A stretch of DNA of 64,000 bases from Isoetes taiwanensis (taxonomy: Eukaryota > Streptophyta > Lycopodiopsida > Isoetales > Isoetaceae). A model generated the notes under the pieces. It was not told where the DNA came from and searched no databases. It saw only the letters and a program-made list of their open reading frames with translations. Below are positions 1 to 64,000 of this stretch, piece by piece (the stretch's first letter is position 1; the number at the start of each line of letters is the position of its first letter). A program made the position numbers and the translations under genes. The DNA is taken from NCBI GenBank assembly GCA_021234155.1, contig JAJEKV010000053.1, positions 8,509,424 through 8,573,423 on the forward strand. The letters run 5' to 3'.

Positions 1-1470
1 TGTGCTTAAATTCTAATCTTTGTAAGAAGCTAACTCGAGTGCTTCATGCTTGTAAAGATCATCCCATTTTGACAACTTTCGAGGAGATTTATCGCCATTG
101 CAAACAGAACTAAGTTACGATAAACTAGCTAAATTCTATAGTTATAACATTCTTAAACAAGACTAGTAAAGAGGTGAAAATTTGACTGCAATGGAAGACG
201 ATGAGCAGTGAAGAAATCATGTAAATGATTGTGCAAAAAGCTTCTATGCTCAGTCGGATCGAACAGAATGAGACCATCCTAAATCTGAAGAGATTGATGA
301 TGCAGCTACCTTTCTTGTTTTGGCAGCTTTAAAGGAAAAATTTGCGCATCGGTCTCCCTCCTTGAACCAATGCAACCCAGCTTTGATGTGAGCAAAGTGC
401 ACTTGTTTAGATTCCAACTGTTTGAATGCTACTGCAAGTTTCCTTCTCCACATGGCCATCTGATGAAACAACAGACCTGCATGCCTCAAGTTGTTGATAA
501 AGAGCCAACAAAGGACCCGATTAGTAGAAGCTCGCTCACACCCTACCTTTTGTAAAGGATTTTACAATAGCGAGAGCATCAACAATATCTCTCATGCCTC
601 TATGCCACGAAAAAGTAGTGAACCACGTCTGTTTGCATCTCACCAAAAATTCCTCTAGGAAAGTATTTAATTTGAAATACCTCTTAGATTAAAAATATGC
701 AGTAATTTGGAAACAAAAAAACTATTGTGAATTGTGATCAGAAGTAGTATTCCACATGTTCTTATGACAGAGAGCTGGCAACAACGTTGGTACCAAAGCA
801 TTATAGTAACCTCTACCATGTCTTGCATATGCTCTACCACCTCCAAACCGGCCATTACACCAAGTAAAACCCGGGGGACCATCAATTTCTAGGAAGCCAC
901 AGTCATGCACTAAGCGATGCCATTGCTCTCGTTCAAAGACCTGTACTATCTTTGCACCTCTGCCACATCTATCCTGCTTGAGCTCAATCATATTAAAATT
1001 ATCCATCATAACCCACGCAACAGGGGTGCCTAACTTCAACAGTTTGGATCGCAAAGTCGCCCACAATGCACCTCTCTGACGTGATCGATTATGTGCATAA
1101 ACATTAACCAATCCCCACTCTGGCGCCTTATCAAACCATTTGATTATGATCCACTGACCCAATTTGTCAACCTGAGTAAATGACACTGCAATATTCTGCC
1201 TCCATGCTGTAAGGACATCAGCCTTAGCTGAGTCTAAGGTCGCAATAAGGACATTTTATTGCCTATTACCGCAGCTGCCTTATAGGCATCCTCTTTCTTG
1301 CACTTGATTGCCTGACACATTTGTTCTACTGCTAGCTACAAATAATCTCTCTTCACTCCTGCAACACTGCTTTCAAGGTTTTTAAAGTCTGCAACCAACC
1401 TGGGGGACCCATTTTGAATCTTGTCGTCGTTCAAGGGTGGACAAATTCCCCTTTTAGGCTTCCCCTTTCA
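1..1470 (-). mobile_element. LINE (family B) fragment, endonuclease region
   Basis: Decayed non-LTR retrotransposon read on the minus strand. Positions 1186-722 encode the endonuclease/exonuclease/phosphatase part of ORF2, including VNVYAHNR, DRCGRG, FTWCNGR, GRAYARH and the terminal SDHN motif. Positions 489-250 encode the linker before the reverse transcriptase, with WFKEGDRCANF, the WxKEGDRNTKFF-type motif of plant LINEs. Weaker similarity continues up to about 1470 (CKKEDAYKAA). The GDFN metal-binding motif reads DNFN, so the nuclease is probably inactive. The same blocks recur in the same order at 62399-60941, so this is the second copy of one family. The fragment runs off the left edge of the window, and positions 1-250 are too decayed to read. 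Confidence 0.8.
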
Positions 1471-1529
1471 CAGAAGTGTCAACAAAATTAGGTCCATTTT
1501 TAGTTGATGTCTTTACATTTTGCGCCATA

Positions 1530-1625
1530 GGGGTGTGTGCGCGTGTGCGTGCATGCGTGTTTTTGTGGGCGTGTGTGAGTGTGTGTGAGAGAGAGAGAGA
1601 GGGGGGGGGGGGGAGGGGAGGGAGG
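1530..1625. repeat. GT/GA/G-rich microsatellite
   Basis: Compound simple sequence: alternating GT/GC, then (GA)n, then a run of about 14 G and GGGGA units. It lies where the 3' tail of the neighbouring minus-strand LINE would be expected, and may have grown from that tail. Confidence 0.9.
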
Positions 1626-1674
1626 GTCTATTATGTCCATGGGAGGCCTCAAGGGCCTATTAGATAGTTATTCT

Positions 1675-4430
1675 TCAAACAACATCATAAAATAATACAT
1701 GAGTTTCTGAGTTCTCATCTAGCTCATCAGTCTTACTCCAAGTATCTACATCCTCCACATCAACAACATGTTGGGTCTCCAAGCAGGAGTCCCTATATTT
1801 GAGAAGTTCAATCACATACTTCCCTAAAATATCACCCCCCAATGTAAAAAGTGATGGAAGGTCATCATAGTGTATATCATATTCGTCTCTCAACTGCTCA
1901 TAAGCATGACATCTAAGTAAGAAATGGTCTTCATCCTCTACTTGATCTATGCCGCAGATCTTACAATATCTCAGATCCCTTGGTATGACATGTCCCCATC
2001 TCCCTACTTCTATCCCCAAATGATGTGAGCTCAAGCGGATTCTACAAATGGCATGTCTTTTTTGTATGGAGATGTTTTCCATCAAGTGTTCCACTGGTTC
2101 CAGATGAGAATTGATGTGAAACATGTGTAATATTATTTTGTTCTTTGGTTATGTCCACTTCTTCTTACGTATCTTATCTGAAATCATCCGAGTCTAATAA
2201 AATCATCTCATCCCAGGAAATGTCCCATTTGCTTAGCCATTCTCTCACATCATAGAAAATCCCTTTCCCTTGACTTGCCATTATAGCATTATATGTGATT
2301 CTTGTCTCCTTCATGAGCAATACTTTTTTGAGGTATAAGATACACCTAATAATTGCTTCCCTTTTCAAGGGCAAGAGTCCACTTTCTGTCATCATCATGG
2401 GATAACATGTTGAGTTTTTACTCCCAAATCCAACCTTAGGAATTTCTCAAGGACTTGCTCAATATCATCCCACAAGCATTGTGGGAGACTTGGCCCCCAA
2501 ATCTCACAACCATATAGCACTACATTCTGCTCCAATGAATGAAAGAGCCGTACTGAAGATCCCAAGACCAAAGGTGTCATTCCTACACATACTCTGGAGT
2601 GCATATAATGTTTTTTTGCCCCCTTCAATCCACTGCAAAATACAAGCATTCCATCTGTGATTTCTGTTGAACACAAGGCCCAAATATTTGTATGAATCAC
2701 ATAGATTTACTTGGATTCCTTTATAGCTAAAAGAGGATTCCTGTTTCAAAGTACCAACTGTCATAATATTTGTCTTCTCCAGATTTACCTGCATTCCTGT
2801 CTGGTCACAAGCAAATGCCAAGCCATCTAAATGTTTCTGCATGTGTTTCTTAGATCTTGCAAACATGACCACATCATCTGTGTATATCAATAGTTGGATC
2901 ACATATCTATGTAATTCCATGTTACCTGGACGATTCTCATGCAGCCAGTCTTCTAGACTGTCAATAAAGAGACCAAATAATGTAGAGGATAACGGGCAGC
3001 CCTGTTTAACTCCCACATTACTGTCTACACATCCCGGAACCTCTAGGGAGAACGACTGTGACAATTTCACCAATACTTTTTCATAAAGGACACAGACAGC
3101 ATCTCTAAGCTCATAAAGAACATTTAGAATATCCAGCCTCTTCCATAGTTGATCTCGTGGGACCTTATCAAAGCCTTTTTGAAATCAACAAATGCCATAA
3201 ACACTGGTTTTCTGGAACCATTCACATGATCAAATATAGTTTTTAAAACTAACAGTTGGTCTAAAGTGGACCTTGTGCAAAAACCAGCCTGAGACTCAAC
3301 TCATTTTTTATTTAGCTCTGTCTAAACATTTAACTTTTTTTCTAAAATACTAGAAAATAATTCTGAGAACAAACTGCTCACCATTATTGTTCAGTACTTG
3401 CTTGGTTCCTGTTTTGATCCGCCTTTATGCACAGGTACTACTTGATTCTAATACTAATCTTGCAATATTAAACATTCTTGCTATAATTTAGGTCGCCTTC
3501 CCATGAGAGACATGATATTTTATGTTCAACACAACTACGATATTGAGCTTTTAAACGTGGTTTAAGGAAATACTTCTGTTTCAGAATTATTGGTGGCACA
3601 ACAGGTTCTTTAATCCGCAAGCCGAAAAACAATAGAGTATGGTCTGATTCTAATGCTTCCTCCCCAACTATAAAATCGATAAGGGCCCCCAGGGATGTCT
3701 CTGACATAACCAGATAATCCACGGTACTTCTTGATTTGCATATGTTCTTCTTAGTACTAAAAAATCTGCTCAAACCATTACGTATCAAGAGGTTCGCACT
3801 GCAACAAAGGCTCAGGAAGTGCCTGACTGTTTCGGTGGTAATCGCATCTGGAGAATCCCTCTTTCTGCCACCTTTTTGTTGCTCAATTTCATCCATGGAT
3901 TCCAGCCACAACGTGTCTTTGTTCCCTACAAAGCTGGCATCCTGTGAATTACCCGTCCTCGCATTAAAATCCCCTGTTAAAATCACATCACCCTTCTCTT
4001 GAAATCTCAAGACATCCTGTTCAAATGCAAAAAATAAGTCATCACTGGAGGCATCAGTATCCGTATAAATTTGCTTATGTTTCGGAGCAAAATAACAGAC
4101 AATCAAGTAGAACAATGCATGGTAGCCCTTTATCTCTAACCATATGTATTGACAGTTTACATCTTTTCTTACTCCTTGTATTATATCTTTGAACTTCGGT
4201 CTTGTAAAGCAGGCAACATCACCATTTCCCATATCCATGTCTCTGAGCCTTTTGTTTTTGACAGAATAAATTAAATCAAAACCTTCAATCTCTGGTAGAG
4301 CGAACAGGTCATGTTCTTTTGTTTGCACAAAACATATAACATCAAAATGATCCAGAATCTCTTTCATGCTTTCTACCTTGCTGGTAGTTAGTCTGTTGAT
4401 GTTCCAGACTGCTATCTTGAGGTCTCCCAC
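1675..4430 (-). pseudogene. LINE ORF2 (endonuclease + reverse transcriptase), decayed
   Basis: Polyprotein for target-primed reverse transcription. The endonuclease starts MGDLKIAVWNINRL and carries VILTGDFNARTG (metal ligand D/N) and LESDHTLLFF (catalytic SDH), so all EN signatures survive. Downstream, in shifted frames, are the RT motifs FVDFKKA (about 3190), GVKQGCPLSSTLF (about 3030) and LLIYTDDVVMF (about 2890; YTDD where most LINEs have YADD). The C terminus has CKICGIDQVEDEDHFLLRC, a CCHC-like knuckle found at the 3' end of this LINE type. Several frameshifts separate 3468-3073, 2504-2395 and 2174-2124, so no functional ORF2 remains. Confidence 0.85.
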
Positions 4431-4525
4431 GAATCCTTATTCAATAATTGCCTTACCTTTGTTCCATTTCACCTTCGAGTATTCCTTTGTGCCTCCTTGA
4501 ACTTTGCCATTTCTTGTTTCTTCTC

Positions 4526-5437
4526 CTACATTTGCTCTTTGGTAAGATCATCATTAAACCAGATGAATTTACCTTTCAGATTATGTCTCTGCTTAAGTAC
4601 TTGAAAGCGGTCATCTCTGTTCAAGAACATCACCAGAATGTGTCGGGTCCCTTGATCCTTCTTCCCTATTCTGAATGCATCTGCTAATGCTATGTCTTTG
4701 ACTTGCAATTCTTCTGTGAAGAACTTTGCTACAATTTCTTTGGTGTCTTCTTTCTCTTTCTCCAGCAAGCCCATAATACGAATATTGAGGGCTCTCTGCT
4801 TCCTTCTACATATTCCTCAAATGAATGTCTCAGCTAAAATCTCTGTTGTTAGATGCTCTGGTATTTCATCTTCCATCCTTGTTTCTTGCAATCCCTTAAT
4901 TTCAGATTTTATGTGCTCCCCATCTTCTTTCAATTGTTGAAAGTTTTCCCTAAGACTCTCATTCTTAGTTCTCAAATTTTGAATCTCCTGCATCAGTTTC
5001 TCCTCACGAAGAGTTGTCTCTTGTCTAAATGCTGTGATTTTTTTTCCAAATAAAATGGCCATCAGTGAGATTTCAGATTTCGCAGGTCGCTCTGAGGCTT
5101 TCCCTTTCGAGTCTTTGTCAATCGTTTTCAGGCTTCTTGGGTGCTTTTGGGCCTTTGGGAATGGCCATTGATGACCCACCTGATCTGTAACAGAGGTCAG
5201 AAAAATTGGCGAAATGGGAGGAGAGATTATGAGAGAGATGCGAGAATCCACTTAGTGGACTCTCGCATTTAGAGATAATTCGCCCCTAACTGCTGTTAGG
5301 GGCTTTTCCATTAATAAAATGTCCGTTAAGGATAACGTCCCGAAAAATTTATGGAACCAATTTTTGGAGGCCGAAATTTTCGACCTTAATTCCGGCCTCT
5401 GTTCAAGGTGGGCGGGCTCCAAGAATCGAAGCTCCAA
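4526..5437 (-). pseudogene. LINE ORF1 (coiled-coil RNA-binding protein), decayed
   Basis: ORF1-type chaperone of the family A LINE, expected to coat the element RNA. One frame runs through the whole region but is broken by stop codons near 5252 and 4817. A Lys/Pro-rich N terminus is followed by a heptad-rich coiled coil (LREEKLMQEIQNLRTKNESL, about 5010-4950). Then comes an L1-ORF1-like core with NIRIMGLLEKEKEDT and DAFRIGKKDQGTRHILVMF, ending in KGKFIWFNDDL, which matches the RRM and C-terminal pattern of L1-type ORF1 proteins. ORF2 begins about 100 bases downstream. Confidence 0.75.
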
Positions 5438-5590
5438 AATTCTTCCCTCCTAGCATCGCATTCAGCGCCAATTGTGAATCCGGTAAGCATTTTTTGCATT
5501 TCTTTACTTCAATTTGTCAAATGCTTTGGTAATAGCCACATTCTAAACATCTGTCTGCTTGATAAATCAGGCACAAATTGTCTCAAGAAC

Positions 5591-6768
5591 ATGACGAAGG
5601 CAACCAGATCATCTTTTCCAAATGCTAAGAAGCCCTTCGTTCCCCCCGGGACCAAGAAATTGGCTCCAAGAAGAACTAAGAGGATGATTGGATCAGTTGC
5701 ATTGAGATAAATTCCGAGCCTGCAAGGGCTTCCAATTGCAATCTAAGGGGAAGGAAGAGGGATCAGCCAGAAGATGGATTAGCTGAGGTTCAATCTGAAC
5801 CCCTCCCCAATGATGTAGCCTTGGTTGTGCACAAAAGCAATTCTGTTGCTCTTAACCGGGCCAAGAAAAGGAAAACTCCTGTAGATTGATCAGACAATGC
5901 AATCTCCACCATGTTTGCTTTGATGAAGGAGTACAAGGTGCATAATAATGGAAGTATCAATCTTTCTTCAAGCCAATGGAGAGAGATTATGGTGAAATTG
6001 CAACCCACAGTTCATGGCCTTGAAGATTTGAGACAATTAAGAAACAAGTGGGATAAATTGCAAATAAAATTCAGGGATGAGAAAGAAGCATCCGAAAGAA
6101 CTGGCTCTAAGCCATCTAGTTGGCCATGGTTTGAAGCTATGGAAGACCTTAAACATGGAGTGACAAATGAAAGGGACATTCCAGGTGCAAGGGATGATGG
6201 GGAATTTGGGGCCGAGGCATTTGAGGATGCTGGTATGTTCCCAAACACATTCATCTCTGATGCCTTCTATGAGACAATTGTAACAAATGCATCTTTTGTG
6301 GAAGAAGAATTCATAAACATTGCAGATGATAACCCTGTCAGCCCTGTTGCAAATGAAGGAAATGGTAGCAAAGATAATTCAAGTGCTCAGGAGAAAAATT
6401 TCAGCAAAGATACTCCAAGTACTTTCAATCCTTCTGACACGAGTCCTCAGTCTGCTGCTTGCAATCAGGCTGGGATCAGTGGTAAGCCAATAACAAAGAG
6501 ATCTCGGGTTCACATTGATGAAGAAATTGCAGCTGGGATATCCAACATGGCAAATAGCTTTGGAGAGAATGAAAAAAGGAAGCTTAATTTCATGAAGGAA
6601 GAATCTGTTAAAAAATATGAATTGATCAGGGAGTTGGAGTCCATGAGATCTGCTAATACTTTGAAGGTTGCCCAATCAATGGCTACAATGACAAAAAGCA
6701 TATGTCAAATGACAAAGGATACTCTATTGGAGATTGCTAAACTTGCTGCATCGAAGCAGACAAATTAA
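5591..6768 (+). pseudogene. Harbinger Myb/SANT-like accessory protein
   Basis: The second Harbinger protein, which partners the transposase in nuclear import and TIR binding. The ATG at 5591 starts a basic N terminus (MTKATRSSF). The frame shifts near 5700 and meets an in-frame TGA at about 5888. From 5911 an uninterrupted 285-codon frame carries the trihelix/Myb-like domain with SSSQWREIMVKL and LRQLRNKWDKLQIKFRDEK (about 5970-6090), then WPWFEAMEDL. An acidic/Ser-rich middle and a helical C terminus (about 6550-6750) follow. The early frameshift and stop suggest inactivation unless translation begins internally. Confidence 0.75.
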
Positions 6769-7100
6769 TATCAAATTCAGAGGTATTCTTCTCACCTTTG
6801 TCCTGCACTGTTGTTTTCAATTTGTTTTATTTTTCTTTCTGTTATTTTTTGAGCTCCTGTAAGGTAGTTAGAACAGTAAGTTCTGTTCAAGTTCAGTTTC
6901 AAGTTTGTAAATGATTGGAACTTAGCTTTCAATGTGCTATAGGGATCTCATATTGAATTTAAATCTAGTATGATATAAAATTCTAGATCCTGACTACATA
7001 AATAGTATAATTTCATAAAGGTTTCGTACGACTTCTCTTAAAATTCCATAACGCATGTCTCGATTCTTGCGCACTCTAATTTATTGTAAGCAGCTCGAAG
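6769..7100. other. Spacer inside Harbinger element
   Basis: AT-rich 3' flank of the Myb-like gene, with T-rich stretches. No coding potential, RNA gene or clear repeat seen. Confidence 0.6.
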
Positions 7101-7418
7101 ATGGCAAGGCGCAAGGTTTTGGTCCGGCGCCATTTCCCTGTTTACCCATCTTCTAGTGAGGATTCTGCTATGGCCGTGGCAGCTAGTTCGGCTTCAAGCA
7201 ACATGACCGTGGAATCGGCCGAGATTGTGGAGCTCAAGCACAGGAGCTTCGATGCTAGTGTGAGCCAAAGAGTTATTCTTGGCTACATGTCCATGGAAGA
7301 AGTTTTTGTGGAGGCCGAGTTGATTGCATGGGCTGAGCAAGCTCCTTTCTGGCAGAGAGCACATGCGGAATTCATCCATATCAAACATCATGGAAGGTGG
7401 TATCTTTGGGAGGTCTGA
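7101..7418 (+). CDS. Unrecognised small protein (105 aa)
   Basis: ATG-initiated frame of 105 codons with a higher GC content than its surroundings. It starts basic (MARRKVLVRRHF), has an Ala/Ser-rich stretch at residues 27-36 and a C terminus with AWAEQAPFWQRAHAEF and WYLWEV. I recognise no family. It lies between the two convergent Harbinger genes and could be a captured host exon, a minor transposon gene or chance. The TGA stop is at 7416-7418. Confidence 0.35.
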   Translation: MARRKVLVRRHFPVYPSSSEDSAMAVAASSASSNMTVESAEIVELKHRSFDASVSQRVILGYMSMEEVFVEAELIAWAEQAPFWQRAHAEFIHIKHHGRWYLWEV

Positions 7419-8020
7419 ATCCCATCCGTAACTTGTGAAAACTGCCCTGAATAGCCTACTCATGTGAAGAATCCTTTTTCTTTGTGCCTACTCAAAACTC
7501 AGCCTTTTTTTTTCCTTTTTTGTTTACTATATGTTTCTATAGCAATGTATGATATAGAACTGGCCACATGCCTTTCTTTATACTCAGACCATGAAGAAAT
7601 GGTATTTTTGTAAAACCTTGACATAAAAATGAATTTTGTTTTGTCCTGACTTGAATTGTCCATTTTCACTAAAACATAGTTTAGGTTCTCATGGTTTTCT
7701 AATTACTATTCTTACAGGTTAAGGAGACGAGAAACATGAAGGTTATGATGACATGCAGTGTTTAGATCTTAATCTTTAGCATTTCAGAGACCACAGGCAT
7801 TTCTGTGACAGATTCTAGTGAACAAGTTTGTACTCTTCTATTTGAAATGAGTTCATGTAACACTTTGATATTAATAAAGAAAAAATAGTTTATTATCTTC
7901 TGCACTTCAGTACTCTGTGATGCCAGTAATCTGTGATCTGTAATGGTTGTTTATTGCTAATGTCTGCCACTGTAATGTTAATACTTGTGAGAGGAGAAAA
8001 TGTGAACTGCTGTGGTTGTT
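7419..8020. other. Noncoding AT-rich spacer
   Basis: T-rich DNA with candidate polyadenylation motifs (AATAAA near 7875). No gene seen. Confidence 0.5.
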
Positions 8021-8370
8021 CATTGTTTAGTTATTTATTCATGGTTTAGTTCATATGACCTCAAAACCTTAGTACTTAAAACCTTTGCTACGTTCTGCAA
8101 TCTCAAATCTGGATTGCTGTAGTTGTTCATTGACAGAATTAACACATTCATTGTTTAGTTATTCATTCATGGTTTAGTTCATATGACCTCAAAATCTTGG
8201 TACTTAAAACGCCACCTATGTTTAGCAATCTCAATTCAGGATTTCTGTAGTTGTTCAATGACTGTTAAAATACATTCATTGTTTAGTTACTCATTCATGG
8301 TTCAGTTCATGTGACTTCAATAAATTGATACTTAAAACTTCTGCTTTGTTTTGCAAGCTTAAAATTGAAC
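8021..8370. repeat. 128-bp tandem repeat, about 2.7 copies
   Basis: Copies start at CATTGTTTAG at 8021, 8149 and 8277, an exact 128-bp period. Each holds TTCATGGTTTAGTTCATATG or a close variant followed by GACxTCAA and ACTTAAAAC. Copies have diverged by roughly 10-20%. The array lies just downstream of the transposase stop on the opposite strand. Confidence 0.9.
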
Positions 8371-8557
8371 TGCATTATGTAAAATACATCACTGAACCGA
8401 ACACATTACTGGACCAGAAATTGGGATGTCAGAAATCTATTAATGTCAACACATGGAACAACATTTACATTTGCTACAGATGTAAGTAATTCCTGAAATG
8501 AATAAAAGAATCAAACTAAGTTTTTACCATCTCTATTTTGGAAGATAACATGTCTTA

Positions 8558-9853
8558 TCAAGTCTCATCCTTCTTCAATTTCTTGTTCATGTCTTCAGTT
8601 TCATAATAGTTTATATCTGGCAATTCTGCTTCTAAGGGCAACATTTCCAATTCCAAGTCCTTCATAATGCAGAAATTCCACAAAATACATGCTGCATGAA
8701 TAATCTTAGCTGCCCTGCCAACATGAATAGGCAAAGCCTTGAGGATCCTGAACTTCTGTTTGACTATGCCAAATCCATTCTCTACACAAACTCTGCCCTT
8801 GCAAATCCTCTTGTTGAACCTGCCAGAAGCCCCTGTGCCATCTGGATATACCTTAATAAAAAACCTTCTGCTTGGATATGTTGAATTCCTTAAAAGCATT
8901 GGTGGAATATTAACTGTCACATCTGCATCCAGTATTTCTCCTCTCCTGTTAATCTTTTTTCCTGTCATTTGGACAGTAGGTTCCTGCAAAATCTGCTTTG
9001 ATGCTAGTCTCTTATACAATAGACTCTTCTTGAACTGATTGGAATCATGCACAGAACCTGTTCTACTAACACACACATTGATAAAAATTCTAAAGTGTGT
9101 CACTACACCTTGCATGAGGCAGGAATGCCTCTTGTGTCTGCTGTAGTAATCATCCCCTTTGTCTTTCCTCCAAGGGTTTCTGTACAAGAAAATGTGAGAA
9201 CCATCAACAACAGTAAAAATACTAGACAAACCTGTGGCATCTTCAAATTCCTTCATGATATCAAGGAGTCTTTGACCTAAGGGTAAGGCAATGAATTTTT
9301 TGTAAAGCATGGTCTAAGTCATTTTCTTTGTATATTTTTGGACTGTGGCTTTTCCAACATAAAACCTTTGACCAACATGCAATGGCATCTCACCATGAGC
9401 AAGAAAGTAGAGTACCATAGCTACTGCTTTCCTAGGATCTACAGGGGGCCTGACCTTCTGGCCTGGTCTGATCAGGTATGGCACAATAAGGCCAACCAAT
9501 TTTTCAAATGACCCTCTCTTCATTCTGTAAAACTGATGCCACATATCATCTTCGAATGAGGGAAGGCAATTCCAAGCATGATTGTCAATGTTATCCCATT
9601 GAGTGGTCTGTCTCGGACAAACCCAGAATCTTCTCGGCGGTCTTCTTAATCGAGATGTTGCAGCCAAGAGTAAGATCGAAGATGCACATGGAAAACTAGT
9701 GTTGTCTTCTTGAAAATCGTCTTCCTCCACTATTGCCATAGGATCCTCGAGCTCGTTTTCTTGGATGTGATCCAAGCAGAATTTATGCATTGCTAAACCT
9801 AGCAAAATAGCCCTAAGAGGCATTGCAATCATACCTAAAATGACCGGATCCAT
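8558..9853 (-). pseudogene. Harbinger DDE transposase, one in-frame stop
   Basis: DDE_Tnp_4-family transposase that cuts and pastes the element. The ATG at 9853 gives MDPVILGM. One frame of about 430 codons is interrupted by a single TAG at about 9314-9316, between YTKKMT and TMLYKKFIALP. The N-terminal half has the PIF-type helical region (VLYFLAHGEMPLHVGQRFYV). The catalytic triad is visible: first Asp in TVVDGSHI, second in GSVHDSNQF, Glu in VENGFGIVKQKFRIL. The stop could be a C-to-T change at a Gln codon. Otherwise the gene is complete, so the copy was lost recently or is rescued by readthrough. Confidence 0.88.
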
Positions 9854-11529
<1,676 letters not shown>

Positions 11530-12606
11530 ATGGGCCGATCCTCCCTTCTGTCTCGCCTCGGCATTGCCTTCTCCAGCCCCACCAGATCGGCTAACCTTGG
11601 TGCCCTGGAGCTCGAGCTTTCTGAGCGCTTCGAATCCTTGGCTATGACCAACGATTGCTGCCTCAACCTCTCTTGGTTTCAAGACGCTATGTCCCTGGTA
11701 ACTTTTGCTCATAGTTATGTCCAGAAATTAATGCCCCAGCTGCACCTTCCTCTCACACATAGAGATTTTAAGTGGCTTGATCAGTATTTGAATGATGATG
11801 TCAGATTGCTTGATGTTTGTAAAAGCCTAGAACAGGGTATCTCAGAATTGCAGCATTATCAGATGTTGGTCCATCTCACTGTGAGAAGCTTTCAGAAAAA
11901 AGGCAGAAATGTCACCCCTGCATTGTGCTTTCGCGCCAAGAATGCTTTGAAAGAATGCATCAGTGTCATAGACGAGGGTAAGATTGGGAAAGAGGCAATG
12001 CAGCTTGAATCATGTTGTGCAATTCTTAGAAAAATGGGAGACAATTTGGGATTCTCGCCACGAGATTTAAAAAGATGTGAGTTCATAAGGTCTGTACATG
12101 GTGCAAAATTAAGCACAATTTTTATCTTAAGCCTGTTGAGTTCAGGGCTGTCAATGAAGAGAAAGAGAAGAGTGAATCCAAATGTACATATGAGTAGCCA
12201 TGATCATGAGTGGGCTTCTTCTTTGGCATTTTTGCAGCAGAAAGTGAGAGAAGAAACCAGCAAGAAGAGAATCCTCAATTTGAAGGAATTGAACGATACT
12301 CATGTTAGGGTTCTCTGTTTATATGATATGATTGACCATATGAGGTTCCCTTTGAAGCAGGAAAGAATGGATGAGATTTTTGAACTTGTTGAAGATTTGA
12401 GAAGGAGCTGTGATGAATTGGAAAAAGGGTTGATCAAACTGAAACAACAGGTTGGTCACCTGATCAAGATTTTGGTGGCCACAAGAATTGTTCTTCTAGA
12501 TATTGGAGGTCCATTCTTGAGCAGATCTGTTCAAAACAGAATGAGTTTCAGAGTCTTTCGCCCTCTAAATGTCAATATTCTGAGCGACTTCATGAGGTGT
12601 AACTAA
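11530..12606 (+). CDS. BYPASS1/ROH1-like protein (DUF793 family)
   Basis: Intact single-exon gene of 358 codons, close to the usual length of the plant-specific BPS1/ROH1 (DUF793) family. BPS1 limits a root-derived mobile signal, and ROH1 binds exocyst EXO70 subunits. The sequence shows LELELSERFESLA near the N terminus, then LSWFQDAMSLVTFAHSYVQ and KWLDQYLNDDVRLLDVCKSL (residues about 75-100), the most characteristic block of the family. A predicted hydrophobic segment (STIFILSLLSSGL, about 197-209) and coiled-coil helices follow (SCDELEKGLIKLKQQVGHLI). ATG 11530 is chosen because it opens the frame. The upstream ATGs near 11494 and 11515 are in other frames and could be small upstream ORFs. 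The frame is undisturbed, so this is a likely functional host gene. Confidence 0.85.
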   Translation: MGRSSLLSRLGIAFSSPTRSANLGALELELSERFESLAMTNDCCLNLSWFQDAMSLVTFAHSYVQKLMPQLHLPLTHRDFKWLDQYLNDDVRLLDVCKSLEQGISELQHYQMLVHLTVRSFQKKGRNVTPALCFRAKNALKECISVIDEGKIGKEAMQLESCCAILRKMGDNLGFSPRDLKRCEFIRSVHGAKLSTIFILSLLSSGLSMKRKRRVNPNVHMSSHDHEWASSLAFLQQKVREETSKKRILNLKELNDTHVRVLCLYDMIDHMRFPLKQERMDEIFELVEDLRRSCDELEKGLIKLKQQVGHLIKILVATRIVLLDIGGPFLSRSVQNRMSFRVFRPLNVNILSDFMRCN

Positions 12607-15345
12607 CATGTCTCATTTTGAAGTTTGTGAGTCTTGACTGAATTGCACAGAAAAAAGTTACCTAGCGTATGAAAGGAACTTTGTACACAAGGTAGTCTAC
12701 AATGTAAATATCAGCGTCAAACAATATACATACGGAGTAAGATTTCTGGCAAATTTTTCTTGGTTTTGGAATAGTCCAGAAACAAAATAGAAACAGCATG
12801 CCTGCCTGAACATCTTTTCTCCTTCAGAACTATTGTTGTGCTTAGTGCTGGAATGCCTTTATGATACAGTTAATTTTGCTGTGCTTCCTGTACAGTTCTA
12901 TCCTTTGGTAATAGATTCACATAATTTTTTTTTATGCTTGTGTTTTATCCCTGTACGGTTTTATCCTTGATGGATTATTAGCTGCAGCAAGCTGAAGTAT
13001 GGTGATGTTGCATCGGTATGTCCACCCATGGCAGGCCTATGTGCAATTACATCTTTGGTATGAGCCGTTGATGCCCAACAATGCAAATGATAACTTACAG
13101 CTTCCAACTAATGGTTATAACACTCTTTGAGTGTAGAAAGAGTAATTCTCATTTAAATATACAAAAATTCCAATGCATATTCCTATTGAAGTTAAATAGG
13201 AGAAACACGACAACAATTTCCAACAATATCGGATTCAACAGAGGATTTTAACAGAATAAAGTTTATTCTATTTCTCATGCCTGCTGTTTCGTGCAGAACA
13301 AGCTGACTGGCTTTTGAAATTTTGCCGTCCGCTCGCAACCATTTGATTAACCTGACCCAATTTTGAATATCAAAAATGCAATCGGTGGATTTTTCATTTC
13401 ATTTTTCTTTTTGAAAGAACGTATGTGCGTACCTTGAGGCTGTACCCTGAGGCCAAAATCGGCCATATCTGAGTTTCTGTGGCATGTCGGCATCAAAAGA
13501 GATGCAGCCACGAAATCCTCTAAAAAGATTTTGCCCAAAATTTTGCTTTTTATCTACGAGCATTATTTGCCATAACGTTTGCAAATTATCTCTTGAGTAT
13601 GATTTTGGTAATGGTTGCGCGAGAAATAGGTGTTAGGGTTTTGAAAAAAATAGTTTAGGCTCTCTTTGTGATGGTTGTCTGTTGCAGAGTCGTGGCATGC
13701 ATTGTCCGAGCATGTCGGGCGGCTGATCCTCCCTCCCATGTGCCTGAAGCATAGGAGCTCATGGATGCAGCAGAGGAAGCCGGATGCAGAGGTCTATTTC
13801 TGAGGTGGGGCGAGGCAGGGCGAGGAAGGGCAAAGAAGGGTGAGAACGGCGAAGGAAGAGCTCTATTTCTGAGGTGGGGCGAGAACGGAGAAGGGCGGCC
13901 AGATGCAGACATGCTTTAACTATCTGTTGTTGTAAACAGCTCCTTTGTGAGGCTTTTTCTGAGGCTTCTATGTGAACTTGGTTTATGAATCCAGGCTTCG
14001 AAGTTTGCAGTTTGAAACCTCTAGAACCCAGGGCAGTTTGCAATGTCAAAGCTTTAGGTGGCTGGGAGGTTCGGAGTCAGAAGAAGACTCCAACTTCTGC
14101 TGAAAATGTAGTTTTGTTCAAGCTATGTCACGTTTTCATTGAATGGCACATCTTCACTCGCATTTCTTCCTATCTGTTCTTCACTCTCGTTTGTTGTTAT
14201 CTGTGCTTTGTGAATGCACAATGGTAGTTTATGCATTTCTTATGTGTATGGATTCAAGTATATCATGTATGCATATACGTATTTAGGCGTATGGGGTGCG
14301 CAAACTTATACGTGGGTCTGATGTGTAAATTTCACGACCCTTCATTTGGCATATTCATGGAATATGCTTGGATCCAATGATTCGAAAAAAACAAATATTT
14401 GACAACAAATGCTAAAGCTTTACAAAAATAGGTTAGGATTAGTACTAAATCCATCAGCAAAAAATGTGGTTCTGGCTTACCATGAAGGGTTCACTTTTCT
14501 ATTACCATGCCATGTCCAGAAATGAGTGTATCATTATTATCCCCATTGGTATTATCAAGAACACGTATATACTAAGATAATATTCTGTAATGCTGCATAG
14601 GTTGTTATTACCTTACATTTTTCCGGGGATGGTTCACCCAATGGCGAGGCAACCTTGATTCCCATAGGATTAGTGCTAAATCCACCAGCTTAAAATGTGG
14701 TTTTGACTTATCATGAGGGGTTCACTTTTTCGTGACCATGCCATGCCCAGAATGCAGTATACGTCAATGTTATCCTCAACAATGCATTTGTTTGTTTGTT
14801 TGTTTGTGTGCGCGCGGCGTGCGTGTGTGTGTGAGGGGAGGGGGAGGCTTTTTTTTTTTATAATCCTAGCAGTAATATGCTGTGTATCCTTCCCATAGAC
14901 CAATTGGTGAGAAAAATCAAATAATTCAAACAATTCAATTCAATTTCAAAGCAGCAACATGAAGCAACTAGAAAACTTATAACATGTGTAGCCATTTAAA
15001 CAGGCTTACACTATTAAATATCCAATGGTTCATTAATTCCAATCACTCAATAAACCGTTTATCAAGAAAATAAAGCAAAAGGCCTAATGAGCATACAACT
15101 CGATGGATAATATCAATTTCAATTGCAACATAGAAAAATGACGTTGTCCACTCTAAACTCTTCAACTCTGGAATTGCCTCATGTAGTATATACTGGTAGG
15201 ATATCCACAGCTGTTGTCTTGTCTTGGACGTCCTTCAAAAAAAAATGCTAAACCCAAAAACCAAAACAAGGTACTTGTTTTATGATGAGCAAAATTGTAG
15301 CATGGATTATATGGAAAAGATGAAGAGGTTGTAATATATTGTCCT
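12607..15345. other. Intergenic, no gene seen
   Basis: The 3' flank of the BYPASS1-like gene, then repetitive DNA. At 13793-13884 the phrase TCTATTTCTGAGGTGGGGCG occurs twice 69 bp apart in a GA-rich block. At 14787-14840 there is a (TTTG)n/(GT)n tract followed by poly-T. Two similar passages at 14420-14530 and 14660-14760 (TAGTACTAAATCCA... / TAGTGCTAAATCCA...) are a degenerate direct repeat. No supported coding region. Confidence 0.55.
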
Positions 15346-15379
15346 ATATAACAAGGTTTAAAATGAAACGCACTTATTT
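15346..15379 (+). repeat. T1 left terminal inverted repeat
   Basis: 34 bp beginning ATATAACAAGGTTTAAAATG and ending GCACTTATTT. Matches the reverse complement of 24695-24728 at 33 of 34 positions (G versus A at position 10). A short hairpin (CGCACTT/AAGTGCG) overlaps its inner edge. Confidence 0.92.
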
Positions 15380-15699
15380 AAGAAGTGCGTTTGAAAGATT
15401 CCTTTATAAAAATTGAAAACTTGAAAAAAACAGACAAAATAGGGAGCAAAATAGACATTCGGAATACCTCCAAAAAAGCAACATTTTTGAAGCCTTTTCA
15501 TTTTTAAAAGAGGGCAAAAAAAAAAAAAAAAGCTTGTTTTGAGGAGAGAGACATTAATTTTGATAACTCAGTGAGTATTTATTGTTGAAAATAGAAGGAA
15601 ATATAGTTTGTCTTTTTGCAAGCTTAATATAAGTACTAAGAAAATCAAACATAGGAAAGACAAAGAGTGTGAAATCATGGAGCAAGAAAGAGTTGTTCT

Positions 15700-16293
15700 G
15701 ATGCTATGGCAGATAGTGCACCGGTCCCTGAGGGTGAACACGTGGGTGCACAGGATCAATCCGCGGATCAGCGACCGGTGTCCAATGTGTGGTGCCTGTG
15801 TGGAGACCCTGGAGCATTGTATGTTTCTCTGCTCGGACATCCAGCCAGCATGGCAGTGGGTCCAGCGCCGCTTTCACACATCGCTTCAGAGTCAACAGGT
15901 TCTCTTGGGGGTGTATCCTCGGGGGTGGTCCCAGCCTCAGAGTCTGGCCTTCCATTTGTGTAAAGCGTGGTTACTGTGGCTCATTTGGAAGCGTTGGCAC
16001 ATGAAGGTGTTCAGGAATGAGGAGGTACAGCCTCGGGTTCTGATCCCGCAGTTAAGGTACAAATTATATCTCTCTTACCTGGCATCTCCTCGGAAGGAGC
16101 AGTTTAAGGCAGCTATCTGGGAAAGGACCCTTCTCATTGTAGACAGCATTGGCAGATTTATCCCGTGAGTCGTAGGTAGGTATATGTGTTATGTGGGTGC
16201 TCGCCCATGTGTGGGCAGGGGTACCCTAGTACCGCTCTTCTTGTACTTACGCTATATTAATATTATTTAGTTTCATCCTTCAAAAAAAAAAAA
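15700..16293 (+). mobile_element. 5'-truncated LINE with poly(A) and 13-bp target duplication
   Basis: Insertion into T1 flanked by the direct repeat AAAGAGTTGTTCT at 15687-15699 and 16294-16306. The insert encodes the C-terminal zf-RVT domain of a plant LINE ORF2: WQIVHRSLRVNTWV, then RCPMCGACVETLEHCMFLC (Cys/His cluster) and AWLLWLIWKRWHMKVFRNEE, with a stop at 16168. A 3' UTR ends in about 15 A residues. Textbook target-primed insertion. The frame is unbroken, so it is young and post-dates T1 arrival. The open frame extends left to 15608 only by chance read-in through T1 sequence. Confidence 0.93.
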
Positions 16294-16415
16294 AAAGAGT
16301 TGTTCTAATTAAGCATTGTTGAAGAGATAAAGCTTTCAATTTAAAAATCTTCATCAAAATATATTATAATTCTTAGCACAGAGTTTACAATGGAAGTAGT
16401 TTATAATTCTGTCTG

Positions 16416-16427
16416 TATAAATTTATA
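16416..16427. repeat. T1 palindrome copy over the methyltransferase stop codon
   Basis: Exact TATAAATTTATA. The TAA at 16425-16423 on the minus strand, which ends the methyltransferase frame after a Pro run, is part of this palindrome. Confidence 0.95.
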
Positions 16428-17184
16428 CGGGAGGTGGGGGAGGTGGCTCTTCCCAGTCCACCGGACTCTCGTACCCCTTAGGATCTGTCTCTTGCGAGGC
16501 CACAACAGCAGAGACGCCTCCTTCTGATTCCAATCCTACCGGCACAGGCGGTTTCTCGGGCACAGGCTGCACAGGCTCCAAGTCGACAAACTCCACCTCC
16601 TCATCTTTTCTCCCCGTAAGTGGAGGCTGGATTTCTGTATAAGTGCCTTTAACATCGCCAGCACCGTTCTTTGCTCCCAGTTCCTCGTTTTCATCAGGAA
16701 AGGATTCACAAGAGCTTATCCTAGTCCTGATGAAACTTATTTTATCCGGGTCCATGTCGACGGAGACAACATTGCGCCCCTGCTTAAGGGTGCAAACTGC
16801 TGTGGTGCCTGAGCCAGAAAATGCATCCAAGATCCAGTCTCCCGGGCGAGAAAACCACTGTATTAAATTATTAATTAGCCTCTGTGGCTTCTGATAATGG
16901 GATACCACAGCGCCTTGTCGCTGTGGATCTCTTAATTTTTGTAGAACAGCCGGAAACTGAAAAGCGTTGCAGGGAGGAGTCTTCTCATTCTGCGTATTGA
17001 AATGAACCATGTTTTTTTTGGCATCCACGCTGTAAAAACCTATATGCAAATGCTCAAAACAGCTTACTAAGCGCGGACCACCACCATGTTCCTTGACATT
17101 TGTTTTTAGCCTGCCAAACAATACAACAATTAAAAACTAGTAGAAAGAAAACAATGAAAATAAGTTAGTTCAGTGGTGTGGCGG

Positions 17185-17341
17185 TATAAATTTATACCAC
17201 GGTTGCCTTGCTGTATAAACTTATACCACGGTGCCGTGCCGTATGAATTTATACGAAGGTTGCCTTGCTGTATAAATTTATACCACGTTTGATCCAGCCG
17301 TATGAATTTAAACCTTGAGGCAACTGTGGTATAAATTTATA
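17185..17341. repeat. T1 palindrome cluster I (intron)
   Basis: Three exact TATAAATTTATA copies (17185, 17271, 17330) and three one- or two-base variants (17214, 17242, 17301), all inside the intron between methyltransferase exons 4 and 5 (17386-17111). Flanks alternate between CCACGGTTGCC and CCTTGCTG. Confidence 0.95.
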
Positions 17342-18407
17342 CCGTGGTGTTACAGTAAATAGAAAAGCAATAAATTTAAAGCTTACCATACGCAGTTTTC
17401 GAAGCCCGCGTTACAGACAGCTCCCAATGGTTTAAGCACCGACATCATCTGCAGGTCGGAATGAAAAATGATGACCCTCCAGTTTGCAGATGTCGTGACT
17501 TTTAGGTCGTCCAAAAAAGCACGGACTTGCACGTGCGTGAAAGCCTCCTCGTCAAAAGCGTTATCCTTAATTTTAAAGCCGTATGGAATATCTGCAATGC
17601 ACAATGTAAAATTTTGCTTGTCCAAAAGAGTTCCCAGCCTCGTGCAATCTCCCTGAACAACCCTGTACAAGCAGTCCTGACCAAATGTTGTAAATCTCTC
17701 ATAGCTAGTGTCAAAACTGCTAGTGCCGACTTCTTTTCCCTGCTCAATTGCCTTCAGTCTTTGCCTCTCCTCCTTGGCCCTACGAACCAGGTTTAAAAAT
17801 CCTGTTGGTAGCCCTTAACCTGTGAGACAAAGGCACGAAAACAAAAAATATTTTCTGCAAAATATACCCAGCCACTGAAGTTAACAGCATGCTCTCTGAT
17901 AATACTATCTGTAGTACAAGTTGGATATAAAAGCTTGCACTCCTCCCAGTCCTCTAGGTTTAGTTGCTTCATTAACTCGGCCTGGCAGGTGACAATGTCT
18001 TTCTGACTGCAGAGGGAAAAATGTTGTAAGACAAAATGAGGGAAAAAAGAACACGGCATAGCAAACGAGGCTTATGTCTTAGCTTCCTTGGCCATTTCGT
18101 CTAGAGTGAATTCCTTGGCCACAACTTTTTCTAAGAGTCGCACAAAAATTTCTTTGCTTTTTAAACCCTGTAGCTGCGTCCAGGGTACAATGCTCATGTT
18201 TTTTTGTTTTGCTTTACTACCTTTTTTTGGTTTTATTCCTGCAGAGCTAGCTTGTTCTTTTAGCTCACCATCTTCGAACATACAAAATATTCTTTCTTGA
18301 AGATCCCACACCTGTTAATGGTCGAACTCAAGTAGTTTAGTGTTGAATGGCGTACAAGTGTTTGTTGTGCAGTCTATTGTCTAAATGCACACGGTGGAAA
18401 GGCACGG

Positions 18408-18625
18408 TATAAATTTATACCGTGCCGAGGTAACGGTATAAATTTATACTGTGCCTGGTCACGGTATACGGTATAAATTTATACCCGTTACCTCGGCACG
18501 GTATAAATTTATACCGTGACCTGGCACGGTATAAATTTATACAGTGCCTAGTCACGGTATAAATTTATACCGCGGCCAGGCATGGTATAAATTTATATCG
18601 TGCCTGGTCATGGTATAAATTTATA
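18408..18625. repeat. T1 palindrome cluster II: eight copies, about 28-bp period
   Basis: Exact TATAAATTTATA starting at 18408, 18437, 18472, 18502, 18530, 18558, 18586 and 18614. Intervals are 29, 35, 30, 28, 28, 28 and 28 bp. Spacers are themselves partly inverted (GTGCCTGGTCAC / GTGACCTGGCAC). The array fills most of the intron between exons 2 and 3. Confidence 0.97.
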
Positions 18626-19728
18626 TCGTGACCAGGCTTCCATGGTTGATACAAATTTACAAAGTTCGAGGTTAATACACAAATTAGGCTATGTTAAGCA
18701 TACTAACGAAGACTAAATTAAAGCTTTTACTTACTTGACCATCTCTGAAAGCAAGCTGGAAGTAATTGTCGTACTGCTTCACAGCCATTATGGGCTTCTT
18801 ATCTGAATCATAGCTGAGGCAGCACTCTGTTACACAGGCTTCGCAAAGTTCTTGGAGCTTGTTTTTTTTTTGTTTTTTGAAGTCTTCTCCATGCACTTTT
18901 CTGAACTCTACATATTCTCGGTGCATGAAATGAATTTTGTCGATGAGGCTCATTTTTAATCTGAAGTCATTGTCGAGATTATGGCTCACAGCAATGACCT
19001 TTGCTTCTTTGTCTGTAACCCCCACGTAGATGTGTGCTTCGACACTCTTCCAGACTTCATTCCGACTGTCTTCTTTTGATAATTCTTTTCTTGCTTTGTA
19101 GATGTGTGTGCCTCCAAGTACATAGTAGGTGTAATCTTCGAAATCTGCCTTCTTATAATCTTTTAATTGGTTGCACTGACTTCTGTCTACCATCACAACT
19201 AGTGGCGACACATGTGCATGTGGATTCCTTCTCATTCTTTGCTTGAGAATAGCCACATGTGCCGCGTACAGCTTCCTAACCTGAAGCACTCTGACCCCAT
19301 CTTCATTTTTTGGTGGCCTCTTAATCGTGCTCAGTGTCAATGAAATGGTTTGCTTGAGGAGTTTGGTCTCATTAACCCTCTTCAAAATAGCACTTGACTT
19401 ATCAGACGACCGCACAACAATGTCTGCCCCAGGAGCCTTTTGGAGAGCTTCTGCTGACTCCTCTATGGTCAAGGCCTTTGTGGTTCGTGACCTTTTTTTG
19501 GTGGGAGGTTGTGTCTCTGTTACCAATGCATGTTTCTTGCTCCTCCCTCTTGTCACCACCGGTTCCTCCTCTTCCTCTTCTTGTTCCGAAACCTCGTCCT
19601 TTTCGACATCTTCTTGAGGAAGTGGGTACCACAAAGACCCTTGACCATTTCCTTTTCTTCACAAAGTATTACTGAGGACAAAATGTCCACTATGTCCTGT
19701 AATGCAGGGTAAATTAGAAAGATGACGG

Positions 19729-19740
19729 TATAAATTTATA
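19729..19740. repeat. T1 single palindrome copy in intron
   Basis: One exact TATAAATTTATA in the intron 19765-19697 between the first two visible exons. Confidence 0.95.
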
Positions 19741-20368
19741 CGTGAAGCCACTAAGACATACTTACATAGCCATTCTTGTAATCTTCCGCCATGTAATCAT
19801 GGACGTCTTTAGGTCTGCACATGCTTATGCGGAGCATTCTACTGTTTAGAATATAGAAGACTTCACCGTTGTCATTATTGCACTTCATAAAAATCTCATC
19901 TTCATTTTCTGTTGCAGGAAGGGTTATCATTTCCCCGGCGGGGTAGTAATCATCTTTGGTAAACTTCCCCCTCCCTGACTAGTTACACAAATAAAGGTAC
20001 GCCTCTGTGGGTTTGCGCTCTCTTGCATCCCTGTGTACGTACCACGTCTGGTCTGTCAGTTCATATGTTTGTGGCTCTGGTGGATTCGCCTTTGATGATT
20101 GGCCTCTCTGTGTGAACTTGATCTTTGTGCTGAAAAGGAGCAAAAAAACCAATTTTTACACCAAAAATACAGTTTTTCGCCACTATTTTGGACACTTTAA
20201 CTGTAAGAAAACTGGCTTAAAGGACCTAAAATGCACGCTATTTCAACCCTTTATTTGTGTCTTTTGACCTTTAAAACACAACATTAATACTAAATTTGTA
20301 AGGTTCAGGACATTTTTTTTAGACACTCGACACATTACGAGAATAGAAACCTTAAATGTTGTCTTCTG

Positions 20369-20740
20369 TATAAATTTATACCGAAATTGTTCTGGAACGG
20401 TATAAATTTATACGCCTCGAGCACGAGAGGTATAAATTTATACCGTTGCAGAACACTCGCGGTATAAATTTAAACGCGGTATCGAAGCGGTATAAATTTA
20501 TACCGTTCTGCGAGAACACGCGGTATAAATTTATAAATACTCGGCGAAGCGGTATAAATTTATACCGTTCTAGAACACATTCGGTATGTGTTCTAGAACG
20601 GTATAAATTTATACCGATCTTTCGGAGGCGTATAAATTTATACCGCGAAAGTGTTTCGCGAACGGTATAAATTTATACCTCTGCGTGCTTGAGGCTTATA
20701 AATTTATACCGATTCCGAACAATTTTGGTATAAATTTATC
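20369..20740. repeat. T1 palindrome cluster III: 12 copies, about 31-bp period
   Basis: Ten exact copies (20369, 20401, 20431, 20491, 20524, 20553, 20602, 20631, 20666, 20697) and two variants (20463, 20729). Successive intervals are mostly 28-35 bp, about three helical turns. The spacers contain further small inverted repeats such as GTTCTAGAAC near 20575-20600. The cluster lies between the divergent genes, upstream of the methyltransferase gene. Confidence 0.97.
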
Positions 20741-21208
20741 TGAGAAGGACCTTAGACTCAGCAGTTAAAAGAGGCGAAACTAGAATAGTACCGGAATAGA
20801 GACTTATTGGCCATGACCGTATGGATTCGCTTTTATACGTTAGGAGAAGCAAATTGGGGGGGAGAGGGGGTATATAAAGCGCAGTATGGCCTTCGACTCC
20901 GAAAGCGGCGATATATAGAAAATAGGGTGACCGGCGCCGGGCTTAAGTACCTCTGTTAAGTGCCGTTTCGTATAGCGTTTCTCCATAAAGTTTCCAATAC
21001 AAGTGTCTGTGAGTTTTCATATAAATTTATACCGTTTCTGTTCTATGTTGCCCTCCTCTGTATAAATTTATACCATCTCTGTATAAATTTATACAGTCTG
21101 CCGCTTCAAGTTTCCCTTCTCTGTATAAATTTATACCATCTCTGTATAAATTTATACCGCCTTACGTAGGTATACATTTATACGATTGTGACGCTTAACT
21201 TTTGAGTA
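20741..21208. promoter_or_regulatory. Shared divergent promoter region of T1
   Basis: Region between palindrome clusters and the transposase start. A TATA box reading TATATAAAG at 20871-20879 lies about 330 bp before the transposase ATG, and ATATATAG near 20911 could serve the minus strand. It is flanked on both sides by palindromes, each of which reads TATAAAT on both strands. Confidence 0.5.
21020..21182. repeat. T1 palindrome cluster IV: 21-bp paired copies
   Basis: Exact copies at 21020, 21061, 21082, 21124 and 21145, with a variant at 21171. The pairs 21061/21082 and 21124/21145 are each 21 bp apart (two helical turns) and share the spacer CCATCTCTG. It sits in the transposase 5' UTR, 27-190 bp before the ATG. 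Confidence 0.97.
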
Positions 21209-24200
21209 TGGCTCGAGAGAAAATAGCGCAGAGCCTCCAACTCCTCGTTCATGAGGGCTTCCTCCCTGCAATGACTTTCACACCTCCTCCTCGACACCGT
21301 GAAGTAGCCACGAAAAATTACGCCTCCGATATTCAAACCCCGGCTACGTTGAGTTTACTCGGCCACGACCACCTCGGCTTACACCACCAGTTCAATTTAC
21401 TCCACCACACCCTGCTCCTGAACGTCGTTTGCCCCCACCAATGCGTTTTACTCCACCACAAGCTACAGAGCTCAGACTACCTCCTACAGTTCATTTTAGT
21501 ACGTCTCCCATAGTCCACCGTAGGCTGCCTCCCCAGAGGTAAATCACGCCAACTCCATCCATTTCGCTAATTGGTACTACAACAAGTGGGAGCGGTCGCC
21601 CCGCAACTCCCCGTGTTCTCACGACACTTCAGGAGCTGGTCAATTACGTCACCAACCTCGATTACTTTTTCCCAGAGAGAGGGAAAGCACCTCCCCCCCA
21701 GGACTTGCCCACACCAAACCTCTCAGCATCTACTAGTACGCCTCATGTTGATCTCTCAGACGAAGAAACACCTCATGTTGATCTCCCAGACGAGGACCTA
21801 CCAAAGCCACAAGACTCTATGTTCGAATTCAAAGCTCCGGCAAGTAAGAATCTTAAGCGAAACTTACGCAAGAAAGCATGTACAACCCAAAGAAGAAAGA
21901 AACTCATGGACGAGGCTCACTTGAGGGCAACACATACAAAGCACTGTTGTTCTCAACGTTGTTTGCTTAAGATTGGACTAAGGGAATTGAGGTTGATTCG
22001 TGATAGTCACAGTTCAATGACTCTGCTAGACCAAAGGGGCTACTTAGCCTTCAATATTAGGCCAGATTATGGTGAGAAGTTTACTTACACAGCTGGTGGC
22101 CACACCGTCTGTCAAACAGCCTTTAAATTGATTCATGCTTTAGGCAGCAGACGACTTGACCGTCTGAAGAAAAGGCTTGACAAGAATCCAGGCATTAATG
22201 ACTACTGCCATTCATGAGGTATATCCAGAATTCATGCCCTTCAATGTGTTTCCTGGATGGAAGGTTCCTTTAAGGAGTCTTGCGAGAAACTCCCTAACAA
22301 TCCTATGTACCACTTGAGTGACAACTTCACGAAACGTGAAGTCTACGATAATTATAAGGACATGTGTGTTGAGGCTGGAGAACGCCATGTCTGCTACTCT
22401 TACTTCACTGTGCTCTGGAAAAAAGAGTTTTCTCGCGTGTCCATTCCTAGAAAGCACCGGATGTCTGTTTGTGCTACATGCTCTGAATTAAAAGCTCAGA
22501 GACAAAATGCAAGGACACTTCACACTAAAAGTAAGCTTCCAAAACGTGTTCTTGCCTAGTTCTACTTAAAAGTAGGTTCTTTCCTAAACATATTTCCATT
22601 TCAGATGAATTGAAAGAGAAACTGAACAAGCACAGAGAACAACAATCTTTGGAAAGGAAAAAATTGACAAAACATAGGAAGAAAGCACTAGAACAACCAC
22701 TCAACTACACATCGGTTGTTATTGATGGAATGGACCAGAAGAAGACCACCCTACCACATTTTGTCAATGTGCCTAAGGATGCTGCTGAAGAAGATTTCAT
22801 ACACCTGCATGTTGTTGGTGCTATGGTATTTAATGGAAAACTATCTTGCAAGGCATTTTTGAACTATCCAAACATTCATGCTGATCCAAATCTCACTATC
22901 ACAATATTGAATAAGCTTCTTTCCAATCTAGAACATATACCACCGGTTCTATATCTTCAGCTAGACAACACGACAAGAGAAAATAAGAATCATGCGTTGT
23001 TTGCTTACTGTGCTATGCTAGTTGAGAAACAAATCTTCAAGAAGGTGAAGATTGGTTTCCTGCCTTGTTGGTCATACACACGATCAAATTGATCAGATGT
23101 TCAGTAGGTTCTCTAAACGTCTTGCTCGAAAAAAAGCTCTCAGCCTCCAGCAATGATTGAGGTTATCCAAGATTCCTACAATCCTCGTCCAGACATCGAG
23201 TTATTAGAAGAAACTTATGATTTCAAAGAATGGATTTTTCGGAGAGATCAACTGGGTCACTGTGCTATTGAGCCCTTGAGAAACATTACATTTCAGCATC
23301 AGATCAAAATTTCACTTGTAGATGGCAAGGCCATCTTACAAGGAAAGAAATATGCCACATCCTTGCAGTGGCAGCCAGCAGCAGGTATTCACTTCATTCG
23401 CACCATCCCCAATACTAGTTCTATGCTCTCTGCAGAGCAAATGCCTCTAAAAAGCTTGAAAGAAATCACAAAGAGTAAAAAGGAGGGAAGAGCATTTGAC
23501 TCAGACAAATCATTGGATTATATTGAGACAAGTATTGGTCGTGCTCTAACCACTTTGGGGAGGCAGATGCTTTATGGTGGCCTCGTTTTTTTTCGCGAAG
23601 CGTGACATGTTGCAAGCTTCATTACAAGGTCGAAGACCAGTTAGATTCAACTGGCCATCTAGGCAAACTCTCCCTGTGCAAGTTGAGAATCAAGAGGAAC
23701 ATGTAGAGATAATGGCTAGCTCAGATGAAGATGACAGAGTCATGTACACTGGCCCCAGACGCACGGCACAACAAGTTGCTTTCGAGTCTCGGTTCGATCT
23801 CGAGAGATTGAGAAAGGAATGCTCATAACCGTCGTCGGTGATAATGATGAATCACGGGAAGCCATTCGGCTAGCTAAAGTCTTGGAGGTAACAAGAGAGG
23901 ATGGAATTCCCACTCAATTAAAAGTGCACTGGATGAGAACAAATGCTGCCAATGCTTTCAGTGGGAGTTATACTTTGGAGATGGTAAAAACAGGAGTGGG
24001 AAAGAGAGCAAAGTCCAAAGCAAACACTGTTGTCATAGATCTAGCTGAAGTAAAGGTTCTTGCATATGACTTTGTTCTGACTGCTGCTAATAAGTTACGT
24101 ATGGTCACTCAAACTTTAATAAGGTCGGCATGTGGATTAGACAAACAACCTAGAAAGGTGGCCAAAAAAGATGATGATGAAGACTCACTTGTAGACAGTG

Positions 24201-24334
24201 AGGAAGAAGATCGTTCGAGTACATCCAGTTTTGAGAGTGAAGCTGAGGATGAAGGCTCAAATGATCAGGGATTAAATGAGTCTGAGGATGAGATGCATCC
24301 TGATATTGCTGCAAAATGTAAGTTTGTCCGATGA
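21209..24334 (+). pseudogene. DUF7869-type transposase of T1, frameshifted
   Basis: DUF7869-family protein, a plant and animal group that I take to be RNase-H-fold transposases. The N-terminal part has a Cys/basic block (ATHTKHCCSQRCLLKIGLREL, about 21930) and an HTH-like region (GGHTVCQTAFKLIHALGSRR, about 22100). An intron lies at 22531-22604 (GTAAGC...TTTCAG). The core carries VIDGMDQKKT (first acidic residue, about 22720) and LYLQLDNTTRENKN (about 22960). The VGHTHDQIDQMF block (about 23075-23105) appears only after a 1-nt frame change. Further shifts occur near 23150, at an 8-T run at about 23590 and near 23822. The acidic C terminus ends at 24334. The N terminus from ATG 21209 does not stay in frame with the core. 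Recognisable throughout but not translatable as written. Confidence 0.8.
22531..22604 (+). other. Intron in T1 transposase
   Basis: 74-bp intron with donor GTAAGC and acceptor CCATTTCAG, joining ACTAAAA to ATGAATTG in a continuing frame (TKNELKEKL). Shows the transposase is a spliced eukaryotic gene. Confidence 0.75.
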
Positions 24335-24694
24335 CTCGAACATGTAAAGAACAGAAAGTGCAGGTAATGGGTGTTTGTCAAAATGTCCTATATTTTTGAC
24401 AATTTTGTTCATAATCTTGAATATATCACTTCTTTGTCAATCTATTACCCTTGCTATTTTTTTTATTGCCCTTTTTTTGCTACACTTTATATAAGTAACT
24501 ATTTTTTGTTCTAAATTAGGAGGATGAAAATTGCTATTTAAAATTTTGCTTGGAAGTTATGTTCAATGAACCCCTTAAAAAGGGTACCTAAATTACCTAA
24601 ATTGTCACACCTGTCACAAAAAAACCTTAAAATGGACTTTTTAGGGGAATTTTAGGGAATCTTTCAAAGATTCCTTTTGAATTGCGTTTGAAGC

Positions 24695-24728
24695 AAATAA
24701 GTGCGTTTCATTTTAAACTTTGTTATAT
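24695..24728 (-). repeat. T1 right terminal inverted repeat
   Basis: Reverse complement begins ATATAACAAAGTTTAAAATG. One mismatch in 34 to the left TIR. Confidence 0.92.
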
Positions 24729-26850
24729 CTCATCAACTGTTTTCCTGTCATGGAAAAGTGATGCAAGAAAAGAAACTCAAACAAGCAATAAACCTGCACG
24801 AGTTCCTTGCATAAAATACTGGCACATGTCCCTTCTCTTGTTCTTGTCATTTGCATCTTCAATCATATTGTTATGACAAAAGAACTTGGCAAATTGCACT
24901 TTAACATCTCTTAACTCTGTCTCTATAGAAGCTTCGTATAAATCTAAATGATTATCAAATTTGCTTTTTATTCTGGGATTCCCAGTGGCAAGAACTTGGT
25001 TGTTATGATCCTTAAGGATTGGAGACCAGATGTAGCTTATCAATTTGAAGAGTATGTAAAGATAGGATAGATCTCGTTACAACATTTAATGAGATTCGTT
25101 GGAGTAGAAAGGCGATGTTCCACAATTTGCTGAAAAAAAATCTGATCTCCTTGGAGTTGTTGTATAATCATTCATGTGCCCTGGTCTTTTTGTCGAACAT
25201 ATTCAGACTGTGCTCGTCCTCAATGTTCATGTTGACTTCATTAAAGGTATCCACATTAGTGGACTTGCTGGTGTAGTGGACAATGAAGGGTCTTGGTCTC
25301 ACGTCCCAAAAGCTTGAAGGTAATGTTCTCTACTCTCAAGGATCTTTCATGTTAACTCATCCTGTCTTGGCGGTTACAAGCCCTCCATGTTGTCGCGTGG
25401 CTCCCATGTTGAGGGCTCGAGGATTTGCGACGAAGGTTTCCTTGACCTATTTGACTACCCTAAAGTGCACACACAGCTAATACTACTACAACAATTATTT
25501 ATGTCTACTGACTCTACAATCTATTTATGCCTTTATCTACTCTAATCCCAAATGACCCCCTTGGCATTTGGCACTTTACTAAGAGGTGGGAAATGTACCT
25601 ATTTACTGTCACACGGTGGCAGAGATTTATGTCTATGGGTGTACTTGGTGTATTCGGCTAAAATATCTAGGTAGAATGGATTCCTAGACAATTAATCAAA
25701 GGTATAGTGGGAGACATTTGATGATGGTGCGTCTATAGCGTCATACCAATGTGTGACAACAATTTCTAAGCCCTTGGCAACTAGCTGGGTTGCTAAGAGA
25801 AAGGTCTGATTATACTATCCTTGTATAGACAAGAAGGTACTTAGCAAGATAAGAGCGACAGCTAAGCTAAGATGAATGCAGATGCAGTCTCTATATAGCT
25901 TAAGGTCTTAGTTCTAATTCTAAAGATCTTGTATATCAATATTTTCTAATATGTTTAGTTTAGATTTAATTAAGAATTATATTGGGGAGGTGGGGCAGGG
26001 GGGAGGGCATTTGGGGGGTTTCATCCCTGTGGGTAGGAGGTTCGATTCTTTCTACTGCAGGAATTTTTTTAAGATGAGCTTCAAAATGGATTGAAAAGCT
26101 AGAATGCGTGCTAAGATAATAGAATACACGACAGATAGCTAGAATGTGTATGGGGAACTTTTTATAGTTAAGTTTTGCAAAATTTGTACACAAAACCGCA
26201 TCTTTTAGTTACACCACGCATTTTGATGTTTTGAGACTCTTGGAACCCACATTGGCACGGCGTGACTGGATTGAGCTAGTTCCAGGTCTGTGCAAGTCCA
26301 ATTTTACCAATTTAACAAGCTAACAAGCTAACAGCTAAAACAAATCAAGAAACATACTGGAGTACTTTATTGAGTGATTTCTTGGTTAAATTTAGGTCAA
26401 ATGGTGCAAATCCGGTTACACTACGTGAACGGTCTTTTCGAGACTCTCAGAAATGCATTTGGCGCGGTGTAATAAAAAATTGCTTATTTTTGCCAAAAAG
26501 TTGTCGATTTGACTAACGTAAGATGTTAAGTTGAGTTATTTGATCAAAATCAATCTATCTAGCACTTTACTTCCTAAAAATATGTTCATTCAAAGCAAAT
26601 CTATGGAAAATCCGGTTACGCCGGACGAATGGCCTTTTCAAGACTCTGGAGGAAGGGTGTTTGAGGCAGTCTGATGAAAAATGGGATTTTGACCTAAATT
26701 TTGACTTTTTTGAAGAAAAAACACAATACATTAATTGAAAGGTTATAATATGTTTAGAGTCAAAATTTCATACAAAAAGTTTTTAATTTTTATCTTTTCT
26801 AATCCTACATGCTAAATTTAAATCCTTGGGCATCAGCGTGACCCTTTTTG
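24729..26850. other. Noncoding region with degenerate triple repeat
   Basis: An open minus frame at 25043-24777 (88 aa) resembles no family I know. Around 26190-26260, 26400-26475 and 26605-26690 a motif recurs with heavy divergence: CCGGTTACxC..., then TTTTCxAGACTC, then GGCGCGGTG or its equivalent. These are three copies of an old ~200-bp repeat. A short pyrimidine/purine block lies at 25980-26020. No gene is supported. Confidence 0.45.
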
Positions 26851-27830
26851 CATGGATCGCGCATAGATTGCCCTCTTCAAAAAGTTGTACTAGCCTCTGC
26901 ATCCTCCTACAAAGACCAGACAGTCAGGGGTGTGACTCGGTAATCCGTCCTGAATTCTTGCATGATCTCGCAGAACAGGCGTGCGAAGAGTGCATTATTG
27001 GAAATGCCTGATCTCCTGGAAGACGCGTGCATGCCTCGAATTGGGTTCTTGCTAGACTCTCTTTGGCTCTACTGGTCTTGGAGAAGGGGGTTTGGGCTGG
27101 TTTTGTGGCTTTCCTCCTTTCATGAACTGTGGGATGTGCTACCGGTAGTACCAATCATTGTACCTGCTCCACTGCCAGAGATAGACTTTGTACGTCGCCT
27201 TCTTCGTCTCAAACTCCAGATCCTTCTTGAGCTTGAAGGCCCTCTCCCCCACCTTCTGCTTCTTGGCCACCTTAGGTGGCTTAGACATCCTAGGGTAAGG
27301 CGGTCTCGCATTGGGATCTAAGGTTTCCTCTACTTCTTCTTCCGGCTTCTCTTCTTCGACTTCTTCCTCGAGCTCTTCCTCGACCTCCTCCTCCAAGTCA
27401 GCTGTTGACGGATGAGGCTTTTCGATATGGACGGTCCCCCCCAGCCTATCCTCCCTGCGCTTCGTCTTTGCCGCCTCTCCCTTCTTTCTCTCTCTTCCCT
27501 TTCATCTTCCCATTCCACCACCTTCTCCTTCCTCTTTCTTGAGGGTGCCTATTCCCTATGTTGCTGCCGCTCCTCCTTCTGCTGCTGTTGCTGCCTGCCC
27601 TCACCCCCGGAGAGTGTCCTCTGTGCGACAATCTCGTCCGTCTGCTGAGGCGCTTCCTACGAGCTGCTTAAGGCTCGCTCATTCGTGGAGTCAGAAGTGC
27701 TGGGCTCGGCACCCTCGCCATGCCTCAGCCTTAAGTGCTCGGGGATCTTCTTGCCACTCCCCGAGGCTAGCTCTGCCATGCTGGGCTTCTTCCTGGAGCT
27801 CCTAACCTTTCTCTCGGTGCATTTGGTGCA
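26851..27830 (-). pseudogene. Partial gag of minus-strand LTR retrotransposon
   Basis: Read leftwards from an ATG at about 27780 (MAELASGSGKKIPEHLRLRH), the sequence encodes a Glu/Lys-rich polyprotein start with several stops and frameshifts. The best frame (27396-27139) has a long acidic run followed by PPYPRMSKPPKVAKKQKVGE and TKKATYKVYLWQW. It continues broken to about 26850 (MKGGKPQNQPKPP). Position after an LTR and primer-binding site, and composition, suggest gag. No protease, reverse transcriptase or integrase is seen before the sequence stops resembling it, so the element is truncated. Confidence 0.5.
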
Positions 27831-28345
27831 CATTACATCTTATGGTTAGGGAAATTGATTAACTTAAGCTGGAGATCACCTTAGGCTGGAGAGAGAGGGC
27901 TTAGGGCGAAATTAGAGGAAGAAGGGCTAAAATGGTGTTTAAAATGGGAAAGACGCTCTTACATGCTAGGGAATATTTCATTGCCATTATTATCCCTATT
28001 AATTAGCCACCCTTATTAATGGTTATTTCTTTTCATTTCTTTTAAATTTTAAATTTTTTAATGGTTCTTGGAGTTTTAATTATGAATTTAGAGTATTTTT
28101 TATCAAGATCTCGGATCTAGACGATTCTTCGACCCATTTTGTGTGAAATTTGGTGCCAACGCATAATTTCCATTCCAAATCTACTAGAACGTTCATTGGA
28201 ATTCTATGACCCTACTACTTGGGGGAAAATTTTCTCCCACTTTCGAGGTTCGACGTTGGAATTCTTATTCCATACTTTACTAGGCCGGTTAATCTACTTA
28301 GTCAAGGTTATGGCTAGTTCTAGCTCTTGATCAACCAAGAACATT

Positions 28346-28357
28346 GCTTTGATACCA
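28346..28357 (-). other. Primer-binding site (tRNA-Met type)
   Basis: Minus-strand TGGTATCAAAGC, one base from the Met-initiator-type site TGGTATCAGAGC. It lies one base beyond the TATCACA terminus of the LTR at 28359-29280, in the position expected for a 5' LTR read on minus. Confidence 0.8.
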
Positions 28358-28358
28358 T

Positions 28359-29280
28359 TGTGATACTCCCCACAAGTATACGACGCCCCCGTATATCCTA
28401 TGGGAAATCCCCCATCCAGCATCGACTGCTACATGGGCCCTCCGTCTGCCCCGTTCCTAGGATGGCCAGGATGCGGGTAGGGAAGCACAGAGATGTCTTT
28501 CATGCCCGACCCCTATAGGCTCCTATAATAGCGGAAGCATACTACAAGGTCAGCACTGGCAACAATATAATATAACTAACTACCACGAAGGGTAGCACAT
28601 CCATCCATCCATAGATATATCAAAGATAACAACATATTGTCAAACATATAAGCTCTTATCCAGGCTCAGACTGGTAAGGGAAAGTAGACTGATGGTTGGG
28701 TCTCAAGATAGAGTAGACCGAGGTATAACAACGGCAGAGCTGGTTATAGACAATGGCTAGGGTTGACCACTCCATCCGCCCCTCCTGTGCATACTTTACA
28801 GATGGGCTAAATCAGACTCTGGCGTGACTATAACCTGCCAGGGACGTAGGCTCATGGTATCACCCATTGGGACTACTCCGGGTTGCATCTCCCCGGTCCG
28901 ATGAGGTAGGAAAGGTTGCATCTCCCCTTCTCAGAGAATAGTGGCTCCATTGGCGGCTAGAGGATCGTGGCGATACACGTCCATACCCGACTGAACTCCC
29001 CAAAATAAGAGCTAGGCCGACGCCTGCAACTCTTGAGAGTCAGGGCCACGCCATTGACCTAGGAAGTGTCAAACTTATACCTAGTCCACACGCAGTAGCT
29101 TCTCCATAAGCAAAAGCTTATCCTTCATAAGGAATACAAAGCACCAACCATTACCCCATAAGGAATGCAATTTCATATTAACTTTCATTAAATCCTTTAG
29201 CCATGATAACTTGCCATATTTTCTACATGTGATTCCCTTGGCAAGGTTACTCATACATCCAACACCATGTCGAGGTAACA
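28359..29280 (-). repeat. 5' LTR of minus-strand retrotransposon
   Basis: On the minus strand this runs from TGTTACCTCGACATGG to GGGGAGTATCACA (TG...CA). Blocks match, in inverted orientation and with divergence, the plus-strand LTRs at 29284 and 42588. Examples are ATCTCCCCGGTCCGATGAGG at 28887-28906 and ACTCCATCCGCCCCTCCTGT near 28769. It is thus a related but older family, placed head to head with the next LTR. Confidence 0.7.
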
Positions 29281-29283
29281 AAA

Positions 29284-30811
29284 TGTGACATTCCACGTAT
29301 TTATATGCCTTTTTAAGTATAAATACATGACACGTCACTATGAATAATTAAGGGCACATTAATTATTCATAAGCTAAGGTTAGCTATGTTAATTATTAAT
29401 TATTAAGGTGGAAACCTAACCCAAAACCCTAATTCGAATTTAGAGCTTAACGTAATATTAAAAGGGGCCAAAATATCAAATTGCCACCTGGCCCAAATCG
29501 ATTGGGCAAGGGAGAGTTGCTAACTTGGGATCCAAATTGGGGTCTTATACCCCCATTTGCCCCAATTCGAATTGGGGGAGGTTGGTGGAGGAGGAGCTGC
29601 TGTTCCACCCCGTTCTAGCCAAAAGGATGGAGAACCAGAGAGATAGTGGATCTAGCTATGATCCCAGTTAGAGATAGCTTGGATTCCTAGATAGTCATAG
29701 GACTAACCCTTGTATGCTCAGAAGGTAGCTGGGATTAACCCTTGTATGAATAGATGTATGGTTAATCTCTATTTTATGTTCTATTCGAAGCTATGGATGG
29801 ATGGATGTATAATGATAGTTCTCTTTCTGTTCCTCCTGTGTGGTATGGGTAAACGGGGGGTAGAGACCTAAAGGCCATCTAGAAGTAGAGATGTTCCTAG
29901 TTAGAACCCTTAAAACCCAATAAATGCGGCATGTGCACAAGAGCCAACCTGGCTGTGGATGCTATGATGTAGTTCAGCACCAGATAACGAGTATGATGGT
30001 GAATCGGGGGTGGGGTCTTGTCTAGCGCGACTACAGGACTCCTATAGTGTGCTAGGCTTATAGCCGGTCACTGTGTGTGGGCGGGGTATGGGTCTGACAC
30101 TCTCTGGGCCGGAGGGATGTGCCTATATGGATGCCCTGGGCTCGAACGGGCTGGTGAGCCAGCCTTTAGATTTAGGGGAGTAAGTCGGGTACGGATGCGG
30201 AGGTCACTGAGGGGACACGTAGCACACCCAGGGATCCGTCATGCTCGGGGAGGAGACGCCTCTCTGACCTGCCTCATCGGACCGGGGAGATGTAACTCGG
30301 AGTAGTCCTGTAGGGTGATTCCTTGGTGATTCCTTGGGAGGGCTACAAGCACGTCATAGCATGATTCAGCCTATCTGCAAAGTGTGCACAGGAGGGGCGG
30401 ATGGAGTGAACTATGCTAGCCCTTGTCTTATGCCAGCCAACGCCATGTTATACCTCTGTCTGCTGTTATCTTGAGGCCCTGACCGTCAGTCGCCCCCATG
30501 GAGTCTGAGCCCGGGGTAGAGCCCTTAGTTATGGTGTATTTCCTTTGTTATGTTGGTATTCTGTTGCTAGTTATATTGATGATGATGGGCCACCCTTCGT
30601 GGTGGTATATTATTTATTAGTATTGTTGCTAGGTGCTAACATGTATGTATGCTTCTGCTATATAGGATTCCCATAGAAGGCGTGGGACGAATGACACCTC
30701 TCCTTCACCCGGACACTTGGCCATCACAAGTGGTCCGAGTCAGACGGAGGGCCTTTCCGTGGTGATGGATTCACCATGGGAGGGGAATTTCTCGTATTTA
30801 TACGATGGGAG
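29284..30811 (+). repeat. Direct-repeat LTR, left copy
   Basis: About 1.5 kb starting TGTGACATTCCACG and nearly identical, apart from small indels, to 42588-44128. The alignment is lost after ATACGATGGGAG at 30811. The terminal GTCACA and a primer-binding site are not found here, so the 3' edge of this copy is damaged or misjudged. An apparent small open frame at 30075-30305 recurs in the other copy and is LTR sequence, not a gene. Confidence 0.75.
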
Positions 30812-32404
30812 CATCGTATGGATTCGGGGTACGGGACTTTAATCTAGGATAAACTATTCTAATTCCATAGCTAGTATGTATATTGACCTAATTATGGGAG
30901 GATTAAACTAGTTAGGAATTAAGGCGTGAGTCCTTAGAATCAAGTATGTCAAGTTTTTAGAGAGAAAGAGGTCCCTTGTTCCCACGGGCCATAACTTTCT
31001 CTAGGTAACTCGGTTTGAGGCGATGTTTGCGCCAACGCATCGGGCACGGTCCAAATACCCTAGAGACATCATTTCCCGGCAGTAAAAGGCAAAAAAATGG
31101 GTCAAAAATCAACTCGGGCGCCGCTCGGGTTTGGGCGTCTTGGAATCCTAATAGAAACACGTATAACCGGACCGATGTCCGACCGTATAAAATGCATATT
31201 TTTGCCGTATAAAAATTTTCGTATTTTTTGATATACATAAATTTATATTTTCATATTTTTTGATATACAACTCTGGTAAAGCATTACTTAATCCAATATC
31301 TTTTGTATATAAGCATATCATTATGCTGATTCTTTAAACCTTGTTAAGTAATATTTCACTCGCCTTGTACGAATATTCTACTATCTTTTAATATGACATA
31401 CATCTGAATATCACAATCGACATCCTCGATATCCTCACTACTCTAGTATTTGATACTATTAAGTCCTTCCAACATCCACCATTCCTATCGTGTAAATATG
31501 TAGCATAATAACAGGGGGTTTCTTTTGTATTTTTGTACTTTTTTTCCTAAGGTTTTTATATGATTTCATGGATGTATCTAATGAGGCATACTAATTAGTA
31601 TATCTAGAGTGCGCATACGCTTGAACTAATTTTGATGCCTAATTTTGATGGTAGACCCATATATATCATATATTTCTTTATTATATTCTATTTTCTTATT
31701 GTATCACATTCTGCTATGGAAGGCTCGAGATAACCCATTTTAGGGTTAGGAAGAATCATTTGTGGGTGGATTAAATTGATCATCTGTGCATTCCGGGGAT
31801 CTGCAAAGGGCGAATCGAAGGGCGAATCTGCAAAGGGTGTTTTTATGGTTATGTGTTGGGAACGAAAACGAAGATTTTCAGGGAAGAATCATCTGTGGGT
31901 GGATTAAATTGATCATCTGTGCATTCCGGGGATCTGCAAAGGGCAAATCGAAGGGCGAATCTGCAAAGGGTGTTTTTATTCTGGAACAAAGTGCGAGGTT
32001 CTCTGATTTTCTCTCCTCCTCCTTTCGTATCTCCGGTTCCATGCCTGGGCTGTTTATATTTTTTCGATGCTTCCTTTTTGATGGACTTCCATGCAGAATT
32101 TCCCTGATTCCTTCGGGCTATGTATGTCGTTGTTAAGTTTTGTCTTGTAAAAGTGTCTTATTTCATCCTTCTGGACATTCTTTCTCTCCAGATTCATCTC
32201 AGTCTTACTTAGCTTCTAGTTGAGTATATAAAATTCCTATTCCTGGCATGGGTGAAGGAATGCTATAAGTTTTAACTTCAAACTACGATATTTGCTATTG
32301 AGGTAGTGGTCGCAAGAAGAAAATCTAAAAGGAAGAAGAAGATTTGGGGAATTGAAATGCTTTTGAATTGGAGGTCCGATTAGGCTTGTCGTTTTCCAGT
32401 GGAG
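30812..32404. repeat. Noncoding, with a 133-bp direct duplication
   Basis: Mostly AT-rich. At 31750-31846 and 31883-31979 a 97-bp passage (starting AGAATCAT, containing GTGCATTCCGGGGATCTGCA) is repeated almost exactly with a 133-bp offset. The open frames here simply read this repeat. No gene seen. Confidence 0.7.
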
Positions 32405-32751
32405 ATGGCCGATGAGGCAAAGGCTTAGAGGTAATCTTTGCATTTTGGGCGAGGAAAATTTGATGAAGCTATTCAACATTTCACGGGCACTTAATAGGCC
32501 TTGCTCAGAATAATCATGTCGTTTTTCAAATCGAGTGCGCATCATATGCATCACTTCATAAGTACCGGGATGCATTAGTTGATGCAAAAAAACTGTGGAG
32601 TTGAAACCCGATTGGGCTAAAGGTTCTGGCGAGGCTTGGGGCTGCATACTGAGTGGTCTTAACAAATATGAAGATGCCATTGGTGCTTACAGGGAAAGGT
32701 CTTGAGCTGGAGCCCAACAATGAGGGTTTGAAGTCCGGCCTGTTTTGCTCC
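32405..32751 (+). pseudogene. HOP/STI1 co-chaperone fragment (first TPR domain)
   Basis: Starts ATGGCCGATGAGGCAAAGGC (MADEAKA, the conserved start of plant HSP70-HSP90 organising proteins). It continues with strongly decayed but collinear TPR1 sequence: GKFDEAIQHFT, then HKYRDALVDAKK, VELKPDWAK, then NKYEDAIGAYR and GLELEPNNEGLKSG. Multiple stops and frame changes make it a non-functional relic about 115 codons long. It is a gene-fragment capture or broken pseudogene lying between the two long LTR-like repeats. Confidence 0.8.
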
Positions 32752-33027
32752 TTTGCTTTTCGCTCCTTTCTTTTTGAACGACTGCTTATAGGTCTTCTGA
32801 GCTGCCCACATAATTCAAAAAGAATCGTTTAGCCTCTTAAGCACTACGGCCGAGAGGCAGGCCATATTTCCATTTACGGGTCATTTTATCATTGATAAAC
32901 AAAGAGATTATTTCTTCTTTGCATGCAATTTGCCATACCAGCTTGTTGCTTGATGAGAGCTCTCCTATATTGGTTGATTCACGAAGATAAGAGCCACACA
33001 TTTCGATGATTAATAATGCACACGACC

Positions 33028-33330
33028 CCAAAGATATCAGTCATTTCTTCAGAAAAGGTAGCTGCAGAAAGAGGGAAAGCTATAGGAGATTCGGTAAGAG
33101 TTTTTTTTATGTTCATAAACATCTTTTTTTTTATGTTCATAAACATCTTTTGCTGTTCTGTCTAAGATTGATTACTTGCAGATAGGTTATCAAGTACGTT
33201 TAGAAGGAATGAAAGGAAGAAATACAGATTTGCTTTTCTCTATGATGGGGATTTTGTTGAGGCGGCTTTTAGGAGATCCAACCTTGAGTGGTGTAAGCCA
33301 TGTCATTGTTGATGAAAAACATTGTTTTGA
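33028..33330 (+). pseudogene. DExH-box RNA helicase gene fragment with retained intron
   Basis: An exon piece at 33028-33093 (ISVISSEKVAAERGKAIGDS) with donor GTAAGAG and a second beginning at 33182 after TTACTTGCAG. The second reads [18 protein letters not shown], then [11 protein letters not shown] and [11 protein letters not shown]. This matches the region from motif Ia to motif II of DHX36-like DExH helicases. Motif II is DEKH rather than DEIH. An intron is retained, so it was copied at the DNA level. Only these two pieces are recognisable; the open frame running on to 33604 is not helicase. Confidence 0.8.
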
Positions 33331-33885
33331 AAAGCTGTGTCATTGTTTTGTCATCAGGTGGGGTCTATTTGGTACAGAGAACTATCCACAGACGGATGCT
33401 GCTGAAGCACAGATTGGCCATGCTTCTATAGACTTGGAGGCATGGCTTGAGTTCTCTCATCTTAGGAAGTTTTTGGTGATTGCCATCCAGCTTTTCTGCT
33501 GGCTCATGGGTTTTGGGCTTGGAAGACTGCAGCATCTTTGGGTTTCCCCTTTTGTTTCAAGCTTCTCTAACTGTAGCATGGGCAATGGCTTGCATGCTAA
33601 GTAATGGGGTGAACAGGAAGGGGGTGAAGATGCCTTAGGATTTCCAATTCTTATGGTTAATTGACAACTGCTTTCTTCATCTTTTGAGTTATCTTGCAAG
33701 AGAAGGCAGCGCTAAGTGGGTGCCTTGTACACATATCATGGTCTGTTGTGGAAATGGGAAGAACTGAACCATGCTTGGTTCCTGAGTGGCTACCTCATGT
33801 ATTAATATTGGTATTGGTATAATATTACATATGTCTAATTCTTTGCAATGTTTTCATTCCCATAATTTGAGCACCTCTAGTTTGG
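33331..33885. other. No gene recognised
   Basis: Sequence downstream of the helicase fragment. An open plus frame to 33604 is hydrophobic but unlike any family I know. Otherwise AT-rich. Confidence 0.4.
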
Positions 33886-34558
33886 TAGATTTATGAGGCT
33901 ATGATATACCATCCATCATTAGAGTATTAGGTAATGTCTATATCTACACCCCTACACCATCTTAAAGGCCCCGAAGGGGCCAAAAATTTTTTTAGTTAAC
34001 ACAAACCATTAACACACAACTAACATTATTAACACAAACCATTGCATTTGACACATTTAAATTAAAATCCCCCTTAAACCCCCTTTGGTTTGGGTGCATA
34101 TTCACACGGGGGGTTACGTAGGGCAGCGAGAACCTCAAAAAATTTACAATACATGTACAAAATTAACACCATTAAGTACATTCTCTCAAACCTTATAGTA
34201 TTTTAAAAACTTTAATATACAGTATACAAAAACTTGTACATACCCCACAAACGAGGATCGCTATGTACGGTCCAGATCTTGGAATAAAGGGCAAATATGC
34301 CCATCCGACAGCTCTCGTTGCCCTACGTAACCCCCCGTGTGAATATGCACCCAAACCAAAGGGGGTTTAAGGGGGATTTTAATTTAAATGTGTCAAATGC
34401 AATGGTTTGTGTTAATAATGTTAGTTGTGTGTTAATGGTTTGTGTTAACTAAAAAAATTTTTGGCCCCTTCGGGGCCTTTAAGATGGTGTAGGGGTGTAG
34501 ATATAGACATTACCTAATACTCTAATGATGGATGGTATATCATAGCCTCATAAATCTA
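33886..34558. repeat. Foldback element: 246-bp inverted repeat arms
   Basis: Arms 33886-34131 and 34313-34558 are reverse complements with constant register (positions sum to 68444), no indels and one mismatch that I find (34126). The spacer is 181 bp. The arms contain the small palindrome GGCCCCGAAGGGGCC. A transcript would fold into a near-perfect 246-bp duplex. A diverged relative of one arm and the spacer lies at 52018-52290. Confidence 0.95.
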
Positions 34559-34940
34559 ACACGTGTGAGCGAACTCTAAGTCACGATTCATACTGATTCT
34601 TTCACATAGCCACCTAACTATGTTCATAGTTGCCGCAAATGTATTTCTTCAACTCGTTTACTTGTAGCATATATATGTTGTGGTTTTGACCCCACACTTT
34701 TTAGAATCTCTAATCTTAGTTTGCCTTGATCCTCAAGCGCTCGTCACAAATTCCACAGGGAAAGATGCCACCCTAAGTCCTAGTGGACACGTTTAACGTC
34801 TAGTATAGGAACTCTTATCTTTCCGTATTCATATGGAATGTGAACTAAAAGTTCTATTATACACCCTTTCTCTTTTAGCCTTATGTTTTACCATTAAATG
34901 GTCCTAGTACCCATATACCAACGCGGAGCTACTCCTCGGG
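34559..34940. other. No gene seen
   Basis: Short AT-rich interval between the foldback and transposon T2. Confidence 0.5.
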
Positions 34941-35264
34941 ATATGGGTGAAAGTATGCTGGTGGGTATCAAATAAACGCGGTTCAGCACCCAGCACCAGC
35001 ACCCTTCATACTATTTTTTCCACCCTTCACCAATTGAAGTCTAACCTATTCTATGCCTGTCACTTCACATAGGGCGTACCCATTCTAATCATAACCTGCT
35101 TACCGCCCACCGTAACTAATGAATGTGACCCAAAGGGTAGCGAATTTTGAATTTGTAATTTGCAACCGTGTTCCCTATCTTTTGCTACTCCGGCCAAATA
35201 GCCCGCGGAGAAGAAGCTCGAGAATTTCCGCATTCACTCTAGTATTCTAAAACTCAAACGCACT

Positions 35265-37130
35265 ATGGTGAAGAAGGTTGTTAATCCGCCGGCTCAGCCA
35301 GTAATTCCAATGGATGCCATGCACATGGTAAGCAAAATGCACTGCCAATTTTGATGGCTTACGACACCCTGTTAATTTGTTTTTCTTGCTTTCTTTCTTC
35401 TTTCAGCCCAGAAGGAATGTGCCCCTAAGACCGGACCTGGCTGATTGCCGAACTGAGGAGGACTTCCATGCTTATGCGGGTCTATCAAACGAGGGTGTAC
35501 ATCCCTCTCAATTTCGAACGGATGTGATTTTTGCAGCAGAGTATAATGAGGTTTGGGACACCAATGGTGTCATTCCAAACAAGACATCCATCGACAAAGT
35601 AAGGCCAGAGCATGAAGAAGCTCTAATTGAACTGTTGAGCAAGATATACCCCGAAGGGTTGAAGAACAGAGAAGTAAGGAAGACGGTTTCCTTTTTATTT
35701 GCATTCAACAACTGCCAGAGGGCCAAGCAGGATCCAGAAGATTTCAAGGTTAATTGGGCAGCAGTGGCAGCAAAAAGTAGGGCCTATTCGAGTAAGGTCA
35801 AGAGTGAACCCAGCACCAGCGGCCCTGTGAGCATAGCAGAGCCCAGCAAATCACAGCAGATAGCAGCACCTGAAAGCATAGCAGAAAGGCCAGCCTTAGC
35901 AGGCACTGCTGTAAAATTAGAAGGGAGGTTGTCATTCAGGAGTACTGCAATGTGTCCAGCAGCATTCTCAGCTTATGGAAAAATATTTCCCGTCTGGAAA
36001 GCATGATCCAAGATATGCAGGATGCCCTAAAAATGCAGCAGAGTGACCTAGTATCAAAGAAGGAACATGCTGCACAATCTCAGGCAAAGGGCACCTTCTT
36101 CTCGGCTGCAGAGGGGAAGTTGAAGACCATAAAGGACAATATTGCACGTCTTCAAGCACTGTCAGATCCTAATGCAGGTGTCTCTGCTGAGATTCATTCT
36201 TTGGAGCGGGAGAAAGATATGGCAGAGTATATGCTGAAGTCCCTACTTGAAATGGGGGGTGGGCCAATAGATCAAACCATGGTACAAAAGGTGGCTGCAC
36301 TAACTGCTGAGATTGCCAACAACGAGTCCCTCCTTGCAAAAGCCCAGCAGCACTTACAGAATGTCACCAGGCTGAGGGAGATGACCAAAAGAAATGATCA
36401 TTTGGTCAGCATCACTCCAATACCATTCCGATTGCCAATTGGAGATGAGGAGAGATGCTCCACCTGTGGTCTTGCATTCCAGGATGATTACACCCTCAGC
36501 TTGCGGATGAAATGTGGACATCATTATCACGTTAGCTGCCTCAGTTTGCTCATGGAAAAAGGATGCTGCCTCGAGTGCACAGAGACCATTCCTACAGGGT
36601 TAGTGCAGGAAATAGGTAAGCTTAATACAGTAAAGCAGGAAGTGTTATATGCTGGAGCATCTCACAAAACCGAGAACAAGATAATTGATGTTGATGAGCA
36701 TGTAGCCACAACTCCTGATAGCAGCAGGAAAAGGAAACAGGTCAACACACCAAAAAGTAAAAGGACCCCAGGATCAGCCAAGCACAAGTCCACAAGGGTT
36801 CAAACTCCACAGCCAAGACATGGGAAAAAAGGTACATGCCTATTTTCAGGCTCTCAATTTGAATTGGCAGCATTAGAAGATTCTGTAGACATTGGACAAC
36901 AAACTACCAGCAGTCTTCAGCACACTGCAGCACCTGGCAGCACAGTGCTGGAGACACCAAAGCATGCCGAATCCAAGGGAGATTCAAGTAGTACTGATGG
37001 TGCCAACAATTATATTATAGTTCCAAATTCTGCAGCTGCCTCTACAAAGGCCTTCTCTAACACTGTTGCTGCAGGGAAGGAAAATGATGGCGAAGATGTC
37101 GACAAGCAGGTTCATACAGTCATTAAGTAG
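35265..37130 (+). pseudogene. T2 accessory gene: coiled-coil, RING-like protein
   Basis: The ATG at 35265 opens a 21-codon exon (MVKKVVNPPAQP) ending at 35327. Intron 35328-35406 (GTAAGC...TTTCAG) leads to a long exon: FRTDVIFAAEYNEVWD, a Ser/Pro-rich linker, a one-base frame change at about 35930, then a coiled coil (about 35980-36390). A Cys/His cluster, CSTCGLAFQDDYTLSLRMKC with GHHYHVSC and GCCLEC following (36455-36580), fits a RING-like zinc-binding fold. A basic Ser/Thr-Pro region and a Ser-rich tail end at 37130. No family recognised for the N-terminal part. It may supply DNA binding or ubiquitin-ligase-like activity to T2; function is inferred only from location and the RING-like pattern. 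Confidence 0.6.
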
Positions 37131-37229
37131 GTCAGCAGGTTGACACGGTCAAGGGCCAGGAAGGTTGAGACAAGTAAACAAGTAACTACAGACCTGTTAA
37201 AATGATAAAACAACTAGGTCAAAGCATAT

Positions 37230-40200
37230 TCAACCTTCATATGGCAGACTGTCAAGGATCATCTGGTGAGTAGCCTGTTCAAGGGAAAATCTGTTGGTGC
37301 CAGGAATCTGATTCATCTCAAACTTGATAGCTGATACGTGATGAATGTACTGGAAGGTCAGGCCTTTGTCTTCAAGTAGCTTCCAACTACCATCGGGCTG
37401 GACATCATAGTACAAACCAGCCAACACATGTTCATCCACATTGAAGGTCTGACCCCAGCTATCCTTGACAATTCTGTCAAGGATATGCCTCGGCTTAACA
37501 CATTTGACCACATAGAAATCTGCATTCTCCTGATTTCCCTCCTCGGCTACAACAGCAAAGTTATCACCTTCCTCTATGTTTCCACTAAGCCATTCTCCAT
37601 CACCTTCAAAAAATGCCTCATCGATTTCGTCTTCAGTACCTTCACCAGTAGACTTATCTGGCTTTAGTGTAACATATTTCCAATTCTTCAACATGTGCTT
37701 GTTCATACAAGATGACCAGTTTCCTTTCAAACAGTTACCACAGAAACAACTTAAACCTCTATGAGCCACCCTTGTGTTTGATTTGGCCAAGTATGTCCGG
37801 ATGCTGTGTATTTGCTTGGTCCCTTCGATCCCGCGCGATCCGGTAGGTCTGTCCTATTAACATCATCCTTTCCAATTACCGGAAGTACGAAAGGAGACAA
37901 CAAGTATTGCGGCTCACAAAGATAATACAAAGACTACTCATCACATTACGGCTAGTTCACGTGACAAAGACTTAAAGCGGATGAAAGCACTATTCAAAGA
38001 CAAGATGGCCGGTTTACAAGGCAAAGACTACTCAACGAATACGCCGGATGAAAGCATAATACCTTTTGATGTCCCCGTTGTTGGTACCTTCATTCCAACG
38101 AGTTGCGAATTCCATTGGGCATCAGTGAGCACCCTAAATCTCACCCCATCATACTTGAGTCGCTGCTCTCTAGTGAATGCCCCTTTAAGGACTGCCCCTT
38201 GCCCATCGTGCTCTCCCTTACCATGGGCTGTCCCAAAGAAATTCCATACTATTTCCTTCCCTAGCTCATGGTGATATCTTGGTAGGAAATAGAATATATG
38301 CCTGGATTCTACACCATTTGATACAAGCCATGAATTGTGCTTTCTAATACAGTGCTGCACAAAAAGAGTGTCATGAATCTTGTCAGCACTAAAGTAAAAA
38401 TAAGTTTCCTTCAATAGCTTTCTGATCCCAGAACTGATGTCCATCCTATACGTGATGTGGACGAGAATTGTTATCTGGTCATTGTGCCAATGCTGGCTTT
38501 GAACCTCCCTTTGTATTTTTATGTTGTAATTCTCTGCAAAATTAATTACAGAAACAATGGTGCCATCTTGAATATTGTCCAGGAAACTCCTGAATTGCAT
38601 GGCCTGCCATCTAGCCCTGTAATTGTGTGGCACGAATATCTTCAATGTGGAACACAGATATGAAATGAAATCCTTCACTGCCGTTCTCTTGTAAGACAAT
38701 CTAAGGACTGGCTTTGGTCCTTTCTTTTTTTTCCCCTTGCCATTTGAGGTCTCGTCTTGTGCTGCAGCTTTAGACTGTGTCCCACCAGCTACCTTGGATT
38801 TCTTACTTTTGTTTCCCTTCTTCTCGGCTTGTGCTGCAGCTTCAGGCTGTGTCCCACCAGCTACCTTGGATTTCTTACTTTTGTTTCCCTTCTTGGTGGC
38901 ATTGGATCTTTTCTTTTCTCACGCTGCCCACGGCACTTCCTTGGTAACGCTGTGATGCGCAACTCCACCCGGCTTCTTTTTGTCATTTGGAATCTTAACA
39001 AGGTCTGTAGCATAAAACAGAAGATTAGCGCAAAGTTGAAAGCACAAAAGCAGTATTCAACGGATGACATCACATAGCAGCATGTTTCAGCATGCAATAA
39101 AGAGAGTATTACCTTTTCAAACGTTTTCCATTCAAGCAAGAACTCATGATTCTCTCTTTCTCTTGGACTTTTTATGCCACACTTCTGACATTTCTGCATC
39201 AAGCAGTCATCTTTATACCATTCTTCACCCTCGCTCTTGTTGCAAACCACGACCCTCGAGCTCATTGGGTTGAGTCATCATTATGTTGGCTGGCGGACAC
39301 TTCTCACCAGTCCACGGACCTCGCCGCAAAGACTTGCACTCTTCACCATGGAATCCGGTTTTTTGTTGACCTTAATGCATTGGGGCTATCCTGGCATACT
39401 CCAACTTCATATGGTATATGCAACAGCAGGTTTCCCTTTCTGATACTTTCTTTACATAAATAGGCTTCAACTTCTCGAAAGCCTTTAAGCAAACAGGGTG
39501 TTCAGGATGTGCCTTTTTGTATTGTTGAAATAGGTGCAGCTGAATGGTGGCCTTTGGTTAGAAATATTTATGCAATAATAGCAAGGGCCTTTTGTATGGA
39601 AACTTATACCTGTGTGACCTCCATCAGGTGCAAGGGATAAGAAATTCTAAGCCTTGACTCCCCAACAAGTGTTCACAACATCTTTCTTGCAAGGAGAGAC
39701 TCGCTATTTTGTTTCGAATTACGTTATGCTTTGCTTGCGGGGGGTGAGAGAATCGCACCTCAACCTCCTTTGGAAGCAAGACCACGGACCATTTCCAAGG
39801 ACGGCTTCCGATTTTCTTAATGCAGCAGTTGCAATTGTTGACCTCATGCAACCTATCATAAGAAAAAATTGCACATTAATCAATGAACATTTTCCAGCCA
39901 GCATCACTCAGCAGATACAAGCACTTAAAAGCATAAAGAAGCACAGGCATGAAAGCAAGAATTAGATGTACCTAACAGCCACCGCCATAGTGGAATTGCA
40001 TCCGGATTTTTGTGGAAGAAGCCATCACCCGATGTCGAGGTTACGGCTCTCCAAATATCATGGTTTCTTTGCCTCTTTGTGGCTGCCATTGTGCATTTCA
40101 AGTTGTTGAGCAAGCACCACCGCCTTGCACTCCTTTGGATTTGGCAAAATTCCGTGTTCGAGATTTCCATTTCGTGGTGATGAACCACCCTCTTCATCAC

Positions 40201-40519
40201 ATCGGCCTTGAGTTCGAAAGTGAATGCTTTTTGGTGAGCTTGTTGAAGTAATCAACTACAAGCTTGGCTATTTCTGATTTGTGTCTCATGCTCGAGATCT
40301 TCCCGTTCAACCGCTTTTCTCATCTTATTCCCTAATCGTATTCTCTCTTTCTCTCGCATCCATTTCTTGTAAATTGCGGAGGAAACTGGATCTTCACGCG
40401 ATATATTTCTGTGTTGCATTGACATCCAATAAATACGGAACATCGTATTGGAATTCATCGGTAGAAAAATCCAATGCTAAACGTGTGATTGGCTCCAGGC
40501 CGGTATCAGGGAGCGCCAT
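37230..40519 (-). pseudogene. T2 transposase (unclassified family), decayed
   Basis: Multi-exon minus-strand gene from ATG 40519 (MALPDTGLEPITRL). Recognisable blocks, in order: a Lys/Glu-rich region (IYKKWMREKERIRLGNKMRK, about 40400), QYKKAHPEHPVCLKAFEKL with CCC.YH cysteines (about 39500), and two exact 24-residue basic repeats (38905-38756). The core is LKIFVPHNYRARWQAMQF, SVINFAENYNIKIQREVQSQ, HWHNDQITILVHITYR and WNFFGTAHGKGEHDGQGAVL (38660-38150). After an intron comes a Cys motif SCFCGNCLKGNWSSC (about 37750), ending at 37230. As I recall related proteins, an Asp-containing WSDG block belongs between SNGVESRH and FYFLPRYH and is missing here. Stops and frame changes near 39450-39250 also indicate loss of function. 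Confidence 0.65.
38756..38899. repeat. 72-bp direct repeat in T2 transposase
   Basis: Two adjacent 72-bp units starting CTTGTGCTGCAG (38756 and 38828), differing at a few bases. On the minus strand each encodes 24 residues with KKGNKSKKSKVAGGTQ followed by an Ala-rich stretch, so the duplication keeps the frame. Confidence 0.9.
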
Positions 40520-40846
40520 GAAATTCCTGAGAGAGGGAGAATAAGTGAATTGGAGGGAGAATTTGCGCGGGCCATGAGATCGAAGTAGTTCTGGGCTCGA
40601 TCGAATTTGCAACGTACTACCACTCGCGCGAAAATCCAGCCAAAATCCCACAATCATTTTCCTAACGGTTCGTTGGTGAGGTGGACGTGCGAGTACATGA
40701 AGGGCGTCAAAAAAATGACGGGCAGTTACGCCCACCAGCACCCAAATTAAGCAAAAGCAGGGGTGCTTTAAGCGGGCTAAAACCCTGCTATAAGCATGCG
40801 TCCGGACGCATGCTTTTGATACCCACCAGCATATTTTTACCCATAT

Positions 40847-42574
40847 ACACATGATACCAAGTCCACAGCACATTCTCCTTAGTGAGATGTTCATTGGACA
40901 CCTACCTTGTTCATACTCCAGACTTTGATCTATTCAAAGTATCCATCCAGATTCTCTATATTTGAAACGTTGTTTACAACAACTTTCAAGCTCCTCTTGT
41001 CTCATACTTGTCATGTGGGTACACGACTTAACATACCTTGCAGCTTTTAGATGGTTGCACCTGCTCCTATCAATTGTCGTCTTCTCTTGACCTTGTGTGG
41101 AAACTACATTCCACACTATTGTCCAGTCTTTTATTCGGCATCTCGATGCTCCCAGCACACACAAGATGTGTCCATTTCTTTAATTTATACCATGCATAAT
41201 GGTCATGCATTTGACCAACGTCATTAAGCGTATCCACGTGGCTACATGGTCTTCTTACTCGTCTATAACTTTGCATCTTTATTTCACGCTTCAGGAACAG
41301 CAATCTCCTTACGAAATGCAACGTATGCGTGATTTTATAATCCGTAGTTTATGGATCTGCGTTGTTATACGCCATTCATCCTCTAGCTTATATAACATAA
41401 GCATTATATACCTACACCATCATGGTCGAAACCTACACTTCTTATGTCCCTTTCATAAGCTGAGTACGTATAATCTAGTTTCCACATTAGTATAGCACCT
41501 CTCTAACGTGGTCTATGGGAGATAATCATGTACCACTTCTTCCTCACCTCTATGGTGCAAGATCCAATCTCCTTTTACGTTAAATGGCCATATATATGTG
41601 CCGCATGATAAATCAATCCTCGTAATTATTAGGTCCAGTGCTTCAATGGGATAACAAACATCGTCATACCAAATCTCTCGACTATCCATCCAAAATAAGG
41701 ATACCTTACCACTCCTTATTCCCAACATTCAGCACTTCTACTTCAAGTAAGAGCCCAGGACCTGCTTAACCATCATTATATAACTGTCTTAAGAAGCACC
41801 AGGCATGCTTCCGATGCTTCCGCCGTATCTGTGCGATGTGAACGTACGAATATCTGGACGTCTGGTAAATGTATAGACATAACCAATGAATTAATATGTG
41901 TGCTCATGTGAGTGTAAACTATGGATCGAGAGTGTGAGTGTGTAAACATTAAAGATAGTCAAAAGGAGAAAGGTATTTAAACACATAGTCAAATATAATA
42001 GAATGAGATAAAATAACAAGACTTAGATTATGATTATAAAAACGTTATGCATAAGAAACGAGTTCTTAAAACTGTAAGAAAATAGGAAAACAAAATTTTG
42101 ATACAAAATTAATTAGGGCTGGCTGTAATAAAATGAATTGCAAAGTGAAGGGAGAATATAATAGACATATATACAGAAGTTAATATGATTAGAATGCCTT
42201 TCTACTAAACAATGCTTATATCTATACCTGTCTATAATATATAATCAATTACACGTATGTATAGAAAGAATGATTTCTAAATTACATAAACTGTGAACTC
42301 ATCACCACGAATGAAACAGCGAGACTTCCACAAACCTTGACTGCTGACCTTTGACGGTCTTAAAAGATGGTCATGTCTGACCTACCTTTTATATCTTAGA
42401 GTTATAAATTGCACATTACAAGTCATTTCAAACTTAATCACTTTGAACATGACAACGCCTGTCTAACTTATAATCTCACGCTATCTCTTTAAGGAGGGGA
42501 GACTTTCTTCCAATGTACGATGTGTTGCCCTACAACAAGAGTAGTCTTGATGCTGAGGACAGCAGCATCATTTT
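40847..42574. other. Noncoding internal DNA of the LTR-bounded element
   Basis: AT-rich; no gag-pol similarity in either strand and no gene recognised. It ends at the polypurine tract. Confidence 0.5.
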
Positions 42575-42587
42575 AAGGTGGGGAGAA
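42575..42587 (+). other. Polypurine tract
   Basis: AAGGTGGGGAGAA directly before TGTGACG of the right LTR, the expected plus-strand primer site. Confidence 0.7.
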
Positions 42588-44128
42588 TGTGACGTTCCAC
42601 ATATTTATACGCCTTTTTAAGTATAAATACATGACACGTCACTATGAATAATTAAGGGCACATTAATTATTCATAAGCTAAGGTTAGCTATGTTAATTAT
42701 TAATTATTAAGGTGGAAACCTAACCCAAAACTCTAATTCGAATTTAGGGCTTAACCTAATATTAAAAGGGGCCAAAATATCAAATTAGTTAATATTAACC
42801 AATCTAGAGTTGCCACCTGGCCCAAATCGATTGGGCACCCAAGTTGGGGTTTTATAACCCCATTTGCCCTAATTCAAATTGGGGGAGGTTGGTGAAGGAG
42901 GAGCTGTTGTTCCACCCTGTTCCAGCCAAAAAGATGGAGAACTCGAGAGATAGCAGATCTAGCTATGATCCCGGTTAGTACGTAGATAGCTTGGATTCCT
43001 AGATAGTCATAGGACTGCTCAGAAGGTAGCTGGGATTAACCCTTGTATGAATAGATGTATGGTTAATCTCTATTTTATATTCTATTCGAAGCTATGGATG
43101 GATGGATGTATAATGATAGTTCTCTTTCTGTTCCTCCTGTGTGGTATGGGTAAACGGGGAGTAGAGAACTAAAGGCCATCTAGAAGTAGAGATGTTCCTA
43201 GTTAGAACCCTTAAAACCCAATAAATGCGGCCTGTGCACAAGAGCCAATCTGGCTGTGGATGCTATGATGTAGTTCAGCACCAGATAAGGAGTATGATGG
43301 TGAATCGGGGGTGGGGTCTTGCCTAGCGCGGCTACAAGACTCCTATAGTGTGCTAGACTTATAGCCGGTCACTGTGTGTGGGCCGGGTATGGGTCTGACA
43401 CTCTCTGGGCCGGAGGGATGTGCCTATATGGACGCCCTGGGCTCGAACGGGCTGGTGAGCCATCCTTTAGATTTAGGGGAGTAAGTCGGGTATGGATGCG
43501 GGGGTCACTGAGGGGGCACGTGTTCTCTAGCACACCCAGGGATCCGTCATACTCGGGGAGGAGACGCCTCTCTGACCTGCCTCATCAGACCGGGGAGATG
43601 TAACCCGGAGTAGTCCCGTAGGGTGATTCCTTGGGATTGCGTCTCCGGAGGGCTATAAGCACGTCATAGCATGATTCAGCCTATCTGCAAAGTGTGCACA
43701 GGAGGGGCGGATGGAGTGGACTACACTAGCCATTGTCTAATGCCAGCCAACGCCATGTTATACCTCTGGCTGCTGTTATCTTGAGGCCCTGACCGTCAGT
43801 CGCCCCCATGGAGTCTGAGCCCGGGGTAGAGCCCTTAGTTATGGTGTATTTCCTTTGTTATGTTGGTATTCTGTTGCTAGTTATATTGATGATGATGGGC
43901 CACCCTTCGTGGTGGTATATTATTTATTAGTATTGTTGCTAGGTGCTAACATGTACGTACGCTTCCGCTATATAGGATTCCCAAAGAAGGCGTGGGATGA
44001 ATGACACCTCCATGTCCTTCACCCGGACACTTGACCATCACAAGTGGTCCGAGTCAGACGGAGGGCCTTTTCGTGGATTCGCCATGGGAGGGGAATTTCC
44101 TGTATTTATACGATGGGAGAGCGTCACA
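42588..44128 (+). repeat. Direct-repeat LTR, right copy
   Basis: About 1.54 kb from TGTGACGT to GCGTCACA, giving a TG...CA structure with an imperfect 8-bp terminal inverted repeat. It matches 29284-30811 closely; one visible difference is a 26-bp insertion near 42787. The flank CAAAC resembles CAAAA at the left copy. Confidence 0.8.
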
Positions 44129-45327
44129 CAAACTCAGTGATGAAGGTCACGATCACAATCCAACACGTGAGGAAGTCACAAGTATGGTTGTCATATTGAT
44201 GTAAATTCGACACCAACATACTTCATCTGTTACATCAACATTGCTCCATGCCATAGCCGTACTCAAAAGCCTTCATAAGCTTCCTATGGCTCTCTTGGTC
44301 AAACTATCGTGCCTTACCTTCAAAAGTTCCATCTCAATAGTTACAATTCAATCATTAGCTATGGTTTTAACATCTTTTAATAAAGATTCCACTTTCCTTC
44401 TTAGCAAAGAGATTTATTCATGCAACTAATGAAAATCTCAAAACCCAGAACTTCTAACTTAAAAATCAATATAACCTGATAGCTCCATCTCTAGGACCCA
44501 AAACAACCCAGATGGTACAATGCTTGAGCTTCATGTTCAACTTACCAATTAGTTATCCAAATGCTCATATTCTCTTTGACTCGTGCAAGGAGGATCTATC
44601 AATTTACTTAAGATCCATCTCATATATCAATCTGTCATGTTCTCTGCCATTCTAAAATTAGTAGTCCTTAAATTTCATACTATTTTAGTTACATTGCAAT
44701 CATTTAAAACAATGCATTTCCTTACTATTACAATTCCTGTGACGATTTTAAGCAATCTGTGCAGTCTTCACTGATTCCATCCACTTGCAAGACAATTGAG
44801 TCCCATGGTTTATTCCTTAAATTAACTCATTAGATTAGCAAAAAAATATTAAATCAAAGCAAATATGAAGAAAAGTCAACCAAACAAATATAAACAACAG
44901 AAAAAGAAACATGACCAGTTAGTTCCAAAAATTGTAGACGTCCAACGAAGGAGGTTCAAGGCATGACAAATCTGGATTCAAGCCCATATCGACACTTCCT
45001 AAGCAATTTCAAACCCAATTAGCCATTCCAGATATGTTTCCACTGACTAATTACCTTCAAATTCATAATTTATCGTATTCACATGCAAAAATCATGTACA
45101 GACTAATCACGGCAGCCCATAGCACCTCAATTGATTAGTAGCAAAACCATACCTGAGAATTTCTTCATGCATAGACTTTGACCTATTGTCGTTACTTGCA
45201 CCTCAAAAGATCAGCTTCTAGCTCCAAGAATCAAACTGCAAAAGAACATAGATAGTGCAGTCAATTCTGACCCTACATTACTGAATCTGTTTCCACTTCA
45301 GTGGTCTCCCATGGGTCCATTACAATC
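44129..45327. other. Noncoding, no gene seen
   Basis: AT-rich with short chance frames. Nothing recognised. Confidence 0.45.
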
Positions 45328-45585
45328 TCACCCACTAGAATTATGCTTGTCCTCAAACATCGCAAACCACGTACCATACCATACCATACCATCCATCATA
45401 CTTGCCCCCATGGAGACTCGAACTCGAGCCCTACTTTGATACCAAATGTAACGTTCCTATACCCTTAACCAACTGGGAAAAACCGTCTAGATGTTTATGA
45501 GTCGTCGCTTCTACCCATTTATGCCGGTATCTCGGGAACGCGACACCAAAATCCACTCGAGCAGTTTTTCATGGGTTGGTTACAG
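45328..45585 (-). mobile_element. TRIM-like LTR relic (tentative)
   Basis: On the minus strand, 45585-45448 runs TGTAACCAACCC...GGAACGTTACA (138 bp, TG...CA with 6-bp inverted ends), followed by TTGGTATCAAAG (Met-type primer site). About 100 bases later comes GTGGGTGAGAT and then TGTAATGGACCC, which would begin a diverged 3' LTR. That is the layout of a terminal-repeat retrotransposon in miniature. Divergence between the two supposed LTRs makes this tentative. Confidence 0.4.
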
Positions 45586-45588
45586 TTG

Positions 45589-46223
45589 CGCTCTTTCATT
45601 GGTCCCATAGGCCGATTGGACTTCGTGGACAATAAAAACCATTCTATTCTATTCTATTCTTATCATATCTATCTTAGCTAGTCCTCCATGCTAATTCATC
45701 GAAATTGCATCTAGACCACTCCCCCAAGCTACTGATAATGTGCAAGATAACTTACTTCATATCATGAAAGGGTAATCTGATTGTTGCATGTCTCAAAGGG
45801 GTAGCCCGTAAATTTGAGCACTGAAGGCCACTCCACTACGCCACTTTGACTATTCTTTTCTATATACTTCCATGTAAGCCCACTCTTGTAGGCACATACA
45901 TAATTAATATTGTTGTCTTTTAATTAATGCTGGTGTGTCTTTCACGTGTCACAAATTGTAGTGTTTTACGTAGACACTACAAGGAAAGTTGGTACTTATA
46001 AAGTAAATCTACAAAAAAAGTTCGAAGTTTCTAACAGTTAAAAGCAAACATGTTGAAAATAGCCACAAAGAAAAAAGATAACAAGAGAGCCAACATGACA
46101 CAACAAGGCATCTGCATGGATGGTTGACGTGAGTTGACTTAAGATAGAGGTTGGAGCAATCCGACATGGGTAATAAGCCACACATAAAGTCAAAAGCATT
46201 GAACTACGTGATATTAATATCAC
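45589..46223. repeat. Tandem segment, copy 1
   Basis: Begins GCGCTCTTTCATTGG and ends GTGATATTAATATCAC. It starts with a LINE-like 3' tail (GACAATAAAAACCATTCTA then (ATTCT)n). Duplicated at 46315-46952 with a 721-726 bp offset. Confidence 0.85.
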
Positions 46224-46314
46224 AATTTGATAGTAGTCTTATTACTGTCACAGTTTTTCCCTCGAAAGCACTTTGGGGCAGGGGTTTTTTAATATGGAGA
46301 ATAATAAGTATCTT

Positions 46315-46952
46315 GCGTTCTTTCATTGGGTGGGCCGGTTGGTCTCTATGGACGATAAAAACCATTTACTCTATTCTATTCCTATCATATCTCAGCCTAA
46401 CTAGTCCCCCATGCTAATTCACCGAAATTAACATCCAGACCACTCCCCCAAGCTATTGATAATGTGCGAGATAACTCACTTCATATCATGAAAGTTGTAA
46501 TTTGATTTTTGCCTATCCTAGGGGTGGCCCATAAATTTGAGCATTGAAGGCCATGCCATTATGCCAGTTTGACTATTCTTTTCTATATAATTCCATGTAA
46601 GGCCGCTCTTCTTGGCACATACATAATTAATATCGTTGTCTCTTAGTTAATACTAGTGTCTTTTACGTGTCACAAATCGTAGTGTTTTATGTAGAGACCA
46701 CGAGGAAAGTTGGTACCTACAAAGTAAATCTACACAAAAAGTTGGAAGTTCCTAACAATTAAAAAGCAAATATTTTGAAAATCGCCATAAAGAAAGATAA
46801 CAAGAGGGCCAACATGACATAACAAGGCACGTGCACGGATGGTCGACGTGAGTTGACTTGAGATTGGAGCAATCCGACATGGGTAATAAGATGCACATGA
46901 AGTCAAAAGCATTGACAACAACGTGATATTAATAGCCTGATATTAATATCAC
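46315..46952. repeat. Tandem segment, copy 2
   Basis: Collinear with copy 1 (roughly 85-90% similar by eye). Near the end GTGATATTAATAGCCTGATATTAATATCAC replaces the simple palindrome of copy 1. No coding sequence in either copy. Confidence 0.85.
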
Positions 46953-47419
46953 GAGCAAGACCATCTTTATTGTAAAAAGAGGAATGGAAACATTCAAAAG
47001 ATTTAGTAACTTGTGGAGCCAAAACTTGTAGCAACTTGTTAGGAACTTGTGGATGGGGTGGGGTTCCCGTGGCTCTAGAAATCCAAGTGAGAAACATCCT
47101 CTAGATGCTTAAGAGACAGGTGAAGCTCAAATTGCAAATATTGGAAAGTGTAATCGGATCAATAGAATCAATGGCATTAAAAGAATTGTAATGATTAGAA
47201 AGGATCACGCAAGTGTCCATGGGTCAATACAATAGAAAGTAGCATTAAATCAATGGGACCATAACAAGGTCAGAATACAGCCAATTCACATGCAAAGCAT
47301 AAATGGTGGGTAAGGATAGGCTTACCATGGTTTATTGTCGTCCTCTTTCTGGATCCCACAATTGTGGTGAAAAAAAAAATGCTTACTAGACAATTTGGAG
47401 CCTTTTTTCCATTGGAATG
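46953..47419. other. No gene seen
   Basis: AT-rich spacer. Confidence 0.5.
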
Positions 47420-47721
47420 GAGCTCCCTCAATTTGGATGGGCGTCTTATTTATCAACCACGGTCATGTTTGAACCACACGGGGTTTTTGTGGACTTAGCA
47501 AATTTTTTGCGATTGTCATGTTAAAGCCACATCGAGACTGTCATGTTAAAGCCACATCAAGGGAAAAACTACACGGAGTTTTTTCATGTTAAAGCCACAT
47601 CGAGACTGTCATGTTAAAGCCACATCAAGGGAAAAACTACACGGAGTTTTTTTCATTTCATGCTGGTTCAAACATGGCCATGGTTGTTAAATAAGACGCT
47701 CGTTGCAATTTGGAGGGAGCT
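47420..47721. mobile_element. MITE-like element with internal duplication
   Basis: Imperfect inverted ends of about 56 bp (47420-47475 and 47664-47721; shared core GCGTCTTATTTA.CAACCA.G followed by CATGTTTGAACCA). Inside, a 68-bp unit (CATGTTAAAGCCACATCGAG, starts 47517 and 47585) is duplicated. No coding capacity. It sits about 440 bp before the fatty-acid hydroxylase start. Confidence 0.7.
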
Positions 47722-48161
47722 TGCTTTGCTTTGTTCTTCGCTCCCAATTGCACATCTACTCCTCCGTGTGATCGCAACCCGCATGAAAATGGAGAGATTC
47801 AATTTTTGAGGAAGAAAAAGGAACTCTAGAAATTCCAAAAAAAAAAATTGCACCGTTACTGCGCAGTAAGAGGAGGAGACTAAGAGGTTGACCGTGCAAG
47901 TGAAACTTGTGAAGAAAAATGCGAGCCCCAAGAGTCAAAATCGTATACCTAACACCTCCACAACTTTGGAAAAACTACTTACAGGGCGCCACATTAGAGT
48001 CCACGTGTTCCCATGTGACAGGCCCGAAATTCTTCTCGTTCCTAGTGCTGCCTGTCTATTTGTATTAAGTTTCGGAGCAAATCTGAAGCGGTGGCCCATA
48101 TCGATTTTAGAGAAGATTAAATCCAAAGCTTTTGGCGTTCAAGCAATCCAGTTTATCAGTC

Positions 48162-49814
48162 ATGAGCTTCTTTGCTTTGTCAAAGCTTCCATTGCTTGGT
48201 ATCATTGCAGAAATGATTGATCCTGTTCCAAAAACTTCTGATTCTCAAGTGACTAAGAGAAAAATTCAAGGGTCTGAAAACCCAGATGCAGATCAAGCTT
48301 GCGCTCTTCTTATAGATGGAGAATTTTATGATGTGGGTCCTTTTCTGGAGGCTCATCCTGGCGGTCCAGAGGTATCAGTTCTGCAAATAAGGTCCTTGTA
48401 CAGATTTTGGTTCAGAGAACTTGAGGTGCTTATTGTAAAATTTTATGCAGTTACTCTTGCAGCACATGAATGGCAAAGATGTAGGAAATTTGATGAGAGG
48501 GACTGGTGATCCAGACGCTCATGTACACAGCAAATCAGCGTTCAAAATGCTAAAGAAATTCAAAATCTCTAAATCTCAAAGCAAAGAAAGGTAATAGCTG
48601 TCCAATTTTAATGTACTTTCTGCAATTTTTTATCCTCTGCAACGTCTAAATGTTCTTGTTACAGGTCTGAAAAAGACAGTAATGATTTTGAAGTAGATTT
48701 AAACAAGCCACTGGTGTTTCAGGTATTTGAAGTGTTGATTTTATTGCAGCTCTTGCAGATTAGTGACACCAAGACTCTGTTTTCTCTTCCCAGGTTGGTC
48801 ATTTAAAAGAAAGATACCAAGACTGGGTTCATGATCCGATTGTGTGCAAGGAAATACCAAGGTTCTTTGAAAGCGACATAGCAGAGGTAATAACAGGATA
48901 ACTGGTTCATGATAGGAGCGTTAAAAATATTTTCTGCCATTTTCTGATCTGAAGTGGTAAAATGCAGAGATTCACAAGAACACCATGGTGGGTAATACCA
49001 ATAGTATGGCTACCAATTGTCGTCTGGCTGGAATCAATAGGCATCAAATATGGATATAGTGCGACATCCATGATTTTAAATATGGCTTTAGGAGCTCTGA
49101 TATGGACTCTACTAGAATACTCCATCCATAGGTTCATGTTCCACATGAAAAGCTCAAGCTACTGGTAAACAAGATCATTTCAGGATAAACCTCGTTTCAG
49201 TAGTTCTATTGCAAGAAAAAACTTAATGATAAAAAGCTAACATTTTTTCTGTTTCAAATTTTTCTAGGGCAAATACCTTGCACTATCTCATTCATGGTTT
49301 TCACCATAAACACCCCATGGATGGAAGCAGACTAGTCTTTCCCCCAGCGTTCACGGCTGTATTCTGCATAGCGGTGGGGTTTTCAATCAAATACTTTCTT
49401 TTCCTAGCAACAGTAACAGCGATTCCGGCGATTATTATAAACCAAAAAAAAAACTTATCTTTTTGCAGATCTGGTATGCATTTTCCATGTTTCCTTACCC
49501 GTTGAAAGCTACGGCGTATGGCGGAGGATTGCTGGCATATGTCTGCTACGATCTAACGCACTATTTTTTGCATTTCGGGACTCCTTTCAGCGATCGTACA
49601 CGCAGGATGAAGGCAAAGACCTAAAACCAATTTAAATTAGGGTTTCTTCATCTTTGTTAATTAAATTAATATCATCTAAAAATATTGTGTTTGTTTTTTT
49701 CAGAGATACCACCTTAACCACCATTTTAAGGTGCAAACTGATGCCTTTGGAATTACAACCACCCTTTGGGACAGAATTTTTGGAACACTTCCAGCTGCAA
49801 CGTCTTTGATGTAA
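48162..49814 (+). CDS. Fatty acid 2-hydroxylase with N-terminal cytochrome-b5-like domain
   Basis: ER-membrane di-iron enzyme that 2-hydroxylates sphingolipid fatty acids (FA2H/Scs7/FAH family). Eight exons fit: 48162-48371, 48451-48590, 48665-48722, 48794-48886, 48968-49164, 49268-49373, 49469-49612, 49704-49814 (TAA). Exons 1-2 encode a cytochrome-b5-like domain: DGEFYDVGPFLEAHPGG with the first haem His, and DAHVHSKSAF with the second. Exon 5 has membrane segments and HRFMFH; exon 6 HYLIHGFHHKHPMDG; exon 7 GGGLLAYVCYDLTHYFLHFG; exon 8 YHLNHHF and FGITTTLWDRIFGTLP. All His clusters of the hydroxylase are present. Exon 6 uses a weak GTGGGG donor and exon 7 a GC donor (AAG|GCAAAG). The ATG at 48162 (MSFFALSKL) is the first in frame. 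As far as I know Arabidopsis FAHs lack the b5 domain, so its presence here is notable. No disabling change seen. Confidence 0.88.
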
Positions 49815-49853
49815 AAACATGAAATACATACAGATAATTCTATAACCCAGTGT

Positions 49854-50493
49854 GTAACACTATAACAACAATCTTCCTTTTTTTTATAAAGCGTGCATAA
49901 GGCAAGTGTTTACGCCCTCTATTGTAGAATTTGAATTGGAGTAATATGATAATATGATGTCTATTGATGATTGTGGGGACAATAAAAGCCTCAAGCTGGC
50001 ACATAGAGCTTGATTATACATTGTGTATAGGTGGTTTTGCATAGTGGATTATTCCCTCCTCTAGGTTTTGTAACACTATAACAACAATCTTCCTTTTTTT
50101 TATAAAGCGTGCATAAGGCAAGTGTTTATGCCCTCTATTGTAGAATTTGAATTGGAGTAATATGATAATATGATGTCTATTGATGATTGTGGGGACAATA
50201 AAAGCCTCAAGCTGACACATAGAGCTTGATTATACATTGTGTATAGGTGGTTTTGCATAGTGGATTATTCCCTCCTCTAGGTTTTGTAACACTATAACAA
50301 CAATCTTCCTTTTTTTTATAAAGCGTGCATAAGGCAAGTGTTTATGCCCTCTATTGTAGAATTTGAATTGGAGTAATATGATAATATGATGTCTATTGAT
50401 GATTGTGGGGACAATAAAAGCCTCAAGCTGCTTGATTATACACTGTGTATAGGTGGTTTTGCGTAGTGGATTATTCCCTCCTCTAGGTTTTGA
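49854..50493. repeat. 216-bp tandem repeat, three copies
   Basis: Units begin GTAACACTATAACAAC at 49854, 50070 and 50286 (period 216), nearly identical. The third has an internal deletion of about 10 bases. Each contains ACAATAAAAGCC, a possible polyadenylation signal. The first unit starts 40 bp after the hydroxylase stop, so the array is its 3' UTR or 3' flank. Confidence 0.95.
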
Positions 50494-52017
50494 TCCTCAT
50501 GTTACGTGTCTTTGTATGTATCTTGATTTTTTCTTTTAGTAAATTGTCATCCTTAAACAAAAATGTTTTTGAATTGGAGTAATTTAATATTGCTCGATCT
50601 ATAATTGAAAAGATATTAAGATCTTTTAATATACAACGTAACTTGCAATAACTGATGGTGTGGTCCCGTTTTTTAATCTTGGAGTAATGTTTGTCCTAAT
50701 TGCATTGCATATATGGAATTATCTTATGTCCTATGGGCAAAATTGCTCTTACGAAAGTTAAAATTCAATTATTGTATTCAATTCATCTTAGCATGAATCA
50801 ACATTGTATATACACTAGAAGGTTGTATCTAATATGTTATGTTACGATCATTAAAAAGGTAAAGAGAAACTAGTTATGTAACAACTCTTTGCAATGTGAT
50901 GAACTTGGCAATTCTTACAGAAACACATGATTAATTGTCTTTGAAGGTAGGTATGGCTTCAAAGGAATTGTGTGCATTGTCCTGAACATCAACTGCATGT
51001 TTCATACCCTAATCATGCTTTAAAACATGCCAATTCACAAGCTCTATTCTATTCTACAACAAGATAATGTGTAATGCATAGAAGCCCTAAAGGCAATGCT
51101 AGCATCCCCCCTTCACAACAAGATAATGTGTAATGCATAGAAGCCCTAAAGGGAATGCTAGCATCCTCCACTCCCCAAAAAAGAAAAAAGTCAGCTGGCG
51201 TAACAAGCATGCAAATCTCAAGGGAAAAAAAGGTCAAAATAATACAACAGATGAACCTTGGGTTTGGTTTTGAGCCAGTTGTGTCCATAAAGAATATAAG
51301 ATTTGATCATTAAGCTTTCATTTGTGGTTGTGGTGCTCACATAGGAAACTTCTGATAGATTTTTTCTTTCCCATGTCTTATAGTTATTATTGTAGACCTC
51401 TTTGAGTATCAAATTGGACGACCCATATCTTTCTCAATTGACAATCTTTAAATTCCCATAAAGAAGAAAGATGTAGACCATTATGACAAATCATTTTCAT
51501 TTTGACAATATGACCATTTGTGTAGAGGATATAGTGAAACTCAAACTTATCAAGACTAATAGGCTCATTGATTGAGCTACGAAATTGTCTTTATTTTTTG
51601 TCCATATTAAATTGATGACCATTATATGGATTGTACCGTGTGCCTATTTTTTTTGTTGTTTTGCTCACAATTTAGAGAAGTAATATATATCATTTTATTT
51701 TTTTTTAAAACTATACTCCTCTTATTCAATATACATAGCTATTGACGATATGAATAAAGTCTTGATACAAATTGCACATGATCATTTATGAATTTGCGTG
51801 TTCCATACACGCACACAATCATTTAATGGCTTCCATAAGCAACTTAAAATTCTAGAAAAGACATTTTGCCCTTTTAGCCTAGTTGCTTTCCTCCAACAAC
51901 TATTTAATGTGCTCTCAATTTGGTCAAGGAGACATGGGAGACATGAATCCCATGCCGGTTATTTCAGTTAAGACATTGAAGAAGCTACTAATACATCCAA
52001 CATAGACCATTACGATA
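50494..52017. other. Noncoding; 60-bp duplication
   Basis: AT-rich. At 51056-51175 a 60-bp unit (CAACAAGATAATGTGTAATG...) occurs twice in tandem with two or three differences. No gene seen. Confidence 0.7.
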
Positions 52018-52290
52018 AGCATAATTAATTAACACAAACCATTACATCCAACACATTTAAATTCAATTCTCCCTGAAACCCCCTTTGGTTTATGTGCATA
52101 TTCACACGAGGGATAAAGCCGAGCATCAAGAGCTGTTAGATGGCCATATTTGCCAGTATTTCTCGATCTGCACCATACATAGCGATCCTCATTTATGGGT
52201 ATGCTCGTACAAGTTTTGGTATAATGTATAACGAGATTTGCAAAATACTATAAGGCTTGTGACAATGTACATATGGTGTTGGTTTTATAC
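52018..52290. repeat. Diverged relative of the 33.9-kb foldback
   Basis: 52018-52110 matches the inner part of one arm (ACACAAACCATT, CCCCCTTTGGTTT, GTGCATATTCACAC). 52115-52290 matches the inverted spacer (ATACATAGCGATCCTC, ATACTATAAGGC). It shows the foldback belongs to a repeat family. Confidence 0.75.
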
Positions 52291-52989
52291 ATGTGTCTTT
52301 ATTTGGCTTCTTGGATAAGCCTTTTCAATGCCATAATGTCCATCCAATCTAATCCAGTATAAGTGGTAACTACAAGCAAACGTATGCTTTTGAGTAATTC
52401 ATATTGAGAACATAATTATAGAACAAACCTTGTATTTTGCAAAAGATAGGGGCTCTAAAACATGATAAATGACCTTTTTCTTCTCGCGGGTCATCACTAG
52501 CATCGTAAACCAAATTCATATATCTGGCCTTAGACCTTGTGCTAAAGGTTCTGCATGACTTTTCACATACAACAGCCAGTTCTACTGTCACAAAGAAAAA
52601 GGATAGAGTTATTAACTCCTTGCTTCGTCCATCTCAAAAATCGTTCCAGGGCAAATAATGGAGAATTAGAACTAGGAAGAATTTGAAACCCAGTTATGGC
52701 ATTGAGAATTCAAGATCTGAGAAGCAGATAAAGCAGAGCATGAAAAATAGGCATTTTGTTGCGTCCGGCAATGCAGAGGCATCCTCCTTTGGTTGAGATT
52801 AAAAGGGATGAAAACTAACGATGCTTGGGGCCAAAGATTGTATGGGATCAAATGAGAAGAGTGACGAAAAAGAAGCAAGATGAACAAAAACAACAAGGTG
52901 TTGTAATTAGAAGGGTGCCTTTCTTGGAATGGTGACTTGAGAAGTAGTTATTATCACAGTAACAATGTTTAGTATAGCAAATATATATC
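52291..52989. other. No gene seen
   Basis: Mixed AT-rich sequence; short frames on both strands resemble nothing I know. Confidence 0.4.
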
Positions 52990-53013
52990 AAAGCAAGCAT
53001 GTATCTTAGGAAT

Positions 53014-53254
53014 AGAATAGAATAGAATAGAATATGATTTTTATCAGCATAGCGTATCCGAATGTTATCATATGCCAGACAACTCTGAAGGGTGTGGCAT
53101 TCATCTTCCACAGCTCCAACCTGGCAGCGTGACAAAGCCTCTCCTGACGCAGCTCCCTAACCCATCTCCCTATCTCAATCCGGAGATGGTGTGCACCTGT
53201 GCAGATAGAGGCAATGGATCTGCGTTTTTTTATGAAAGTCAATTTGCCTAACAC
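53014..53254 (-). mobile_element. LINE 3' end with (ATTCT)n tail
   Basis: Minus-strand fragment: HHLRIEIGRWVREL, then after a frame change CQVGAVEDECHTLQSC and AYDNIRIRYA, collinear with the C terminus of the LINE at 1675-2124. It ends with GATAAAAATCATATTCT and a pentanucleotide (ATTCT)n tail (53014-53036). 5'-truncated. Confidence 0.85.
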
Positions 53255-53484
53255 AGTAATAGGAGTCTATGGATAGCATACATGGAAAGGTCAAATTTTC
53301 TAGGTGATTAGGCTTGGCGTCATTAGATTGTGGTAGTTGTGGATGTATGGATAGATAGCCGCGCTTAAAAAGAATAGTCTTGTTTGGTTTGGGATTCATG
53401 TTTGGATCCCAATCCCAATCCAATAGGATTGTTTGGATTGGGTTTAGGGTTTGGATTGGGTTCAGGCATGTGCAACATAAACAT

Positions 53485-54100
53485 CTAGTTCTGTGCCTTC
53501 ACATGAACAAAGTTCTTGACTGCTTCCTTGTTGTCCCCATTCTGAACATATCTTGCAACCATAGTATTCCATGAGACCACACTTCTTTCAAACATTAGAT
53601 CAAACAATGTTCGAGCATTATGCATGGACTTATCATCCTGGATAAAGACCCATATATAAACCATATCTTGAGTAAGCATTCTGTTATACAATTTCATATC
53701 TGTTGTTGATGTTTGCACATTTACATACTTATCTACCAATGCTTGTTATGGAATGTACCTTAGCCCAAGGCAGCAATATTAGCGCATGCATTCATGGCAC
53801 AAACGAAGCTTACTTTATCTGGTCTTATTCCTTCCATGTGCATCCATTTCCTTAGCATTTTCATGGCTTCTTGAATACATCAAAATCATCGAAGTTCATG
53901 CAAAAAGGTTCTTCTCTCGCATCTGGTAGAACACCCCTGCAAGCATCCACAGTGGCACAACACTTGACATACATGTTGATAAGGATATTGGATAAAATAG
54001 CATTATGTCCATATGAGCTCTTCTTAATATGAGCATCAACATGCCTTCCTATGTGTAAAGCTCTCAGTTTGGTGCATGTCTTAAAATGATAAATACATCT
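53485..54100 (-). pseudogene. PLS-type PPR gene relic
   Basis: Pentatricopeptide-repeat relic; intact members are organellar RNA-binding and RNA-editing factors. Minus-strand blocks in order: LHIGRHVDAHIKKSSYGHNA with LSNILINMYVKC (about 54060-53970), then a frame-broken stretch with MILMYSR and AMNACANIAALG, then ARTLFDLMFERSVVSWNTMV and ARYVQNGDNKEAVKNF (53610-53490). The spacing fits three to four PLS repeats. Stops and frameshifts throughout; no start or C-terminal E/DYW domain seen. Confidence 0.8.
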
Positions 54101-55468
54101 CAGGGGTAGATTTTTGGATCTTTTATAAGAATTGTGTGTAATATCCTAATTGCTCCTACTGAAAACCAAGCAAAGAGCAATGAAGAACATGTGAAGCACA
54201 CATATCCACCACTAAAAGTAGACTTGGACTATTGAGAAAGTCTAGGAACGACATATGGTGTATGCGAGAATCAATATGAGAGATTAGTCTAGGAACGTAA
54301 TAGCTACAAATGAGAGTAAATTTGCTCAAGGACAAATAGTTTATGGGCATATACAATATACTTTTAACAACATGGTATGAGGATTAGAAAATGGCAACTA
54401 TTCTAGCGAAACTCTGTCTAAACTGATCCCTTTTACTATGAATGTTATTTTTAATATCAGATCAAAACACGACGAGGACAACAAAGGAATAATAGTTGCT
54501 AGTAAATATTGCCTTTCATGAAAGTCCTTTTATTTGTTGCGTTTCTGAAACATGAATTCCCTAGTATTACAACCAAACTAGACATGCCAAGATGAAGAAC
54601 TTGTGTAGTAATGGTGAAAGGTGCTATTAACCGGGTTAAAAAGGGTGCAGGTGCTGCATTCCCACATCCCAACTTCCTGCACATTGCCTGCATTGCTTCT
54701 CTAGTTGTCCCACCATCAAGTTTCTTTTCACCAATGCTTGTGGCATGTTCCTCCTCTATACATGTGCTTCCACAGGGATCACTTCATGAGTTTTTTTCTT
54801 GCTGCAATTAATTTATTGCTTTCTTCAGATGCTCTTGTGCATATATCCTCACTGGAAGCAGTCATTGAACCACACTATATATCATCTTGTTGCATCCTCT
54901 CAGCAGTAGCCGTGGCTGCTTCTTGAATGGGTGTCAATGCTTTCATAAATATGGCGATCTTCCAAGGCAATGAGGGCCTGAGGTCATCAGCATCCCTGCA
55001 GCAGAGGCAATAGTACTCCGCAAACTAACAAGAGAAGGATTGTGATAATGCCCACCAAGTCGTAATAATTAGGAAAGGGGGGAGCCAATCTGAAAGATCT
55101 TTTATCTTGGACCTCTGGAGACAACAAATAGGGGTTTAGAGCATTTATTTCCATTTGCGCCTTCTTCCAGAACTCTCATAAATTACCTCTTCTTAAACCC
55201 AAATCCAGCCTCACTAGTTCTTTTTAGCAGCTCCTTTACCATTCCTTATCATTTCCAGTTCTTTCACTACCGTTGCTTCCCATCCAAGAGGTTTCTAACT
55301 TACTAACTCAGAAATCACAGCTAGAGTACTGGTCAAAAGAGCCAGCTACAAGATCAAGAAGGGGGCGGGCAGAAATATTGAAATACAAAAAATACATTGA
55401 AATATTGGCTAGGGATCTTCCTCATCCTCTAACTGAAGCCTTAAAGCTACTTTCTTGTCCTCCACAAC
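54101..55468. other. No gene recognised
   Basis: Short frames only. The plus frame at 54611-54811 (66 aa) is not like any known family. Nothing supported. Confidence 0.4.
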
Positions 55469-55790
55469 TCAGAGCTTCCTCTCCATTTCCTCTAGGGCCA
55501 AAGAAACATTGTGGGCAGTTTCAACTGCCTCGGCCCTGCGCCGATTTGCCTCTTGGTACAAGGCAAAGGTTTCTGCGAGCTCGACGTCTCGCTCATGGAG
55601 AAGCCCCCTCGTGAAGGACAATCTGTCCGCCGCCTCGATATTCTCAGTTGCTAGATGGTTGTTCTCTTCATGAATTTCTTTGAATTTCTTCATCACCACG
55701 GCAAGAGTGATGTCTAGGGGGAGTTCAGGGCGGGCCGGAGGGGTTTCTTGGCATGGCCGCTTGCTAGAAGATGATGGAGATGCTGATGCC
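55469..55790 (-). CDS. Unrecognised coiled-coil protein (about 107 aa)
   Basis: The ATG at 55790 gives MASASPSSSSKRPCQET, a Pro/Ser-rich start, then a helical, charged region (VVMKKFKEIHEENNHLATEN, LHERDVELAETFALYQEANR) consistent with a coiled coil. GC-rich compared with its surroundings and preceded by a pyrimidine/CT-rich leader. Possibly the first exon of a larger gene or the start of a transposon gag-like gene. No family recognised. Confidence 0.4.
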
Positions 55791-55898
55791 ATCGTGAGCA
55801 GGAGGCGGAAGAGGAGCGCAAGTGGAAGGGAGGAAGTGGAAGATTGGAATAGGAGCGGAAGCGGAAGTGCTACATGATTCTTATTTATAAGAGAAATT

Positions 55899-57402
55899 TC
55901 ATAGGGAATGCCGTTGGTCAGACAGATGGACCGTCACGTCTCGGTCGTGTGAAGAAATGATTTTTTTTTCCATTAATGTTTTATTTTTACAAGATAAAAT
56001 ACAAATAAAATTTTTCCTATAAATAATTTCAATGATACATAACGTAATTTTATTGATACATAACGTAATGTTATTGCTACATAACTTACAAGTCATCACT
56101 CCCATGTTATCGAGCCCAGCTTCCAACCTCGGGTGATTCAAACCAGCTGCTAAGAAATTTAATATATTACTCGCACCAAGACCGGCTTGGTCATCAAAAT
56201 ATTCTAACACGACATCCCTCTGAATTGCCAAACAGGAATGCTTGTCGAACATGCACGATGCACGAATGTAATACACAAATTCTGCCCCTTTTGAACTGAA
56301 AGTTCTACTGAAGACGATAATCTCTCCATTCCTTAATCTTGAAAAATATCGCAGCAGAGTCGAGTCCTTTAATCTTTCATGCCCGCCTCGTGCATGTCGG
56401 CAAGAAAAGTCATTGACTTCCCACAAATAAGTCACCTCAAGGTTATCTTCTTCAAATTTCTCAAAATCCATGAGGCTTATGCTATCGCGATTGACTGAAG
56501 GCCCTTCCAAGCCTGTACATATTGTTGACAGCTTTGAATGAAGACGCTGAAATTCTTCTTCTGTTGGCAGATTCTGCTCCTCTTTAGCACAACGAGTCTG
56601 TAACTATAGCATTACCAGTATAAGATGACACTTCAAATATTTCTTTGTTGAGGTCCTCTACAAAGTCTACGCCTAGTTGTACCCATTCCGCCAAGGTACT
56701 GATAACATCGTCTTCCCTAGCACACATACATAGCAAAGACGGGTTCCTAAGTATATCACTTAACAATAAATATTCCTTTCCTTCCACTAAAATTGGCGTT
56801 ATGTCAGACAACCTCTCTTCATCCTCATCCTCTTCAGATTCTTCCTCGTCATCATCTTCCTTGTCTGGTTCACATAAGGCCAATGTGTCCAGGTCAATTT
56901 TTCTAGATTCTTGCTCTTCTTCCTGTAGATCTATCACCATTTCTATCTCATCGTCTTCATCGTCACACATAACTGGCCTACCTTGACTTAATGATTTCAT
57001 TGTTTCCATTTTTTCATTGGCTTGGCCGAGCAAAATGTAATAACTAGCAAATGCAAACGGCAAAGAGATATAAGTTACCTTCTTAAGTATAAGCATGCAG
57101 CCTGGCGGAGCCCGTTGCGCCGCATTCCTGAAGAAAGTCTTAGATCCTTGCAAATGGGAAGCCGCTTCCTCTAAAGCTGGTTTTGGAATCCACAACCCAG
57201 AAACATTTGCAATGCACATCCGTTGAGCTAACGCACTCTGGCTAAAACCTAAAGCAACATCGCGGTAGCATACGAGTTCGCCACTGTTTCCCATGATGTC
57301 GATTTCCTTGCAGTAGAAAGGATAAATCTCAATCTCTGCAACTTCCTCGTTGGCATGTGGGGAAGATGCATACCATTCCAAAAACTTGACAAAACAATCC
57401 AT
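55899..57402 (-). pseudogene. Unrecognised gene Y, acidic middle region
   Basis: From ATG 57402 (MDCFVKFLEWYASSPHANEE) the frame runs to a stop at 56584 and resumes in another frame from about 56595 to 55899, so there is one frameshift or unidentified intron. Features: LGFSQSALAQRMC, a hydrophobic stretch (YISLPFAFASYYILL), a strongly acidic region at 56995-56800 (DDEDDEIEMV and a long D/E run), then LLLSDILRNPSLLCMCARED. The second part has FEEDNLEVTYLWEVNDF and FVYYIRASCMFDKHSC. I recognise no family. It follows the H3-like gene on the same strand. The open frame extends upstream to 57612 through the telomere-like repeat but need not be translated there. Confidence 0.45.
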
Positions 57403-57530
57403 GGTGAAGTAGATGCAGAAGGCAAAAAAGATGTGGAGGAGCGATAAGGCGCTATAACTGCAGACTGAGGTCGCTGTTGTCCATTCTGAAAGGATACATA
57501 GAGCCGTTATGGAGATTCGTCCGTACATTT

Positions 57531-57557
57531 TAGGGTTAGGGTTAGGGTTAGGGTTGG
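57531..57557. repeat. Short telomere-like/telo-box repeat
   Basis: Four TTAGGG units (minus: CCCTAA) within 30 bp, just upstream of gene Y. Too short for a chromosome end. Telo-box motifs (AAACCCTAA) are common near plant transcription starts. Confidence 0.85.
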
Positions 57558-57571
57558 GGTGAGGGATTGGA

Positions 57572-57586
57572 TCACACGACGTGAAA
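57572..57586. promoter_or_regulatory. GATCACACGACGTGAAA motif upstream of gene Y
   Basis: The same string occurs at 59692-59705, and a close inverted variant (GGATCACACGATGCGAAG on minus) at 59738-59755, both upstream of gene X. A shared regulatory or sub-terminal site is suggested. Confidence 0.4.
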
Positions 57587-57774
57587 ACTAGTCTGTGCAA
57601 AAAAAGACACAATGCTTGGTGCGCCCGAGTGATCCCGATGTAACATAAGCTAAAAAAAAGGGGGAAAAAAAGAAGACGCGAAGCTAACTTTCTAAGAAAG
57701 AAGTCGACTAAGAAAATAGAGTATATTTATAACAGATATCAACATATCAATAAAATACAAAGGCACTTTACGCC

Positions 57775-58604
57775 TTAGGATCTGGCAAGTCTTTCTTCTT
57801 GTTGTATGCAAATTCAAAATTACAACCATAGTACTCAGGATCCCTAATGCGTAAGACCAGGCGCATGTCCTTCGGCGTGACAGTCACCCACCTGGCATGT
57901 ATGGCTGCAAGTTAAGAGTCCTCGAACAGACCAACGCCAACTGCTTCCGCTGCCATTTGAAGAGCATTCAAGGCAATTGCTTGAATCCTGTAAGTGGTGT
58001 TATATATGGCACCACATTCTTGCAACAGCTCTTTCACAAACCTAGAAAATGGGAGACGTGGAATAATCAGGTTAGTACTCTTCTGATACTTCCTTATCTC
58101 GCGTATGCTTCAATGCCCTGGTTCGTCTTCTGCTTCCTTTTTTCTTGCTCTGCTGGCTGTTGCTGCGGCTGCTCTACGCCTGCACCTTGGCCACTACCCT
58201 CACCCACCTCATTTCCGGGCTTGGCCATCTCTTCTGACCGTCCCTCACATTTCTGGTCGTCTTTCCCTTTCTTGGATGAGCTCTCCTTCTTTGATTAGAA
58301 GATTCTGCCGCATTCACAGGAGGAGCAGAAATAGTCAATCTGGCGTCATATTCTACTCGCTGATCTGTCATATTTTCATCTTCTGTCTCCGAACCAGAAT
58401 GCACCTCCCTAGTTACTCGAGAGCTGCTTCCCCCACCATCTATCATGCGGAGTTCTTTTCCTGGCCTTCTGTTAGGCATAGTCGGAGACGGAGAGAAGAA
58501 TCTCTATCAAAGACTTCAGAAGCGGGTGAAGGAGGCGGAATAACGTAATCACCCGACCTTACACCTTCTGGATGAATTCTTGTGGTTTGCTTAGTTCTAG
58601 CCAT
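57775..58604 (-). pseudogene. Histone H3-like gene with long N-terminal linker
   Basis: The ATG at 58604 encodes MARTKQTTR, differing from the canonical H3 tail start at one residue. A linker of roughly 150 residues follows (Ser/Pro/Glu-rich, then basic SKKKGSRRRTRAL). The H3 fold then reads REIRKYQKST, RLPFSRFVKEL, IQAIALNALQMAAEAV, VGLFEDS and AIHARWVTVTPKDMRL, ending with an extra tail rich in Tyr/Lys/Asp. Loop 1 is about four residues longer than in canonical H3. Canonical H3 is 135 aa; this would be about 270. Damage: frameshift near 58500, in-frame TAG at about 58175, a 7-nt insertion at about 58107 between RAL and REI, and TAA at 57912-57914. A TATAAAG lies about 20 bp upstream. Longer loop 1 recalls CENH3, but FEDS and ARTKQT are canonical-like. 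Confidence 0.85.
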
Positions 58605-58768
58605 GGCTTCTCAACAGATGGCGCTTTATACTACGCAGACTGACAAGAAAGAGACAACTGGCAAGAGAAAATAGACGTTAAACGTAAAAATATACTGATA
58701 ACTTTTTTAAATAATTGTACATATAAGAAAATTTCACATAAACGAGAAAATAAACGAAATTCAAATCG

Positions 58769-59532
58769 CTAAGCAATAGACAATTTCTTATTGATCGCGA
58801 ACTCACTAAACTTTATATTACACTCTTGCCTATAGCCAACCCTAATGCCATCAATGGAATAATGAAAGTCCAATGCAATCTTTTCCATCTCCATTAGCAC
58901 TCTTAGTTCTGATAATGGCCATTTGGCTTCCATTTGTATCTGTATAAATGACTTCCTCCCCTCGCCATACTCGAATATCTAGCACATCAGTCAGAGTGTT
59001 TGTTATGGTCCTCAAATGGCTCCTAATAAGATGTGGACCCTCTCTTTTTCTGTTTCCTGCATTCTAATTGACAATTAACATATAAATACTATTTTGGAAG
59101 AAAGTATCTGAACTTAAAAGAGGACTTAACTATGCGGCACTCTGTAAGTTGACCGGATGATTCGTGGAATCGAACGCCCCACGAGGAACCGAAAAATAGG
59201 CCATCCACAAACTCAGCAGGGGGCAAAAAGCACGTATATGTCTTCAGGGCTTTTCAAACTTCCTGGGCCATCTGGAATATGTTAGCAAATACCTCAAATG
59301 GTGTGAAGACTTTGGAACTCATTATCACACCTTCGTTTTCAGACATCCCCGCTTGTACCTCGTCCGCCAGGCATTTCTTCATTGCAATTACATTGTTCTC
59401 ATTAGTTTGTGGCTTACACAGTTCACTTAAAGGGGGCAATTCAACCAGCCTCAAGCTAGGTCTCCTAACCTTTACAGTGTAATCATGCTCGTAAAACCAG
59501 ATGCCCATATCTTGCAATGTCACAGCATCCAT
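58769..59532 (-). pseudogene. Unrecognised gene X upstream of the H3-like gene
   Basis: From ATG 59532 (MDAVTLQDMGIWFYEHDYTV) to a stop at 59254, then collinear-looking pieces in other frames: FVDGLFFGSSWGVRFHESSG (about 59190), LDIRVWRGEEVIYTDTNGSQ (about 58960) and HYSIDGIRVGYRQECNIKF ending at 58769. The first piece may extend upstream in another frame (VVPAESIISIPVVYHIDIGH, about 59600). No family recognised. Same strand and spacing as the H3-like gene and gene Y, suggesting one cluster or element. Confidence 0.4.
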
Positions 59533-60070
59533 ACTTGGAAAAGGACATGCCCAATGTCTATGTGGTAGACGACAGGGATACTAATAATGCTTTCGGCCGG
59601 AACGACATCCTCGAAGTCTGATAAACATAAACCTGCACAAAAATTATGTTTGTAAAGACGAGGCCACAAAATAAACGAAAGATAAGAAGATCACACGACG
59701 TGAAATTGGTCGTACCCGCTTACATAGCTGACAGTCAGCTTCGCATCGTGTGATCCACTTAAGGTGGTTACCATTTGAGCGTAATTTTAGAAAACTATTT
59801 TTGGTGGAGATAGACTCTTTTGCCACATCAGAAGGGGTGTATGCATGTCATATTATCATACTTTCCACTTTCCGGCCGCTAGAATCCAACTTGAACTCTT
59901 TTACCCTCCCTATCCAATGGGTCCGCACGTCTGCTCGCCATTGCCGCTTAACTCTATGCTTGCCCCTCGTTGATGGCAGCATACTCACTCACAAACCTAT
60001 AGAGACAAAACTTTCCACTTCTTCACACGATGGGAAAAATAAAACAGTGCTAGTGTGCACAAGATGGTGA

Positions 60071-60940
60071 AAATGAAACAGAGATTGTACAGTCTACTAT
60101 GCAACTAGCAATCCTCAAAGAAATGGACAAGCATTAGGGTATGCAGTCAGTGGATAAAACAGAACCCAGGGGAAAAGTAGTCTAACAGATGGAGACCCAA
60201 AAGAAATGCACATTTGCAAAGACTGATAAACAAGACCTGGGGACTCATTTACATTATTCAAAATTCTCCAAATAAACATAGAAATCATCACTTTGCTTTG
60301 CAAAAGAACTCCATAGGATTTTTTTTTCTTTTTTATTTTGAAGGCACGGTGGGTTTTTTATGTTTTATTTAAAAAAGATACATAAAGTAAATTAGTGAAT
60401 AAATCACTTGGAGGCATGTCCAACAATTGACATAACCTCTATGCTGCAGATAATAGCTCATTAGCAGCATTACTAGAAAAAAATTAAGCATTCAATACTT
60501 ATGAAAAAATGTTAAGAAGATGTATACACAAAAGACCAGATAAGTTCAGATGATTTCCTACAACCTCAAACGTCATTCAACAGCATCAATCAGATCTTGC
60601 ATAATTAAGTCAGCAACTGCAGTGTTTCCAAATATACAAAGCATCTGAGGAAAAGGAGGTGAAGTCAAGGAATAAGAGTATGCGAGCCTCTCTGCTGCCA
60701 TTTGTGAAATAACTGTATGAAAAAGGGCAAAAGGGCTTCAAATTATTGAACATCCATACTTCCTTTCTGTTTAGCATTTTCTGTAAGGCCATAGCATGAA
60801 CCACCTCATGTTTCAGAATAATCATAGTTTCTGCTACCTCACACCTTGTCATCATGTCTTGTCCCCATCTAGATGGAGCTCCAGCCTCAATCAGTCTCTT
60901 CATTTGTTCTGTGAAGCAAACCATTTGTGTCAGTTAGCAA
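60071..60940. other. Insert within or beside LINE B; no recognised gene
   Basis: AT-rich. A minus frame at 60924-60610 (EQMKRLIEAGAPSRWGQDMM, TMIILKHEVVHAMALQKML) looks protein-like over its first 55 residues but matches no family I know. Possibly a captured exon that interrupts LINE B. Confidence 0.35.
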
Positions 60941-62399
60941 TCAAAAGAAGAAATTAAAATTTCCAATGAATTTCCCAATTCGATATATCCCACTCCTTAT
61001 CATAACTTTTTCCATAGGAATACCATTAACTCCAGGACACGTTTTCTTCAAAAGGAAGGTAGCATCTGCGAAATCATTCACTATAATCTCTACTTCTAGA
61101 GTAGCTCTTTGCTCCACAGATATAATAGGATGTATCTTTGCAAGTAATGCCTCCTGAAAATCTGATTGAAAGGAAAGGCGACGAGAAGAAAAAAAAGGAA
61201 GAAAAATGGCCATGCAGAAAGAACCTAAGTTGCTCAGGATTAGAGATTAGAGACCCATCTTGAACTTGAAGAGACACCATCGCAGAAGCTTGTCTCCAAA
61301 TTTTTGCAGCCCTGAAAAAGAAGCATGTGCAGCGATCCCCCTCTTTGAACCGTTGCAGGCCCACTTTAACTCGAGCATGATGAACTTACTCAGCTTCCAT
61401 CTGTCTAATGCTAGGAAGAATCTGCTTTTCCTCCTGGGAATCTGATGGTACAACAGACCTGCAAGCCATTAACTATTGGTACAAAGCAATCAGAATCCCT
61501 CGATTAGCAACAACTCGCTGACGACTCTAGTTCTTAGCGAAGGATTTCACGGCAGCCAGAACATCAACAATCTCAGCCATTCCTTTCCTTCTCACAAATG
61601 CAGAGGACCAGGCTTGTCTGCATCCATTCTTAAACTCTTCATCCTTCAAGTATGAAGTGTTTAACTTTAAATACATCTTGGTCCTGCTATGCGCCCCATC
61701 CTGAGATATTGCGGATTGTGATCTGAAATAAAGCTATCAAGCATGTTTTGGCGAGAGAAATTATGCAAATATGTAGCTGCCAATGCATTATAATATCCCC
61801 TGTCATGACGTGCATATGCTCTACCAGCTCCAAGCCAGCCATTGCACCAAGTGAAGGTTCCATCGCCATCTATCTCTATCAAACCACAGTTATGCATCAA
61901 GTGCTGCCACTGTTCACGTTCAAAGCCTTGGACGATCCTTGATCCTCTACCGCACCGATCAACTTCCAACTCCACTATATTGAAGTCACCCACCAACAAC
62001 CATGATATATGAGCCCCCAATCAAACTAGTTTGGATCTCAAAGCAGCCCAGAGTGCACCTCTCTGATGAGGTCTATTGTGCGCATATACATTCACTAGTC
62101 CCCACTCTTATCTCTTATCAAAACACTTGATAATGATCCACTGAACAAATCTGTCAGCATGAGTGAATGTGACGGCTATATCATGTAAGGAACCCCGATT
62201 TTGCCGAGTCTGCTGCACCCACCAAGACGTTATATTGCCTACCTACCACAGAAGCTACCTTTTGCACATCCTCCTTTTTGCATTTGTGCTCTTGTAAATA
62301 ATAGAAATCTGAATTCAACCTAGCAAGAGCGATGGAAAGTCTGCTCCTTTTGGTTGGGGAAGAAGTAACACCCCGAACATTCTAGGAAACCAGCTTCAT
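60941..62399 (-). pseudogene. LINE B ORF2: endonuclease to start of RT
   Basis: ORF2 begins near ATG 62399 (MKLVS.NVRG, the EN start) and continues LQEHKCKKEDVQKV, WIIIKCFDK, VNVYAHNR, LLVGDFNIVELEVDRCGRG, FTWCNG and SFISDHNPQYL. The linker QRFKEGDRCTCFFFRAAKIW follows, and CPGVNGIPME (start of RT, about 61020) comes before the copy ends. EN motifs GDFN and SDH are kept, unlike the copy at 1-1470. Several stops and frameshifts. The RT domain is missing. Confidence 0.85.
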
Positions 62400-63105
62400 A
62401 ATGCAGGGGGGTCTGGTGGCCGGTGTTCCAAATCCATGGAGTCACTATTAGCACATGATGCTTCCACCTGATTAGTCCAGATGATGCAGGAAGGGTTATA
62501 ACAATGGTAGCCACTGCTAGTTCAGTAGGAGTAGCACACTCAGCAAGAAGAGATTGTGGTGCAATAGTGTTTCTCCAACGGGCAACTCTTTTCATATGAG
62601 GGATGGACCACTCACCACGAGATGCTTCTAATCGTTCTTGTTTGCGAGCAATGACTATAAGCCTCTCACATTGCTCATCAGAAAGTATCTTGGGACGCAG
62701 AGGAGGAGGAAGGAGAGGGAGGAAGAGGAGCAGGAATGGACACAGGAGCAGGGGCAGGCTGGCTAGAATCTGAAGTTGCCAAGACTAGAGAGGGAGCAGA
62801 AAAAGATGGAGAAACCTGACCATGGATTGTAGATAGCAAAGAAAGGTGTTCTTCTAATGCGAAAACTAGAGAATGCCTCAACATCAGGAAATGTCTGCAA
62901 GCTCAGGACCATTAAGTAACGACAAACCATATTTGAAGAACAGTGGACTACTTTTGACAACAACAGATTTTGGGAGAGATGCATCAGCTGGAAGAGAGAC
63001 ACAAATACGAGGACCATTCACAATAGAATGAGCAAGATGGAGACCCAACTGTATCTCATGGGAATTGCGCTCTTGTTGGCTAGCTGCCAAAGCAGCTGCT
63101 CGATT
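62400..63105 (-). pseudogene. LINE B ORF1 region, Pro/Ser-rich
   Basis: Minus-strand pieces ASQQERNSHEIQLGLHLAHS with VNGPRICVSLPADASLPKSV, then a Pro/Ser-rich stretch (PVSIPAPLPPSPSSSSASQD), upstream of ORF2. Position and composition suggest the gag-like ORF1, but I see no zinc knuckle. Confidence 0.45.
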
Positions 63106-64000
63106 TTAGCATGGCCACCCATTTTGCCAAATAAGTTTCACCAACCTTTTTCTCTGTAAGTCATTCTCAATGCCCCAAGATTCCGCTTTTCTAAACAATT
63201 TGGACACTTTATTTCCAGCAATTGCTAGCATGATTCTCCTTATTTTACGGGTAAAAGCAAAGGAGTCATATTGCCCCGAGTCACCAAATCTCCAGCTCCA
63301 TTGGAGGGGGTCCCATTCTAATTGCTCTGAGTTGCAATTTCTGAAGACAAACAGATTAACATTCTGCCCCTTTTTCACTTCTGGGTCTGTGTGCATGTAT
63401 TTTCCTTGCAGATCGATGATTCTGACTTTTCTTTGGGTGCTTACTGCTAATGGCAGCACTTGGATCTCAGGAACCACTTTCTGGTCAATGATGCCTTGCT
63501 CATCAGCTGTAAATCTGAAGCCCCTGTTGTCTACACTTTCAGGTATGAACTATACTTCTCTTTTGTTGTTATTGTCTAATTCTGGATTTTAGCTCCATTT
63601 TTCAAAATCCATGGCATTCTGTGTGGCTATTTCAGCCCACCCATCTGTTACTGCCTCCATCCGGATTTCAATATCATTTATGATTCTTTTTCTTGGGCAC
63701 TGTCCCAGAAGTTGTGTGGTCCTTTGAAGGATCTGCTCCCTGGTTGGCCTTATCAGCTTGTCCAAGTCCTCCAATAGTCTTATCCCTTTCTTGTGCAGCC
63801 ATCTCCATCCCCTTTTAAATATGTCTTCCCCTAATTGCTGACCTTTGAATTTAATTCGAGGGTTATGGTATAATAGCTGTTTTCTGAGCTTATTAGGAGT
63901 GATTTGCTCCTTCTGCTGAAGCAAGGGCTTGAACTCCTCCCAAAGGTTGAAGATTCCTCTGGAGAACCCTTGTAGCCCCTTATCTTTTAATGGGCAATTA
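63106..64000 (-). mobile_element. LINE C fragment, ORF2 C terminus
   Basis: Runs in from the right edge. It encodes GFSRGIFNLWEEFKPLLQQK, LLYHNPRIKFKGQQLGEDIF, RGWRWLHKKGI and DIEIRMEAVTDGWAEIA (post-RT region). It then has VVPEIQVLPLAVSTQRKVRI, WDPLQWSWRFGDSG and YDSFAFTRKIRRIMLA (pre-zf-RVT region), with a stop at 63106. One frame change lies between 63589 and 63477. Family distinct from LINEs A and B. Confidence 0.75.

Follow-up and report, generated by a model that had tools for sequence, protein, structure and literature searches.

A TIR transposon of Isoetes taiwanensis combines a ParB-methyltransferase gene with clade-specific palindrome arrays that may be its own targets

Positions 15346–24728 of the window, the 64,000-bp stretch of Isoetes taiwanensis DNA analyzed here, are a single copy of a high-copy TIR transposon in which a ParB-methyltransferase gene accompanies a DUF7869 transposase and a 12-bp palindrome, TATAAATTTATA, occurs in 28 exact copies. 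The genome has two further ParB-methyltransferase clades, both divergent, with different palindromes at like non-coding places. This joint difference of enzyme and site among related elements suggests that the element recognizes and chemically marks its own DNA. Our main reading, to which we assign a probability of roughly 0.6, is that the ParB-methyltransferase binds and methylates the palindromes of its own element, probably resisting silencing or regulating the divergent promoters; we infer the binding, the methylation, adenine as the substrate, and the anti-silencing. The palindrome arrays are the best clue to function and were absent from the initial annotation.

The earlier observation of a TIR element with a transposase and a methyltransferase gene was confirmed, and the interpretation attached to it was partly supported. 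The TIRs are present but are 30 bp long rather than the 34 bp first given, as 4 bp of that length are target duplication (Table 1). Duplications of 4 bp were found in the window copy and in eight of eight other copies with both ends, and such a duplication is a feature of Sola transposons (PMC10741241). The transposase was recovered inside the element by a profile match, as annotated. We class the element as a TIR transposon with a DUF7869 transposase, Sola-like by its 4-bp duplications. The Sola superfamily has a Sola-type DDD transposase; the transposase here is known as DUF7869 (PF25273), a name for which an open-access literature search found nothing. The window copy is broken, and open copies are present elsewhere in the genome. 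Its LINE fragment is flanked on both sides by a 12-bp duplication, AAGAGTTGTTCT, and is missing from all 17 copies that span its site (20 copies compared); it is an insertion in the window copy and foreign to the element family.

Table 1. Features of the window copy (window coordinates).
Feature	Position	Strand	Remarks
Left target-site duplication, ATAT	15346..15349		4 bp; eight other two-ended copies also have 4-bp duplications
Left TIR	15350..15379	+	30 bp; begins AACAAGGTTTAAAATG
LINE fragment (zf-RVT, poly-A)	15688..16306	+	PF13966, E 1.5e-6
Palindrome array, whole	16416..21156		28 exact TATAAATTTATA; 23 GTATAAATTTATAC; 11 GGTATAAATTTATACC
Methyltransferase exon E	16423..17111	-	Motif I DAFSGSGTT; PF01555; ORF scanned: 16423-17136
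Intron D	17112..17385	-	3 exact palindromes
Methyltransferase exon D	17386..17819	-	Motif IV ADIPYGF
Exon C	17870..18006	-	3' border approximate
Exon B2	18083..18311	-	3' splice border non-canonical in window copy
Intron B	18312..18734	-	8 exact palindromes at 28-35 bp spacing
Exon B	18735..19696	-	ParB-CTPase-fold domain and helical region; frame change near 5' end in window copy
Exon A	19766..20129	-	First coding exon recognized, start codon not located; in-frame TAG near 19979 in window copy
Divergent intergenic region	20369..21156		15 of 28 exact TATAAATTTATA
Transposase gene region (DUF7869)	21543..24334	+	Broken into several frames in window copy
DUF7869 domain	22535..23605	+	Two ORFs, E 1.6e-27 and 6.7e-4; second below curated cut-off
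Right TIR	24695..24724	-	30 bp
Right target-site duplication, ATAT	24725..24728		

As had been proposed, the methyltransferase is part of the transposon and accompanies the transposase: 13 of 20 copies had transposase homology, all 13 also had the methyltransferase, and none of the 20 had a transposase without it, a count biased by the way the copies were collected, starting at the methyltransferase-side end and truncating at 10 kb. Copies with TIR ends and no methyltransferase, which the initial annotation had named as evidence against such an association, were limited to five of the 20; these retained at most one-third of the last exon, and the same five also lacked transposase homology.

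The second gene is divergent and spliced and, as first described, has a ParB-like domain followed by a permuted N6/N4 methyltransferase. Both annotated motifs were found, and motif IV (exon D) precedes motif I (exon E) in the gene sense, an order that goes by the class name beta. The canonical motif IV of N6/N4 amino-methyltransferases is (D/N/S)PP(Y/F), e.g., DPPY or SPPY; the window has DIPY, and two Adiantum proteins, P0007 and P0027, have DAPY. The PF01555 profile gave 54.9 bits for the window methyltransferase compared with a curated cut-off of 26.7, which the relatives P0027, P0030, and P0007 also exceeded. The closest solved methyltransferase was M.RsrI and the closest NCBIfam model was the adenine-specific CcrM, each match being confined to the part around motif I. 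For the other half of the protein, Foldseek against 'pdb_via' identified the ParB-CTPase fold in the exon B domain, with a helical region C-terminal to it; canonical ParB is further marked by a parS-binding HTH and a CTP-dependent clamp. The proposed PF02195 match failed to appear in the results for 12 members at E ≤ 1. Sequence signals of this domain were weak: DUF6551 (best 0.009, six of the 12 members), phrog_723 ParB (0.083), and, in a PDB-sequence profile search, sulfiredoxin (E 1.3 and 2.6) amid unrelated matches. Pfam 'LIP' and comparable weak matches were judged to be chance.

Open copies are under purifying selection, with median dN/dS values between 0.05 and 0.14. The median was 0.14 for exon E (36 pairs, range 0.06–0.42; nine of the ten listed stop-free copies, the short L038 being excluded), 0.10 for exon D (28 pairs, range 0.06–0.62; eight of 17 copies), and 0.05 for clade I ParB (six pairs, range 0.05–0.07; window, L031, L030, and L040, excluding L038 with its shifted stretch), where synonymous sites were near saturation (median proportion 0.71). 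We give no cross-clade ParB ratio (L045 excluded) because synonymous sites were saturated.

TATAAATTTATA is the core of GGTATAAATTTATACC, and the arrays are confined to non-coding element DNA save for one overlap: 27 of the 28 sites avoid coding exons, and the remaining one (16416–16427) overlaps the exon E stop codon. Across L019–L041, we counted 283 exact clade I sites, none of which had its center in the 66,505 bases of exon homology. Outside the element, the window contained no TATAAATTTATA (shuffle mean 0.01), and, apart from an (AT)n run, every other palindromic 12-mer was present at most twice across the window. This control and the C+G-containing clade III site ruled out generic TA-rich repeats as the source of the palindromes.

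The sites of all three clades share GTAT-N6-ATAC around different centers, which are AAATTT in clade I, GAATTC in clade II (GTATGAATTCATAC), and TCCGGA in clade III (GTATTCCGGAATAC). Among 45 loci, several of which overlap each other or the window, 31 had only core I, two only core II, and two only core III; ten had none, and two cores were never found together. Two additional clade III loci had four core III sites each, and L042, with a partial exon E and no palindromes, was assigned to no clade. The comparison spans three clades in one genome, with two loci read for clade II and four for clade III. In the one clade III locus examined for this, the divergent pair with a DUF7869 gene was kept and the transposase region was without sites.

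Genome-wide, GTATTCCGGAATAC occurred 3720 times, compared with 0 for its backward control and ~7 expected from composition; among 50 of these sites that were listed, 36 had a neighbor within 200 bp. GTATGAATTCATAC occurred 64 times versus 11 in the control. Among 50 of the 64 sites that were listed, 22 had one of nine clade II ParB loci no more than 5 kb away (0.003 expected), 28 were distant from all nine, and none was within 5 kb of the clade II ParB locus C986; the clade II ParB loci C1067 and C1089 likewise had no listed site but fall outside the stretch that these 50 sites span. Of the clade II sites, one had a clade I ParB exon (C1060) ~1.3 kb away and another had a window-like methyltransferase exon (C925) at ~150 bp. 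Clade II sites were sparse, with four exact copies in L039 and one in L045.

The second gene encodes a fusion of a ParB-CTPase-fold protein with an amino-methyltransferase of permuted (beta-type) order. In the mechanism that we propose, this enzyme would recognize the palindrome that is dense in the divergent promoter region and introns of its own element (GTAT-N6-ATAC with a clade-specific central hexamer) and would methylate it, with adenine as the most likely target base; the symmetry of the palindrome could let the mark be copied once the DNA has replicated. Either this mark or the clustered protein would keep the promoters open to transcription against host silencing or set the level of the divergent genes, and the effect would be limited to the element's own copies. 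We see about even odds for a broader view, that of a self-marking prokaryotic-type modification system in a eukaryotic transposon family, with constant arms and a clade-specific hexamer repeated (dozens of times in clade I) in the promoter region and introns, and with enzyme and target diversifying together as private epigenetic addresses.

The palindromes might instead be sites of a host or transposase regulator for the divergent promoters or introns, with the methyltransferase acting elsewhere, for example at the termini. We consider this unlikely. The stretch separating the two divergent genes does hold 15 of the 28 sites, and the proposed link of the sites to the ParB-methyltransferase is drawn from sequence, but the methyltransferase introns are also filled with sites, while the transposase gene and the right-end region of the window element have none, and neither does the transposase region of the clade III locus. 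A host factor would also not be expected to switch its site along with the methyltransferase clade.

A restriction-like addiction or self/non-self system, in which methylated palindromes guard against an element-encoded nuclease or tag copies for transposition control, would fit the bacterial modification enzymes among the methyltransferase's relatives and the clade II center GAATTC, which we take to be the M.RsrI site. It is nevertheless improbable: the ten ORFs scanned had no nuclease family at the curated cut-off, the matches being to the methyltransferase, DUF7869, and the inserted LINE. That the palindromes are functionless by-products of tandem duplication and their clade differences drift is, in our judgment, very improbable. 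The sites stand in tandem arrays with typical spacings (28–32 bp in clade I, 41–43 bp in clade III), and recombination could spread such arrays even if no protein targeted them. However, in intron D of 23 copies, the sites are better conserved than the spacers (identity 96.8% in site columns versus 90.7% in other columns, equalled by one of 228 circular shifts), the dyads remain perfect though the center changes between clades, and like non-coding places are occupied in three clades. We give almost no credence to an already known accessory gene and nothing more, as Ectocarpus Sola1-1_Ec32 has such a gene opposite its transposase but the main text of PMC12477816, as available, contains 'palindrom' 0 times and describes no target arrays.

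The accessible literature names no target for transposon ParB-methyltransferases, and the clade-specific palindromes provide a prediction of such a site, which comes with both positive and negative controls and is directly testable in native long-read data. If the main reading is true, plants would have a modification system that is specific for a sequence and directed at the element itself. It would be the prokaryote-type equivalent of VANC anti-silencing and might be where sequence-directed plant amino-methyltransferases come from. Real, localized 6mA or 4mC is a disputed matter in plant DNA, and the arrays would also be a concrete place to look for it.

The initial view that the gene pair was undescribed in plant transposons was incomplete. 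In the brown alga Ectocarpus, the DNA transposon Sola1-1_Ec32 has a gene for a ParB-like protein with an N4C/N6A methyltransferase on the strand opposite its Sola1 transposase, green- and red-algal cases are cited, and the authors already propose that proteins of this kind might bind the transposon encoding them and modify it (PMC12477816). Sola1-1_Ec32 is 21.5 kb long, compared with ~8.5–9.7 kb for the copies here, and resides in Ectocarpus, whereas the present genome is one in which named methyltransferase homologs are mostly fern proteins. The available text on Sola1-1_Ec32 makes no mention of palindrome arrays or their clade-specific change (PMC12477816). An open-access search, mostly at the level of listings, recognized no description of palindrome arrays with a ParB-methyltransferase, and 'ParB' is absent from the available text of PMC12636532.

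Phage fusions of a ParB-CTPase to an N6_N4 methyltransferase have the identical domain pairing and are tied to mobile elements, but they occur in phages and prophages, and the available text describes no transposon arrays (PMC12704722). Fungal DNA transposons also carry a DNA-modification enzyme, although this is a TET/JBP dioxygenase rather than a methyltransferase and the transposases are of other groups (PMC12730594). Bdelloid N4CMT is a PF01555-type permuted amino-methyltransferase active in a eukaryote; it differs in being a host gene with a chromodomain, and ParB is unmentioned in the text available (PMC8885841). VANDAL21/VANC of Arabidopsis is alike in having a transposon-encoded accessory protein and arrays of short motifs in introns and upstream regions, the targets forming tandem repeats that change between related elements (PMC5735166). 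VANC has DUF1985/DUF287 and works through loss of host DNA methylation, whereas the protein here is a ParB-fold methyltransferase, and the VANC motif YAGTATTAC/T is non-palindromic, whereas the sites here are palindromic (PMC5735166). A Pfam scan of five exon ORFs at E ≤ 0.1 gave neither DUF1985 nor DUF287, so the element would work like VANC without being a member. Anti-silencing may be shared by analogy, and the VANC-like trait found here is the placing of motif arrays in upstream DNA and introns, the motif changing together with the protein.

Profile matches bore out both genes that the initial annotation had placed side by side in the element, the DUF7869-type transposase through its PF25273 match and the divergent methyltransferase through its last exon, which scored 54.9 bits against PF01555 (cut-off 26.7) and has a permuted order, with the motif IV-like ADIPYGF upstream of DAFSGSGTT. 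Exon borders were set from splice-site words and comparison across copies, not from transcripts. Seven solved sequences matched the Adiantum homologue P0027, with M.RsrI the best (E 6e-6) and CcrM also among them; CcrM was the best NCBIfam model for the window exon (E 3e-11, at a score far under the model's cut-off). Both the M.RsrI and CcrM matches are confined to the part around motif I, and these relatives lean towards adenine as substrate without settling the base. The window copy is broken: exon A contains a TAG, the frame changes where exon B begins, and the transposase is split across frames. The LINE fragment inserted in it was missing from every fetched copy that spans the site (17 of 20).

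Features of the window copy (window coordinates)
Feature	Position	Strand	Evidence or remark
TIR transposon	15346-24728		single insertion
DUF7869 (PF25273)	22535-23092	+	E 1.6e-27
DUF7869 (PF25273), second match	23117-23605	+	E 6.7e-4, under cut-off
Spliced methyltransferase gene, six recognised exons	~20129 to 16423	-, divergent from transposase	splice-site words, other copies
5′-truncated LINE fragment (zf-RVT, poly-A)	15688-16306		inserted in window copy; 12-bp target duplication

Copies were sampled from the 1.66-Gb genome with the left 155 bp of the element as query; 40 of 1187 candidates were scored, and the 20 loci listed next, with the window set aside, were fetched at 10 kb each. Both ends were found in eight of these (≤ 9 mismatches), 8.5–9.7 kb apart. 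In all eight and in the window copy, AACAAGG...CTTTGTT is flanked by perfect 4-bp direct duplications; one flank is common to L027 and L028, so that the independent insertions number eight, the window counted. Because these duplications sit directly outside the termini, the TIR measures 30 bp and the window's outermost ATAT represents target duplication. The inverted repeat proposed initially stands (its 34-nt arms are 97% complementary), but its length of 34 bp resolves, in nine copies including the window, into a 30-bp TIR plus the 4-bp duplication. L027/L028 (G000 C929, ~62 kb apart) and L025/L026 (C963, ~74 kb apart) are same-contig pairs whose flanks, as printed, are identical, suggesting that a segmental duplication copied the insertion along with its surroundings.

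The transposon carries a conserved ParB-fold methyltransferase that has been retained by selection. Methyltransferase exon E was at least 92% present in 15 of the 20 copies, about a third present in two and lacking in three. The expected co-occurrence of the two genes held among the TIR copies checked: all 13 with transposase homology also have the methyltransferase, in a sample seeded from the methyltransferase-side end, such that transposases without it may exist elsewhere. Genome matches to exon E (150 scored of 3373 candidates) were 64–100% identical and many were stop-free. In stop-free copies, a choice that may push values down somewhat, median dN/dS was 0.14 for exon E (9 open copies, 36 pairs, range 0.06–0.42), 0.10 for exon D (8 copies, 28 pairs, 0.06–0.62) and, with synonymous sites near saturation, 0.05 for the ParB exon (4 copies, 6 pairs, 0.05–0.07). 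Judged by these ratios, the function of the protein seems to have been maintained across long divergence. The clade III gene at L048 (contig C1052) likewise has a DUF7869 transposase upstream on the opposite strand (PF25273 E 1.8e-18 and 9.7e-16, two ORFs), 36–54% identical to the window's in longer pieces. Transposase and ParB-methyltransferase have therefore travelled together while each diverged by about half; as far as sequence comparison tells, the pairing is old. At the clade II locus L045, weak transposase-like similarity (21–25%) lies upstream of the gene and on the same strand (reverse, ~2993–3538), possibly a nested other element or another arrangement.

The non-coding DNA of the element contains conserved palindrome arrays. 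All 28 occurrences of TATAAATTTATA in the 64-kb window fall within the element (0.01 expected from dinucleotide shuffles), as do all 34 sites with at most two mismatches to GTATAAATTTATAC; an (AT)n run excepted, every other palindromic 12-mer in the window is limited to two copies at most. Fifteen of the 28 lie between the divergent genes, 3, 8 and 1 in methyltransferase introns and one at the gene's 3′ end; the palindrome at 16416–16427 overlaps the methyltransferase stop codon and the other 27 lie outside coding exons. Across loci L019–L041, none of 283 exact clade I sites is centred within the 66,505 exon-homologous bases, and spacing peaks at 28–32 bp. Intron D, compared in 23 copies (28 tried), is 96.8% identical in site columns vs 90.7% elsewhere, a difference equalled by 1 of 228 circular shifts.

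Each of the three protein clades has a different palindrome. L039, whose ParB exon shares 57% identity with that of the window, has no TATAAATTTATA and four TATGAATTCATA: three are in intron B and the fourth lies upstream of the gene. In the third clade (ParB exon 44–51% identical to the window's), TATTCCGGAATA occurs eight times in L043 and seven in L044, both in introns and ahead of the gene, mostly within TGTATTCCGGAATACA, often as a longer dyad and at an in-array spacing of 41–43 bp; two further members, read in their upstream DNA, have four core III sites each there. In 200 shuffles each of L039, L043 and L044, two was the highest count reached by any palindromic 12-mer. Among 45 loci (there is partial overlap of L001–L018 with the window and with later loci), 31 had core I only, two core II only, two core III only, none two types and 10 no core, this last group comprising short end pieces and copies in which the methyltransferase is largely or wholly missing. 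GTAT-N6-ATAC is common to all three sites, around the centres AAATTT, GAATTC and TCCGGA; it is absent from the L048 transposase.

Genome-wide, GTATTCCGGAATAC occurs 3720 times (backward control 0, composition expectation ~7); for 36 of the 50 sites listed, another site is no more than 200 bp away, most commonly at 42 bp. GTATGAATTCATAC occurs 64 times (control 11). A clade II ParB locus, out of nine compared, is no farther than 5 kb from 22 of the 50 sites listed (0.003 expected); the other 28 lie away from all nine. None of these 50 is within 5 kb of the clade II locus C986; C1067 and C1089 also had none, but both lie beyond the listed span. One GTATGAATTCATAC has a ParB exon of clade I nearby (C1060:7001871), another adjoins a window-like methyltransferase exon (C925), and L045 has a single clade II site. 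Five clade II palindromes at G000 C1060:6302120–6305241, spaced as in clade II elements and absent among the ParB matches listed, are perhaps a truncated or unscored copy. Clade III (L043, L044, L046–L048) makes up a second abundant group of ParB-methyltransferase/DUF7869 elements, for which 138 matches were scored among 4088 candidates. Its open frames are long, its palindromes are spaced 41–43 bp apart, and it may be the more recently active group.

The observation is real and better than first described, and the palindromes give an unexpectedly direct lead to function. We put at about 0.75 the probability that the ParB-methyltransferase binds and methylates its own palindrome; the modified base is probably adenine, held somewhat less firmly. 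Constant arms and a variable centre suggest separate readers: conjecturally, the ParB/helical part could read the arms and the target-recognition part of the methyltransferase the centre. The purpose might, tentatively, be to keep the element's own promoters active against silencing; regulating them is a less probable alternative.

A single-query protein search found five relatives (three from Adiantum nelumboides, two unnamed ENA), and a profile search at least 53 among the best 8000 candidates scored: 46 from the ferns A. nelumboides or A. capillus-veneris, six unnamed ENA/JGI and one EukProt protein, Gb_10123, presumably Ginkgo by its prefix, whose gene model seems to lack motif IV. Algal relatives were absent from the proteins retrieved by this method, which requires shared 5-residue words.

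The headline pairing already has published algal precedents. In PMC12477816, the 21.5-kb Ectocarpus transposon Sola1-1_Ec32 encodes a 1104-aa protein with ParB-like and N4C/N6A methyltransferase domains opposite its transposase, green- and red-algal cases are cited, and the authors propose that these proteins could bind the DNA of the transposon encoding them and modify it. The pairing is therefore present as initially annotated but not novel, and neither is the idea of self-modification. Sola elements make a 4-bp duplication (PMC10741241), matched by that of our element; the likeness here is one of duplication length. ParB-CTPase/N6_N4-methyltransferase fusions are frequent in phages, according to PMC12704722. 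The palindrome layout is strikingly like that of the Arabidopsis anti-silencing system as given in PMC5735166, where VANC21 binds motif arrays in non-coding VANDAL21 DNA (intronic, intergenic and terminal) and VANC targets differ between related elements.
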